IMG/VR virus record: IMGVR_UViG_3300043570_002078
Coordinates: 1 to 44,405 of that record
Reading direction: 5' to 3' (one strand)
Source: a virus
Length of the DNA: 44,405 nucleotides
A program made the position numbers and the translations under genes. Below the pieces are notes generated by a model. That model ran no database searches. It saw only the letters and a program-made list of their open reading frames with translations, and was not told the DNA's origin. Shown one piece after another: positions 1-44,405 of this stretch. The first letter of the stretch is position 1; every line of letters starts with the position of its first letter.

Positions 1-126
1 ACTATCCTTAATTGTTCTTTCCTGCAATTTGCAAACGGTATGGCCAAGAGACTCTAAAGATTTAGCATGATGATTCTCACTACTATATGACACTTCAAAG
101 TTACCTAAAAATACAATATGAGCCAT
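1..126 (-). CDS. Glycosyltransferase family 1-like, N-terminal part only
   Basis: Reading leftward from an ATG at 126, 42 codons stay open to the window edge. The start MAHIVFLGNFEVSYSSENHH, followed by SLESLGHTV, is the typical N-terminal beta-strand and loop of GT-B glycosyltransferases (group 1), which move a sugar from a nucleotide-sugar donor. The catalytic C-terminal half lies outside the window. A TATAAT box lies about 23 bases upstream of the ATG, so this gene has a short leader. Neighbouring sulfotransferases suggest a surface- or glycan-modification set. Family call from the N-terminus only. Confidence 0.6.
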   Translation of the reverse strand, partial: MAHIVFLGNFEVSYSSENHHAKSLESLGHTVCKLQERTIKDS

Positions 127-180
127 GAAATCCAATCGTTAGTTTTACAATTATAGCAGAATATATGCTATACTAAAAGC

Positions 181-729
181 ATGATATACGAAGGAAGTTT
201 TGTGATGGGGCAAACAACTGAAGGCGTAATGCATGGAGTTGTAGAACACATCATGAATGAAGGCGGAACATTAGGCACACCTGGATCAGAGTATGCTTTA
301 GAATCTATGCCACCAGAAAATCCAGCAATGTCTGTTAGAATTTATGAAAAAGAAAACGGTATGTGGGAACCAACAGCATACAGCATTGGCATGATGTATA
401 AAGATGCTACAGTTGTTGATATGAAAGATACTGAAATAGAGAACTCTAATATGGAAGAAGATTACGAATCAATTGATAAGGCAAAGAAACCAGACTATGC
501 TGATTTTATTAAACCAAGAAGTGGTGGATCTACTCCATCAAATCCAAAACTTTATGCTAGAGTTGTACAGGCAGCAAAAGATAAATTTGATGTATACCCA
601 TCAGCCGTTGCAAATTCTTGGGTAGTTCAAGAATACAAGCGTCGTGGTGGAACATACAAATCAAACTCAGTTGCAGCAAAATCAGTTTGGGATGGAAGTA
701 TGTTTGACACAAGAGGTTTTAATAAGTAA
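181..729 (+). CDS. Small phage protein with YPSAVAN...YKRRGG motif
   Basis: 182 residues. The first part is acidic and Met/Glu-rich. Residues about 120-155 contain KLYARVVQAAKDKF and YPSAVANSWVVQEYKRRGG, a motif I recognise from short phage proteins of unknown function. The C-terminus (KSVWDGSMFD) echoes the C-terminus of the next protein (KSLWDGSAFR), so the two may share a short tail motif. A TATACT box ends six bases before the ATG, predicting a leaderless mRNA. The stop overlaps the next ATG (TAATG), so the two are translationally coupled. Function not known. Confidence 0.8.
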   Translation: MIYEGSFVMGQTTEGVMHGVVEHIMNEGGTLGTPGSEYALESMPPENPAMSVRIYEKENGMWEPTAYSIGMMYKDATVVDMKDTEIENSNMEEDYESIDKAKKPDYADFIKPRSGGSTPSNPKLYARVVQAAKDKFDVYPSAVANSWVVQEYKRRGGTYKSNSVAAKSVWDGSMFDTRGFNK

Positions 730-1160
730 TGGCTGACACATATAGCCCAACTTCTGGAATGAAGGCTGCAGCAAGACGTGCACTTAAATGGAAAGAAGAT
801 GGAAAAGCCACAGGCGCAGGAACTCCAGTTGGTTGGGGCAGAGCAACAGATATTGTTAATGGTTCACCAATGTCACTTGACACCGTTAAAAGAATGTATT
901 CTTTCTTTTCCCGTCATGAAGTAGACAAAAAAGGTAAAGGGTTTTATTCTGGTCCAGATTTTCCATCTAATGGAAGAATTATGTGGGATGCATGGGGTGG
1001 AGACGCTGGATTTAGTTGGAGTCGTGGTATAGTTAATCGTGAAAAAAATAGAAAAGAAAAAATTTGGCAAGGAAGTGCATTTAGTTTAGAAAATGAAACA
1101 GACCCTGCATTTGGAAAATCTTTGTGGGATGGTTCTGCTTTTAGATTTACAAAACATTAA
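729..1160 (+). CDS. Phage protein with VGWGRA...HEVDKKGKG...WGGDAG domain
   Basis: 143 residues. The middle matches a small domain seen in phage proteins, often next to head or protease genes: AARRALKWKEDG, then GTPVGWGRATDIVNG, then SLDTVKRMYSFFSRHEVDKKG, then PSNGRIMWDAWGGDAG. I know the family as conserved and often fused to larger phage proteins, with no established activity. It is coupled to the upstream gene by a TAATG overlap. Its 3' end overlaps the convergent thioredoxin gene by 14 bases. The C-terminal LWDGSAFR repeats the tail of its neighbour. Confidence 0.8.
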   Translation: MADTYSPTSGMKAAARRALKWKEDGKATGAGTPVGWGRATDIVNGSPMSLDTVKRMYSFFSRHEVDKKGKGFYSGPDFPSNGRIMWDAWGGDAGFSWSRGIVNREKNRKEKIWQGSAFSLENETDPAFGKSLWDGSAFRFTKH

Positions 1161-1404
1161 ACAATGCCTCTAATTGAAATATAGTAGCCCTACCACTTTT
1201 TCTTTCAAATAAGTTTTCATCAATGATTGATACAAATGTTGGTACACCCATTACAGCAAAATCAACTGCAGTTTGCATATCATCATCGATATCTACCTTA
1301 GTATAAATAACATCTGGATGTCTACGTCTAAAATCTTCAATAACAGGCTCCATTGCCTTGCATGGTGTGCACCATTTTGCAGTAAAATGCATTAATTGTT
1401 TCAT
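1147..1404 (-). CDS. Thioredoxin-like protein
   Basis: 85 residues with the redox motif WCTPCK near residues 11-16, a cis-proline context (GVPTF) near residue 54 and the usual alpha/beta order. It probably reduces protein disulfides. An obvious partner is the class II ribonucleotide reductase at 33.2 kb, whose C-terminal Cys pair needs re-reduction after each turnover; the pairing is inference. It is shorter than a typical bacterial thioredoxin (about 105), as phage versions often are. Its ATG overlaps the stop of the upstream gene (ATGA). Confidence 0.88.
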   Translation of the reverse strand: MKQLMHFTAKWCTPCKAMEPVIEDFRRRHPDVIYTKVDIDDDMQTAVDFAVMGVPTFVSIIDENLFERKSGRATIFQLEALFNVL

Positions 1405-1604
1405 TGGTCTAACCCTTCTCTATTATAATTGCTTTCTCTTCCATGCATTCCTTTAGGATTATCATCTAATATTTTTTCTGTTATTTGTAGACCCTTGTTG
1501 TCAAGTTCTTGTAATATGAGGCTTGTAATTTTTCCAGGTGATTCAGGTAAAGAGTATCCATATCCAAACCACAACATATCAGCAATAACACCTCTAGCGC
1601 TCAT
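1401..1604 (-). CDS. Hypothetical protein upstream of thioredoxin
   Basis: 67 residues, no recognised domain. Visible segments are MLWFGYGYSLPESPGKITSL and a charged C-terminus. The start is supported by a TATAAT box at 1611-1616 followed by exactly six bases and ATG, so it should be the leaderless first gene of a two-gene unit with thioredoxin (4-base ATGA overlap). It may modulate thioredoxin; that is guesswork from position only. Confidence 0.7.
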   Translation of the reverse strand: MSARGVIADMLWFGYGYSLPESPGKITSLILQELDNKGLQITEKILDDNPKGMHGRESNYNREGLDQ

Positions 1605-1616
1605 AGTTTAATTATA

Positions 1617-2180
1617 TCAGGAAAGATGTTCTTTGTTATCAATTGCTTTGATCATAGAATTATAGGCTAATTCTGCATTTATTGCTAATGGAGTTACTAA
1701 TTCATAAATTTTATCATATTCTTTTATTTTTTTAGATGATGCAACAAATTTTCTATCATGATTATCTTTAATGTAAATTAAACTTTTTTTGTATTCATGT
1801 TTTATATTATAATAATCTAACAGTTTTTTAATTTCAATATCAGGGTTTAAAATTAAATCATCAAATTTAATTGGATATATTTCTTTTATATGCTTGTGCC
1901 AATATTTTATTGAATCTATATAAACACCACACAATTGGTTTATTCTTTGAATAAAAAATGCATCTGAATCTTGTTCTGGTAAATACAATGGCCTGTGAAA
2001 TAAAATGTCCATAGACATTAAAGACGATATGCATTCTTTTGGATTTCTTATAATTGTTACTGCATTTTTACCACAATCAGGGGTATGAGTTTTGTCTATA
2101 TTTTCTTTTATATTATAATTTACTATAATAGATTCACGTAAAAAATGTGATCCAGAACGAGGAAAGGCTGTTATTAACAC
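1617..2180 (-). CDS. Sulfotransferase (PAPS-dependent)
   Basis: 187 residues. TAFPRSGSHFLR near the N-terminus is the 5'-phosphosulfate-binding loop, and IIRNPKECISSL near residues 43-54 is the 3'-phosphate-binding motif (RNPxxxxxS) of PAPS-dependent sulfotransferases. It should move sulfate from PAPS to a hydroxyl or amine acceptor, perhaps a cell-surface or virion glycan. The start is GTG, immediately after the stop of the preceding small gene. It is shorter than cellular enzymes (about 250-300), so acceptor-binding parts are reduced. A second, different sulfotransferase lies at 5.0-5.6 kb. Confidence 0.85.
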   Translation of the reverse strand: MLITAFPRSGSHFLRESIIVNYNIKENIDKTHTPDCGKNAVTIIRNPKECISSLMSMDILFHRPLYLPEQDSDAFFIQRINQLCGVYIDSIKYWHKHIKEIYPIKFDDLILNPDIEIKKLLDYYNIKHEYKKSLIYIKDNHDRKFVASSKKIKEYDKIYELVTPLAINAELAYNSMIKAIDNKEHLS

Positions 2181-2324
2181 TTACTTTTTCTTTTTACGTT
2201 TAGGATTTAATTCATCTTCATCTTTAAACTTTTTTTTAACAAAATCTACGTTTCGTTCTCGCCTAATTCCATGCTTATTTACGTCAATTATAACTCTAGG
2301 CCTTAAACTTTTTTCTTCTGCCAT
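2181..2324 (-). CDS. Small basic protein
   Basis: 47 residues ending in a run of Lys/Arg (KRKKKKK-like). It begins MAEEKSLRPRVIIDV and contains NKHGIRRERNVDF. The Shine-Dalgarno AAAGGAAATC lies just before the ATG. Its TAA touches the GTG of the sulfotransferase, so they are co-translated. It may bind nucleic acid because of the tail; no family recognised. Confidence 0.6.
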   Translation of the reverse strand: MAEEKSLRPRVIIDVNKHGIRRERNVDFVKKKFKDEDELNPKRKKKK

Positions 2325-2382
2325 GATTTCCTTTGATAGTGATTATAAATAATCAGATATTTATTATACCATAATTATACTA

Positions 2383-2556
2383 TTAATCATGTTCAAAGTA
2401 ATCCCCGTGTTTTTCTGCTTGGTTTGAAAAAAAGGCAGCAAAAAGGCCACATAAATTACCCCAAAACCCCATCAATCTATTTGAATTAGCATATAGTTTC
2501 ATCTCATGATAAGATTTATCTCTAACTTTTCGATCCTCACTAGAAGTATTAGTCAT
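2383..2556 (-). CDS. Small protein with a hydrophobic patch
   Basis: 57 residues from the ATG at 2556. I chose this start because it overlaps the upstream stop and has AAGGAAAAAG as ribosome site. The sequence begins MTNTSSEDRKVRDKSYHEM and then has a short hydrophobic stretch (LMGFWGNLCGLFAAFF) that could be one membrane segment or an amphipathic helix. No family recognised. It is the third gene of a leftward unit starting at 2936. Confidence 0.6.
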   Translation of the reverse strand: MTNTSSEDRKVRDKSYHEMKLYANSNRLMGFWGNLCGLFAAFFSNQAEKHGDYFEHD

Positions 2557-2758
2557 TTGCTTTTTCCTTTTCAATAGATTCAAGTTCTCTTTGTGCCAAG
2601 AGAACGTTATTGTTTATGATTTGACTTGTAAGTTTATATCGCTCTGCTGCTTCTTGTCTTTGTTGTTTTGATAAATGTGGTTTATCAGAAAGGCGCAGTT
2701 TGTTTTTATTTGCCCGTTTTTGTTTATGTTGAGAAACCTTAGTATTACTTTTCTTCAT
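2549..2758 (-). CDS. Small basic helical protein
   Basis: 69 residues from the ATG at 2758, which overlaps the end of the upstream gene. An upstream in-frame ATG at 2815 is less likely because it lies deep inside that gene. It is rich in Lys/Arg at the N-terminus (KKSNTKVSQHKQKRANKNK) and then helical and acidic (AERYKLTSQIINNNVLLAQR, ELESIEKEKAND). Likely DNA- or RNA-binding by composition only; no family recognised. Confidence 0.6.
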   Translation of the reverse strand: MKKSNTKVSQHKQKRANKNKLRLSDKPHLSKQQRQEAAERYKLTSQIINNNVLLAQRELESIEKEKAND

Positions 2759-2936
2759 TGTATTCCTTATCCCATATCTCATATACACTTGTGTCATACT
2801 CATTTGCTGCTTCATGCTGTATAATTTTCATGGTAATTAAATCATGAATTGCACTTCTACCAGTATTTACTTCATATTTATTATGAAGATCTTGTATTTG
2901 AAACAAAACTTCTGCAGCATGGTTAGAAGAATACAT
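2745..2936 (-). CDS. Small helical protein, first gene of leftward unit
   Basis: 63 residues from the ATG at 2936 (MYSSNHAAEVLFQIQDLHNK). A longer form starting at 2978 would add a hydrophobic segment. I prefer 2936 because TATTCT at 2943-2948 sits exactly six bases before this ATG, the leaderless spacing seen throughout the window. The residues predict mostly helix. No family recognised. Divergent from the phosphate-binding gene. Confidence 0.6.
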   Translation of the reverse strand: MYSSNHAAEVLFQIQDLHNKYEVNTGRSAIHDLITMKIIQHEAANEYDTSVYEIWDKEYNEEK

Positions 2937-2973
2937 ATTACAAGAATACCATATAAACCAAATAAAAGCAACA

Positions 2974-2997
2974 AACATCTATTGTTAATTAGATGTT
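2974..2997. promoter_or_regulatory. Perfect 8-bp inverted repeat between divergent genes
   Basis: AACATCTA, an eight-base spacer, then TAGATGTT, in the gap between the leftward unit (start 2936) and the rightward pstS-like gene (start 3045). In the rightward sense it is followed by CTTTTTCT, so it could act as a weak terminator. Its position also suits an operator for either divergent promoter. A phosphate-response link is possible but I see no clear Pho box. Confidence 0.45.
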
Positions 2998-3044
2998 CTT
3001 TTTCTATTTACCCTAAATCAAAATACTCCTGATATTATTAAATT

Positions 3045-4088
3045 ATGAAGACTTCTAGATTTATCGTAGCAGCAATCGCTGCATCTTTACTCATCGCCCA
3101 ACCAGCCCATGCAGATCAAATTACGGGTTCTGGTTCATCATTCATTGCTAACTTTATCAATGAATGCCGTGTTCAATATGGAAAAGCCTCTGGACATAAC
3201 ATAGAATACACACCACTAGGTTCAGGTGCAGGGATTAATATGTTTATGCAAGGCACTGTTGATTTTGCAGCAAGTGATGTGGCTGCTTCACAAATTAATA
3301 AAACAAAAGAGTTTGTATACGTTCCACTAGTAGCAGGACCTATTGCAATTGCATACAAAATTGATGGGTACAAAGGAAAGATTCAATTAAAGAAACAAAC
3401 TTTGGCTAAAATTTTTGCAGGGGACATAACAAACTGGAATGATCCTCAAATAGTTAAAGATAATACTATAAAGAAAGTAAAGCCAAAACTACCAAACCTT
3501 CAAATCATGGTTTTCTATCGTGCAGATAGTTCAGGAACAACTCAAGTAGTAACAGAATACCTAAGTGCTATTGCTCCATCAATCTGGATAAAGGCTCCAA
3601 ACAAATCTTTTACACAGGTATTTCCAAAAAGCCAACTACCTATGGGAACTTTTAGTTCTGTTGCTGGAACTAATCTTATGGCATCTCAGGTTGCACGTAC
3701 AAATGGTGCATTAGGCTATATGGAATCTTCTTATGCTACAAATCAAAATCTTGCTAAAGCATCTATTGAAAATGGTGCTGGTGTATTTATGCAGCCTACA
3801 TCTGAGGCAGCATCTGCATTCCTGAGTGACTTTGAACCTGAAGGAAATGGCATCATTGTTCCAAACTATAACAACAAGGATAAAAAGGCTTACAACATAT
3901 CCTCGTTCTCTTATGGCCTAGCACCAACGCAAGCAAGTGATAAGGCAAACATCATTAAAGGATTCTTTAAGTATACTGCCACTTCATGCGCTAGTCTTTC
4001 AGCCAAAAAATTGGAATACTCTCCACTTACAGGATCAGCATTGGCTATAGCAAAAGCACAGATTGCACTAATTGGATCTAAGTCCTAA
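3045..4088 (+). CDS. pstS: Phosphate-binding protein PstS-like, secreted
   Basis: 347 residues. The first 23 are a Sec signal peptide ending AHA. Mature-protein motifs match the phosphate ABC-transporter binding protein: GSGSSFIANF, LGSGAGINMF, FAASDVAAS and YRADSSGTTQVVTEYL, which supply phosphate-coordinating Ser/Thr/Asp/Arg residues. Viruses of planktonic hosts carry pstS as an auxiliary metabolic gene to keep phosphate coming in during infection. No pstCAB is nearby, so it would dock on the host permease. TATTAT at 3033-3038 lies six bases before the ATG, so the mRNA should be leaderless. The 3' end overlaps the convergent small gene by four bases. Confidence 0.92.
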   Translation: MKTSRFIVAAIAASLLIAQPAHADQITGSGSSFIANFINECRVQYGKASGHNIEYTPLGSGAGINMFMQGTVDFAASDVAASQINKTKEFVYVPLVAGPIAIAYKIDGYKGKIQLKKQTLAKIFAGDITNWNDPQIVKDNTIKKVKPKLPNLQIMVFYRADSSGTTQVVTEYLSAIAPSIWIKAPNKSFTQVFPKSQLPMGTFSSVAGTNLMASQVARTNGALGYMESSYATNQNLAKASIENGAGVFMQPTSEAASAFLSDFEPEGNGIIVPNYNNKDKKAYNISSFSYGLAPTQASDKANIIKGFFKYTATSCASLSAKKLEYSPLTGSALAIAKAQIALIGSKS

Positions 4089-4228
4089 CTTGTGTGATAG
4101 TTTAAATGGGTCTTACATACACCGATAAGTTTATAACCAACCATATCGTTGTACAAGGCTTCTTGGTCACAGTAATGGCATTTCTCACCATAAACCTTGG
4201 CGACCATATCAGAGTAGAAGGCAATCAT
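4085..4228 (-). CDS. Zinc-ribbon microprotein
   Basis: 47 residues. It has CHYC near residues 17-20 and CKTH near residues 39-42, a possible C2CH metal site. The start is fixed by TATAAT followed by exactly six bases and ATG, so it has its own leaderless promoter although an operon lies upstream. The stop overlaps the end of the pstS gene. No family name known to me; similar small zinc ribbons are frequent in actinophages. Confidence 0.6.
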   Translation of the reverse strand: MIAFYSDMVAKVYGEKCHYCDQEALYNDMVGYKLIGVCKTHLNYHTS

Positions 4229-4248
4229 ACTTCAATTATAGCATATGG

Positions 4249-4374
4249 CTAATTTTTCAGGGAATTTAAAGAAACGTTCGTAATCCCTATATAACAATTA
4301 AGGCAATAGATACCATCAATGATTGCTTGTGTGGCATTAGGTTCGTTACAAAACTTGCATGGGATACCGTTCAT
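4249..4374 (-). CDS. Zinc-ribbon microprotein (CKFC...CLNC)
   Basis: 41 residues with two CxxC pairs, CKFC at residues 6-9 and CLNC at residues 24-27, enough for one zinc ribbon. Its ATG overlaps the stop of the upstream gene (ATGA). Last gene of the operon that starts at 4875. No specific role can be assigned. Confidence 0.65.
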   Translation of the reverse strand: MNGIPCKFCNEPNATQAIIDGIYCLNCYIGITNVSLNSLKN

Positions 4375-4583
4375 CTTAACTCTTTCTCAATAGCCTTGAT
4401 GGTTTTGCATGGATAGTTTGTTCTACAAGGGTGACAGACCTTCCCAATGAGGTTTGAAACCATACCTGACTGTCCTTTGTGTAACTCTACTACTGCACGA
4501 AGGGCAAGGTATGGAGTCTCTAAAGTTCTACTATTCTGAAACTGTGGGCTGTTAATGTTTCCCAGCAACTCATCGTGGGTCAT
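4371..4583 (-). CDS. Small Cys protein with CHPC...YPC motif
   Basis: 70 residues. The C-terminal CHPCRTNYPCKTIKAIEKEL is a motif I have seen in short actinobacterial and actinophage proteins (CxxCxxxYPCxTIxAIE). The N-terminus is mostly helical. Coupled by TAATG to the upstream gene and by ATGA to the downstream one. Function unknown; the Cys cluster suggests metal binding. Confidence 0.7.
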   Translation of the reverse strand: MTHDELLGNINSPQFQNSRTLETPYLALRAVVELHKGQSGMVSNLIGKVCHPCRTNYPCKTIKAIEKELR

Positions 4584-4792
4584 TACTCATACCAGCCTAT
4601 GCTAATTAGAAACTCTTCTAAGTCCCAATCAGGCTCATCTGAGATAACCTCATCATCTAGGCTTGTATCAAGATCTGGGTTATCACAGTAGGAATAGATA
4701 TCACAGTAATTAACATCTGAGTAGTATGGATCGTCAGAAATTGACGGGGTACTGAAGAATAACAGTGATGCTAACATAGTATATATAAACAT
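4583..4792 (-). CDS. Small secreted or membrane-anchored acidic protein
   Basis: 69 residues. Residues 1-19 form a hydrophobic signal-like segment (MFIYTMLASLLFFSTPSIS) and the rest is highly acidic and Tyr/Asp-rich, with two Cys (YCDIYSYCDNPDLD). It probably crosses or leaves the membrane. No family recognised. It follows the 27-residue membrane peptide with a TAATG overlap. Confidence 0.6.
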   Translation of the reverse strand: MFIYTMLASLLFFSTPSISDDPYYSDVNYCDIYSYCDNPDLDTSLDDEVISDEPDWDLEEFLISIGWYE

Positions 4793-4875
4793 TAAATCCC
4801 CTTATATAACTGCCAGGCAAGGCCAAGCATGGTTGTGAGTAAGGCTACAGTTAAAATGCTGATCATAAGTTTCAT
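4792..4875 (-). CDS. 27-residue membrane microprotein
   Basis: Reads MKLMISILTVALLTTMLGLA followed by WQLYKGI: one membrane helix with a short charged end. The start is strongly supported by a full promoter (TTGACA, 17 bp, TATACT) whose -10 box ends six bases before the ATG, predicting a leaderless first gene. The stop overlaps the ATG of the next gene (TAATG). It could be a small membrane-protein partner; unknown. Confidence 0.6.
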   Translation of the reverse strand: MKLMISILTVALLTTMLGLAWQLYKGI

Positions 4876-4881
4876 ATCTCA

Positions 4882-4910
4882 AGTATACGCTACGGCACGA
4901 AAATTGTCAA
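4882..4910 (-). promoter_or_regulatory. Consensus promoter, leaderless
   Basis: TTGACA (complement of 4905-4910), 17-bp spacer, TATACT (complement of 4882-4887), then six bases to the ATG at 4875. A second possible TTGACT/TATACT pair with a short spacer lies about 95 bases upstream. Confidence 0.8.
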
Positions 4911-4951
4911 ATCTTTAAAGTTCGGCGCGAAGTAGAAGTAACAAACCTTTC

Positions 4952-4966
4952 TATGCCCTAAAAGGG
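4952..4966. promoter_or_regulatory. Short hairpin between tandem promoters
   Basis: TGCCCTAAAAGGGCA can fold as a 5- to 6-bp stem in the leader that would come from the upstream promoter-like pair near 4995-5015. No U-run follows on the leftward strand, so a terminator is doubtful. The rest of 4876-5038 holds only promoter-like elements. Confidence 0.35.
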
Positions 4967-5038
4967 CACTATTGGTTAGTATACTATTTTTCGGGGGAAG
5001 TCAAGAAAGACCACCATTACCCCTATAAGAACATAAAC

Positions 5039-5638
5039 CTATACAATGGTTTTATATTTAAGGATAAACTCTTCGTATTCTTGGTTTAATTCTTGAATAA
5101 ATGGCAAAGAGTTAACGACTTGTTCTATATGCTTTCTTTGGTCTGATTTCTCTCTAGGCATATGACCATGATACTCCTCTTCCCACATAGTGCCTGTTAA
5201 TTTTGATTTGGCATCTATAAACCTTTTTTCATAATCAGGAAATAAAGTTCTGTTAAATTTCTTTGCAATATTCTTAAAATGATTAATAGGATCATTGATT
5301 AAGTCATCAAAGTTGCCTATATAGATAAGATCTGCGTTTTCTATTGCATATTTTATATAAACCTTATAGTCATCTGCTGCATCTTTAGCCCATTGATTCC
5401 ATTGCATAATTAAAGGATCAACCGTGTTTGCATATGGATTATTTTGATAAATTGCAGAAGAGATAACATCTTCTGGCTTTCGAAATAATGTAACATTGTC
5501 TATTTCTTTTACAAAAAAGATTTCAGGCATATGTGCAGTTGAAATCATAGTGCGACCAAAAAATGCACTACATATTGTTGAAGAGTAAACATTTCCTGAT
5601 CGTGGAAAAGAGTTAAAGACCATTTGCTTATATCTCAT
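5039..5638 (-). CDS. Second sulfotransferase (PAPS-dependent)
   Basis: 199 residues. FNSFPRSGNVYSS at residues 8-20 is the 5'-phosphosulfate loop and LFRKPEDVISSAI around residues 51-63 the 3'-phosphate motif. It differs clearly in sequence from the enzyme at 1.6-2.2 kb, so this is not a recent duplicate. TATTAT lies six bases before the ATG at 5638, supporting this start over the internal Met at residue 6. Acceptor unknown; likely a glycan or surface molecule. Confidence 0.82.
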   Translation of the reverse strand: MRYKQMVFNSFPRSGNVYSSTICSAFFGRTMISTAHMPEIFFVKEIDNVTLFRKPEDVISSAIYQNNPYANTVDPLIMQWNQWAKDAADDYKVYIKYAIENADLIYIGNFDDLINDPINHFKNIAKKFNRTLFPDYEKRFIDAKSKLTGTMWEEEYHGHMPREKSDQRKHIEQVVNSLPFIQELNQEYEEFILKYKTIV

Positions 5639-5650
5639 ATGTCTATAATA

Positions 5651-5770
5651 TCACTCAAAGTCTATTTGTGATTCAAAGATATCTGGCTTCATGTCATCAT
5701 CCATAGCCCCACATATAGAGCAGGTGATTTGTCCATCGAGGTCTAATTCAAAGTTACATTGGTGTGCCAT
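5651..5770 (-). CDS. Zinc-ribbon microprotein (C...CSIC)
   Basis: 39 residues: MAHQCNFELDLDGQITCSIC, then an acidic tail rich in Asp and Met. The spacing C5...C17xxC20 looks like a small zinc ribbon. It lies just upstream of the second sulfotransferase in the same direction. A weak TATCCT box lies six bases before its ATG. Function unknown. Confidence 0.55.
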   Translation of the reverse strand: MAHQCNFELDLDGQITCSICGAMDDDMKPDIFESQIDFE

Positions 5771-5790
5771 ATATTCAGGATATCACATCG

Positions 5791-5846
5791 TTATCCACAA
5801 GTCAATACCGTTGGAAATAGCATAGTTATCCACAGGTTTATCCACA
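5791..5846 (+). other. Cluster of three DnaA boxes
   Basis: Three perfect copies of TTATCCACA in the same orientation at 5791, 5826 and 5838. The last two start 12 bp apart. A matching pair with the same 12-bp spacing and almost the same flanks sits at 14816-14836. They may recruit host DnaA to a phage origin. Confidence 0.65.
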
Positions 5847-6235
5847 ATTAAATCTTACTAAGTGGGGAAATATGGTTTTGTAGTGGAGCAAAGTGGAGGA
5901 CAATGGAGTATAGAACATTTTAATATAAGATCATAATATCTTTTACCAAACCTTCAAACCCCAAACCATCATATCCCAAACCATAAAACCTTATATCCCA
6001 AACCCCATATCCCCCATATCACAGATATAAAGGTTTGTCAAGTTGCCAAATATGTATAACAATTTGGTAACAAATTTCAGGATATTTTAAAGTATTTCGT
6101 AATAAAATTATATAAAGGTTTGATAATCAGGGAAAAAGATTTATATTTCGTAATGTTTTATATAGGGGTATTTATGATAGGTGGTTTGATATATCCCGTG
6201 AAATATTTAGCCCCTTCGTAAAGAAAGTTATAGGA

Positions 6236-6412
6236 TTATTTTTTGTTTGCCCGACGGGACTTAAAGAAAGAAATTATATAACCAATACCAGTATACTTCA
6301 AAACCTTACATATAAAGGTTTGACGGTTTGAGGGTTTTTTCAAGGGATCGTAATGCTTATCAGATAAGTAATAAGGACCATACATAACCTTCGTAAAATG
6401 TCTTGGACTCAT
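6236..6412 (-). CDS. Possible small basic protein inside the repeat region
   Basis: 58 codons: starts MSPRHFTKVMYGPYYLSD and ends SRRANKK. It is Lys/Arg/Tyr-rich. TATAAT at 6419-6424 followed by exactly six bases and ATG matches the leaderless start rule used elsewhere in the window; that is the main support. Against it, two TTCGTAA-type repeats and a TATAAAGGTTTG repeat lie within the reading frame. No family recognised. Confidence 0.42.
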   Translation of the reverse strand: MSPRHFTKVMYGPYYLSDKHYDPLKKPSNRQTFICKVLKYTGIGYIISFFKSRRANKK

Positions 6413-6532
6413 AATTATATTATAACATAAGGTTTGATGGTTTGGGGAAATATAATGGTTCTTCGTAAAGAAGGTTTGATGGTTTTATAGTTTGGTGGTT
6501 TGGTGGTTTGGTAAACATTTACATGTGGCGGT

Positions 6533-6548
6533 GCCCCCCGAAGGGGGC
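6533..6548. terminator. GC hairpin with UUCG loop
   Basis: GCCCCC, CGAA, GGGGGC: leftward this reads as a 6-bp GC stem capped by a UUCG tetraloop, five bases past the stop of the leftward gene ending at 6554. No U-run follows, so it may be a transcript 3' end stabiliser rather than a classical terminator. Confidence 0.55.
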
Positions 6549-6553
6549 TATCT

Positions 6554-6829
6554 TTATTCTTCTGTTGTTTCCATAAACTGCAGCATATCTTCTATAGTTT
6601 CATAGTTTCCGTCTGGGTCTAGATTCATAGCAGAAATTAATAGGTCGTAGGTTTCTTCAACATATATCTCCCCCGATTTATTCATGGTACACAAACCTGA
6701 ATGAACCAGATGTGCAATAGGTAGTCCAATGTCATTATAGTCTGCAAACTCTTTAAACTGTTCTTCATCACGATAGTTTAAATACAGATCTGCTAGTACC
6801 GCAATCTTATTGTTTAATTGGTTAATCAT
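6554..6829 (-). CDS. Hypothetical acidic protein
   Basis: 91 residues, acidic, predicted mostly helical (NNKIAVLADLYLNYRDEEQF near the N-terminus; DLLISAMNLDPDGNYETIED near the C-terminus). Its ATG overlaps the stop of the upstream gene (ATGATTAA), so the two form one unit. Followed directly by a strong GC hairpin. No family recognised. Confidence 0.7.
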   Translation of the reverse strand: MINQLNNKIAVLADLYLNYRDEEQFKEFADYNDIGLPIAHLVHSGLCTMNKSGEIYVEETYDLLISAMNLDPDGNYETIEDMLQFMETTEE

Positions 6830-7028
6830 GGATCTCCTCTTGGTGTTCTGCTTGGTATTCTGCTGAGTCTACTACCTCTACAATTCTGCGATAAACTGTA
6901 AATGGATTAACTCGATTAAGATAAAACCCTACTGCTTCTAAGTCTAGCCTAAAATCTGATAAAAGGTTTCCCATTTTTAGGGCTACCTTCTCTTCATTGC
7001 TTTGTGCTTGGCTAATAAATCTACTCAC
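6822..7028 (-). CDS. Hypothetical small protein, GTG start
   Basis: 68 residues, helical, no recognised motif. The start is GTG, chosen because GGAGG lies five bases upstream. A promoter with TTGTGC and TACAAT (17-bp spacer) precedes it. First gene of a two-gene leftward unit. Confidence 0.65.
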   Translation of the reverse strand: MSRFISQAQSNEEKVALKMGNLLSDFRLDLEAVGFYLNRVNPFTVYRRIVEVVDSAEYQAEHQEEIHD

Positions 7029-7046
7029 TATGCCTCCGTCTATTTA

Positions 7047-7095
7047 ATTGTACCAGAAAAAGATGAAGGGCACAAGTTAGATGATACCTGTGCCC
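7047..7095 (-). promoter_or_regulatory. Promoter with overlapping inverted repeat
   Basis: TTGTGC (complement of 7070-7075), 17 bp, TACAAT (complement of 7047-7052), serving the GTG start at 7028. A 7-bp inverted repeat GGGCACA (7068-7074) / TGTGCCC (7089-7095) covers the -35 box, as an operator would. Confidence 0.6.
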
Positions 7096-7098
7096 TGT

Positions 7099-7127
7099 AG
7101 ATAAGGGAGAACCCCTTCTCCTTATCC
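7099..7127. terminator. Hairpin after 52-residue gene
   Basis: GATAAGGGAGAA pairs with TTCTCCTTATC (one bulged G) just past the stop of the leftward gene ending at 7133. A good stem, but no U-run follows, so read-through into the next unit is possible. Confidence 0.45.
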
Positions 7128-7132
7128 TTATG

Positions 7133-7291
7133 TTAGCGAGAGGCTACCCGTTGCCCACGCTTAAGTGCTGTTAGGGAGACGTTGTCGACGAACTTACCAT
7201 TCTTACGAAGAACGACTCGCTCTGAGGTGCCGTAACGTGTGTCCCAAGACTCTAGGTACGGGTAGGTCTTTGCTTTAGTTGCTTTTGCCAT
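7133..7291 (-). CDS. Small basic protein
   Basis: 52 residues, Lys/Arg-rich: MAKATKAKTYPYLESWDTRY then RVVLRKNGKFVDNVSLTALK. It has its own perfect promoter (TTGACA-17-TATAAT) inside the end of the upstream gene and a ribosome site CCGAAAGG. The leader and basic nature suggest strong expression. Function unknown. Confidence 0.7.
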   Translation of the reverse strand: MAKATKAKTYPYLESWDTRYGTSERVVLRKNGKFVDNVSLTALKRGQRVASR

Positions 7292-7325
7292 TTTGTTGCC
7301 TTTCGGTTAGGGTTGAGTGTGACTA

Positions 7326-7715
7326 TTAAATTATAGCAGGATCTGGCACTGATGTCAAATATTTTTTTGGCAGCGGTACCAGTTCTGAATTGTATCTGAT
7401 GAAGTGTTCGATTGATACAACATTACCATCATCGTTTACAGTCCAGGTGTCTAGATTGATTTCAAGATAGCCGTATGATTCCTCTGCTCCTGCAGGGTCG
7501 TTTAGAAATAGGCCATAACCTGTTTCCTCGTCCCAAGAGGTCCCAATCAATTGCGAAACCATAATACGCAATGCATATGGCTTATCTCCTTTTCTTGGTA
7601 GTGCAGCATACATTGCACGGGCCAAGTCTTTCTTTCTTGAATCTCCACCCCAATGACTGTATAAGGTTAAAGTATCCTCATTAGTCTTGAAATGAAAGTT
7701 AGTACGTGCTCCCAT
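7326..7715 (-). CDS. Conserved phage protein (MGARTNFHF...LYSHWGG)
   Basis: 129 residues. The N-terminal pattern MGARTNFHFKTNEDTLTLYS followed by HWGGD and an Ala-rich helix is one I recognise in conserved hypothetical actinophage proteins. The rest is beta-rich with DTWTVNDDGNVVSIEHF. No activity is established. Coupled by TAATG to the upstream gene. Its last codons carry the promoter of the next gene. Confidence 0.75.
   Translation of the reverse strand: MGARTNFHFKTNEDTLTLYSHWGGDSRKKDLARAMYAALPRKGDKPYALRIMVSQLIGTSWDEETGYGLFLNDPAGAEESYGYLEINLDTWTVNDDGNVVSIEHFIRYNSELVPLPKKYLTSVPDPAII
7330..7358 (-). promoter_or_regulatory. Perfect sigma-70-type promoter
   Basis: TTGACA (complement of 7353-7358), 17 bp, TATAAT (complement of 7330-7335). 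It overlaps the last codons of the gene ending at 7326 and drives the 52-residue gene with a leader of about 35 bases. The best consensus match in the window. Confidence 0.85.
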
Positions 7716-7873
7716 TATTCATCCCCTTCTTTATAATCTAAAACAACTACTGACATATCCGCCCAAATTGTTTCGGCCACATCAATGTCATCTTGTTCTA
7801 GTTCACTGAATAGAATGAAATTCATATAAGCACCGCTGGGCTCGTGTATTAATTCAATCTCATATTGGTTCAT
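7715..7873 (-). CDS. Hypothetical small acidic protein
   Basis: 52 residues: MNQYEIELIHEPSGAYMNFI then an acidic stretch. The ATG overlaps the stop of the upstream gene and its stop overlaps the next ATG, so it is the middle gene of a three-gene operon from 8433. No family recognised. Confidence 0.65.
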   Translation of the reverse strand: MNQYEIELIHEPSGAYMNFILFSELEQDDIDVAETIWADMSVVVLDYKEGDE

Positions 7874-8433
7874 GATTCCTCATCTACTAGGTATTCATTA
7901 GTAAAGTCAATAATTGCTAATGCAATTTTGCCGTGATCATTTTTCTTTACATATACGGGATAGTTTCCGTCGCCATATCCAGAAGATAGTGCAACAGCAA
8001 ACCCTAGATTTAATGTACCAAATCCGTCTTCTGATAGCGTTGCTTCACAAGAACCTAAATAAGAATACTGTCCTTGTTGACCGTCAATAGAAAACGGTTC
8101 ATTCTCATTGCCGTCCCATACTTTTAAATAGCAAGGGTCTCCAACAATAATCTGACCACTATCTACTGTTATATGTCCTGCAAGTTGTAAACCAGTTAGT
8201 TCTTTAGGGCTCTCATTAGAAACCATTGTTTCCAAATTTGTAAGACTTGGTTCATCGTCGTCAAAATTTTTGCCTTCGCCGTCATGAGGAACATTGAAAA
8301 AATACCAACAGTTAGGTTCACAATGACAACATCTCTGACAAACATCAGACCAAGCACATTCCATTTCTAAACTATGACACCTATCGCAAACTATTTCCTC
8401 ATACACTTCGTAGCCGGATTCGTCTTTGTACAT
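7870..8433 (-). CDS. Cys-rich N-terminus fused to DUF4241-like domain
   Basis: 187 residues. Residues 16-42 hold CDRC, C, CQRCCHC and C, a probable zinc-binding module. After an acidic linker, residues 85-180 match the DUF4241-like pattern: VDSGQIIVGDPCYL, then GFAVALSSGYGDGNYPVYV. The C-terminal family is common in phages but has no known reaction. The promoter is TTGACA-17-TAAAAT with six bases to the ATG, so leaderless. First gene of the operon. Confidence 0.78.
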   Translation of the reverse strand: MYKDESGYEVYEEIVCDRCHSLEMECAWSDVCQRCCHCEPNCWYFFNVPHDGEGKNFDDDEPSLTNLETMVSNESPKELTGLQLAGHITVDSGQIIVGDPCYLKVWDGNENEPFSIDGQQGQYSYLGSCEATLSEDGFGTLNLGFAVALSSGYGDGNYPVYVKKNDHGKIALAIIDFTNEYLVDEES

Positions 8434-8439
8434 AGTACT

Positions 8440-8468
8440 ATTTTACTCCTATTGGGGTTGATTGTCAA
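8440..8468 (-). promoter_or_regulatory. Leaderless promoter for the DUF4241-like gene
   Basis: TTGACA (complement of 8463-8468), 17 bp, TAAAAT (complement of 8440-8445), six bases to the ATG at 8433. Confidence 0.75.
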
Positions 8469-8483
8469 ATCCTGGGATATTAA

Positions 8484-8732
8484 TTATACCGTTCTTAATG
8501 GCTGTTTGTCAAGTGCTGCTCGCTCTATACTTAGATTATACGTCATACAGTATAGGTTTGTCAAGGCCTCCATATATCCCTGAAGAAATAGGTTTGAATT
8601 ATCTTTCATGGCTTCCTCGCAGTCCAGCATTTCTGTTTTGAGGTGGCCGTGCAGAACATCAATTAATGGAATAGTCTTATCTTCAAGTGCCTTGACTAAA
8701 TGCGACGGGATAAGGGGATACTTATCAGTCAT
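8484..8732 (-). CDS. Hypothetical helical protein
   Basis: 82 residues: YPLIPSHLVKALEDKTIPLI then helical segments. No motif recognised. It overlaps the upstream gene by eight bases, third gene of a unit starting at 9092. Confidence 0.65.
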   Translation of the reverse strand: MTDKYPLIPSHLVKALEDKTIPLIDVLHGHLKTEMLDCEEAMKDNSNLFLQGYMEALTNLYCMTYNLSIERAALDKQPLRTV

Positions 8733-8919
8733 CGTAACCTTCCATTACTTCTAGATAATGCTTAGAGACTTCAATAGCACCTTCCAGGTAAGGAACAATA
8801 CTGTCGGCACCGTCCTCATTGTCCAGGTCCTGCTCCAATGAGATTATGTGAAGACGAACATACTCTCTTAATGCTTTTATGCCCATATCTGGAAGATGAC
8901 TTCCGCATTCACAAGACAT
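8725..8919 (-). CDS. Hypothetical small protein with N-terminal CxC
   Basis: 64 residues beginning MSCECGSHLPDMGIKALREY. I chose the ATG at 8919 because GGGGAG lies just upstream and the stop of the preceding gene overlaps it (TAATG). The remainder is helical. The CEC near the start could bind metal. Function unknown. Confidence 0.65.
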   Translation of the reverse strand: MSCECGSHLPDMGIKALREYVRLHIISLEQDLDNEDGADSIVPYLEGAIEVSKHYLEVMEGYDD

Positions 8920-9092
8920 TATTCTCCCCAATATTTAACGATAGTTTCCATAGTGGTATGAAGGTGGCAATCACACTCTGGTCCGCCCATATTTTCCTGG
9001 AATTCAAAGTGATAAAGATTATCCTCATATATTTCATTAACTAACTCTTGTACGGTAATAGGCCAACTTAGTCGATCTCTGTCTGGGTTCAT
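8919..9092 (-). CDS. Small protein with CDCHLH motif
   Basis: 57 residues. The C-terminal half has CDCHLHTTMETIVKYW; the Cys/His group may bind metal. Preceded by TTGCTT-17-TATAAT with six bases to the ATG, so it is the leaderless first gene of a three-gene unit. No family recognised. Confidence 0.6.
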   Translation of the reverse strand: MNPDRDRLSWPITVQELVNEIYEDNLYHFEFQENMGGPECDCHLHTTMETIVKYWGE

Positions 9093-9098
9093 ATATTA

Positions 9099-9127
9099 AT
9101 TATACTCCTAGATCTGGGAAAAAGCAA
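9099..9127 (-). promoter_or_regulatory. Leaderless promoter
   Basis: TTGCTT (complement of 9122-9127), 17 bp, TATAAT (complement of 9099-9104), six bases to the ATG at 9092. Confidence 0.7.
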
Positions 9128-9202
9128 ATCATTTCTTAATAAGGTTTTAAAGATAAAATAAGATAGAGGTTTGATAGGATAAATCCGCCACATGTGAATT
9201 TG

Positions 9203-9276
9203 CGATTCCGATGGGACTTGAACCCACGATCTCTACCGTGACAGGGTAGCGCATTAACCAACTATGCTACGGAACC
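9203..9276 (-). tRNA. tRNA-Asp (anticodon GTC)
   Basis: 74 bases. The acceptor stem GGTTCCG pairs with CGGAATC (one G-T), the D-stem is GCAT/ATGC, the anticodon stem is CTACC/GGTAG with loop CTGTCAC giving anticodon GTC, and the T-arm has GGGTTCAAGTCCC. The discriminator base is G, the Asp identity base. CCA is not encoded. It lies between the 3' hairpin of the DUF932-like gene and an ACATGTG motif, so it is probably cut from that gene's transcript. Confidence 0.93.
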
Positions 9277-9279
9277 AAA

Positions 9280-9303
9280 GAGCAGTTTTAAATCTTGCTC
9301 AGG
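9280..9303 (-). promoter_or_regulatory. 3' hairpin family, copy 1
   Basis: Leftward: CCT, GAGCA, 11-base loop AGATTTAAAAC, TGCTC. It lies between the stop of the DUF932-like gene (9313) and the tRNA. Five related copies occur at 9.3-12.2 kb with covarying stems (see findings). Confidence 0.7.
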
Positions 9304-9312
9304 ATTATTTTG

Positions 9313-10287
9313 TTATGCTACTTGAAGCACACTATTAACAGTTTTAAGAATACGATTCTTTTCTGCGTTCATAGCAGAATCAAATCCACTTGCTGCTGCT
9401 AACTTAGATTCACCAGTGCCACGATACCAATCTAGGCGTTCGGTGATTGCGTTAAATGCTCCCCACGCATTACCAGCGATCATATGATTGTTGTCGCCAA
9501 CATATAGATCATTGATAACATCAATTTTGTTTGTCCACATTGTCATAGCCTTTTTGGAATCATCATTAGGCTTAGGATAGACAGCAAGCAGAACATCATT
9601 GAATTGTTTAGCGTTGATTTCTTTTTCGATCATGGTGTTAGCCATTTTAGAAAAATCATCAAGGTACGCATTGGCTAATCCAAGAGCAGTACGGGCTGCT
9701 TGAACTTTACCATTAGCAGTTTGAGTGTGGCGAATCTTGAACGATTGCTTAGTAGAGCGCAACGCCATATTGAGAGTGTTAGCGCATACTACACGCACAG
9801 GTGTAACACTTGCTTGAATAGATACAGAACCATCGTGTGAGGTGTGAACCAAAAGATAGTTATCGATTTTATCTGCTACACCATTAGGGTCTAACACGAT
9901 TGAGCGATTAAGTGCAATAGAACCAAATACTACACGACCACCCTTGATTGATCCAGCAGTTTCCCAACGGCCACCATCAAGCATTGCATCAGCGAATGAG
10001 AATAGATCCTCATTTTGTAGAGTGTGATAGCGTTCGCCAACTACGCCAAGCACATCATTTTGTCCTGCGATAAATGGATTCGTTCGGGTAACGAAAAAAT
10101 AATTCTTATCGCATACTAGCGGTGTAGGCATAACAACTTCCTCTAGGCGAACATCCCACTTGTGGAGATTCGCTAATTCCAACATCTCTGTTGTAGTAAC
10201 TTCCTCATTGAACACAGTACCTAAACCGTGCCAAGCAGGTTGTCTAAATGAAGCGAATGATTTATCGCTTTCTAACTCATGAGCCAT
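9313..10287 (-). CDS. DUF932-like phage/plasmid protein
   Basis: 324 residues from the ATG at 10287, chosen because CGAAAGGAC sits five bases upstream; a longer reading frame exists but runs into the promoter. Motifs match the phage/plasmid-like DUF932 (TIGR03299) family: AWHGLGTVFNEEVTTTEML near the N-terminus, VLGVVGERYHTLQNEDLFSF, VRVVCANTLNMAL and NAWGAFNAITERLD. Family members sit on mobile elements, often near replication or defence genes, and have no agreed activity. A CRP-like site lies upstream. Confidence 0.85.
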   Translation of the reverse strand: MAHELESDKSFASFRQPAWHGLGTVFNEEVTTTEMLELANLHKWDVRLEEVVMPTPLVCDKNYFFVTRTNPFIAGQNDVLGVVGERYHTLQNEDLFSFADAMLDGGRWETAGSIKGGRVVFGSIALNRSIVLDPNGVADKIDNYLLVHTSHDGSVSIQASVTPVRVVCANTLNMALRSTKQSFKIRHTQTANGKVQAARTALGLANAYLDDFSKMANTMIEKEINAKQFNDVLLAVYPKPNDDSKKAMTMWTNKIDVINDLYVGDNNHMIAGNAWGAFNAITERLDWYRGTGESKLAAASGFDSAMNAEKNRILKTVNSVLQVA

Positions 10288-10316
10288 TTTTGTCCTTTCG
10301 TTTTGTTGATATTCTA

Positions 10317-10345
10317 ATTTTACAGGATGGGGAACCAAAAGTCAA
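10317..10345 (-). promoter_or_regulatory. Promoter of DUF932-like gene
   Basis: TTGACT (complement of 10340-10345), 17 bp, TAAAAT (complement of 10317-10322). The leader then reads ATCAACAAAACGAAAGG before the ATG, the leader type shared by neighbouring units. Confidence 0.75.
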
Positions 10346-10399
10346 ATCGTAAGACTAGGAGATTATTCTTAAAGTTCTTAAATGGTACATATCAGACAT

Positions 10400-10415
10400 T
10401 GTGACGTAAGTCACT
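10400..10415. promoter_or_regulatory. CRP/GlxR-like operator
   Basis: TGTGACGTAAGTCACT, one mismatch from TGTGA-N6-TCACA, with the central TA typical of the actinobacterial GlxR/CRP consensus. It lies upstream of the DUF932-like promoter. Confidence 0.6.
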
Positions 10416-10431
10416 CGCACATGTGAATATT

Positions 10432-10455
10432 AGCCAGTTTTAAGACTTGGCTAGG
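10432..10455 (-). promoter_or_regulatory. 3' hairpin family, copy 2
   Basis: Leftward: CCT, AGCCA, loop AGTCTTAAAAC, TGGCT, 19 bases past the stop at 10474. The stem differs from copy 1 at two positions but pairing is kept. Confidence 0.7.
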
Positions 10456-10473
10456 TCTATTCCCCTATAGGAA

Positions 10474-10857
10474 TTATAGTGGTGTTACAGCGTCAATGCT
10501 TAACTCGGAACTTGAAATTTCTATATCCCAAGATGACGCTTCAATGTTGCTACACATATCGCTTGCTTCCTCTGCTGATTCTGCTTCGACTTCTGCATAC
10601 CCGTCGATAGTAAAATAAACAGCAAAAGTTTTTTTGATTGTTTCAATACTATTCTCTGCTAAGAAAGAATTAATTGAATCAAGACTGACATACACATTGT
10701 CCTCGCCAGTGCCAACGTGTTCTCTAAAGAAAGATCTGACATTATCTTGCAACTTTACATATAACTGAAAGTTACTGTCTGATATCCTCTTAGTATCTTT
10801 CAGCAATACCTGCAGTCTTTCGATTTCAATGCGTAACTCTGTATCTGTTGCTTGCAT
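10474..10857 (-). CDS. Hypothetical protein, coiled N-terminus
   Basis: 127 residues from the ATG at 10857 (GGAAGGAC upstream). Residues 5-40 look like a coiled coil (TELRIEIERLQVLLKDTKRI). The C-terminal part (KKTFAVYFTIDGYAEVEAES then EEASDMC) resembles small ferredoxin-fold domains of phage proteins. No activity known. It follows the next gene upstream after one base. Confidence 0.7.
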   Translation of the reverse strand: MQATDTELRIEIERLQVLLKDTKRISDSNFQLYVKLQDNVRSFFREHVGTGEDNVYVSLDSINSFLAENSIETIKKTFAVYFTIDGYAEVEAESAEEASDMCSNIEASSWDIEISSSELSIDAVTPL

Positions 10858-10858
10858 A

Positions 10859-11158
10859 TTACTGTCCTTCCGATTGTAGGAATAATTCAATTTCATTTAT
10901 TAACTGTGTTTCGTTGTGTTTGATTGCTTTGTCAATTTCATTGTTAATAGTTTTTTCATCAAGGAATAACGGCACAATTCTGCTTGCTGTCATAGCGGCA
11001 ACACTTAGAGAATAATTGTACAACTCTCGCATAATTGTTTCTAAGTCTACACCTTCTCCAATACTTGCCATTAACGCACTTGCTTCACTCGTGATTTCGT
11101 TTGAGTGTACACCTTCCATTGTTTCGTCTGCGATCTTGTCCATTAGGGGGTTTTCCAT
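10859..11158 (-). CDS. Hypothetical acidic helical protein
   Basis: 99 residues from the ATG at 11158, picked because CGAAAGGA lies seven bases upstream; an upstream in-frame ATG at 11179 precedes the ribosome site. Acidic and helical, no motif recognised. First gene of a two-gene unit under a promoter with an upstream perfect CRP consensus. Confidence 0.68.
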   Translation of the reverse strand: MENPLMDKIADETMEGVHSNEITSEASALMASIGEGVDLETIMRELYNYSLSVAAMTASRIVPLFLDEKTINNEIDKAIKHNETQLINEIELFLQSEGQ

Positions 11159-11179
11159 AGGGGTTCCTTTCGTTGTCAT

Positions 11180-11208
11180 ATTCTAATCTTAGCAGATAGG
11201 GCTGACAA
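11180..11208 (-). promoter_or_regulatory. Promoter TTGTCA-17-TAGAAT
   Basis: -35 is the complement of 11203-11208 and -10 the complement of 11180-11185. The same pair with the same spacing occurs at 14720-14748 and, with GTTAAT, at 15382-15410. Confidence 0.7.
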
Positions 11209-11239
11209 TAGCCAATCTTAAATGGTACATATCGGACAT

Positions 11240-11255
11240 TGTGAGCAAGATCACA
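11240..11255. promoter_or_regulatory. Perfect CRP-consensus operator
   Basis: TGTGAGCAAGATCACA matches TGTGA-N6-TCACA at all ten fixed positions. The centre lies about 74 bases upstream of the likely start of transcription, a distance suited to activation by a CRP-type regulator. Confidence 0.65.
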
Positions 11256-11275
11256 TTGACATGTGAATTTTTGGT

Positions 11276-11299
11276 AAGCAGTTTTTTTACTTGCTTAGG
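11276..11299 (-). promoter_or_regulatory. 3' hairpin family, copy 3
   Basis: Leftward: CCT, AAGCA, loop AGTAAAAAAAC, TGCTT, 23 bases past the stop at 11322. The outer pair is A-T instead of G-C. Confidence 0.7.
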
Positions 11300-11321
11300 T
11301 AATTTACCTGGGGAGATAAAT

Positions 11322-11615
11322 TTAATATTCCAAATCACTAAGAATGTAATCCCAAAACAAAATAGTAAAAACTGTTGAAACTATTGCAATAACTAATCCT
11401 GCAGTGGCAAGACCTTTACCTCTGTTCCAATTTTCACCATTTCTTTTAAATTGGCTAAGTGCTATTGGGCTAAAGATAAAAGCCATTGGCCAAATAGTAA
11501 GTGAAAGAACAAAACCCGAAATTGCAAATCCATTCCAAGGCAAAAGAGTAGCAGTTGCCGTAGTGGTAACTGTCGCTGGATTTGTTGATGTAGTCGTTGT
11601 GGTTGTAGTTGTCAT
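11322..11615 (-). CDS. DUF4190-like membrane protein with poly-Thr start
   Basis: 97 residues. It begins MTTTTTTTTSTNPATVTTTA, a low-complexity Thr tract, then two membrane helices: residues 31-53 (FAISGFVLSLTIWPMAFIF) and 69-88 (ATAGLVIAIVSTVFTILFW). Between them ALSQFKRNGENWNRGKGLA fits DUF4190, where the loop reads KRNGxRGKGLAxAG. Family members are small membrane proteins of unknown role, usually in Gram-positive bacteria. Confidence 0.75.
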   Translation of the reverse strand: MTTTTTTTTSTNPATVTTTATATLLPWNGFAISGFVLSLTIWPMAFIFSPIALSQFKRNGENWNRGKGLATAGLVIAIVSTVFTILFWDYILSDLEY

Positions 11616-11638
11616 TTTATTCCTTAAATTAGTTGGGT

Positions 11639-11662
11639 GAGCAGTTTTTCAACTTGCTCAGG
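11639..11662 (-). promoter_or_regulatory. 3' hairpin family, copy 4
   Basis: Leftward: CCT, GAGCA, loop AGTTGAAAAAC, TGCTC, between the stop at 11700 and the DUF4190-like gene. Confidence 0.7.
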
Positions 11663-11699
11663 TTGTTAGTAGTATCAGGGCGTTTGCTTGCCCGTCTAT

Positions 11700-12131
11700 T
11701 TACAGATAACGAGCGATAGCATTGTAAGTGCTAGTGCTAACAACTTCCTCGTCTGTCATTTTGAGAATACGAACAGCATTTTCAATTTCTGCTACTGTGT
11801 CATTGTATTCGCTTGTGTGTATAATGACATAATTTCTTTCAGGTTCTTTTGGCAGTTTTGACTCATCAACTGTTATGTCAAAGTCAATGTTTAAGCATTT
11901 GGCATAATTGCGATAACTTGTTCTAAAGTTTGTTGCTAACTTAGCATTAGCAAGAGCGTACTCGATAAGTTCTTTTTTGTACGCTTCGTGTTCTTTATTA
12001 TACTTTTTTTCTAGTGCTTCTTGCGCTAAGTAATCTTTCTTGAATTGTGTTAGTTTTTCCTCTAACGCTTTAATTACTTTTGCTGTTGCGATTTTTACTG
12101 AGATGGGTTTTGATTTTTGATACCTTGACAT
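11700..12131 (-). CDS. Hypothetical Lys/Glu-rich coiled-coil protein
   Basis: 143 residues from the ATG at 12131 (MSRYQKSKPISVKIATAKVI). A GTG start at 12143 would place it on the ribosome site AGAAAG, so the ATG is preferred. Residues 20-70 are a charged coiled coil; the C-terminal part has NYVIIHTSEYNDTVAEIENA and TDEEVVSTSTYNAIARYL. No domain name known to me. Confidence 0.7.
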   Translation of the reverse strand: MSRYQKSKPISVKIATAKVIKALEEKLTQFKKDYLAQEALEKKYNKEHEAYKKELIEYALANAKLATNFRTSYRNYAKCLNIDFDITVDESKLPKEPERNYVIIHTSEYNDTVAEIENAVRILKMTDEEVVSTSTYNAIARYL

Positions 12132-12166
12132 ATTCGGGTTCACTTTCTGTTAGGGGTTAAAGGGGT

Positions 12167-12193
12167 GAGCAGTTTATCTTTCACATACTCAGG
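12167..12193 (-). promoter_or_regulatory. 3' hairpin family, copy 5 (divergent)
   Basis: Leftward: CCT, GAGTA, 14-base loop, TGCTC. The T-G pair is a wobble on this strand but an A-C mismatch on the other, which shows the structure belongs to the leftward RNA. It lies 15 bases past the stop at 12209. Confidence 0.6.
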
Positions 12194-12208
12194 TGAGATT
12201 TGATTTGC

Positions 12209-12361
12209 TTATTCAGCAGACCAAGTTGTCCAACGCTCTTTTCCGCTTACATCAAGCAGAACACGCACCGAGCCAGATGCTTGTGGGTGGATTTCCTTGA
12301 TAACGCCAGTAACTCCAGATTTTAGAGTTGTGTAGTTATCTCCGATTTGATAGTTTCCCAT
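12209..12361 (-). CDS. SH3-like small phage protein (GDNYTTLKSG...WTTW)
   Basis: 50 residues: MGNYQIGDNYTTLKSGVTGV, an Ile/His/Pro stretch, then GSVRVLLDVSGKERWTTW. This short beta-barrel-like pattern is frequent among actinophage hypothetical proteins. Ribosome site CGAAAGGAAG. Promoter TTGAGT-17-TATACT with a CRP-like site upstream. Function unknown. Confidence 0.72.
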   Translation of the reverse strand: MGNYQIGDNYTTLKSGVTGVIKEIHPQASGSVRVLLDVSGKERWTTWSAE

Positions 12362-12391
12362 TTTTGCTTCCTTTCGTTTGTTGATAGTTCA

Positions 12392-12420
12392 AGTATAGCA
12401 TTTTTAGGGCTATAACTCAA
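12392..12420 (-). promoter_or_regulatory. Promoter TTGAGT-17-TATACT
   Basis: -35 complement of 12415-12420, -10 complement of 12392-12397. The leader ATCAACAAACGAAAGG follows. Confidence 0.72.
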
Positions 12421-12430
12421 ATCCTAGCGG

Positions 12431-12446
12431 TGTGAGATACACCACA
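12431..12446. promoter_or_regulatory. CRP/GlxR-like operator
   Basis: TGTGAGATACACCACA: one mismatch from the consensus, central TA present. It lies just upstream of the -35 box at 12415. A CGGACA motif follows at 12455. Confidence 0.55.
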
Positions 12447-12462
12447 GGACAATTCGGACATT

Positions 12463-12525
12463 TTACCTATGACCCATACCATTTATTAGTAATATGGATA
12501 TAAGTATGATAAATAGCCACTCCAT
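12463..12525 (-). CDS. 20-residue membrane microprotein
   Basis: MEWLFIILISILLINGMGHR: a single hydrophobic helix, nothing else. The short frame is supported by its own promoter (TTGACT-17-TAAAAT) and a ribosome site GAAAGGA five to seven bases upstream of the ATG. It could regulate a membrane protein or act in lysis; this is inference. Too short for certainty. Confidence 0.5.
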   Translation of the reverse strand: MEWLFIILISILLINGMGHR

Positions 12526-12549
12526 ATTATATTCCTTTCGGACAGTTCA

Positions 12550-12578
12550 ATTTTACCATTTTGGCAGGGGATAGTCAA
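12550..12578 (-). promoter_or_regulatory. Promoter of the 20-residue gene
   Basis: TTGACT (complement of 12573-12578), 17 bp, TAAAAT (complement of 12550-12555), placed in the short gap after the GP88-like gene. Confidence 0.7.
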
Positions 12579-12579
12579 A

Positions 12580-13302
12580 TCACTTCTTACTAGCAGAGAA
12601 TAGAATATCATTTCTCTCATATACGCATTGTCCGCAAGTAACGCAAGCAGACCCTGCTTTAGAGATGAGAGGAATTTTCTTATTGTTCTCAGGACACTTA
12701 ACGCCACTCTTGCCAATAAGGTTGAGCATATCTTCTTTACCTTGTGCAAAGGTTTGGGAAAGATAGGCTAGTTTTATTCCTTGAGTAGAGAGACCTTGTG
12801 CAACACTCTTGTTGTCGTCGTCTGTTGAGTAATATAAAGATAAGTTTGCAATATCTTTTAACCATACGGTTGCAGAGGCGACACGTGTATAAACCCAGAA
12901 TTGAACATCCTCGTTGTTTTCAATAACATCACGCCAGGCACGTGTATAAGTATCATTGAAAAAATCACCGTCCCAGTGAATGCGGAATAGTTTTTCTGCA
13001 TTGCGTTTATCGCAATCTTTTTTAAAGTCTTCAATCATTTCTGAAAGTAAATTAACCATAGTTTCATGATCAGCGTCTTTTAATAGGTCCCAATTATGGA
13101 GCAGGTTATCTCTTACTCCCTTGTAAATCTTTTCTAATTTTCCTGCGTAGCAGACTTTTTTGCAGGTAGGGGTTTCTCCTGGACAGGAATAGGCTTTACC
13201 TGCGGGGAGGCCAAAGGTGTTAGCAATTGTTGCAGTCTTGCCATTAGGACTGACAGCATTAGCGACCTTTCTATCGTTTGATCTTTTTAGTTTAGGGTTC
13301 AT
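12580..13302 (-). CDS. GP88-like phage protein
   Basis: 240 residues. The order SCPGETPTCKKVCYAG (residues 39-54), RIHWDGDFFNDTYTRAW (about 107-123), FWVYTRVASAT and a C-terminal Cys cluster (KCPENNKKIP, then CVTCGQC) matches the phage GP88 family. The many Cys may hold a metal or an iron-sulfur site; the biochemical role is not established. Its ATG overlaps the stop of the upstream small gene (ATGA). Family call is from memory of the pattern. Confidence 0.8.
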   Translation of the reverse strand: MNPKLKRSNDRKVANAVSPNGKTATIANTFGLPAGKAYSCPGETPTCKKVCYAGKLEKIYKGVRDNLLHNWDLLKDADHETMVNLLSEMIEDFKKDCDKRNAEKLFRIHWDGDFFNDTYTRAWRDVIENNEDVQFWVYTRVASATVWLKDIANLSLYYSTDDDNKSVAQGLSTQGIKLAYLSQTFAQGKEDMLNLIGKSGVKCPENNKKIPLISKAGSACVTCGQCVYERNDILFSASKK

Positions 13303-13445
13303 GATTCTATTATACCTTCCTGCACTGACAATTTGGGGTGTTTTTTCTTGCGTACGTAAACTTTTTTTGACGGGACATAGGAAGCAGCATTAGATCTACG
13401 TAATTCCATTAGGATACGTAACTCCTCATCTGTTTTTTTTGTCAT
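13299..13445 (-). CDS. Small basic protein upstream of GP88-like gene
   Basis: 48 residues: MTKKTDEELRILMELRRSNA, then a Lys/Arg-rich stretch (KKVYVRKKKH). Promoter TTGACT-17-TAAAAT with six bases to the ATG, so leaderless first gene of a two-gene unit. No family recognised. Confidence 0.6.
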   Translation of the reverse strand: MTKKTDEELRILMELRRSNAASYVPSKKVYVRKKKHPKLSVQEGIIES

Positions 13446-13451
13446 AGGATA

Positions 13452-13480
13452 ATTTTATCATTTAGTTAAGCCAAAGTCAA
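13452..13480 (-). promoter_or_regulatory. Leaderless promoter
   Basis: TTGACT (complement of 13475-13480), 17 bp, TAAAAT (complement of 13452-13457), six bases to the ATG at 13445. Confidence 0.72.
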
Positions 13481-13520
13481 TTCCTGGGAGATTCTAGACA
13501 AAACGGACATTCACATGTGA

Positions 13521-13531
13521 CCCCGAAGGGC
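13521..13531 (-). terminator. Small UUCG-capped hairpin
   Basis: Leftward: GCCC, TTCG, GGGT. The stem is weak but has the same tetraloop and position (just after a stop, next to ACATGTG) as the stronger hairpin at 6533-6548. Confidence 0.35.
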
Positions 13532-13536
13532 TTTTG

Positions 13537-13686
13537 TTATTTTCTATGCATAAGTTTTTTGTTTAGAGTTTGCAAAATATAAATACTATCTTTTTGTTTT
13601 CTAATATAATTAAATTGCAAAATCATTACTAAGCAAGATCCTGCGAGTGCGATTGTTATAGCGATTATATCTAGGTTTGTTATCAT
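13537..13686 (-). CDS. Small membrane protein
   Basis: 49 residues. Residues 5-24 form one membrane helix (LDIIAITIALAGSCLVMILQ), followed by a charged helix (YIRKQKDSIYILQTLNKK). The topology resembles small phage membrane proteins of the holin or spanin-accessory kind, but nothing specific supports that. It follows the 30-residue gene after one base. Confidence 0.55.
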   Translation of the reverse strand: MITNLDIIAITIALAGSCLVMILQFNYIRKQKDSIYILQTLNKKLMHRK

Positions 13687-13687
13687 T

Positions 13688-13780
13688 TTAATTTTCCTCA
13701 ATTTCTTTTAGTATTTCCCAAAGCACTGGCTCTAGTGCTAAGGATGCTTCATCTAACTTTTCTTGTAGTGTTTTAGTCAT
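13688..13780 (-). CDS. 30-residue acidic helical peptide
   Basis: MTKTLQEKLDEASLALEPVL then WEILKEIEEN: an amphipathic helix. Its ATG overlaps the stop of the upstream gene. Supported only by coupling and position in an operon. Confidence 0.45.
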   Translation of the reverse strand: MTKTLQEKLDEASLALEPVLWEILKEIEEN

Positions 13781-14078
13781 TGTCATATATCCATTCCCAT
13801 AAGTGGTGAGATTCAATAATTGCATCTGCTGGCGCAAATCGTTCACCTTTCCAAGTAATTTGGAATGGCTCGCCGTTTCTATCTAATCCATCGCAAGGCA
13901 ACTCAATTAGTTTTTGTGTTAGTCCGTCATTATATGCGGTAATGGCTTCAACGCATACGGATACCATTGAATGAGGAATGGGCGGATAGTGATTACTACG
14001 CAACTGAATAGTGATCGCAGTTTCTAGGGGGATATTGAAATCCCCGCTAGCCAACTCAGTAGATAAATTGTTACCCAT
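13773..14078 (-). CDS. Conserved phage protein (LRSNHYPPIP...)
   Basis: 101 residues. The pattern LRSNHYPPIPHSMVSVCVEA, NDGLTQKLIELP and PADAIIESHHLWEWI is one I recognise from conserved small actinophage proteins of unknown function. Coupled to both neighbours by overlaps. Confidence 0.75.
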   Translation of the reverse strand: MGNNLSTELASGDFNIPLETAITIQLRSNHYPPIPHSMVSVCVEAITAYNDGLTQKLIELPCDGLDRNGEPFQITWKGERFAPADAIIESHHLWEWIYDND

Positions 14079-14281
14079 TAAACTATCACCTCACAATAAG
14101 TTCCACTGTTGTATTCATTTACTTCTATTTCTTTTTCTTTTAATTCAAAGACAGTAACAACCATTTCAGTAAGGAAAGTTTTTATTTTTTCCTCACTCAA
14201 CTGATTAAACTCTGGGTATTTTTCAAGATCTATTGTGTGTTTGAACACGATAGGGGTTTCTAGTGTAAAGATATTACTCAC
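14078..14281 (-). CDS. Hypothetical small protein, GTG start
   Basis: 67 residues from GTG at 14281, chosen because it overlaps the stop of the upstream gene (CGTGAGTAA); longer forms would run far into that gene. It reads MSNIFTLETPIVFKHTIDLE and then alternating strands and helices. No family recognised. Confidence 0.6.
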   Translation of the reverse strand: MSNIFTLETPIVFKHTIDLEKYPEFNQLSEEKIKTFLTEMVVTVFELKEKEIEVNEYNSGTYCEVIV

Positions 14282-14504
14282 GATTATTTCTCGCTTCCTG
14301 TTGTAGTTCCTCTGTTTCGTCATAGTGTTCCTCATAGTACGCCTCATATTCTGCTAAGTCCTCATCTGTCCAATCTGCCCAATCTGATAAATCAGAAAAT
14401 AAATCTGTTGTTGGCTCAGTGTTGTTTTCTGGGGTATCGAAAATTGTATCTCCATACCCTTCGGTTTCTGGTGTAACTCTTTCAAAAGAATAAGTGTAAC
14501 TCAT
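14274..14504 (-). CDS. Very acidic small protein
   Basis: 76 residues with Asp/Glu making up about a third, e.g. DWADWTDEDLAEYEAYYEEH. Such acidic phage proteins can mimic DNA or bind basic partners; that is inference. Coupled by TAATG to the upstream gene. Confidence 0.65.
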   Translation of the reverse strand: MSYTYSFERVTPETEGYGDTIFDTPENNTEPTTDLFSDLSDWADWTDEDLAEYEAYYEEHYDETEELQQEARNNRE

Positions 14505-14692
14505 TACGCACCAACTTTCATAGTAGAATTATAGCAAGCATTTTCAAATTTCTCTGGTGAAAAATTGTCGTTGTCTGCTTGAAAGAAATCTGCGAAATCC
14601 ATTATTAAATCCTCGAATAAAGTTTGAGGTATTTCATCTTGGTATGCTCGCAAAATATCCGATACATTAACATAGTCTTTTCTTGTCATCAT
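14504..14692 (-). CDS. Small phage protein (RKDYVNVSDIL...DNFSPEKFENAC)
   Basis: 62 residues, or 61 from the second Met. The pattern RKDY, hydrophobic helix, DFADFFQADNDNFSPEKFENAC is a short family widespread in phages, unknown function. First gene of the operon 14692 to 13537, behind TTGTCA-17-TAGAAT and an upstream CRP-like site. Confidence 0.72.
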   Translation of the reverse strand: MMTRKDYVNVSDILRAYQDEIPQTLFEDLIMDFADFFQADNDNFSPEKFENACYNSTMKVGA

Positions 14693-14719
14693 TATAGGTT
14701 TTCCCTTCGTTGTTGTTAT

Positions 14720-14748
14720 ATTCTAAGTCTAGCCTAAGCCACTGACAA
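14720..14748 (-). promoter_or_regulatory. Promoter TTGTCA-17-TAGAAT
   Basis: -35 complement of 14743-14748, -10 complement of 14720-14725. The leader contains ATAACAACAACGAAGGG. Confidence 0.72.
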
Positions 14749-14795
14749 ACACCAATCCAAAATGCGGATAAATCGGACATTTCTTAAATTAGTTT

Positions 14796-14811
14796 TGTGA
14801 GATAGCCCACA
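14796..14811. promoter_or_regulatory. CRP/GlxR-like operator
   Basis: TGTGAGATAGCCCACA: one mismatch from the consensus, central TA present. A CGGACA motif lies at 14774. Confidence 0.55.
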
Positions 14812-14815
14812 TAAG

Positions 14816-14836
14816 TTATCCACAAGGTTATCCACA
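14816..14836 (+). other. Pair of DnaA boxes
   Basis: Two perfect TTATCCACA copies at 14816 and 14828, the same 12-bp phase and similar flanks as the pair at 5826/5838. Next to a CRP-like site and CACATGTG. Confidence 0.6.
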
Positions 14837-14886
14837 ATCACATGTGTGCGACACGCCCGAGTGCGTTACATTGAAATATAAGGGTT

Positions 14887-15072
14887 TTATAACTCCAATA
14901 TTTCTTGTGGTGGTGCGTCGCTATATACATACTTTAGATTTATTAAATCTATATAGCGAAAGCCACTCACTAGAGATTGTTCACCGCAAGAGTTACAAGT
15001 CCTATCCCAAGAGTCCTGACCGAAATTACAATCAGGACAATAGGCACACGCACTGTCTAATTTATATTTCAT
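14887..15072 (-). CDS. Zinc-ribbon protein (CPDC...CNSC)
   Basis: 61 residues. CAYCPDC near residues 9-15 and CNSC at residues 26-29 form a zinc ribbon, followed by GFRYIDLINLKYVYSD. Its ATG overlaps the stop of the upstream membrane gene. A generic zinc ribbon; the target could be nucleic acid or protein. Confidence 0.68.
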   Translation of the reverse strand: MKYKLDSACAYCPDCNFGQDSWDRTCNSCGEQSLVSGFRYIDLINLKYVYSDAPPQEILEL

Positions 15073-15179
15073 TTATCCCACCCATATTTCTCAGCCCTTA
15101 GCAATAAGCCAAAGGCTAACACGCCAGCAAGCGCAACGAGTCCACCAGATATTAGGGAGAGTAATGCCCAATAGTTCAT
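15069..15179 (-). CDS. 36-residue membrane microprotein
   Basis: MNYWALLSLISGGLVALAGV then LAFGLLLRAEKYGWDK: one membrane helix with a basic end. Overlaps both neighbours by four bases (ATGA), so it is part of the operon. Unknown role. Confidence 0.6.
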   Translation of the reverse strand: MNYWALLSLISGGLVALAGVLAFGLLLRAEKYGWDK

Positions 15180-15355
15180 CTTGATACCTCCCATTTACTC
15201 CAACGACCTAGACGATCATTATCAAAGTCAATATAGAAGGACTCAATGTTTTGATCACACTCAACGCATATGGTGTATGCAATATCGTTATGAGTAGAGA
15301 TAGCACTCTCTAGGGGTGTGTGCGTATGCACTTTATTTATTGTTAATGTAGTCAT
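15176..15355 (-). CDS. Small phage protein (CVEC...RLGRWSKWEV)
   Basis: 59 residues from the ATG at 15355, preceded by ACGAAAGGTGG. The pattern ICVECDQNIESFYIDFDNDR followed by LGRWSKW is a short actinophage family I have seen often. The CVEC pair may bind zinc. Function unknown. Confidence 0.75.
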   Translation of the reverse strand: MTTLTINKVHTHTPLESAISTHNDIAYTICVECDQNIESFYIDFDNDRLGRWSKWEVSR

Positions 15356-15473
15356 TTTGACCACCTTTCGTTGTTGTTGATATTAACATTTTAGCAGAGA
15401 GCACTGACAATGCCTCCGCCTTGCTTGCTTGGCGAGTAGCGATTACGTGCGCCTTAAAGTCATTTAGGTTCAT
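15333..15473 (-). CDS. Possible small helical protein overlapping a promoter
   Basis: 46 residues: MNLNDFKAHVIATRQASKAE, then ALSVLSAKMLISTTTKGGQN. Its ATG overlaps the stop of the upstream gene (TAATG), which supports it. Its frame also covers the TTGTCA-17-GTTAAT promoter and start of the next gene, which argues for caution. Confidence 0.42.
   Translation of the reverse strand: MNLNDFKAHVIATRQASKAEALSVLSAKMLISTTTKGGQNDYINNK
15382..15410 (-). promoter_or_regulatory. Promoter TTGTCA-17-GTTAAT
   Basis: -35 complement of 15405-15410, -10 complement of 15382-15387, followed by leader ATCAACAACAACGAAAGG and the ATG at 15355. Confidence 0.6.
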
Positions 15474-15643
15474 TACTGATCACACTCGCAAGGCTCATAA
15501 GGGTCAAACTCGCAATAGTAGCAACCTTGCGCCTCGAAATGCTTTTCGCAATAGTGGCGGTATTGGACCTCGTCGCAGTGGGTGAATTGGGCGTAATCGG
15601 TTAAATAGTACCGATTTAGGGGCATTAGGATTAATGTAGTCAT
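15473..15643 (-). CDS. Cys-rich small protein
   Basis: 56 residues with eight Cys/His-type ligands, including HC near 22-23, HYCEKH, CYYCEF and CECD. A likely zinc-binding microprotein. It begins MTTLI, as the gene at 15355 does, and both have the same ribosome-site stretch GAAAGGTGGTCAAAATGACT, so their starts may be duplicated. Confidence 0.6.
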   Translation of the reverse strand: MTTLILMPLNRYYLTDYAQFTHCDEVQYRHYCEKHFEAQGCYYCEFDPYEPCECDQ

Positions 15644-15745
15644 TTTGACCACCTTTCTTGTTGTTATAGTTTTATTCTATCAGGTACCACTGACATTTGC
15701 AGTTGTTATGTCAAGTAATTATCAGACAAATCGGACAACTCTCAA

Positions 15746-15761
15746 TGTGTGTTACATCACA
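15746..15761. promoter_or_regulatory. CRP/GlxR-like operator, left half of hub
   Basis: TGTGTGTTACATCACA: one mismatch, central TA present. Confidence 0.55.
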
Positions 15762-15787
15762 TAGCACAAATCGGACATTTCGGGCGC

Positions 15788-15809
15788 CGACATGTGAATC
15801 GACATGTGA
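15788..15809. repeat. Tandem CGACATGTGA pair
   Basis: Two 10-base copies with a 12-bp period at the centre of the hub. Single ACATGTG copies lie at 9191, 10419, 11259, 13512 and 14840, all between genes. Confidence 0.6.
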
Positions 15810-15833
15810 TGTCCGTTTTGCCCTAGTTTGTTA

Positions 15834-15849
15834 TGTGAGGTACATTACA
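15834..15849. promoter_or_regulatory. CRP/GlxR-like operator, right half of hub
   Basis: TGTGAGGTACATTACA: one mismatch, central TA present; centred about 80 bases upstream of the predicted rightward transcription start. Confidence 0.55.
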
Positions 15850-15885
15850 CTTTTGCAAAATGTCCGGAATCGCCCGATTCTCGAT

Positions 15886-15914
15886 TTGAGAATGTCAGTC
15901 CACTCGTGTATAAT
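15886..15914 (+). promoter_or_regulatory. Rightward promoter TTGAGA-17-TATAAT
   Basis: -35 at 15886-15891, -10 at 15909-15914. It drives the five-gene rightward block that ends at the terminator at 16802. Confidence 0.8.
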
Positions 15915-15963
15915 TCAGGGTATAAGGAAGTTAGGGAAAGTCCCTAAACTAGAAAGGCTCAAA

Positions 15964-16152
15964 ATGAAAATATACCAAGTGTTCGAGAACTACGAGGATG
16001 GCGCAATAGGAACCTTCTCAACAATAAAAAAAGCAGAAGCATTTATCAAAAAAGAAGATGCTAAGCGTTTAGAAAATATATTAAAAAACTTTGGAACTAC
16101 AGAAGGTTTCAATTACAAAATTAACTATATCGAAGAATTCGAGGTAAAATAA
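15964..16152 (+). CDS. Small protein, first of rightward block
   Basis: 62 residues from the ATG at 15964, with AGAAAGG seven bases upstream. It reads MKIYQVFENYEDGAIGTFST, then Lys-rich helices, consistent with a small alpha/beta protein. The open frame extends upstream but across the promoter, so this start is chosen. No family recognised. Confidence 0.7.
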   Translation: MKIYQVFENYEDGAIGTFSTIKKAEAFIKKEDAKRLENILKNFGTTEGFNYKINYIEEFEVK

Positions 16153-16365
16153 ATGACTTACTTTACAAATCAAGAAAACCTAGTGGATCAGTACGCTACT
16201 ACATCACCAAAATATCGCGGTGATGAATTAGACGAATCAGAAAAGTTACGCATTAGAAAAAATATTGCTAACAGTAAATCAAAACTTGCTAAGATGAGCG
16301 AGATAGAAAAAACAGCGTTGACATTAGAAACAATGGCAACTTACAAAATGATTAGAGAGTGGTAA
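16153..16365 (+). CDS. Hypothetical small charged protein
   Basis: 70 residues, directly following the stop of the previous gene. Helical, Lys/Glu-rich (DELDESEKLRIRKNIANSKS). No motif recognised. Confidence 0.65.
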   Translation: MTYFTNQENLVDQYATTSPKYRGDELDESEKLRIRKNIANSKSKLAKMSEIEKTALTLETMATYKMIREW

Positions 16366-16367
16366 AT

Positions 16368-16487
16368 ATGAGAAATCCATTTTTAGCAGTAGCAGACTGG
16401 ATGGACGAAAATATCCAGTACGGAATTATTGGCGCATTTATCGGCTTAGGTATTGCGGTAGTAATTGCTCTAGTAGTGGGAGGTTAA
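16368..16487 (+). CDS. 39-residue membrane protein
   Basis: MRNPFLAVADWMDENIQYGI then a membrane helix IGAFIGLGIAVVIALVVGG. It lies two bases after the previous stop. Single-pass small membrane protein, unknown role. Confidence 0.6.
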   Translation: MRNPFLAVADWMDENIQYGIIGAFIGLGIAVVIALVVGG

Positions 16488-16490
16488 CAA

Positions 16491-16610
16491 ATGGGGGATC
16501 TATTAGATGTCATCAGTAACCTATGCGCTGAATGTCATAGTGCTGGATTTGTTTTTTACGGGACAGAAGGTATCTTAGTTATGCCTTGCGAATGCGAAGG
16601 GGATAAATAA
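16491..16610 (+). CDS. Zinc-ribbon microprotein (CAEC...CEC)
   Basis: 39 residues with CAECHSAG at 12-19 and CECEG near the end, a CxxC/CxC zinc site like those in small rubredoxin- or DnaJ-type ribbons. Next gene follows with no gap. Confidence 0.6.
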   Translation: MGDLLDVISNLCAECHSAGFVFYGTEGILVMPCECEGDK

Positions 16611-16787
16611 ATGATAACGCTAACACTAACAACAACACAAGGCACAGAAAAGAAAATGTCATTCGATCAATTAGCACAGGTGCGGACATTCGTTGATGAC
16701 TTGCCTAAACGATTAAACAAAACAACACGGGTGCGGGTTGACTGTGATTTATTAGGATTGAATGGGTGGGTACAAGGTACACAATAA
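16611..16787 (+). CDS. Hypothetical small protein, last of rightward block
   Basis: 58 residues: MITLTLTTTQGTEKKMSFDQ, then LAQVRTFVDDLPKRLNKTTR and a C-terminal VDCDLLGLNGWVQG. Followed by a strong intrinsic terminator. No family recognised. Confidence 0.62.
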   Translation: MITLTLTTTQGTEKKMSFDQLAQVRTFVDDLPKRLNKTTRVRVDCDLLGLNGWVQGTQ

Positions 16788-16801
16788 AGCAAACAGATAC
16801 G

Positions 16802-16839
16802 GTGGGCACATCTCTATGGTGTGCTCACTAATTTTTTTT
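16802..16839 (+). terminator. Intrinsic terminator of rightward block
   Basis: GTGGGCACA pairs with TGTGCTCAC (one G-T) across a nine-base loop, followed by eight T. Further T-rich sequence follows to 16870. Confidence 0.85.
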
Positions 16840-16952
16840 GTTTATTTTTTTTGTATGTATGTATCGTACATCTGCAAAATATATTCAGATTTCTGTAAAA
16901 CCACTTTTCCCAAATATAAAATTTTTCAGAAAATCGGGTATATAATGAATAC

Positions 16953-17090
16953 ATGGAAAACAATGGTTTTGCATTGAAGGTTTTTCAACAAGAGGTTTGT
17001 CAGCATTGCGATTGCCAAACGGTATTAGATTTAAACTCTCCTTGGATACAAGAAGACCTATTTGGTCAAGAAGCCAATATTAAAAATTAA
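16953..17090 (+). CDS. Small Cys protein (CQHCDC)
   Basis: 45 residues with CQHCDC around residues 16-21, then LDLNSPWIQEDLFGQ. TATAAT at 16941-16946 lies six bases before the ATG, so leaderless. It ends one base before the convergent protease gene. Function unknown. Confidence 0.55.
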   Translation: MENNGFALKVFQQEVCQHCDCQTVLDLNSPWIQEDLFGQEANIKN

Positions 17091-17091
17091 T

Positions 17092-18630
17092 TTATTTTTG
17101 AATCTTTTCAACCTTAACCACATCACCAAAATCTCCAGATTCAACTACAGTTATTTTCCAATTTAGATATGTAAAACTTTCACCTCGCTCCAATGCTGCA
17201 TCGAATCTATTTTCAGATTGATTGTAATTATCAACTGTGTTTAAAAGTTTGAAACCAAAATCATTTTTTTGCTCTGAGGTATCCACTGCATAAATCAAGG
17301 CACCATTAAAATTCTTAGGTATTTTATAATTATATCCAACTGACCTTTGAGACTCAACAACTATTCCATGTTGCGCATCTATCGGAATAATTACTGCTTT
17401 AATTCCTGAATCTTTTACTGTATTAGGTCGAACCCAAATAGTTTGAGATTCAGAACCAACAAAACAAGCAATTTGTTTATCAGCAACAAACCCCATTAAC
17501 CATTTATCCCAAACAATAAAATCACCTGCTAATCCATGCATATTTCCCCAACCACCCATTCCAATCTCACGCTTTCCTGCTCTCATTCCACCCAATGAAT
17601 CATTTAGGCCAGCAGAATGTCCTATTGCTTCATGAATGGTTATCCAAGGATCGGCAGCAGTGGATGAATCCTGAGTACTTCTTTTTGTTAAAGAAGTTGG
17701 ACCCATAATGTAGATGCCCTTAACCGAACCTTGCGGTGTCGATACGGTTCCCCAATTTAAGCCTGCTGCAAAAAAAGCGTCAACGGGAACTTCTGGAGGA
17801 ACAACTCCAATTATGTAGTCTACGTTGGCAAAATTGATGTCATTTTTTGTTAAGTTTATTAATTCTAATTCTGTATTGTCACCTGTTGAATTTTTGAAGT
17901 CGTAAAAACTCAATTCTTTGGATAATTGATAATATTTAGTCGGAATTCGAATGTCTACTTTAACTTCAACATCGGATGCATTTGTGAGGTAATCAGAGAA
18001 AAATCTAAAGTATTTCTCAAAATCTATGGAAGGATTAGAATTGGTTTTATAATCTGTAAATTGCATTGGAATTACTTGAATTACAGCAGATTTTGGAAAA
18101 TTTTGAAAATCTTTATATCTAGGAAATCCCGTCCATCGAACGCCTGGTTGTATAGGATTATTTTTTAATTTACATGAATCAATATTTGAAATTGAATTTG
18201 TTAAATCGGTTTTTGGTTTATCTTTGATTGTGAATGGGACAAATCGATATGATCTTGCACATTGAAGATTTTGTAATGCCCAGATTTCAACCTTCGCCCA
18301 TTCTTTTGGAACTTTAGGATCGGCGTCACAGGATCTAACAAAATTGTTTGATATTTCCTTTGGTATGTAAATATATTTTTGGGTTTTCTTGTCGCATTTT
18401 AACCAATCAGTAATCTGAGACCCTTTTGGATACCCTTTAACTGTATTTGCTACCGCAGGGTCACAACTATCTCCTTCATCGATCCATGCTTTTTTGACAA
18501 TTACTTTTTTGGGTGTATTTTTTTTAATAATAGGTTTTTTGGTAGCCAAAATAGGAAAATTTGCCTGGGATGGAACAGCAGAAACAAATAAAAATGAAAT
18601 AGACAACAATAAAACTTTTAATTTAAACAC
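17092..18630 (-). CDS. Secreted zincin-like metalloprotease (HExxGH)
   Basis: 512 residues. Residues 1-23 are a signal peptide ending SQA. Residues 30-135 are a Lys-rich linker plus a Cys-containing domain (C56, C79, C101, C124). WITIHEAIGHSAGLND (about 329-344) gives HEAIGH: an HExxGH spacing rather than the usual HExxH. GMGGWGNMHGLAGDF and a WDKW motif follow, as in M6-like secreted proteases. The C-terminus is beta-rich. GTG start with GAGGGGAT upstream. It overlaps the end of the upstream gene by 13 bases. Host-surface or secreted substrate is likely; a virion part is possible. Confidence 0.72.
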   Translation of the reverse strand: MFKLKVLLLSISFLFVSAVPSQANFPILATKKPIIKKNTPKKVIVKKAWIDEGDSCDPAVANTVKGYPKGSQITDWLKCDKKTQKYIYIPKEISNNFVRSCDADPKVPKEWAKVEIWALQNLQCARSYRFVPFTIKDKPKTDLTNSISNIDSCKLKNNPIQPGVRWTGFPRYKDFQNFPKSAVIQVIPMQFTDYKTNSNPSIDFEKYFRFFSDYLTNASDVEVKVDIRIPTKYYQLSKELSFYDFKNSTGDNTELELINLTKNDINFANVDYIIGVVPPEVPVDAFFAAGLNWGTVSTPQGSVKGIYIMGPTSLTKRSTQDSSTAADPWITIHEAIGHSAGLNDSLGGMRAGKREIGMGGWGNMHGLAGDFIVWDKWLMGFVADKQIACFVGSESQTIWVRPNTVKDSGIKAVIIPIDAQHGIVVESQRSVGYNYKIPKNFNGALIYAVDTSEQKNDFGFKLLNTVDNYNQSENRFDAALERGESFTYLNWKITVVESGDFGDVVKVEKIQK

Positions 18631-19406
18631 AATATCCCCTCTTCGTTTAAGTCTTTGTAGGTAACACTATATTCTCCACCATAAATCTCGGCATAAGAGA
18701 TTATATCTTTATTGTATCGTATGGCAGTATTTTTGTCAACTAATCCCGTTTTATATTTTTTAATTGTTATTAGTTCACCAGGAAATGCAAAGTTCCATGC
18801 AGATTGTTTCTTTAATGCGGTATTCATTTCAGTTAGATACTTTTCTAGCCCTAGTCTACGAGATACCAAACCTTGTTTCTCTTCATATTCTTTTGCTACT
18901 TCGGAAACATCTACTTTATCAGACAAAACATATCGGACATTCTCATCATCCATCCTAGTAGACCAATTTCGCATATTCTCTGCATAGTCGACAGCATTTT
19001 TATATGTCGAATCTGCATATGCCATGCGTTGTTTGTCTAAAGTGGTGGTTTGTGCCTCTATTGCAAACGCGATTAGGTAACAGGTTGCGTAAGGGAACTT
19101 TTCATTGTACTTTTTGGTGGCGAAGTGAACATTTGGATTAAAAGATTCGATGCAGATGTTATCTTCCATAAGTCGCATATGATTTCCAATTGACGCGAAC
19201 TCTGAAGTATTCATATCGCAGTCGACGAACAGACATTCCGCCGGATTTATACCTTCCGCCAAACATAAAATACTTTTGTCATATGTGCCGACGACTCGAT
19301 GTCCCAAATTTCGAGAAAGAAGTGTTGCGCTCATTAAACCATCAACATCCGGAGATATAATTATATTTTTTGAGTATTCAAGCGTACTGAGTATTTCTTT
19401 TTTCAA
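18618..19406 (-). CDS. DHH-like phosphoesterase-like protein
   Basis: 262 residues from TTG at 19406, with AAGGAG four bases upstream; the longer frame has no ribosome site. ISPDVDGLMSATLLSRNLGH (residues about 16-35) and LFVDCDMN with a following GNHM resemble motifs I, II and III of DHH phosphoesterases (RecJ/nanoRNase type), with the DHH itself altered to GNH. Several catalytic Asp/His seem changed, so activity is doubtful. The C-terminal half is helical. Shares an operon with the secreted protease. Confidence 0.5.
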   Translation of the reverse strand: MKKEILSTLEYSKNIIISPDVDGLMSATLLSRNLGHRVVGTYDKSILCLAEGINPAECLFVDCDMNTSEFASIGNHMRLMEDNICIESFNPNVHFATKKYNEKFPYATCYLIAFAIEAQTTTLDKQRMAYADSTYKNAVDYAENMRNWSTRMDDENVRYVLSDKVDVSEVAKEYEEKQGLVSRRLGLEKYLTEMNTALKKQSAWNFAFPGELITIKKYKTGLVDKNTAIRYNKDIISYAEIYGGEYSVTYKDLNEEGILCLN

Positions 19407-19440
19407 AACTCTCCTTAAATGATGATATAATAATCCTACA

Positions 19441-19656
19441 ATGAATGCACAAGACTGGTTAGGAATGATTCTTACATTGCTATCAATTCTAGCACTAGTT
19501 GCAGGCGGAGTCAAATGGCTTGTAAAACATTATTTATCCGAACTGCGCCCGAATGGTGGATCTAGTGTAAAAGACCAGGTCAATAGGCTTGAAATTAAAG
19601 TTGACAAACTGTATGACATTTTGATTGAAAATCGAATTACAGATTCTAGTAAATAA
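19441..19656 (+). CDS. Small membrane protein with coiled-coil tail
   Basis: 71 residues. Membrane helix at about residues 7-27 (LGMILTLLSILALVAGGVKWL), then a basic hinge and a coiled coil (VKDQVNRLEIKVDKLYDILI). This layout is common in small phage proteins near lysis or tail genes. Holin is possible but not shown. A TATAAT box lies nine bases before the ATG. Confidence 0.6.
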   Translation: MNAQDWLGMILTLLSILALVAGGVKWLVKHYLSELRPNGGSSVKDQVNRLEIKVDKLYDILIENRITDSSK

Positions 19657-19704
19657 TATATACTATATATAATATATATAAGATATCTTTTATATATTTA
19701 ACTT

Positions 19705-19722
19705 AAAGATACATCTTTTTTC
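19705..19722 (+). terminator. Weak AT-rich terminator
   Basis: AAAGA, loop TACA, TCTTT, then T-run, in a 135-base AT-rich gap that shows several TATATA palindromes. Confidence 0.4.
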
Positions 19723-19791
19723 TTATATATTTTAAGTATACACGAACTTTCCTGATCTGTCAAATGAAAAACCGTATGGTATAATAATTTT

Positions 19792-20205
19792 ATGAGTTCT
19801 GTCACCGCTTCCATTGATCAAGTAGGAGCATCTCCCATAAATATCCAATGGAAAGTAGTTCGTGGAGATTCTGCAACTCTTAAAGTAGAATTTTTAGAAG
19901 ATGATGAAGTTACCTTTGTAGATATTTCTGATTGGACATTTGTTTCTTCTTCCTATGATTCTTCTGGTGATACTTTAGATGAATTGACCGTTGAAAAATA
20001 TACTGGTTATGTTGTTATTACCGCTACCTCTGAGATTACAAAACTTTGGGGAACTGGTTATAGAAATACCGTTTTAGAATTACCTTTTGACTTGGAAATT
20101 ATTATTCCTAACGATGAGTCTGGTGCAGTTGAATCAGAAGTTACTTGGACACCAGTTATTGGAACTATTGTAGTGCTTAGCGATGTAACAGGTACCGGAT
20201 TATGA
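19792..20205 (+). CDS. Baseplate/tail accessory protein (GDSAT family)
   Basis: 137 residues. Pattern WKVVRGDSATLKVEFLEDD then DISDWTF resembles the N-terminal beta-sandwich of phage baseplate-upper or Ig-like tail proteins. Two other proteins in this module (at 21062 and 23976) share the RGD[ST]/GDS and beta pattern. TATAAT six bases before the ATG. Likely attaches fibres; inference. Confidence 0.65.
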   Translation: MSSVTASIDQVGASPINIQWKVVRGDSATLKVEFLEDDEVTFVDISDWTFVSSSYDSSGDTLDELTVEKYTGYVVITATSEITKLWGTGYRNTVLELPFDLEIIIPNDESGAVESEVTWTPVIGTIVVLSDVTGTGL

Positions 20206-20285
20206 TTATTAAAGTTACATCACCTGCAGTTACACCCTCTAAGGTAATTAAGGTTAACCTAAAAACCTTTATAATTAATAAGTGA
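20202..20285 (+). CDS. 27-residue Val/Lys peptide
   Basis: MIIKVTSPAVTPSKVIKVNL then KTFIINK. Its ATG overlaps the previous stop and its stop overlaps the GTG of the collagen-like gene, so it is translationally coupled on both sides. The two other GDS-type genes are also followed by a small reading frame (48 and 105 residues). Confidence 0.5.
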   Translation: MIIKVTSPAVTPSKVIKVNLKTFIINK

Positions 20286-21046
20286 GCATAAGTAAAAAGT
20301 CTGAAATTCCAGGGATGCAATCAAAGCCTAAATATGGCTATGCCGAAGCAGCAGCAGAAACAGTTATAGAAACAAATAACCCCTTAGTGCCCGATATAGA
20401 CTACAGAATACTTGTAGGGCCACCAGGACCACAAGGAATTGCTGGTAGACAGGGAGAGATAGGACCAAAAGGCGATAAAGGGGATCCTGGGCCACAAGGT
20501 GCTAAAGGTGAAAGAGGACAAAAGGGAGAACCAGGAGAATCATCAATTGTTGCAAGCAACGGAATAGTTTCTCAAAATAGAAAGTCTGGTTGGGCATATT
20601 ATGAAAATTTAGATCAGTCACAAATTCGTGTAGGACTATCTAGCGGAGATGAAGGATGGGTAAATATATTAAACGATGCAAAATCTGAAGGGACAAACGA
20701 AGAATATTTGCCAAAAGAAAATGTAAGTCTATGGAGTGCAGCAAATCAACAATTAAACTTTAAAGGATTAGATATAGGCACTAGAGTTGAAATAACTTAT
20801 TGTTTTGAATTAGAAACATATGGAAATAATACTGAGGTTTGGATAAGAGCCTTTTCTGAAAAAGCAACTTTAAATTCAACACAGTTTGTAGCAAACCTAA
20901 AATATAAATATCTTTATGATTTTTCAGTTACCCAAACCCTGTACATAGTAAATGACAGAATTAGAAAATATGGAATTAACCCACAAATTAGAGCAGATTT
21001 TGACGGGGATGTAAAAGTCAAATCTATCTTAGTCCACATTTCTTAG
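20282..21046 (+). CDS. Collagen-like fibre protein
   Basis: 254 residues, GTG start. Residues 46-87 are 14 uninterrupted Gly-X-Y triplets (GPPGPQGIAGRQGEIGPKGD and on), a collagen-like triple helix. The C-terminal 160 residues form a beta-rich head. A trimeric tail fibre or baseplate spike is the natural reading; host binding by the C-terminal head is inference. Confidence 0.85.
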   Translation: MSISKKSEIPGMQSKPKYGYAEAAAETVIETNNPLVPDIDYRILVGPPGPQGIAGRQGEIGPKGDKGDPGPQGAKGERGQKGEPGESSIVASNGIVSQNRKSGWAYYENLDQSQIRVGLSSGDEGWVNILNDAKSEGTNEEYLPKENVSLWSAANQQLNFKGLDIGTRVEITYCFELETYGNNTEVWIRAFSEKATLNSTQFVANLKYKYLYDFSVTQTLYIVNDRIRKYGINPQIRADFDGDVKVKSILVHIS

Positions 21047-21061
21047 TGGTATAATAAGATC

Positions 21062-21439
21062 ATGGCATTTCCTGGAACATATGACTTTGACTATTATCGT
21101 GGAGACACATTTGTTTTTACAATTACCCCAAAAACTTCTGCTGGAGCAACTTTCCCATTAGATTCCTATTCTGCTGCGGGAGCAATTTTTTCAATTGCTT
21201 CAAGTAGAGGAGACAGCCCAACTACATCAATTGATAGTGTTGCGGATACAACTAAACTTTCTGCAGTAATCAATACAAGTACAGACATTATTACTTGTAC
21301 AATTAAACCAGGTGCTAGAACCGATTTGGTTGGAGGATCAACATATTATTATGATGTTGAAATCTTTAATAGTGCTGCATTAAGATATACACTTTTAACT
21401 GGAGCAATTACAGTAACCGATGACGTAACTGGTGCATAA
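21062..21439 (+). CDS. Baseplate/tail accessory protein (YYRGDTF family)
   Basis: 125 residues. DYYRGDTFVFTITPKTSAGA near the start and YYYDVEIFN and GAITVTDDVTGA at the end make a small beta-sandwich, related in pattern to the proteins at 19792 and 23976. TATAAT six bases before the ATG. Coupled to the next small gene by TAATG. Confidence 0.68.
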   Translation: MAFPGTYDFDYYRGDTFVFTITPKTSAGATFPLDSYSAAGAIFSIASSRGDSPTTSIDSVADTTKLSAVINTSTDIITCTIKPGARTDLVGGSTYYYDVEIFNSAALRYTLLTGAITVTDDVTGA

Positions 21440-21585
21440 TGCCAGAAGTTTTTGTTTATGAAGACTCTATAACTGTTTATGAACCAAATTTAAACATTGT
21501 TCTCAATACCGCTCCAAATTTAACTGGAATTGACCAAGAAGTAGAAGTAACGCAAGTAGCAACCGCAATAACGGTAACTGAATAA
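21439..21585 (+). CDS. 48-residue acidic peptide
   Basis: MPEVFVYEDSITVYEPNLNI, then Asn/Thr/Val-rich. Coupled by TAATG to the upstream beta-sandwich gene. No family recognised; position suggests a small structural partner. Confidence 0.5.
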   Translation: MPEVFVYEDSITVYEPNLNIVLNTAPNLTGIDQEVEVTQVATAITVTE

Positions 21586-21612
21586 TTTTTATTAATATGG
21601 TATAATATTTCT

Positions 21613-22437
21613 ATGGCTGCCGGAAACATTGGAACTGATCAAACTCATCACTATCCCCTTGCAAAAATGCCAGCGCTAACTGACGCTGCAGATATTCAGA
21701 TTGCATTAAGAAATTATCATTATGGACAAGACACTCCCATTGCAACTGGCGTAGCCCCAACTGCAGGTATTGCATATTATTTAAAACAAATTGAAGCATC
21801 AATCGCTGAAATTTCTACAGACACTAGCGCAGTTGTTTTAGAATCTGTTATGGACGCAAAAGGAGATCTTTTTGTTGGATCTGGTAACAACGCATTAGAT
21901 AATTTATCAATTCCAGGAGGAAGTAACGGATATCTTTTAACAGCAGATACAGCAGAAACACTTGGAGTTAAATGGGCACCACCTGCGGTAACTGCAGCAA
22001 CCACATCTGTTGTGGGAAGTGTTCAACTAAGTGATTCAATATCAGAAACCTCATCAGTTAAAGCAGCAACACCAACTGCAGTAAAAACAGTTGCAGAGAG
22101 CACGTCTGCATTAAATTTTACTATTTTAGAAAAAACAGCAGATCATACATTGGTTTTGTCAGATGGATATAAAATTATTGAAATGAATTTAACATCAACT
22201 GCAAATACAGTTACCATTCCAACTAATTCAACTCAGGCTTTTGCAACTGGTTCACAGATTACAATTATTCAAACTGGAACTGGAGCAACAACAGTAACAG
22301 TTTCTGCTGGAGTTACATTAAATTGTACACCTCAAATTTCTTCAAATGCAGCAAAATTAAGAGCACAGTATTCGTCCTGCACACTAATTAAACGAGCAAC
22401 CAATACTTGGATTGCAATTGGCGACTTGAGTGCATAA
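21613..22437 (+). CDS. Tail fibre protein with shared C-terminal domain
   Basis: 274 residues, Ala/Thr-rich. The N-terminus is MAAGNIGTDQTHHYPLAKMP. Residues 80-110 contain MDAKGDLFVGSGNNALDNLS, also found in the 581-residue fibre. The last ~85 residues (TVTIPTNSTQAF...LIKRATNTWIAIGDLSA) match the C-terminus of the 756-residue fibre (TITIPTNATTAF...LFKRATDSWVLMGDLSA). Such a shared tip implies domain shuffling among fibres. TATAAT six bases before the ATG. Confidence 0.8.
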   Translation: MAAGNIGTDQTHHYPLAKMPALTDAADIQIALRNYHYGQDTPIATGVAPTAGIAYYLKQIEASIAEISTDTSAVVLESVMDAKGDLFVGSGNNALDNLSIPGGSNGYLLTADTAETLGVKWAPPAVTAATTSVVGSVQLSDSISETSSVKAATPTAVKTVAESTSALNFTILEKTADHTLVLSDGYKIIEMNLTSTANTVTIPTNSTQAFATGSQITIIQTGTGATTVTVSAGVTLNCTPQISSNAAKLRAQYSSCTLIKRATNTWIAIGDLSA

Positions 22438-23321
22438 TGCCATTACCACCAATATCTTCAGGTAGTGGAGGAATACAACCAGGAATTCCAACAATTGGAA
22501 CCGCAACAGCAGGAGATGCTAGTGCATCAATTACTTTTACAGCCCCTTCATATTTAGGAAAACCAACGGGAACAACTTATACTGCAACTTCAACTCCATC
22601 TAGTATAACTGGAACATCTTCAACCTCTCCAATAACTGTTAGTGGTTTATCAAATGGAACAGCCTATACATTTAAAGTAAAATTAGGAAACGGTGTTGCT
22701 ACATCATTAGAATCTGCTTCAAGCAATTCGGCTACTCCTGCTGCATCCCCTGCACCATTTGGTTTTACACCTTTTGCACCCTTTGGTTTTACTCCATTTA
22801 GTTTTACTCCATTTGGTTTTACTCCATTTGGTCCATCCTATTCTGAATATTCAGTTGCTAGAAATACAGGAGTTTTAACAGTTGATGGAAGAAAACCAGC
22901 ATCTGAACTACAAGTTGGAGACAAACTTTATGGAATGAATATTCCATCTGAAAATGTATTAGATTGGACATCTTGGCAAAGTTCTGATATTGTTTTAAAT
23001 TCTGACAATGTTGTAGAGACTGAAATTGTAAGCATTAATCTTCATCAAACAGATAAGATCTATTCTATTAACGGAGATTTATATTCTGGTTCACATTATG
23101 TTTTAACCAAAAAAGATGATGTTGTTAAGTTTACAAGAGCAGATGAAATTGATTCTACATATTTTGTTTATTCATATGCAGCATTTGATTTTGAAGCAAT
23201 CATTTCTGTAGAGGCAATTGATTATGAAGAAACAGTTTATTCTATTAACTGTGAGCCATACGACAACTTCTTTACAGATAATATGTTGGTTTTTGATAGT
23301 AAAGATAAAACAAATAATTAA
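22437..23321 (+). CDS. FN3 - PFGFT repeats - Hint domain protein, copy 1
   Basis: 294 residues from the ATG at 22437 (TAATG overlap with the previous gene). Residues about 15-105 are a fibronectin-III-like domain (GTTYTATSTPSSITGTSSTS; SGLSNGTAYTFKVKLGNGVA). Residues 108-132 are PFGFT-type repeats. The last ~160 residues are a Hint domain: TGVLTVDGRKPASELQVGDK, block-B-like SGSHYVLT, and VYSINCEPYDNFFTDNMLV. The usual N-terminal Cys is replaced by Ser and there is no C-terminal HN, so splicing is unlikely while self-cleavage or ester chemistry is possible. Paired with a near-identical C-terminus at 30.5-31.0 kb. Confidence 0.82.
   Translation: MPLPPISSGSGGIQPGIPTIGTATAGDASASITFTAPSYLGKPTGTTYTATSTPSSITGTSSTSPITVSGLSNGTAYTFKVKLGNGVATSLESASSNSATPAASPAPFGFTPFAPFGFTPFSFTPFGFTPFGPSYSEYSVARNTGVLTVDGRKPASELQVGDKLYGMNIPSENVLDWTSWQSSDIVLNSDNVVETEIVSINLHQTDKIYSINGDLYSGSHYVLTKKDDVVKFTRADEIDSTYFVYSYAAFDFEAIISVEAIDYEETVYSINCEPYDNFFTDNMLVFDSKDKTNN
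22756..22832 (+). repeat. 15-bp minisatellite encoding PFGFT, short version
   Basis: Repeats of CCATTTGGTTTTACT and variants, some with an extra PFA unit. About four to five units here against about eight or nine in the second copy. Confidence 0.8.
22781..23296 (+). repeat. 516-bp direct repeat, left copy
   Basis: Matches 30496-31011 base for base except at 22800 (a/g) and 22859 (t/c) by my reading. Covers the last PFGFT units and the whole Hint domain. Confidence 0.92.
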
Positions 23322-23863
23322 TCAGGATACCTTGCAAGCCACTCTTTAGTCTTCCAAGTAATACCCTTCCAGGCAGACCAGTCTTTACCACCATCACTCA
23401 TATGATAAGCAATCTCTGCATTTTTAACGGGATCGAATAGATCTTCATTGGATTCTAAATTAAATTTATCCCGTCGATCTTGACCCATTGATCCTAGCAT
23501 ATTGATTTGGAATAGGCCATAAGAATTATCTCCAGTGTTTCTATTTGGATTCCAAGAGTTAGGAGTACCCATAGATTCTTTCATTACTGTTGCCCAAGCA
23601 ACTTTTAGTGCATAGCCTTCAAACCCTACAGACTTTAATATTTTAATTAGTTCATCTTTTTCAAGAGGGGTTCCATATTTGTACTTTTTCTTAGTTTTAT
23701 TATTTTCTTCTTTAGAAACTGAAAAAACCGCCTCAGCGGTTTGGGTTTCACTTTTTGACACGGTACTACTCAAGTTATTTTCAGCATTAGCACTAGAATT
23801 AGAGAACAAAGCAATTCCAGTTACTGCTGCGAGTATTCCAATCACTATCTTATTAGTTGTCAT
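23318..23863 (-). CDS. Lysozyme-like endolysin (SLT/transglycosylase fold)
   Basis: 181 residues. Residues 5-27 are a signal or signal-anchor helix ending ANA. A Ser/Thr/Glu/Lys linker follows to about residue 65. The catalytic domain has ATVMKESMG with Glu96 as the likely general acid, SYGLFQINM (the GLFQI motif of SLT-type lysozymes) and AYHMSDGGKDWSAWKG. It should cut peptidoglycan glycan strands. The signal implies Sec export, i.e. a SAR- or secreted endolysin needing little holin. Ribosome site AAGGAGG. Leftward among rightward fibre genes, overlapping copy 1 of the Hint gene by four bases. Confidence 0.87.
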   Translation of the reverse strand: MTTNKIVIGILAAVTGIALFSNSSANAENNLSSTVSKSETQTAEAVFSVSKEENNKTKKKYKYGTPLEKDELIKILKSVGFEGYALKVAWATVMKESMGTPNSWNPNRNTGDNSYGLFQINMLGSMGQDRRDKFNLESNEDLFDPVKNAEIAYHMSDGGKDWSAWKGITWKTKEWLARYPD

Positions 23864-23886
23864 GACTGTTCCTCCTTAGAAACAAA

Positions 23887-23908
23887 AACACCATAAAGTT
23901 ATGGTGTT
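23887..23908 (-). promoter_or_regulatory. Hairpin at the 5' end of the endolysin mRNA
   Basis: AACACCATAA, 2-base loop, TTATGGTGTT: a perfect 10-bp inverted repeat (8 bp with a realistic loop), then TTTTTG on the leftward strand, then the Shine-Dalgarno. Transcription should start next to it, so it is a 5' stem-loop, an attenuator or an operator. Confidence 0.65.
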
Positions 23909-23915
23909 ACTCACT

Positions 23916-23945
23916 AGTATATCATGGATTTGGATATTGAGTCAA
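23916..23945 (-). promoter_or_regulatory. Endolysin promoter TTGACT-18-TATACT
   Basis: -35 complement of 23940-23945, -10 complement of 23916-23921. Back to back with the TATAAT of the rightward gene at 23976. Confidence 0.72.
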
Positions 23946-23975
23946 CTTAAAGACTTAATGTGATATAATTTCTTT

Positions 23976-24392
23976 ATGGCTAAATACCGCAATCCAGACG
24001 AATCAGAGATGGATGTAAAGGCTCCTTCTACCTACAATATTGGAAATAAGCCACCATTGGTTAACTGGACGGTTGTAATTGGCGATAGCGCCTCTTTTAG
24101 AATATATGTACAAGATGATGCAGGAGATCCAATTGTAGTTGATGATTGGGACATTGAGGTCGATTTTAGACGGTACTCTGACAACGTTGGAGATGATTTA
24201 ATATTTGAGTTAGTACCAGTACAATCAGTAACTGATGGAGATGGAGAGTTTTTAGTTTCTTTAACTCCCGCTCAATCTAAACAACTAAGAACTGGTGATG
24301 TTTTTGATGTTCAACTTACAGATGCTACAAGGGTTTGGACTGTATGTCAAGGAGAAATGATCATGCTTGGCGAAGTTACAGATCAGTCATAA
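23976..24392 (+). CDS. Baseplate/tail accessory protein (GDSASF family)
   Basis: 138 residues. WTVVIGDSASFRIYVQDDAG and DDWDIEVDFR are the same beta pattern as in the proteins at 19792 and 21062. The C-terminus (GDVFDVQLTDATRVWTVCQG, EMIMLGEVT) closes the sandwich. TATAAT six bases before the ATG. Probably a fibre-attachment or chaperone-like tail part. Confidence 0.68.
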   Translation: MAKYRNPDESEMDVKAPSTYNIGNKPPLVNWTVVIGDSASFRIYVQDDAGDPIVVDDWDIEVDFRRYSDNVGDDLIFELVPVQSVTDGDGEFLVSLTPAQSKQLRTGDVFDVQLTDATRVWTVCQGEMIMLGEVTDQS

Positions 24393-24395
24393 GAA

Positions 24396-24713
24396 ATGGC
24401 TAAAGCAACACTAACTGACGTTAAGGCAAAAACAAAAGTAACTGCAGTAAAAGATTTTAAGTCTTCCAAAATTAAAACTGTTAACTATTCAAAAACAACT
24501 TTAACTGATGTTAAAACAAAAACCAAAATAACTCCAATAAAAGGTTTTAAATCTTCGGGTATAAAAACAGTTGACTATTCTAAAAAGGTATCAATAAATG
24601 CAATACTTCCATTCAGATTAAAGATAACTAATATAGGTATTGAAGGTATAGATCCTTTGAATCCCCCAGGAATTGGTCTGCAGATAATTGGTTTTTCTAA
24701 CTATATCTTGTAA
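24396..24713 (+). CDS. Lys-rich protein with two 30-residue repeats
   Basis: 105 residues. Residues 4-33 and 34-63 are tandem repeats (TLTDVKTKTK...FKSS.IKTV.YSK), 22 of 30 positions identical. The last 40 residues are hydrophobic (PGIGLQIIGFSNYIL). It follows the GDS-type gene after three bases. Role unknown; likely structural. Confidence 0.7.
   Translation: MAKATLTDVKAKTKVTAVKDFKSSKIKTVNYSKTTLTDVKTKTKITPIKGFKSSGIKTVDYSKKVSINAILPFRLKITNIGIEGIDPLNPPGIGLQIIGFSNYIL
24405..24584 (+). repeat. Two tandem 90-bp units
   Basis: 24405-24494 and 24495-24584 encode the two 30-residue repeats above. They differ at many third positions, so this is not a very recent duplication. Confidence 0.7.
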
Positions 24714-24736
24714 TAAAATTATGTTATAATATAAAC

Positions 24737-25183
24737 ATGGCCCGTCTATCACTAGCAAACTTAAAGTTAAGATTTCAAACAGGAGATCGTCCTTCACAGA
24801 CGGACTTTGAAGATTTTATTGACACAGCAAGCGCTCAAGCAACAGATTTGGGTAGTGCAGGAAACAATGAGTCAACAATCAACGGCATTGAAACTGCTAC
24901 AGTAATTGATAATTTTGATGCAACTGAATATAGAGCAGTTAAGTATATGATCTCTATTAAAAAGACTTCTGGTGGCGAGAACAAGTATTACGCAACAGAA
25001 ATGACAATTCTTGCTGATACTACAGGTGTATCTGTCAGTGAGTATGGAACAATCGACAATGATGGGAATATTGGCACCATTAGCGTCTCCCGTGCTGGAA
25101 ATACAGTATCCGTAACGGTTACTCCAGTTATCGGTATAACCCCAATCACCGTACGTTATGCACGTATGGGATTAAAGGCATAA
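24737..25183 (+). CDS. Tail fibre protein, short
   Basis: 148 residues. N-terminus SLANLKLRFQTGDRPSQTDF. The C-terminal ~90 residues (TATVIDNFDATEYRAVKYMI..., GNTVSVTVTPVIGI) match the C-terminus of the next, 581-residue fibre (TATTIDTWSASTYSSAKYIV...). A shared tip domain. TATAAT six bases before the ATG. Confidence 0.75.
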   Translation: MARLSLANLKLRFQTGDRPSQTDFEDFIDTASAQATDLGSAGNNESTINGIETATVIDNFDATEYRAVKYMISIKKTSGGENKYYATEMTILADTTGVSVSEYGTIDNDGNIGTISVSRAGNTVSVTVTPVIGITPITVRYARMGLKA

Positions 25184-25198
25184 AAAAGGAGATAAAAA

Positions 25199-26944
25199 AT
25201 GGCAACAGTAGAAAAAGATTTTAAAGTAAAAAATGGTTTAATTGTTCAAGGAGAAACAGCAACTGTTAATGGTAAAAATGTTATTACCGCAGGAACTGTA
25301 GATGCTAAAGGTGATTTAATTGTTGGTAGTGCAAATGATGCAATAGCACGTCTTGGCGTTGGAAGCAACGGACAGGTCCTCACTGCAGCGTCAGGTGCAA
25401 CATATGGCGTTCAATGGTCAGATCCAGCAGCAGTTGGTGTATTTCAAACAGAAATTACTTTTGAAGGCGCAACAGCAGACGACTATGAGACAACACTTAC
25501 AGTCACAGATCCAACCGCAGATCGGACAATCACACTTCCAAATGCTACAGGTACAGTAGCACTTACTTCAGACGTTACAACTCACGCAGACCTAACAGCA
25601 GCACACGGCGCATCTGGTGCGGTAGTTGGAACAACAAACACACAAACTCTTACAAACAAAACATTAACATCACCAAAGATTAACGAAGATGTTGTTATGT
25701 CAGCAAGTTCTACAGAACTTAATATTCTTGATGGAGCAACTCTTTCTACAACAGAACTTAATTATGTAGATGGTGTGACATCAGCAATTCAGACTCAATT
25801 AAATGCAAAGGCTGCTGATGCAGATCTTACAACACATACAGGATCAACAACAGCACACGGTGCAACTGGTGCAGTAGTTGGAACAACAAATACACAGACT
25901 CTCACAAACAAGACTCTTACAAGCCCAACTCTTACAACTCCAGCACTTGGTGTTGCAACTGCTGATTCTATCAATGGTACAAGCATTCCAAGCACAAAGA
26001 CTCTTGTTGTAACAACAGATAAGTTGAACGTACTTGCATCAACATCTTCTTCAGAACTTGCTGGAATCATCTCTGATGAGACTGGTACTGGAGCACTTGT
26101 TTTTGCTAATACCCCAACACTTGTAACACCAAACATTGGTGCTGCAACTGGTACATCTCTTGTTTTGTCAGGGGATTTAACAGTAAACGGTACAACAACC
26201 ACAATTAACTCAACAGAAATTACAGTTGATGACAAGAACCTTACACTTGGTTCAGTAGCAACTCCAACAGATGCAGGTGCAGACGGTGGTGGTCTTACTC
26301 TTAAGGGTACTACAGACAAGACCTTCTCATGGATTGATGCAACTGATGCATGGACATCTTCTGAGCACATGGATCTTGCTTCTGGCAAGGTATTAAAAAT
26401 TAATGGAACTCAGGTTCTTTCTGCAACAGAATATACAGGAAATGCTGCAACAGTTACAAATGGTGTTTATACAACAAGTAAAATTTCAGCACTTGCTGCA
26501 ACATCATCTTCAGAACTTGCAGGAGTTATTTCAGATGAGACAGGAACAGGCGCATTAGTATTTGCTAATACACCAACTCTTGTTACCCCAGTACTTGGCG
26601 CAGCAACTGCAACAAGCATTGCTCTTCCAGATACTCTTGTTGGATCTGCAACAGGAACCGCTGCTGCAACTGCAACAACTATTGATACTTGGTCAGCAAG
26701 CACATACTCAAGCGCTAAATATATCGTTCAAATGAAAAAGGGTACTGATATTGAAGTAATTGAATTGCTTGTTACTATTGATGGATCAAATAACGTTTAC
26801 TTAACAGAGTATGCTGATGTAGTTAGCAATGCTGAACTAGGAACAACAAACGCTGTTTACAGTGCTGGAAACGTTCTTCTTCAAGTAACTGGTGCTGCAG
26901 CAGATACAGTTGTTAAAGTTCACAAAACATACATCGAGGCTTAA
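25199..26944 (+). CDS. Long tail fibre with repeats
   Basis: 581 residues, Thr/Ala-rich. Begins VEKDFKVKNGLIVQGETATV. The body has repeats ..TNTQTLTNKTLTSP.. (three or more), STELNILDGATLSTTELNYV then DGVTSAIQTQLNAK, and SSELAGIISDETGTGALVFA twice. These are classical phage fibre-shaft repeats. The C-terminal domain is shared with the previous gene. Ribosome site AAAAGGAG. Confidence 0.88.
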   Translation: MATVEKDFKVKNGLIVQGETATVNGKNVITAGTVDAKGDLIVGSANDAIARLGVGSNGQVLTAASGATYGVQWSDPAAVGVFQTEITFEGATADDYETTLTVTDPTADRTITLPNATGTVALTSDVTTHADLTAAHGASGAVVGTTNTQTLTNKTLTSPKINEDVVMSASSTELNILDGATLSTTELNYVDGVTSAIQTQLNAKAADADLTTHTGSTTAHGATGAVVGTTNTQTLTNKTLTSPTLTTPALGVATADSINGTSIPSTKTLVVTTDKLNVLASTSSSELAGIISDETGTGALVFANTPTLVTPNIGAATGTSLVLSGDLTVNGTTTTINSTEITVDDKNLTLGSVATPTDAGADGGGLTLKGTTDKTFSWIDATDAWTSSEHMDLASGKVLKINGTQVLSATEYTGNAATVTNGVYTTSKISALAATSSSELAGVISDETGTGALVFANTPTLVTPVLGAATATSIALPDTLVGSATGTAAATATTIDTWSASTYSSAKYIVQMKKGTDIEVIELLVTIDGSNNVYLTEYADVVSNAELGTTNAVYSAGNVLLQVTGAAADTVVKVHKTYIEA

Positions 26945-26968
26945 CAAATAAAAAGTAGGGGGTAGTAA

Positions 26969-27439
26969 ATGCCAACAACAGATAAAGACTTCAAGGTCAA
27001 GAATGGCTTAAATGTAGCCACAACTGGTACTTTCGGAGGAACTGTTACAGTTGCTACCCCAACTTTAAATGCACACGCAGCAACTAAGTTGTATGTTGAT
27101 ACGGTTGCTGGAAATGCAAACGTTGTCCCAACCGAATCAACTGCTCCAGTTGCACCAGTAGATGGACAAATATATTTTGATACAGTTACGCAACATCTTT
27201 CGATATATTCAACAGATGCTGCTGACTGGATCATGATTGCTACTTTTGATGATACTGCAAACTTGAGACAACATATTCACGATACTGCAATTGATGGAAC
27301 GGGACTTATTACTACCGTTTTTCAAGATGCAGGAGCATATGATGATGTATTCTCTTCAACACAAATTGCAGGGTTTTACGATTCAGTAGAGTGGTTAACT
27401 AGTTATGATGGCGGAAGTCCGTTAGATAACTTTAATTAA
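26969..27439 (+). CDS. Tail fibre protein, short (KDFKVKNGL)
   Basis: 156 residues. The start DKDFKVKNGLNVATTGTFGG repeats the N-terminus of the 581-residue fibre. Then AATKLYVDTVAG and a beta-rich part with DGQIYFDTVTQHLSIY. GGGGG ribosome site. A different distal end suggests interchangeable fibre tips. Confidence 0.75.
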   Translation: MPTTDKDFKVKNGLNVATTGTFGGTVTVATPTLNAHAATKLYVDTVAGNANVVPTESTAPVAPVDGQIYFDTVTQHLSIYSTDAADWIMIATFDDTANLRQHIHDTAIDGTGLITTVFQDAGAYDDVFSSTQIAGFYDSVEWLTSYDGGSPLDNFN

Positions 27440-27485
27440 TCATATGTTATAATAAAGAAAGAATAAAATCTAGGGGGATTAAATT

Positions 27486-29756
27486 ATGGCAACAAGAATG
27501 CAACAGAGACGAGGCACTGCAGCCCAATGGATATCAACCAATAGTGGCAATGGCCCAATTCTTGCAGCCGGAGAAATTGGCTACGAGTCAGATACTAATA
27601 AATTTAAAATTGGTGATGGCACCAACCACTGGCTAAGCCTTGATTATTTTATGGACGCAGACAGTACAGTAAACCCCCAATTTGGCTCAAACATTAAATT
27701 TGAAGGTGCTACAGCAAATGCTTTTGAAACCACCCTAGCAGTAGTAGACCCTACGGCAGATCGGACCATCACTCTTCCAGATGCAACAGGAACAGTCGCA
27801 TTAATGTCAGATATTACTGACCTTATAGGAACAGCAGGAGCAGCCCTAAATACATTAGGAGAACTATCCGATGCTCTTGATGATAATGCATCATATGCAT
27901 CAACAATTACAGCCGCACTTGCTACAAAATTATCTAAATCAGATGGTGGAACAATGCAGGCTGCAATTGCAATGGGAAGTAATAAAATTACAAATCTTGG
28001 CACACCAACAGTAGAGTCAGATGCATCAACTAAAGGATATGTAGACACCACAATATCTTCCACAATATCTTCTTATCTTCCATTAGCAGGTGGAACCCTA
28101 ACTGGTAGTTTAACTTTTGAAGGTACTACAGCAGATGAGTATGAAACTACCCTCTCAGTAACAGATCCCACAGCAGACCGCACAATTATGTTGCCAAATG
28201 CAACAGGAACTATAATTACAACAGGAAATATTAATGATTTAATTTTTAATACTAACATTATTTTTGAAGGTGCTACAGAAAATGATTTTGAAACCAGTCT
28301 AACAATAACAGATCCTACAGCAGATCGTACAATTACTTTTCAAGACGCAAGTGGAACTGTAGCACTTGCTGCAGATATTGAGACACATAGAACAGACACT
28401 ACAGAGGTTCACGGTATTTCAGATACATCCGACATTGTGCTTAAATCAGGTGCACAAACACTTGGAGGAGCAAAGACATTTACTGGAGATGTTGTTCTTC
28501 CTGTAAATACTTCAATTGGAACTGTAACTTCAACTGAAATTGGATATGTTGATGGAGTTACCTCTGCTATTCAAACACAATTAGATGCTAAAGCACCACT
28601 AGCCTCTCCTACATTTACAGGAACAGTAACACTGCCTGCAAACACAATTTCACAATCAATGATGTCTGATGATTCAGTTGGAACTAATGAAATTGGTGGT
28701 TTAGCAGTTACAGAAGCAAAGATTGCAGATGGAGCAGTAACTTCCCTAAAAATTGCTAATGACACAATTGTTGATGGAGATATTAATACATCAGCAGCAA
28801 TTGCACAGTCTAAAATTGCAAATTTAACAACAGATCTTGCTGCCAAAGCCGCACTTTCTGGTGCAACATTTACTGGTGCAGTAGTTCTTGCTGCAGATCC
28901 AGCAACAGCACTTGGAGCAGCAACAAAGCAATATGTTGATTCACTTGCAGAAGGTTTGCACGTACATGCTTCAGTAGTAGCAGCAACAACTGCTAATATC
29001 ACTCTTGCAACAGCGGTAGAAAATGGAGATACTCTTGATGGAGTTACTCTTGCTACAGGCAATCGTATTCTTGTTAAGAATCAATCAACTGCATCTGAAA
29101 ATGGTATTTATGTAGTAGCAGCATCAGGTGCTCCTTCAAGAGCAACAGATTTTGATGCACCAGCAGAAATTGATGGTGGAGACTTTGTATTCGTAACTGG
29201 TGGTACTGTTAATGATAATACTGGCTGGGTACAAACAAATATAGTAGGAACAGTTGGAACTGATGCAATAGCATTTAGTCAATTTGCTGGTGTAGGAACA
29301 GTTACAGCAGGAACAAATATCTCTGTTACTGGAAATGAAGTTTCTGTTATTAATAATCCAACATTCTCTGGTCTTGTAACAGCATCAGCAACTGGTGTAG
29401 CATTTTCTGACGGCACACAAACAAAGGTAGGCGTTCCATCACAAACAAGTATTAGTACAATAACTGATACATATAATTTATCTACTGGTGGTTTAGCATT
29501 AAGAGATACTTTAGTAGAATGTAATAAAGTAAGTGGATTTACTATAACAATTCCAACAAATGCAACAACAGCATTCCCAGTTGGAACATCCATTGATTTC
29601 CTTCAAATTGGAGCAGGACAAGTTACATTTGATAAAGCAGTAGGAGTAACATTAAACTTCACTCCTGGTGCTAAGTTACGTGGTCAATGGTCTTCTGCAA
29701 CTTTATTTAAGAGAGCAACAGACTCTTGGGTATTAATGGGAGATTTGTCAGCATAA
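27486..29756 (+). CDS. Long tail fibre (RRGTAAQW N-terminus)
   Basis: 756 residues. Residues 5-50 (MQQRRGTAAQWISTNSGNGP; AAGEIGYESDTNKFKIGDGT) are the virion-attachment domain found in many phage fibres and tropism proteins. The body has repeated FEGATANDFET..TDPTADRTITL units (four) and TSAIQTQLDAKAPLASPTFT. AATKQYVDSLAEGLHVHASV starts a further domain. The C-terminal ~85 residues match the fibre at 21613. Likely receptor-binding. Confidence 0.88.
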   Translation: MATRMQQRRGTAAQWISTNSGNGPILAAGEIGYESDTNKFKIGDGTNHWLSLDYFMDADSTVNPQFGSNIKFEGATANAFETTLAVVDPTADRTITLPDATGTVALMSDITDLIGTAGAALNTLGELSDALDDNASYASTITAALATKLSKSDGGTMQAAIAMGSNKITNLGTPTVESDASTKGYVDTTISSTISSYLPLAGGTLTGSLTFEGTTADEYETTLSVTDPTADRTIMLPNATGTIITTGNINDLIFNTNIIFEGATENDFETSLTITDPTADRTITFQDASGTVALAADIETHRTDTTEVHGISDTSDIVLKSGAQTLGGAKTFTGDVVLPVNTSIGTVTSTEIGYVDGVTSAIQTQLDAKAPLASPTFTGTVTLPANTISQSMMSDDSVGTNEIGGLAVTEAKIADGAVTSLKIANDTIVDGDINTSAAIAQSKIANLTTDLAAKAALSGATFTGAVVLAADPATALGAATKQYVDSLAEGLHVHASVVAATTANITLATAVENGDTLDGVTLATGNRILVKNQSTASENGIYVVAASGAPSRATDFDAPAEIDGGDFVFVTGGTVNDNTGWVQTNIVGTVGTDAIAFSQFAGVGTVTAGTNISVTGNEVSVINNPTFSGLVTASATGVAFSDGTQTKVGVPSQTSISTITDTYNLSTGGLALRDTLVECNKVSGFTITIPTNATTAFPVGTSIDFLQIGAGQVTFDKAVGVTLNFTPGAKLRGQWSSATLFKRATDSWVLMGDLSA

Positions 29757-29779
29757 TAAATTAAAAGGAAGAGGACAAA

Positions 29780-31030
29780 ATGGCAGCAGGTAGAAAAAAA
29801 GGTATTAAGTCAGCAGCACAAGATAACTTTATTGCTCCAGATGCACCAACTGCAGTTTCTGCAACCAATGTTGGAACTGGACGAGCATATAATAACGGTG
29901 CTGCAACTGTTGCCTTTACTCCAGCAACTACAGGAAATACTGCTATAGTAACTGGATATACTGCTACATCATCTCCTGGATCTTATACAGTCACTGGTGC
30001 TAGTTCACCACTTACAATTACTGGACTTCAATCAAACACAGCATATACATTTACGGTAGTAGCAAATAGTGCTTATGGATCATCTGCTGCATCAAGTGCA
30101 TCTGCTTCTATCACTGCAACAACAGTGCCTCAAGCACCAACAATTGGAACTACTACAACAAGTGGAGATGCTCCACAAGGAGATACAGTTAACTGGACAA
30201 TTAATGCCAATGGTGGAAGTGCAATTACTGGGAATACTGTAGTTTCTTCTGATGGACCAACATATGCCGTTGGAGCAGCAGTTACAACAAAATTAGTTGC
30301 AGAAACTGCAGGTACATCACAATCCTATCAAGTATTTTCAACAAATGCTAATGGAAACTCAGCAAACTCAGCATCCTCTAATACAGTAACAACACCTAGC
30401 CCATTTAGTTTTGCCCCATTTGGTTTTACTCCATTTGGCTTTACACCATTTGCCCCTTTTGGTTTTACACCATTTGCCCCTTTTGGTTTTACACCCTTTG
30501 GTTTTACTCCATTTGGTTTTACTCCATTTGGTTTTACTCCATTTGGTCCATCCTATTCTGAATATTCAGTTGCCAGAAATACAGGAGTTTTAACAGTTGA
30601 TGGAAGAAAACCAGCATCTGAACTACAAGTTGGAGACAAACTTTATGGAATGAATATTCCATCTGAAAATGTATTAGATTGGACATCTTGGCAAAGTTCT
30701 GATATTGTTTTAAATTCTGACAATGTTGTAGAGACTGAAATTGTAAGCATTAATCTTCATCAAACAGATAAGATCTATTCTATTAACGGAGATTTATATT
30801 CTGGTTCACATTATGTTTTAACCAAAAAAGATGATGTTGTTAAGTTTACAAGAGCAGATGAAATTGATTCTACATATTTTGTTTATTCATATGCAGCATT
30901 TGATTTTGAAGCAATCATTTCTGTAGAGGCAATTGATTATGAAGAAACAGTTTATTCTATTAACTGTGAGCCATACGACAACTTCTTTACAGATAATATG
31001 TTGGTTTTTGACACAAAAGATCAAATGTAG
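29780..31030 (+). CDS. FN3-like - PFGFT repeats - Hint domain protein, copy 2
   Basis: 416 residues. Residues about 22-115 are FN3-like (ATTGNTAIVTGYTATSSPGS; GLQSNTAYTFTVVANSAYGS) and a second FN3-like part follows to about 205. Residues 208-256 are about eight to nine PFGFT units. The Hint domain is almost identical to that at 22.8-23.3 kb. Ribosome site AAGGAAGAGG. Ser replaces the usual first Cys and the end lacks HN. Ends TKDQM instead of SKDKTNN. Confidence 0.83.
   Translation: MAAGRKKGIKSAAQDNFIAPDAPTAVSATNVGTGRAYNNGAATVAFTPATTGNTAIVTGYTATSSPGSYTVTGASSPLTITGLQSNTAYTFTVVANSAYGSSAASSASASITATTVPQAPTIGTTTTSGDAPQGDTVNWTINANGGSAITGNTVVSSDGPTYAVGAAVTTKLVAETAGTSQSYQVFSTNANGNSANSASSNTVTTPSPFSFAPFGFTPFGFTPFAPFGFTPFAPFGFTPFGFTPFGFTPFGFTPFGPSYSEYSVARNTGVLTVDGRKPASELQVGDKLYGMNIPSENVLDWTSWQSSDIVLNSDNVVETEIVSINLHQTDKIYSINGDLYSGSHYVLTKKDDVVKFTRADEIDSTYFVYSYAAFDFEAIISVEAIDYEETVYSINCEPYDNFFTDNMLVFDTKDQM
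30400..30547 (+). repeat. 15-bp minisatellite encoding PFGFT, long version
   Basis: Same unit as at 22756 with more copies and three PFA inserts. The copy-number difference marks slippage or recombination. Confidence 0.8.
30496..31011 (+). repeat. 516-bp direct repeat, right copy
   Basis: Right partner of 22781-23296; 7,715 bp apart. Confidence 0.92.
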
Positions 31031-31042
31031 TATACTTATTAC

Positions 31043-31789
31043 ATGATAAAAAATGTTATAAAATGGTTTAATAAAGATCCTATTATTCAATTTGATCTTG
31101 CCTATCCAAAAATGATAAAAATATTTCCAGAACCAAAGCCAGCAATTGCTAATGTTCCCGAATGGTATAAAAAACAACCTAGTCATTATAATAATGATAG
31201 GAGTTTGGTAAATGGAGTAATGCAATTAACTGTAAAAAAATGTCAAGCAATTTTTGATGGGATGACAAGTGGTTATTTTTTACTAGCACCAGTTGATATT
31301 TATATAGACACAACAGATAATAAAACATTAATTGAAATTCCCGAACCATTTAGAAAATTAAATCAACCAATTTTAGGAGTTCACCCTACATTACAAATAT
31401 CTGAATACCCATTAGATAAAGATTTATATTTAGATAATTTATTAAGAATTCATCCAATTTGGCTTGTGTCAACCCCAAAAGGATATAGTACTTTGTTTAT
31501 GCCACCAATGCATCATGATTTGCCAATTCAAGCAGTACCAGCAATAATTGATAGCGATAATTTTTATTCAGATGGACTCCTATCTTATTTTGTTAAAAAA
31601 AATTATAAAGGAGTTATTAAACAGGGAACTCCAATAGTTCAAGTTATTCCATTCAAAAGAGAAAAATGGCAATCTAAAATTAATGAAGATTTTGACACTG
31701 GATTATTATATGAACAAAGAAAAAACTTACGCTCGACCTTTGAAAATGGATATAGATTAAAGTTTTGGAAAAAAAAACAATATCAATGA
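31043..31789 (+). CDS. Conserved phage protein, DUF6065-like
   Basis: 248 residues. The order CQAIFDGMTSGYFLLAPVDI, HPTLQI, IWLVSTPKGYSTLFMPPMHH and GTPIVQVIPFKREKW matches a conserved phage hypothetical family I know as DUF6065-like. No activity established; conserved His/Pro/Lys could mark an enzyme. TATACT six bases before the ATG. First gene of the metabolic insert. Confidence 0.72.
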   Translation: MIKNVIKWFNKDPIIQFDLAYPKMIKIFPEPKPAIANVPEWYKKQPSHYNNDRSLVNGVMQLTVKKCQAIFDGMTSGYFLLAPVDIYIDTTDNKTLIEIPEPFRKLNQPILGVHPTLQISEYPLDKDLYLDNLLRIHPIWLVSTPKGYSTLFMPPMHHDLPIQAVPAIIDSDNFYSDGLLSYFVKKNYKGVIKQGTPIVQVIPFKREKWQSKINEDFDTGLLYEQRKNLRSTFENGYRLKFWKKKQYQ

Positions 31790-31820
31790 TGGTATACTAA
31801 TATAGACAATGGGAGATTAA

Positions 31821-32429
31821 ATGACAGAAAAACCACATAAGTTTTTTGAACGGTATTTAGATAATGACCTAGAAGAACTTTCAGATGAATTAATTAAAAG
31901 ATACGATATTATTAAAGATGGCAATAAAGTAAATACAAAAGACATCTGGCTATCTTCAAACAGTATTTCAACAATTAAATGGAGAGATTATAATGTTTTT
32001 CAATTTTATATTACTGGAATAAGAAATTTATATACAGAAATTTCAACTCTTGCAAAAGAGGCTTGTGAATATTATGAAATTGATTTTGCAAAACAAAATT
32101 ATTTCATTCAAGGTTGGTTTAATATAAACAGTGCAAATAAAGGAAAATTAACTTGGCATGATCATGGACCAAGCAATGAAAATCTTTTTCATGGATATTA
32201 TTGCGTAAATGCAGAGCCTTCTATTACTAAATATAGTGTTAATGGTACTCATGTTGATAATGTTAATAAAAATAATCGTTTAATTATGTCTGAAATGGGC
32301 CATCCACATTCTATGGATGATTGGGAATGGGAAGGCAAAAGAATTACAGTTGCATATGATATTCTTCCATTAAAAAATCTTCAAAGAGATTTAATGAGCC
32401 AAGAACAACACTGGATTCCTTTATGTTAA
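31821..32429 (+). CDS. 2-oxoglutarate/Fe(II) oxygenase-like, copy 1
   Basis: 202 residues. WHDHG (H113, D/H next) followed by FHGYYCVNAEP, then GHPHSMDDW (around 160-168) and KRITVAYDI fit the double-stranded beta-helix HxD...H iron site and the 2-oxoglutarate Arg of phage-type oxygenases. Substrate unknown. TATACT and GGGAG precede the ATG. Overlaps the next gene by seven bases; the two are tandem paralogues. Confidence 0.7.
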   Translation: MTEKPHKFFERYLDNDLEELSDELIKRYDIIKDGNKVNTKDIWLSSNSISTIKWRDYNVFQFYITGIRNLYTEISTLAKEACEYYEIDFAKQNYFIQGWFNINSANKGKLTWHDHGPSNENLFHGYYCVNAEPSITKYSVNGTHVDNVNKNNRLIMSEMGHPHSMDDWEWEGKRITVAYDILPLKNLQRDLMSQEQHWIPLC

Positions 32430-33076
32430 AAAAACCACATAAATTTTTTGAACGGTATTTAGATAATGATTTAGACAATCTTTTTAACTTTTTATCTTTA
32501 AAAGAAGATGAAATTATAAATAAGCAATTTGCCAATATTCCTCTAGATAAAGTTGAAAAATATACAAAAAAGGGTCAGGGAGCACCAAGCCAATTAGACC
32601 ATTATTACAATGTCTTTGATTTTGACAATGAAAATATTAAAAATCTTTTTAATGGATTAATTGATGCCACAAAAGAGGCTTGTGAATATTATGGTATTGA
32701 TTTTATAAAACACAATTACATGATTCATGGTTGGTTTAATATAGACTCATCGTCAAAAGGAACTGCTGGGGTATCACCAATAAAACATGAAAATCATTTT
32801 CATGATCACGTAGGAGGAACTGGTGCTCCAATTTTTCATGGTTATTACTGTGTAAATGCGGAACCATCAACTACATTTTATAAAATTAACGGAACAGAAT
32901 TATTTGAAAATGTTAATAAAAACAATAGGCTAATTGTTTCAGAAACGGGACATCCTCACGGACGAGATGATTGGTATTTTGATAAACAAAGAATTACAAT
33001 TGCTTATGATATTCAACCATTGTATGGATCATCACCGACCAATACTGTTCCCAATCCTTGGAAATTACTGGAGTAG
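32423..33076 (+). CDS. 2-oxoglutarate/Fe(II) oxygenase-like, copy 2
   Basis: 217 residues, paralogous to the previous one: PHKFFERYLDNDL start, HGWFNIDSSSKG, HFHDHVGGTGAPIFHGYYCV, GHPHGRDDW, QRITIAYDI. The HDH and distal His are kept, so both look active. It has an extra loop of about 12 residues before the HDH motif. Tandem duplication with later divergence. Confidence 0.7.
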   Translation: MLKKPHKFFERYLDNDLDNLFNFLSLKEDEIINKQFANIPLDKVEKYTKKGQGAPSQLDHYYNVFDFDNENIKNLFNGLIDATKEACEYYGIDFIKHNYMIHGWFNIDSSSKGTAGVSPIKHENHFHDHVGGTGAPIFHGYYCVNAEPSTTFYKINGTELFENVNKNNRLIVSETGHPHGRDDWYFDKQRITIAYDIQPLYGSSPTNTVPNPWKLLE

Positions 33077-33178
33077 TATTTTTAAAAAATTAAATCTCTA
33101 CCTATTCTAAAGATTGAGAGTTATTAAAAAATAAAAACTCTGCTATAATAAAACATATAATTAAATTTAAGGGGTATT

Positions 33179-35209
33179 ATGTCTGACGTATTTTCTTTTC
33201 GCTTTTCTGATGATTTTGTAAATAAATATATAGAGATTGAGCCACCATTTGGGTTCAAAGATGCAGGTGGAAACTCATTAGGAGAGATTACCTTTGTTCG
33301 TACTTATTCCCGTGTAAAAGATGACGGCACTAAGGAAAGATGGTATGAGGTTTGTAAAAGAGTAATCGAGGGTATGTATTCAGTACAGAAGAACCATGCA
33401 AAAGAAAACAGACTGCCTTGGAATGACTATAAAGCACAAAAATCAGCACAAGAAGCATATGACCGTATGTTTAATCTTAAGTGGACACCTCCAGGAAGAG
33501 GTCTTTGGGCTTTTGGTACCCCAATGACAATGGAAAGAAAAAACTCTGCATCTCTTCAAAACTGTGCAATGGTTTCAACAAGAGACATTGATCGTAACGA
33601 TCCAGGATCTTTATTTGCCTGGGTTATGGATGCATTAATGCTTGGTATTGGAGTTGGATTTGACACGGTAGGTCAAGAAAAAGATCTATCCATCTATGCA
33701 CCAACAGAACCAGCATCTGTATATGAAATTCCAGATACTCGTGAAGGATGGGTAGAATCCGTTAGACTTTTGCTCAATTCATTCTTAAGAGCAAATCAGC
33801 CAATTCAAGAATTTAACTATGATCTGATACGCCCTCTAGGAGCCCCAATTAAGGGCTTTGGTGGCGTTGCAAGCGGTCCAAAACCATTAATGGATCTACA
33901 TACAATGATCCGTAAAGTAATTGGCTCTAGAGCAGGAGAGAAGTTTGATTCTAGAGCAATTGTAGATATTGTAAATCTTATTGGAACGTGTGTTGTTTCT
34001 GGCAATGTTCGCAGATCTGCAACACTTGCTCTTGGAAATCCAAACGATAAAGATTTTATTAATCTTAAAAATTCAGAACTATTTCCAGATCGTAACTCGT
34101 TTGATTCAGAAAATCCAGGTTGGGCATGGATGAGTAATAACTCTATCTCTGCTGAAGTTGGAACTCATTATGAAGATTATGTGGATTTAATTGCAGATAA
34201 TGGAGAGCCTGGTTTTATTTGGCTTGATGTTGCAAGAAATTATGGAAGACTAGCAGATCCAGCAGATGGAAAAGACTATCGTGTTATGGGATTCAATCCT
34301 TGTGCAGAACAACCACTAGAATCTTATGAGTTATGTACATTAGTTGAGGTTCATTTAAATCGTCATACAGATAAAGAAGATTTTATGCGTACCTTGAAAT
34401 TTGCATATCTTTATGGAAAAACTGTAACTCTACTTCCAACACACTGGCAAATTACAAACGGTATCATGCAAAGAAACCGTAGAATTGGAACATCATTAAC
34501 TGGTATTGCATCATTTACCGATATTAATGGAATGCCAACAACCAGAGAATGGATGGACGAAGGATACAATAAGATTCGTCACTACGACAAGCAGTATTCA
34601 GAATGGCTATGTGTTCGTGAATCAATTCGTGTAACTACAGTAAAACCTTCAGGATCTGTGTCATTGCTTTCTGGAGCATCTCCAGGAGTTCATTGGTCTG
34701 TTGGTGGAGAATATTTCTTACGTGCAATTCGTTTTGGAAATACAGATCCAATGTTACATTTATTTAAAGCAGCAGGGTATAAAATTGAAGACGATCTAGT
34801 ATCAGCAAATACTACAGTAGTATACTTTCCAGTATCTTCAGGACATCCAAGATCAGAGAAGGATGTAAGTTTGTTTGAAAAGATTGGTCTTGCTGCAACA
34901 ACACAGAAGTATTGGTCAGACAATGGAGTATCTGTGACTTTATCTTTTGACAAAGAAACAGAAACAAAACATATTGCTCCAGCACTTCATATGTACGAGG
35001 GTCAATTAAAAGCAGTTTCTTTCCTTCCAATGGGAAATCACACTTATCCACAACAGCCATATACACAGATTACTAAAGAAGAGTATGATGGCTATGTTGG
35101 AAAAGTTGCTCACATTAATTTTGATGCAATTTATGACGGTATTGAGAATCTTGATTCCGTTGGAGAAATGTATTGCACAACAGACTATTGTGAAATAAAG
35201 GTGTCTTAA
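33179..35209 (+). CDS. nrdJ: Adenosylcobalamin-dependent ribonucleoside-triphosphate reductase
   Basis: 676 residues. Monomeric class II (RTPR) enzyme, which reduces ribonucleoside triphosphates to deoxy forms with a thiyl radical made by B12. NCAMVST gives Cys129; NPCAEQPLESYELC gives Cys375, Glu377 and Cys386; the C-terminal MYCTTDYCEIK gives Cys666 and Cys671. Their spacing equals that of the Lactobacillus leichmannii enzyme (C119, C408/E410/C419, C731/C736). About 60 residues shorter than that enzyme. It supplies dNTPs and would use a thioredoxin. Ribosome site AAGGGG. Confidence 0.93.
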   Translation: MSDVFSFRFSDDFVNKYIEIEPPFGFKDAGGNSLGEITFVRTYSRVKDDGTKERWYEVCKRVIEGMYSVQKNHAKENRLPWNDYKAQKSAQEAYDRMFNLKWTPPGRGLWAFGTPMTMERKNSASLQNCAMVSTRDIDRNDPGSLFAWVMDALMLGIGVGFDTVGQEKDLSIYAPTEPASVYEIPDTREGWVESVRLLLNSFLRANQPIQEFNYDLIRPLGAPIKGFGGVASGPKPLMDLHTMIRKVIGSRAGEKFDSRAIVDIVNLIGTCVVSGNVRRSATLALGNPNDKDFINLKNSELFPDRNSFDSENPGWAWMSNNSISAEVGTHYEDYVDLIADNGEPGFIWLDVARNYGRLADPADGKDYRVMGFNPCAEQPLESYELCTLVEVHLNRHTDKEDFMRTLKFAYLYGKTVTLLPTHWQITNGIMQRNRRIGTSLTGIASFTDINGMPTTREWMDEGYNKIRHYDKQYSEWLCVRESIRVTTVKPSGSVSLLSGASPGVHWSVGGEYFLRAIRFGNTDPMLHLFKAAGYKIEDDLVSANTTVVYFPVSSGHPRSEKDVSLFEKIGLAATTQKYWSDNGVSVTLSFDKETETKHIAPALHMYEGQLKAVSFLPMGNHTYPQQPYTQITKEEYDGYVGKVAHINFDAIYDGIENLDSVGEMYCTTDYCEIKVS

Positions 35210-35805
35210 TGTATAAAATTGTTAAAGATATTTTAAATGAAAAAGAAATTTTTGAAGTTGTTGACTATTGCAGAAGTGCAAAGTTTAATACAAAAGAAGA
35301 CCACATTCCACTACATGACCCATTATTTTCAAATGAGAATGTAAACTTTGATTTAATAACTTATGGAGATTTAAATAAAAGTATTGTCGACTCATTTATT
35401 AAGATTTGCAATAAAGTGCAAGAAGAAACGGGAGTTTTAGAAAATACTGAGTATGGACCTCCAATTTTAGGAAAAAGTTACATAGCAAGATATAATGCTG
35501 GGGCTCAAATTGGAAATGGATACGACAAAGGAAGACCAGAAGATTGCTATACTGCAATATTTTATTGGGGGGATAATTTTACTGGAGCACAAATGACTAT
35601 TGATGGCTCAATTATAGATTTAAACGTTGGCGATTGTATTATTATTCCAGAAAAAGAAAAATATGCAAGATCCATTTCTATGGTAGAAAGCGGTGCATTG
35701 CTTATGTCACAATTTTGGAATACTCCAGCAGGAACTTCCCCATATGCTGGACTAGAATATGAAAAGGTAAATTGGGGAAACCCTTTGTATGATAAAATAG
35801 ACTAA
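35209..35805 (+). CDS. Oxygenase-fold protein with missing iron ligands
   Basis: 198 residues. SYIARYNAGAQIGNGYDKGR, YTAIFYWGDNFTGAQMTIDG, NVGDCIIIPEKEKYARSISM and LLMSQFW follow the core strands of prolyl-4-hydroxylase-like 2OG oxygenases. The HxD position reads NGYD and the distal His seems absent, so it may be a non-catalytic fold member. Its ATG overlaps the reductase stop (TAATG), so co-translated. Low certainty on fold. Confidence 0.5.
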   Translation: MYKIVKDILNEKEIFEVVDYCRSAKFNTKEDHIPLHDPLFSNENVNFDLITYGDLNKSIVDSFIKICNKVQEETGVLENTEYGPPILGKSYIARYNAGAQIGNGYDKGRPEDCYTAIFYWGDNFTGAQMTIDGSIIDLNVGDCIIIPEKEKYARSISMVESGALLMSQFWNTPAGTSPYAGLEYEKVNWGNPLYDKID

Positions 35806-35807
35806 TA

Positions 35808-38800
35808 ATGAATATTGCATCTAATTTATATGCCGAGAAAATTTTTGCTGAGCATCCGCTTGCAATTTGGCCACTAGATGATTCCGCAGACTACATATCT
35901 TTAATATCAGAAGCACAAAGGGATATTAATACTTGGACTAAAACAGAAGGAACAGTTATTTCTGGATCAACTCCAGTTTTTAATGGGGAAAACCAAATTC
36001 AACCATTTCCAGATAGTTATCGTAAAGTCTTTAGGTCTACGCTTCCTTCTGGGTCAAACACAACATCTTATATAAAAAGTGCAAACCTAGTAAATTTTCA
36101 ATCTTTAAATCCTACACTACAAACCTTTGCTTTAAGCACATACTACTATACAGAAAGTGCAAATATTGTTTCAATATCTATTGGATATGAGTATGATGGA
36201 GGATCAGAGTTTAAAGATTTTACAATTATTGAATCAGAGGTTTGGACTCCAATTTCAGCAACATTTACTTTTCCAGACCTTGACAAAGAATTTAAATTTG
36301 TTATAAAAGTTGTTTCTTCTCCAGGAGGAGCAGATATTGCAGCCTATAATATTCATTTTAATGGAATTACTGCAGGTCAACACAGTGAAGAGTTTAATGC
36401 AACATCATTAGGTCAAACAAAACTTTCAAGTCCAGCAACTATTAATTTATCTTTAGACGGAGTAGTTGAGGCAAATGCTTATGGTCTTAATGCAAACAGT
36501 GGATACTATGTTGTTGACAATAATGCATTGAGTGGTAAAAATTTTGGTGTACCGCTTGTTTATGGATCAGACAGAGCAGTTCAATTAATCCCACACTCAG
36601 AAATAGTTGATTATAGAACTTGGGAACAGGTTGCTGAAGAAAGTTGGTCTTACTGGAAAAATGAAGAAGATTCTTGGACAGATGTTAATTATTTTGTAGA
36701 TGAAACAGACTTAATTACAAACACCCAACCATCTTTTATTTTTCCAGGCTATGGATTTTTAAATGAATTTGGCAGATACAACGATTATACTTTAGAATTT
36801 TGGTTACAGGCAGATGTAAATACAACAGATGCAAAAAGAATTTTAGGACCAATAGCATCAACAGATGGATTGTATGTAAAAGATTGTTTCTTAACTTTAG
36901 TAATTGATGGAGATTTTGTTTCACATTTTGTTGGTGAATGGTATAGACCAATGCTTGTTCATATTAAACTTATTAAAAACAAAGCAATGCTTTTTGTTAA
37001 TGGTGAAGAAGTTGGATCTTTGGTAATTGACACCTCATTAATTAATCTTCCTTCACAATACGACGAAATACAGACAAGTAAAAGCAATGACTGGATTGCT
37101 TTCTATGCATATGAAACATATGTGGATCAAATTAAGATTGATTGTATTTCTTTATATCCATATTCTATTTCAACAAATGCAGGAAAATTTCATTATATTT
37201 TAGGTCAGGGTATTCCAACAACACCAGAAATTATAGATAATTATTATGGTGGATCAACAGTAGAAATAGACTATCCATTTGCAGAATATAGCAATAACAT
37301 AACATATCCAACTACAAGATCTTGGGATTCTGGAATTGAGGATAATTTAATTCCTGGAATATCAACACTTAAAACTCCGGACTATGAATTGCCTAATTTT
37401 ATTCTATCTGACAATAAAACCATAACCGAACTAGAGGCTGCCAATAAATTAATTCAAACTACAGGATCTAAATTTTTTAGTTTGAAGCCATCTGGAACTT
37501 GGGGAACTGATTCTTATATATATTTTGAAAGTCTTTCATTTATTTCAAACGCTATAGATTCTATTGTTGGAACATTTAAATTAACAGAAAATCAAGATGC
37601 TATGTTCTTGTACATAACAGACGGAGTAAACAGTTTTGCCATCAAAAAAGAATCTACTCTACTAAACTATGTTTTTACTTATGCTGGAGTTTCAACTACG
37701 ATTAGATCGCATACTTGTCCCGTTGGAATTTTTACTGCCGGAATTCAAATTTCAAAACTAGTTGCAAACAATACAACAGGTGGTCTTGCTCAATTTTTTG
37801 CAAATCCAGGATTATTAAAATTATACATTGGAAGCCAACCAAACAAAGAAAATATGTTTACTGGAAATATATATAGCGTTGGAATTAACACATATAAACA
37901 TACATCTTTTACTTTAGACTCATACTTTTATGATGACGGTACTTTTAATTTTTCAAACTCTATTATTGATCATGTTTCTAGTTATACTCTATTTTCTTTT
38001 GAAGATTATGGAAAGTTTTTTATTGATATTTCAGTTTTTGGTTACTGGGAAGACTACATTCCATTATCAGTACTTGCAAAAGATGTTTTAGATGAAGATG
38101 AAGAGACTATAACAGATATTGATTTTATTCAGTTTAATATTGACTATCCAGCACCATCTGAAGTAAAAGAAGAGGGAGACACCTATTGGGTAGACAATTC
38201 TGATTCATTAAATACTAACAATTCAAACGTAAGAGTATATGTTACTTTTCAAGATATTTCTCAAGGCATTACGCAAGCAGACGCAGACTATGCAACAACA
38301 AATCCAGCAATTAAGAAAAGAATATTAAATTTAAATACTGAGGCAGATTGGCAGAGTGAAAGGTTTGAGATTGTTGATAATTATTTAATCTATCCATCAA
38401 AAGATATTGATTTTAACACTATATCAATGGTTTATTCTATTAGGTTTAAAGTATTTGGTATATTACATAATAAACTTTCTTTAAGAAAAATAGAATTTGC
38501 AGCAAAAAGTTTAAATGCAAATGATTCAAATCCAATAAAAAGTAGATATGCAATAGACTTGGTTCCATACAAGTTAGCAAGTGGTATCCCTGATTATAAA
38601 GGAGTTAATCCATATGTTATTGACAAAGAAAGCGTTCCATACCTATACCTTACAAGAAAAAGCGGGATTGAATTAAGAGATGGACTAAACAATTTAAATC
38701 GTGGGTTGAGTATTGACATTAATCCAAGTTTAGACATTAAGTATTCTCTAAGTGCTATTCAAATGTTTATCAGGTCAGACCTATGGGCATTTCCTCAAAA

Positions 38801-39371
38801 CCCAGTTTTAATATTTGAAATAGAATACGCAAATGACACCATTGAGTTTTATATTCAGGCTAATTCATCAAATGCAGATAGAGCAACTATTTTTGCTAAA
38901 AGAAAATCTAATAGTACATTATTTACAGAACTATATTATTACCTAGATGGACTTTATGTAACAGAGCCAACTATATCAATTCAAAGATGGACTGTTTTAG
39001 GTATATCATTCCCAGTTAACTTTAATTTAAACTCTTATAATGGAAAAATAAATTTAAAACATCTAATGACTTTTAACAACATATCTTTTTATAAAGGTAC
39101 TAATTCACAACTTGAGCAGCAAATTTTGTTTAGAACGTGGGGAGAAATAAACGACCAAAATTGGAACTACTGGGATGATTCAGATTGGAATAACGTTTTA
39201 ATTAAAAGCAGAAATAGCCGGTATATCGTTAATGCTGGAGAAGTATATAAAAACTATGTTGGAACAAATAAATATATTATAGATGACGATGAAGGTATTT
39301 ATATAGAGACTGACTATTTAAAGGTATTTAAAGATACAATTTGGACAAGTTCTACATCAACTGTAGCATAA
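35808..39371 (+). CDS. Large LamG/ConA-like structural protein
   Basis: 1187 residues, the largest protein here. Begins MNIASNLYAEKIFAEHPLAI. Around residues 320-420, YTLEFWLQADVNTTDAKRIL and AMLFVNGEEVG are typical of LamG/concanavalin-like jelly-roll domains. Further beta-rich parts repeat the theme (SIVGTFKLTENQDAMFLYIT near 580). Probably a minor tail or fibre protein with carbohydrate binding. It starts three bases after the previous stop. Confidence 0.72.
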   Translation: MNIASNLYAEKIFAEHPLAIWPLDDSADYISLISEAQRDINTWTKTEGTVISGSTPVFNGENQIQPFPDSYRKVFRSTLPSGSNTTSYIKSANLVNFQSLNPTLQTFALSTYYYTESANIVSISIGYEYDGGSEFKDFTIIESEVWTPISATFTFPDLDKEFKFVIKVVSSPGGADIAAYNIHFNGITAGQHSEEFNATSLGQTKLSSPATINLSLDGVVEANAYGLNANSGYYVVDNNALSGKNFGVPLVYGSDRAVQLIPHSEIVDYRTWEQVAEESWSYWKNEEDSWTDVNYFVDETDLITNTQPSFIFPGYGFLNEFGRYNDYTLEFWLQADVNTTDAKRILGPIASTDGLYVKDCFLTLVIDGDFVSHFVGEWYRPMLVHIKLIKNKAMLFVNGEEVGSLVIDTSLINLPSQYDEIQTSKSNDWIAFYAYETYVDQIKIDCISLYPYSISTNAGKFHYILGQGIPTTPEIIDNYYGGSTVEIDYPFAEYSNNITYPTTRSWDSGIEDNLIPGISTLKTPDYELPNFILSDNKTITELEAANKLIQTTGSKFFSLKPSGTWGTDSYIYFESLSFISNAIDSIVGTFKLTENQDAMFLYITDGVNSFAIKKESTLLNYVFTYAGVSTTIRSHTCPVGIFTAGIQISKLVANNTTGGLAQFFANPGLLKLYIGSQPNKENMFTGNIYSVGINTYKHTSFTLDSYFYDDGTFNFSNSIIDHVSSYTLFSFEDYGKFFIDISVFGYWEDYIPLSVLAKDVLDEDEETITDIDFIQFNIDYPAPSEVKEEGDTYWVDNSDSLNTNNSNVRVYVTFQDISQGITQADADYATTNPAIKKRILNLNTEADWQSERFEIVDNYLIYPSKDIDFNTISMVYSIRFKVFGILHNKLSLRKIEFAAKSLNANDSNPIKSRYAIDLVPYKLASGIPDYKGVNPYVIDKESVPYLYLTRKSGIELRDGLNNLNRGLSIDINPSLDIKYSLSAIQMFIRSDLWAFPQNPVLIFEIEYANDTIEFYIQANSSNADRATIFAKRKSNSTLFTELYYYLDGLYVTEPTISIQRWTVLGISFPVNFNLNSYNGKINLKHLMTFNNISFYKGTNSQLEQQILFRTWGEINDQNWNYWDDSDWNNVLIKSRNSRYIVNAGEVYKNYVGTNKYIIDDDEGIYIETDYLKVFKDTIWTSSTSTVA

Positions 39372-39389
39372 TATGGTATACTAATGGTT

Positions 39390-39758
39390 ATGAGAGAGAA
39401 AAAACCAGGAGAAGTTGGTAAGTCTAAGATAAAACTTATTGAAAAAAACTATGATTGGGGTTTATATTTTTGGGAAAAACCCAATGGCAAGGTTTTTGGA
39501 GATGGTCACGGAAACCTTTTAAACATTCCTGCACGTAAAGGTGATCTTGAAAAGATCATGGAATTACGCAAAGCAGCAGAATATTGGGGTCAGCCAGAAG
39601 GAAAACCAGTTTTTCATCCTGGCGTAAATCGTGTAAGTGAGATGGAATACTCTGAGCAGATTGCCAGAATGAAAGAAGGACTTATTCCCAATATGAATGA
39701 TTTGGGCGCAGTTCATGCAGCACAGCAAACAATAAAGGAGCATGGTTCCGATGATTGA
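39390..39758 (+). CDS. Conserved hypothetical protein upstream of portal
   Basis: 122 residues from the ATG at 39390. An in-frame ATG at 39384 lies only one base after the -10 box TATACT, so the later one (seven bases after) is preferred. Contains NYDWGLYFWEKPNGKVFGDG and NIPARKGDLEKIMELRKAAE. Position just before portal suggests a head or terminase-linked role; unknown. Confidence 0.68.
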   Translation: MREKKPGEVGKSKIKLIEKNYDWGLYFWEKPNGKVFGDGHGNLLNIPARKGDLEKIMELRKAAEYWGQPEGKPVFHPGVNRVSEMEYSEQIARMKEGLIPNMNDLGAVHAAQQTIKEHGSDD

Positions 39759-41358
39759 TGAAGAAGAGTACTATCTTGGAGCAAGTATTGATAATCTTGC
39801 AGACAAAGAGGATGAATTTAAAAAGAACGATCCTTTTAATAAAAACTGGGATTTTATTAAAAATTTAAACAATCTTGATCAAAATTTTAAAAGGCGCACT
39901 GCTCGTACTCTTGGCAAGGCAGTAGATCCAACTTCCGCATATTTAGATAGCGCAAATGCAGTTCAGTCTGGTACAGATAACACAAAATCAAAAGCCATCA
40001 ATCCAGGAACAGCAGTTAGAAATGGTTATGGGCTTTTTGATGTAATTACACCCCCCTATAACCTTTATGAATTAGCAAACTATTACGATACATCTTTTGC
40101 AAACCATGCTGCTATCGACGCTAAAGTAGAAAACGTCGTTGGTCTTGGCTATGATTTTGTTGTTTCTTCACGTACCATGCTAAAACTTGAAAACGTTGAG
40201 GATGAAAATTCTCTTGGTCGTGCTCGTAAAAGAATTGAAAGAGCAAAGATTGAAATGCGTGATTGGTTAGAAACCCTTAACGATGACGACAGTTTTACAA
40301 AAATTATGGAAAAGATTTATGTAGATGTGCAGGCAACTGGAAATGGATACATGGAAATTGGTCGTAAAGTAACAGGAGAGATTGGTTACATTGGTCATAT
40401 TCCATCAACAACAATGCGTGTTCGCAGATTAAATGACGGATATGTTCAGATTATTCAGCCATCAGTTACATACTTTAGAAATTTTGGGGCAAAGAATCAA
40501 AACCCTGTAACAACAGATACGAGACCAAATGAGGTTATTCATTTTAAGCAATACTCTCCATTAAATACTTATTATGGAGTTCCAGATATTATTTCAGCCC
40601 TTGCTTCACTTATTGGTGATCAACTTGCATCAAACTACAATATTGATTACTTTGAGAACAAGGCAGTGCCAAGATATATCATTACACTTAAAGGCGCTAA
40701 GTTAAGTGCAGATGCAGAAGACAAAATGTTTAGATTTTTACAAACTGGATTAAAAGGTCAGTCTCACAGAACTTTGTATATTCCGCTTCCAGGAGATACT
40801 GAAAATAGTAAAGTTGAGTTTGACATGAAGCCAATTGAAAATGGCGTTCAAGAAGGATCTTTTAAAGAATATAGACTTCAAAACAGAAACGATATTCTAG
40901 TGGCCCATCAGGTTCCATTGTCTAAATTGGGTGGAGGAGATTCTGGGTCAATTGCCAACGCACTTGCACAGGATCGCACATTTAAAGAACAGGTTTCTCG
41001 TCCAGCACAGAATGAAATATCAAAACTAATTAACAAAATTATTCGTGAAAAAACCGACATTCTTGAACTTAAATTTAACGAACTTACGCTTACTGATGAA
41101 ATTTCTCAGTCTCAAATTCTTGAACGGTATGTTAAGACCCAAGTAATGATGCCAAATGAAGCAAGAGAGAAACTTGGATTGCCACAAATTAAAGATGGAG
41201 ATATCCCATTTGAAATGAGTCCAAGACAAGAAACAGATGCTAGAGCAAACTTAGCAGGGAATAGAGAAAGAGATTCCCAAAGAGCAAACAATAATTCTGA
41301 TAGCCCATCCACAATTGCTGGAAGAAATGCACAAGGCGAAGGCAGATCTTCTAATTAA
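39751..41358 (+). CDS. Portal protein
   Basis: 535 residues from the ATG at 39751 (AAAGGAG ten bases upstream; the ATG at 39742 is too close). It forms the 12-subunit ring through which DNA enters the capsid. LYELANYYDTSFANHAAIDA, GNGYMEIGRKVTGEIGYIGH, HFKQYSPLNTYYGVPDIISA and SKLGGGDSGSIANALAQDRT are portal-family (PBSX-like) landmarks. Overlaps the previous gene by eight bases. Confidence 0.9.
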   Translation: MIDEEEYYLGASIDNLADKEDEFKKNDPFNKNWDFIKNLNNLDQNFKRRTARTLGKAVDPTSAYLDSANAVQSGTDNTKSKAINPGTAVRNGYGLFDVITPPYNLYELANYYDTSFANHAAIDAKVENVVGLGYDFVVSSRTMLKLENVEDENSLGRARKRIERAKIEMRDWLETLNDDDSFTKIMEKIYVDVQATGNGYMEIGRKVTGEIGYIGHIPSTTMRVRRLNDGYVQIIQPSVTYFRNFGAKNQNPVTTDTRPNEVIHFKQYSPLNTYYGVPDIISALASLIGDQLASNYNIDYFENKAVPRYIITLKGAKLSADAEDKMFRFLQTGLKGQSHRTLYIPLPGDTENSKVEFDMKPIENGVQEGSFKEYRLQNRNDILVAHQVPLSKLGGGDSGSIANALAQDRTFKEQVSRPAQNEISKLINKIIREKTDILELKFNELTLTDEISQSQILERYVKTQVMMPNEAREKLGLPQIKDGDIPFEMSPRQETDARANLAGNRERDSQRANNNSDSPSTIAGRNAQGEGRSSN

Positions 41359-41395
41359 TAAAAAGTATTAAAATAGTTGGTATAATAGTAAGGAT

Positions 41396-42694
41396 ATGGA
41401 TATCATTAATAAAGCGCATTGGAAATCGGATGGCAACAATCTTAGATTGTCTATGCCAATCTCAAAGATTGATCAAGAGCGCAGAATTGTTTCGGGATTT
41501 GCAACTCTTGATAATTTAGACAAACAAAATGACATTGTAACAAGCGATGCAAGCATAAAAGCATTTGCTGCTTTTAAAGGAAATATAAGAGAAATGCATC
41601 AACCATCTGCAGTTGGCAAGATGGTTTCATTTAAAGAAGATAAGTACTTTGATGCCGACTCAAAAAAGTTTTACTCAGGAGTTTTTGTTTCTGCTTACGT
41701 TTCAAAAGGAGCGCAAAACACTTGGGAAAAGGTTTTAGATGGCACCCTTTCTGGATTTTCAATCGGTGGAATTATGAATAAATGGGATGATGGATATGAT
41801 GAAAAGGTAGATCGTCCAATTAGAATTATTAAAGATTATGATTTATTTGAACTATCTCTTGTTGATAGCCCAGCAAATCAATTTGCTAGTGTTGTGTCAA
41901 TTGAAAAAGTTGATGGAATAAACGTTATGAAAGGCGACATCGCCGATCTAGCCGTAGAAAATGTTTTTTGGGATAAAGAATCTGGACTAATTATGATTTC
42001 AGATAATGATTTTGAATTAAGTCCTACAAGTGGAAGTCAAATGAAAAATATAGGTTTTGTTGAAAAGTCTGATACAGACAAAGATAAAATGATAAAGTTC
42101 TTAGTTGATAGTGCAAAAGGCATTAGTGCAATTAAGATGCAAAAGGAGGTAAGTCCTATGACAGAAGAGACAACAAACGTTGTTGATAATGTTGAGGTCG
42201 TACCAGAGGCAACTGAGACAGTTGTAACTAAAAGCGTAGATGCTGAAGTTGCAGAAACTGTTGCAGTTGAAACAAATGAGGCAGTTGTTGAAACTGAGAT
42301 TGTTAAATCAGAAGAAGTTGTCGAGACTGTTGAAAAAACAGAAGAGATCGCTAAATCTGATGACACTGCAGTTGAAGCAATTGCTGAAATCAAGAATACT
42401 CTTGCTAATGCCTTTGGCGATCTAACAGCAATGGTTAAATCATTAAATGAAGAGACTGTATTAAGCCTACAGGCTCAAATTGCTGATCTAAGTAAGTCAA
42501 TCCAAAACATTTCCGGTGAGGTTAAAGAAGTTAAGGATTCTTACAATGAATTTGGAAAGAGAGTGGATGCTGTAGAGCAAGACACCGCTTTCCGCAAGTC
42601 TGGCGATCTCGGTGAGATTGTTCAGGAACCAGAGATGGTTCAAAAATCAATATGGGGCGGACGGTTCCTCACAGACTCCGACCTGTTTAAGTAG
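41396..42694 (+). CDS. Prohead protease (XkdF-like) with C-terminal scaffold
   Basis: 432 residues. Residues 1-175 are the protease: REMHQPS with His68, LSGFSIGGI with Ser122 and ELSLVDSPANQ are the conserved motifs of the phage head-maturation (XkdF/S78-type) serine protease. Residues 250-432 are acidic, Val/Glu-rich and coiled-coil, a scaffolding domain (SLQAQIADLSKSIQNISGEV). A strong internal ribosome site precedes Met255 (next entry). TATAAT lies nine bases before the ATG. Confidence 0.87.
   Translation: MDIINKAHWKSDGNNLRLSMPISKIDQERRIVSGFATLDNLDKQNDIVTSDASIKAFAAFKGNIREMHQPSAVGKMVSFKEDKYFDADSKKFYSGVFVSAYVSKGAQNTWEKVLDGTLSGFSIGGIMNKWDDGYDEKVDRPIRIIKDYDLFELSLVDSPANQFASVVSIEKVDGINVMKGDIADLAVENVFWDKESGLIMISDNDFELSPTSGSQMKNIGFVEKSDTDKDKMIKFLVDSAKGISAIKMQKEVSPMTEETTNVVDNVEVVPEATETVVTKSVDAEVAETVAVETNEAVVETEIVKSEEVVETVEKTEEIAKSDDTAVEAIAEIKNTLANAFGDLTAMVKSLNEETVLSLQAQIADLSKSIQNISGEVKEVKDSYNEFGKRVDAVEQDTAFRKSGDLGEIVQEPEMVQKSIWGGRFLTDSDLFK
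42158..42694 (+). CDS. Nested scaffold protein, in-frame internal start
   Basis: 178 residues from ATG 42158, in frame inside the protease gene. AAGGAGGT at 42143-42150 ends seven bases before it, the best ribosome site of the module. The product (MTEETTNVVDNVEVVPEATE onward) is the scaffold half alone. Phage lambda C/Nu3 uses the same layout. The protease would remove it during maturation. Confidence 0.7.
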   Translation: MTEETTNVVDNVEVVPEATETVVTKSVDAEVAETVAVETNEAVVETEIVKSEEVVETVEKTEEIAKSDDTAVEAIAEIKNTLANAFGDLTAMVKSLNEETVLSLQAQIADLSKSIQNISGEVKEVKDSYNEFGKRVDAVEQDTAFRKSGDLGEIVQEPEMVQKSIWGGRFLTDSDLFK

Positions 42695-42717
42695 AAATTC
42701 ACTTGGAGGTGAACAAT

Positions 42718-43830
42718 ATGTCAGAAGAAATCATTAAAAATCAACCAGGAGTTTCCGTACCAGGCGCTTATAACGCTGAGGGTGGATTTGCCTCCGGTGG
42801 AATTGGTGGAGTAGCAACTCCAGCATCAGGAATTTTAGGAAATATTCCTACTGCTCTTTCTGGAGTCACATCCGGACCAAACGCTGTAAATCCTTCGGGT
42901 GCAGCAGGTAGTGGAATTCTACGACCTGAACAGGCTCGTCAATTTATTGACTATGTTTGGGATGCAACTGTTCTTGCAAAAGACGGACGTAGAGTTACAA
43001 TGCGAGCAAATACAATGGAACTTGAAAAAGTTAACGTTGGTGAGCGTGTAATTCGTGCTGCTGCTCAAGGCAGTGGTGCATATACAAACGCTGGTGCTAC
43101 TTTTTCTAAAGTAGAATTGACAACCAAAAAGATTCGTCTTGATTGGGAAGTTACATCAGAAGGTCTAGAAGATAATATTGAAGGGGCTGCTCTTGAAGAT
43201 CATCTTGTTCGTTTGATGACCAACGCATTCGGTAATGATATCGAAGACTTGGCTATTAACGGAGATGGTTCAACAGGATCATTCCTTTCTATTATGGATG
43301 GTTTTGTTAACAAAATCACAACTAATGGAGATGCACACGATTCAGTTCTTCCAGCAGTTACAAGCGATAACTGGACAACTCCAGTTATGCAAGGCATTAT
43401 CAATGCAATGCCACGTAAGTATCGTGCACTTAAGAACAATCTTAAGTTCTATGCAGGTACAGATGTTTTCCAAAGCATCGTACGTAACAACGGTACTCTT
43501 GCAGATGCTATTTCTGAGGCTTTCTCAAGCCGTAACGGTAGCACACAAGCAAATCGTCAAGACTATCTTGATGGCGTAGGACAAACATTCGGAGGAGCCC
43601 GTACCACTCGTGTACTTGGCGTTGACGTAATGGAAGTTCCTTACTACCCAGCAGATTATGTCGATCTTACTTTCCCACAGAACCGTATTTGGGGATTCCA
43701 ACGGGATATTACCGTCAATCGTCAATATGTTCCAAAGAAAGATACAATTGAATACACCGTATTTGTACGTTTTGGTGTTCAAATTGAAGAAGAAGATGCA
43801 ATTGCCTACAAGGACATTGCTGCTTCCTAA
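42718..43830 (+). CDS. Major capsid protein
   Basis: 370 residues from the ATG at 42718, with GGAGGT nine bases upstream. It forms the head shell. Gly/Ala-rich N-terminus; QARQFIDYVWDATVLAKDGR, TMELEKVNVGERVIRAAAQG, KKIRLDWEVTSEGLEDNIEG and NAFGNDIEDLAINGD are typical of HK97-fold shell proteins of this portal group. Its position after the protease-scaffold gene and before a strong terminator supports this. Confidence 0.9.
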   Translation: MSEEIIKNQPGVSVPGAYNAEGGFASGGIGGVATPASGILGNIPTALSGVTSGPNAVNPSGAAGSGILRPEQARQFIDYVWDATVLAKDGRRVTMRANTMELEKVNVGERVIRAAAQGSGAYTNAGATFSKVELTTKKIRLDWEVTSEGLEDNIEGAALEDHLVRLMTNAFGNDIEDLAINGDGSTGSFLSIMDGFVNKITTNGDAHDSVLPAVTSDNWTTPVMQGIINAMPRKYRALKNNLKFYAGTDVFQSIVRNNGTLADAISEAFSSRNGSTQANRQDYLDGVGQTFGGARTTRVLGVDVMEVPYYPADYVDLTFPQNRIWGFQRDITVNRQYVPKKDTIEYTVFVRFGVQIEEEDAIAYKDIAAS

Positions 43831-43847
43831 TCATTAAGCAATTATCT

Positions 43848-43877
43848 AGGGCAGGGGATTCGTTCTCTGCCCTTTTT
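43848..43877 (+). terminator. Strong intrinsic terminator after capsid
   Basis: 11-bp stem AGGGCAGGGGA / TTCTCTGCCCT with a UUCG loop and five T (the last stem base plus four more). It would let capsid mRNA be capped at high level. Confidence 0.9.
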
Positions 43878-43912
43878 AATTAAATCTGATATAATAATAA
43901 CAAAGGAGTAAA

Positions 43913-44137
43913 ATGTCAACTGTAAAAAAAACAACACCAGAAAAGGTTGTTGAAGTTAAAGAACAAAATAGTCAGGCAGTAATTTACTCTGATAAAAATC
44001 TTCATTTTGATAAGTATGGACACATAGATCAAGGCTATAATATTGTTAAAACAGAATTTATTGATATTTATTTACAACACAAATCAGTTAGAGAGGCCAG
44101 CGCTTTAGAACTTGCAAAGCACTATGGTATTAAATAA
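43913..44137 (+). CDS. Hypothetical small head-region protein
   Basis: 74 residues. Contains YSDKNLHFDKYGHIDQGYNI and ASALELAKHYGIK, a pattern often following capsid genes in actinophages. TATAAT and AAAGGAG precede the ATG. Coupled by TAATG to the next gene. Confidence 0.72.
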   Translation: MSTVKKTTPEKVVEVKEQNSQAVIYSDKNLHFDKYGHIDQGYNIVKTEFIDIYLQHKSVREASALELAKHYGIK

Positions 44138-44405
44138 TGCAAGTACTGAGACTTCCGCCATACCCAATCACTATCACCTATGATGTTCCAAGTGCCTATG
44201 CTGATTACTTATTAGTTATTGAAAGCCCAGATTTTACAGAAATTGAAGAAGAAGTTACCTCAAATGCCAACAAAAAAGTATCTTATGTTTTAGATGACGA
44301 CTACGTAAAATATGATGGATCTTATACCCTTACAATCTATGAAGCCGAAAGTGGAGCAGGCGCAGACATTGTTGTTCAAGATAGCCTTGAAATTTATAGA
44401 CCATA
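44137..44405 (+). CDS. Head-tail region protein, 3' end missing
   Basis: 89 codons to the window edge. Reads MQVLRLPPYPITITYDVPSA, DYLLVIESPDFTEIEEEVTS, and ends VVQDSLEIYRP, a pattern I recall from proteins after the capsid in actinophages. Beta-rich; probable head-completion or connector protein. Confidence 0.72.
   Translation, partial: MQVLRLPPYPITITYDVPSAYADYLLVIESPDFTEIEEEVTSNANKKVSYVLDDDYVKYDGSYTLTIYEAESGAGADIVVQDSLEIYRP

Follow-up and report, generated by a model that had tools for sequence, protein, structure and literature searches.

The DNA between positions 15644 and 15963 probably holds the divergent early promoters of a large freshwater actinophage, and it is likely, if well short of certain, that this virus co-opts a CRP/GlxR-type regulator of its host to activate its presumed early genes, atop control that is specific to the virus. 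The region belongs to a viral record of 44,405 bases (IMGVR_UViG_3300043570_002078), which was analysed whole and is called the window here, and it divides a leftward from a rightward set of small genes. An earlier note had proposed that sites for a host CRP/GlxR-type protein form part of a shared promoter circuit, a proposal that conservation in relatives, enrichment and phasing strongly support. The modules, their enrichment and conservation, the fixed spacings, the helical phasing and a lineage-specific word can be read in the DNA itself; from these we infer the proteins, start sites, activation, timing and host.

In the proposed mechanism, each arm of the region would be a promoter for the main RNA polymerase of the host (TGTCAG-N10-extended -10), with TGTCCGATTTG boxes and a CRP/GlxR site in front of it. 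The cAMP-bound CRP/GlxR of the host would bind TGTGA-N6-TCACA upstream of the promoters and recruit RNA polymerase (class I activation), and the virus would thereby switch on small early genes in both directions via a global activator of its host. The slot that holds ACATGTG would bind a virus-encoded factor, its site having diverged between virus lineages.

The divergent hub and its sister units

The earlier note had read the order TCGGACA, CRP-like site, TCGGACA, two CGACATGTGA words, TGTCCG, CRP-like site, TGTCCG, and this succession of putative sites is indeed found at 15731-15866. The near mirror image is present as well, but there is no sign that the symmetry itself matters: the order arises because two promoters of the same design stand back to back, and needs no further assumption. 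First-order shuffling of 15644-15963 (5000 rounds) gave two CRP-like sites (at most one mismatch) in 2 rounds, four copies of CGGACA/TGTCCG in 0 and two of ACATGTG in 10.

The first leftward small gene (15473-15643, minus strand) is an open reading frame of 56 aa starting from an ATG at 15643, with the RBS-like AGAAAGGT directly upstream and orthologues in three relatives (L125, L128 and G011). Its predicted core promoter (15674-15695, minus strand) reads TGTCAG-TGGTACCTGA-TAGAAT (15695-15674), that is, TGTCAG (15690-15695), N10 and the extended -10 TGA-TAGAAT (15674-15679), in keeping with the TGTCAG-N10-TATAAT spacing of the relatives; the start site would lie near 15667. Upstream of it, TCGGACA at 15731-15737 (plus strand), a word enriched in the intergenic DNA of the relatives, reads TGTCCGA towards the leftward promoter. 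It is followed by the predicted CRP/GlxR-like site TGTGTGTTACATCACA (15746-15761), by the distal TCGGACA of this arm (15771-15777, plus strand) and by the central, virus-specific slot (15788-15809) with its two words (15788-15797 and 15800-15809). The right arm has a distal TGTCCG (15810-15815, plus strand), the predicted CRP/GlxR-like site TGTGAGGTACATTACA (15834-15849) and a proximal TGTCCG (15861-15866, plus strand), the last placed 32 bp upstream of TGTCAG, which is the commonest spacing among the relatives. Judging by its spacing, the rightward core promoter (15886-15914, plus strand) consists of a -35 (TTGAGA), TGTCAG (15893-15898), N10 and TATAAT (15909-15914), and reads TGTCAG-TCCACTCGTG-TATAAT (15893-15914); the first rightward small gene (15964-16152, plus strand) is an open reading frame of 62 aa with no match in PHROGs.

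Two other features were observed beside the hub. The starts and leaders of two neighbouring leftward small genes form a duplicated block, 84% identical, at 15343-15409 and 15631-15695. Next to the rightward operon, a 512-aa gene (17092-18630) with no family match looks like a recent insertion; only short fragments of it occur in L125, G011 and G001, and none in L130.

The modules were also said to recur before other units, all of them on the minus strand. This holds in full at 14.8 and 11.2 kb. The second full unit (14728-14858) has a promoter at 14728-14747, TCGGACA at 14773-14779, a CRP-like site at 14796-14811, DnaA boxes at 14816-14824 and 14828-14836, CACATGTG at 14839-14846 and CGACACGCC at 14849-14857, and the third (11181-11265) combines a promoter (11181-11208) with TCGGACA (11232-11238), the exact CRP site TGTGAGCAAGATCACA (11240-11255) and ACATGTG (11259-11265). 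The units at 12.4 and 10.4 kb, on the other hand, are incomplete. The fourth (12392-12460) has a TTGAGT-17-TATACT promoter, a CRP-like site (12431-12446) and TCGGACA (12454-12460) without ACATGTG; the fifth (10317-10425), the TTGACT-17-TAAAAT promoter of a DUF932 gene, has a CRP-like site (10400-10415) and ACATGTG (as CACATGTG, 10418-10425), with TCAGACA in place of TCGGACA. A unit at 13.5 kb that the earlier note did not list (13504-13519) has CGGACA and then ACATGTG (again CACATGTG) without a CRP site, and it is here that the slot word differs most clearly between close relatives. That one circuit controls most small genes of the window is plausible, but the modules stand on only five or six units.

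CRP-like sites number 6 in the interval 8.9-16.4 kb, against 0.28 expected (at most 3 among 500 shuffles), and 7 against 2.2 over the whole window. The window-wide counts of ACATGTG (12 versus 7.3 expected) and of CRP sites at two mismatches (21 versus 30) are weak, so the case rests on exact and one-mismatch sites and on the relatives.

Promoter grammar across the clade

The comparison set comprised 56 non-redundant loci, the window and 55 relatives, with 0.91 Mb of DNA, of which 0.23 Mb was intergenic as set by a purpose-written gene caller whose calls are approximate; expected counts came from first-order shuffles. In this intergenic DNA, exact TGTGA-N6-TCACA occurs 166 times against 0.2 expected, TCGGACA 176 times (12.6 expected), the DnaA box TTATCCACA 125 times (2.6) and TGTCAGTG 87 times (4.3), with ACATGTG at only 43 (22.5). 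At least one exact CRP site is present in 53 of the 56 loci. At the hub itself, relatives keep the CRP and TCGGACA boxes while other DNA diverges. Two members of the three-motif set of the earlier note, CRP and TCGGACA, are thus found clade-wide and persist at equal positions in relatives; the third, ACATGTG, is limited to the window virus and its nearest relative and does not persist. By its recurrence TCGGACA, whose opposite-strand form TGTCCG extends to TGTCCGATTTG, is a second clade-wide module.

The core-promoter signal TGTCAG-N10-TATAAT had been overlooked, as had the DnaA-box and GGCGTGTCG modules. An unbiased 8-mer scan gave GGCGTGTC (198 versus 2.3 expected), along with the RBS AGAAAGGA and a hairpin word. 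TGTCAG stands exactly 10 bp upstream of the extended -10: in the relatives the spacing from TGTCAG to TATAAT is 16 in 58 cases, and any other spacing occurs at most twice. The TG of the extended -10 emerges unforced in 80-84% of 182 non-redundant promoters, and the start of TGTCCG lies preferentially 32 bp (also 23 or about 40) upstream of TGTCAG. TGTCCGA and TGTCAG-N10-TATAAT show no enrichment in the 0.8 Mb searched of one candidate host genome; that this host has regulators for the two elements is therefore unlikely. A viral sigma factor was also considered and rejected, as the 11 records searched have no Sigma70_r2 and only sub-threshold, sigma-4-like helix-turn-helix (HTH) proteins of 47-66 aa. 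These small proteins, which score weakly for the HTH of sigma region 4 in G004, G005, G006, G008 and G009 and of which two score weakly as a Crp HTH too, are candidates for the TGTCAG or TGTCCG factor.

Several other elements recur in this clade. The most over-represented viral intergenic word is GGCGTGTCG/CGACACGCC (relatives L125-L204; window 14849-14857); the 0.8 Mb of the candidate host genome holds only two copies, both in intergenic DNA. The first stands 260 bp before an rpsL-like gene, the second 121 bp before a small gene. Tandem DnaA boxes spaced 11-12 bp stand just upstream of CRP sites (window 14816-14836; many relatives), and some relatives have them at more than one place in a locus; DnaA-dependent transcription or titration is possible. 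An RNA hairpin marks gene junctions in 42 of the 56 loci (window 10431-10453, 11275-11297 and 11638-11660, minus strand), with 85 intergenic copies against about 5 in whole-locus shuffles. The hairpin has a conserved loop but no T-run, and its stems change compensatorily (for example TGAGCA-AGTTGAAAAAC-TGCTCA, TAAGCA...TGCTTA, TAGCCA...TGGCTA). In the window, where Rfam matched only a tRNA, it reached the gathering score of no family. The window also encodes, at 3045-4088, a PstS-like phosphate-binding protein (PBP_like_2, E 5e-41), a gene of the phosphate-uptake type in a virus.

The protein at the CRP-like sites

What binds the palindrome? WhiB, a hallmark of actinophages (PMC10202952), is encoded by 11 of the 15 virus records examined, which points to actinobacterial hosts, and it is present in all 10 relatives of 104-123 kb. 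The nearest isolate matches of the capsid gene of the window are large Streptomyces phages (about 42%), and its gp88 gene is best matched in mycobacteriophages (59%); a megablast of window positions 10-20 kb against phage records gave zero matches. The plausible host order is probably the freshwater Nanopelagicales, to judge from GC and from genomes of 1.2-2.2 Mb. A 4.7-kb contig of one relative, the single contig behind the host assignment, sits in an actinobacterial MAG; other MAG matches above 65% identity fall in bins of unrelated phyla, so that binning is unreliable. A marker gene searched in 296 genomes of the candidate order was found in one MAG and was missing from 295, and a tRNA-Asp comparison gave no host signal. 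In the order so presumed, 39 of 41 genomes have a Crp-size regulator that binds cNMP (the MAG with the relative contig has no cNMP-binding match itself), and the regulator adjoins an nth-like gene at both loci read. One such protein, alignable over its full length with M. tuberculosis CRP (E 1.6e-78), carries the identical recognition helix VGASRETVNKALADFA; its match to C. glutamicum-type regulators is almost as good. On these alignments, the plausible host group appears to hold a fitting CRP/GlxR regulator.

A regulator encoded by the virus might bind TGTGA-N6-TCACA instead of host CRP. The presumed host order has hardly any exact sites (they occur in 5 of its 40 other genomes), and one candidate host genome (0.8 Mb) has none, its intergenic two-mismatch sites being only 2.3-fold enriched; the weak scores of the 47-66 aa proteins in 5 of 11 records lean the same way. 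Such a protein is nevertheless unlikely, since none of the 15 virus records has a Crp-type HTH (HTH_Crp) over the cut-off, a result on which a viral Crp was rejected, the central bases of the viral sites lean to T-A as those of the GlxR motif do, and the orthologue in the host order has the matching recognition helix.

Given how seldom exact sites occur in host genomes, those of the viruses may be unusually strong; consensus-improving mutations are known to strengthen a GlxR site at ldhA (PMC7999487). Could the sites then be mainly decoys, which on a replicating viral genome would soak up host CRP/GlxR and shut its regulon without viral activation? It would suit this reading that the viral sites match the consensus better than those of the presumed host, and that there are several exact sites per virus, but a decoy role is quite improbable: a full-length record has only 1-8 exact sites, and decoys need no fixed place, yet the sites tend to stand 80-140 bp upstream of a gene start (64%, versus 13% of random positions) and in helical phase with the -10. 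Exact sites inside called genes make up 78 of 244, and 51 of the 78 lie within 200 bp of a downstream start.

The phasing was measured on 67 promoters thinned to <60% mutual identity, with the -10 box taken as -12 to -7; orthologous promoters are not independent, and the thinning was by sequence similarity, with no tree used. Site centres cluster at -54, -64.5, -75, -85.5 and -96, a helical comb with a Rayleigh R of 0.62 at 10.5 bp, the best of all periods tested, and this value was reached by 0 of 20,000 jittered sets; exact sites were also looked at by themselves and agree with this phasing. In E. coli, class I CRP sites are centred at -61.5, -71.5, -82.5 and -92.5. By position, the comb is a class I activation pattern, offset by 2-3 bp from E. 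coli, an offset that unmapped start sites can explain; the sites of window and clade match TGTGA-N6-TCACA, and those of the clade stand upstream of the -35 in helical register. In the window, where distances were counted by hand, the site of the left arm (centre about -86.5 of the leftward promoter) and those at 14.8 kb (about -84.5), 12.4 kb (about -53.5) and 10.4 kb (about -97.5) fall within about 1.5 bp of the comb. The 11.2-kb site is off it at -68.5 if TAAGAT is the -10, and fits only with the downstream hexamer TAGAAT in that role. The site of the right arm, centred about -79.5 of the rightward promoter, is out of register, about 4-5 bp off the main comb, which for the hub, the subject of this analysis, counts as a genuine weakness.

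Host CRP might also repress these promoters, so that early genes stay silent up to a change in cAMP or CRP, as GlxR can at some promoters and as sites flanking both arms might suggest; this is less probable still, since the sites are found upstream of -50, where they leave the -35 and -10 uncovered, and in the phase of a class I activator. Least probable of all is a replication origin or partition site in place of a promoter region: enriched DnaA boxes (125 versus 2.6), often paired 11-12 bp apart, one pair beside the 14.8-kb unit and a box inside the hub of L127 would suit it, but box clusters are present at several places in some loci and nowhere in others, largely in promoter context, and the window hub has no exact box. 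Activation by host CRP/GlxR is the preferred reading.

The swapped slot and known systems

Next to this putative host-dependent module, the ACATGTG slot suggests a fast-evolving operator specific to each virus. The CGACATGTGA words of the hub are kept in L125, the nearest relative, and absent from L127, L128, L129, L130 and L057, where GC-rich words or DnaA boxes fill the slot. Close relatives have nearly identical flanks (about 90% around the swapped slot) at the orthologous 13.5-kb promoter and differ in the word alone, which is TCACATGTGA in the window and L125, GCCCAGGGGCC in L127 and L129, and GCCCATGGGC in L128 and L130; more distant relatives have CCCGCGGG (L133) and GGGCCCGGGG (L136), and TGTCCGATTTG or TGTCCGTTTTG is retained there in about 20 lineages. 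Words that replace ACATGTG at orthologous promoters with near-identical flanks include CCCATGGG, CCCAGGGG and CCCGCGGG. The words are often, not always, palindromic, and one virus tends to use one word before several promoters (GGCGCGCC in L180, TTTCGAA in L162, TTTCCGG in L137, TTGCGCA in L176, CTCGGGA in L151). L129 has several CCC-NN-GGG variants, so some lineages follow a looser rule. When intergenic regions were permuted among viruses to test for words private to one virus, 12 of 56 loci exceeded all 60 shuffles and 14 had p<=1/60, with about 1 expected, an approximate count in that some top words are terminators. In the window itself the test picked the terminator word CGAAGGG, and ACATGTG led only the 8-mer ranking.

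A virus-specific operator code, with its own word for each lineage, in the same place before several promoters and changed in concert genome-wide, is a tentative reading of these patterns, and is what would be expected if a viral DNA-binding protein and its sites co-evolve rapidly. The gain from such co-evolution might be, for instance, that competing relatives are shut out or disregarded, a suggestion just as tentative. A comparison of window proteins with G001, G011, L125, L128 and L130 gave no clear candidate for the cognate gene. In known systems, the stoperators of cluster A mycobacteriophages are likewise repeated short sites that vary between related viruses, tracking an evolving repressor; they differ in being 13-bp asymmetric sites, 20-30 per genome and mostly off promoters (PMC6550527), whereas the words here are short, often palindromic and set in one promoter slot.

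In T4 middle promoters, a MotA box joins an extended -10. The likeness is an element set a fixed distance from the extended -10, where it takes the place of the -35 or adds to it; here, by contrast, 10 bp separate TGTCAG from the -10, a -35 is often retained, and relatives encode WhiB, of a sigma-A-binding family. The cyanophages S-PM2d and P-SSM2 have promoters with host Pho boxes, some bound by host PhoB (PMC10976474), and thus also place sites for a global host regulator upstream of genes of a lytic virus. Theirs serve a limited gene set under phosphate stress, whereas the sites here are CRP-type, for another regulator, and stand before many early units across the clade at fixed helical spacing. 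The GlxR/CRP regulons of Corynebacterium and Mycobacterium share the consensus TGTGA-N6-TCACA, an actinobacterial regulator and the ability of GlxR to activate (PMC7999487); those are cellular, whereas the viral sites are nearer consensus than those of the presumed host, and they stand together with boxes that show no enrichment there. A design shared with Wakanda and Coruscant (Stanwilliamsviridae) and with the mycobacteriophage MadMarie was ruled out, as all three lack an exact CRP site. The open-licence literature yielded no account of actinophage promoters with CRP sites, nor a description of a CRP module in helical register together with TGTCAG and a swapped slot.

If host CRP/GlxR does activate these promoters, freshwater actinophages would wire their early genes to a cAMP-responsive global regulator of the host, and infection would be tied to the carbon and energy state of the cell. 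The clade also yields a readable promoter grammar for viruses without genetics, and the swapped slot can serve as a natural experiment on changes in the DNA specificity of viral regulators.
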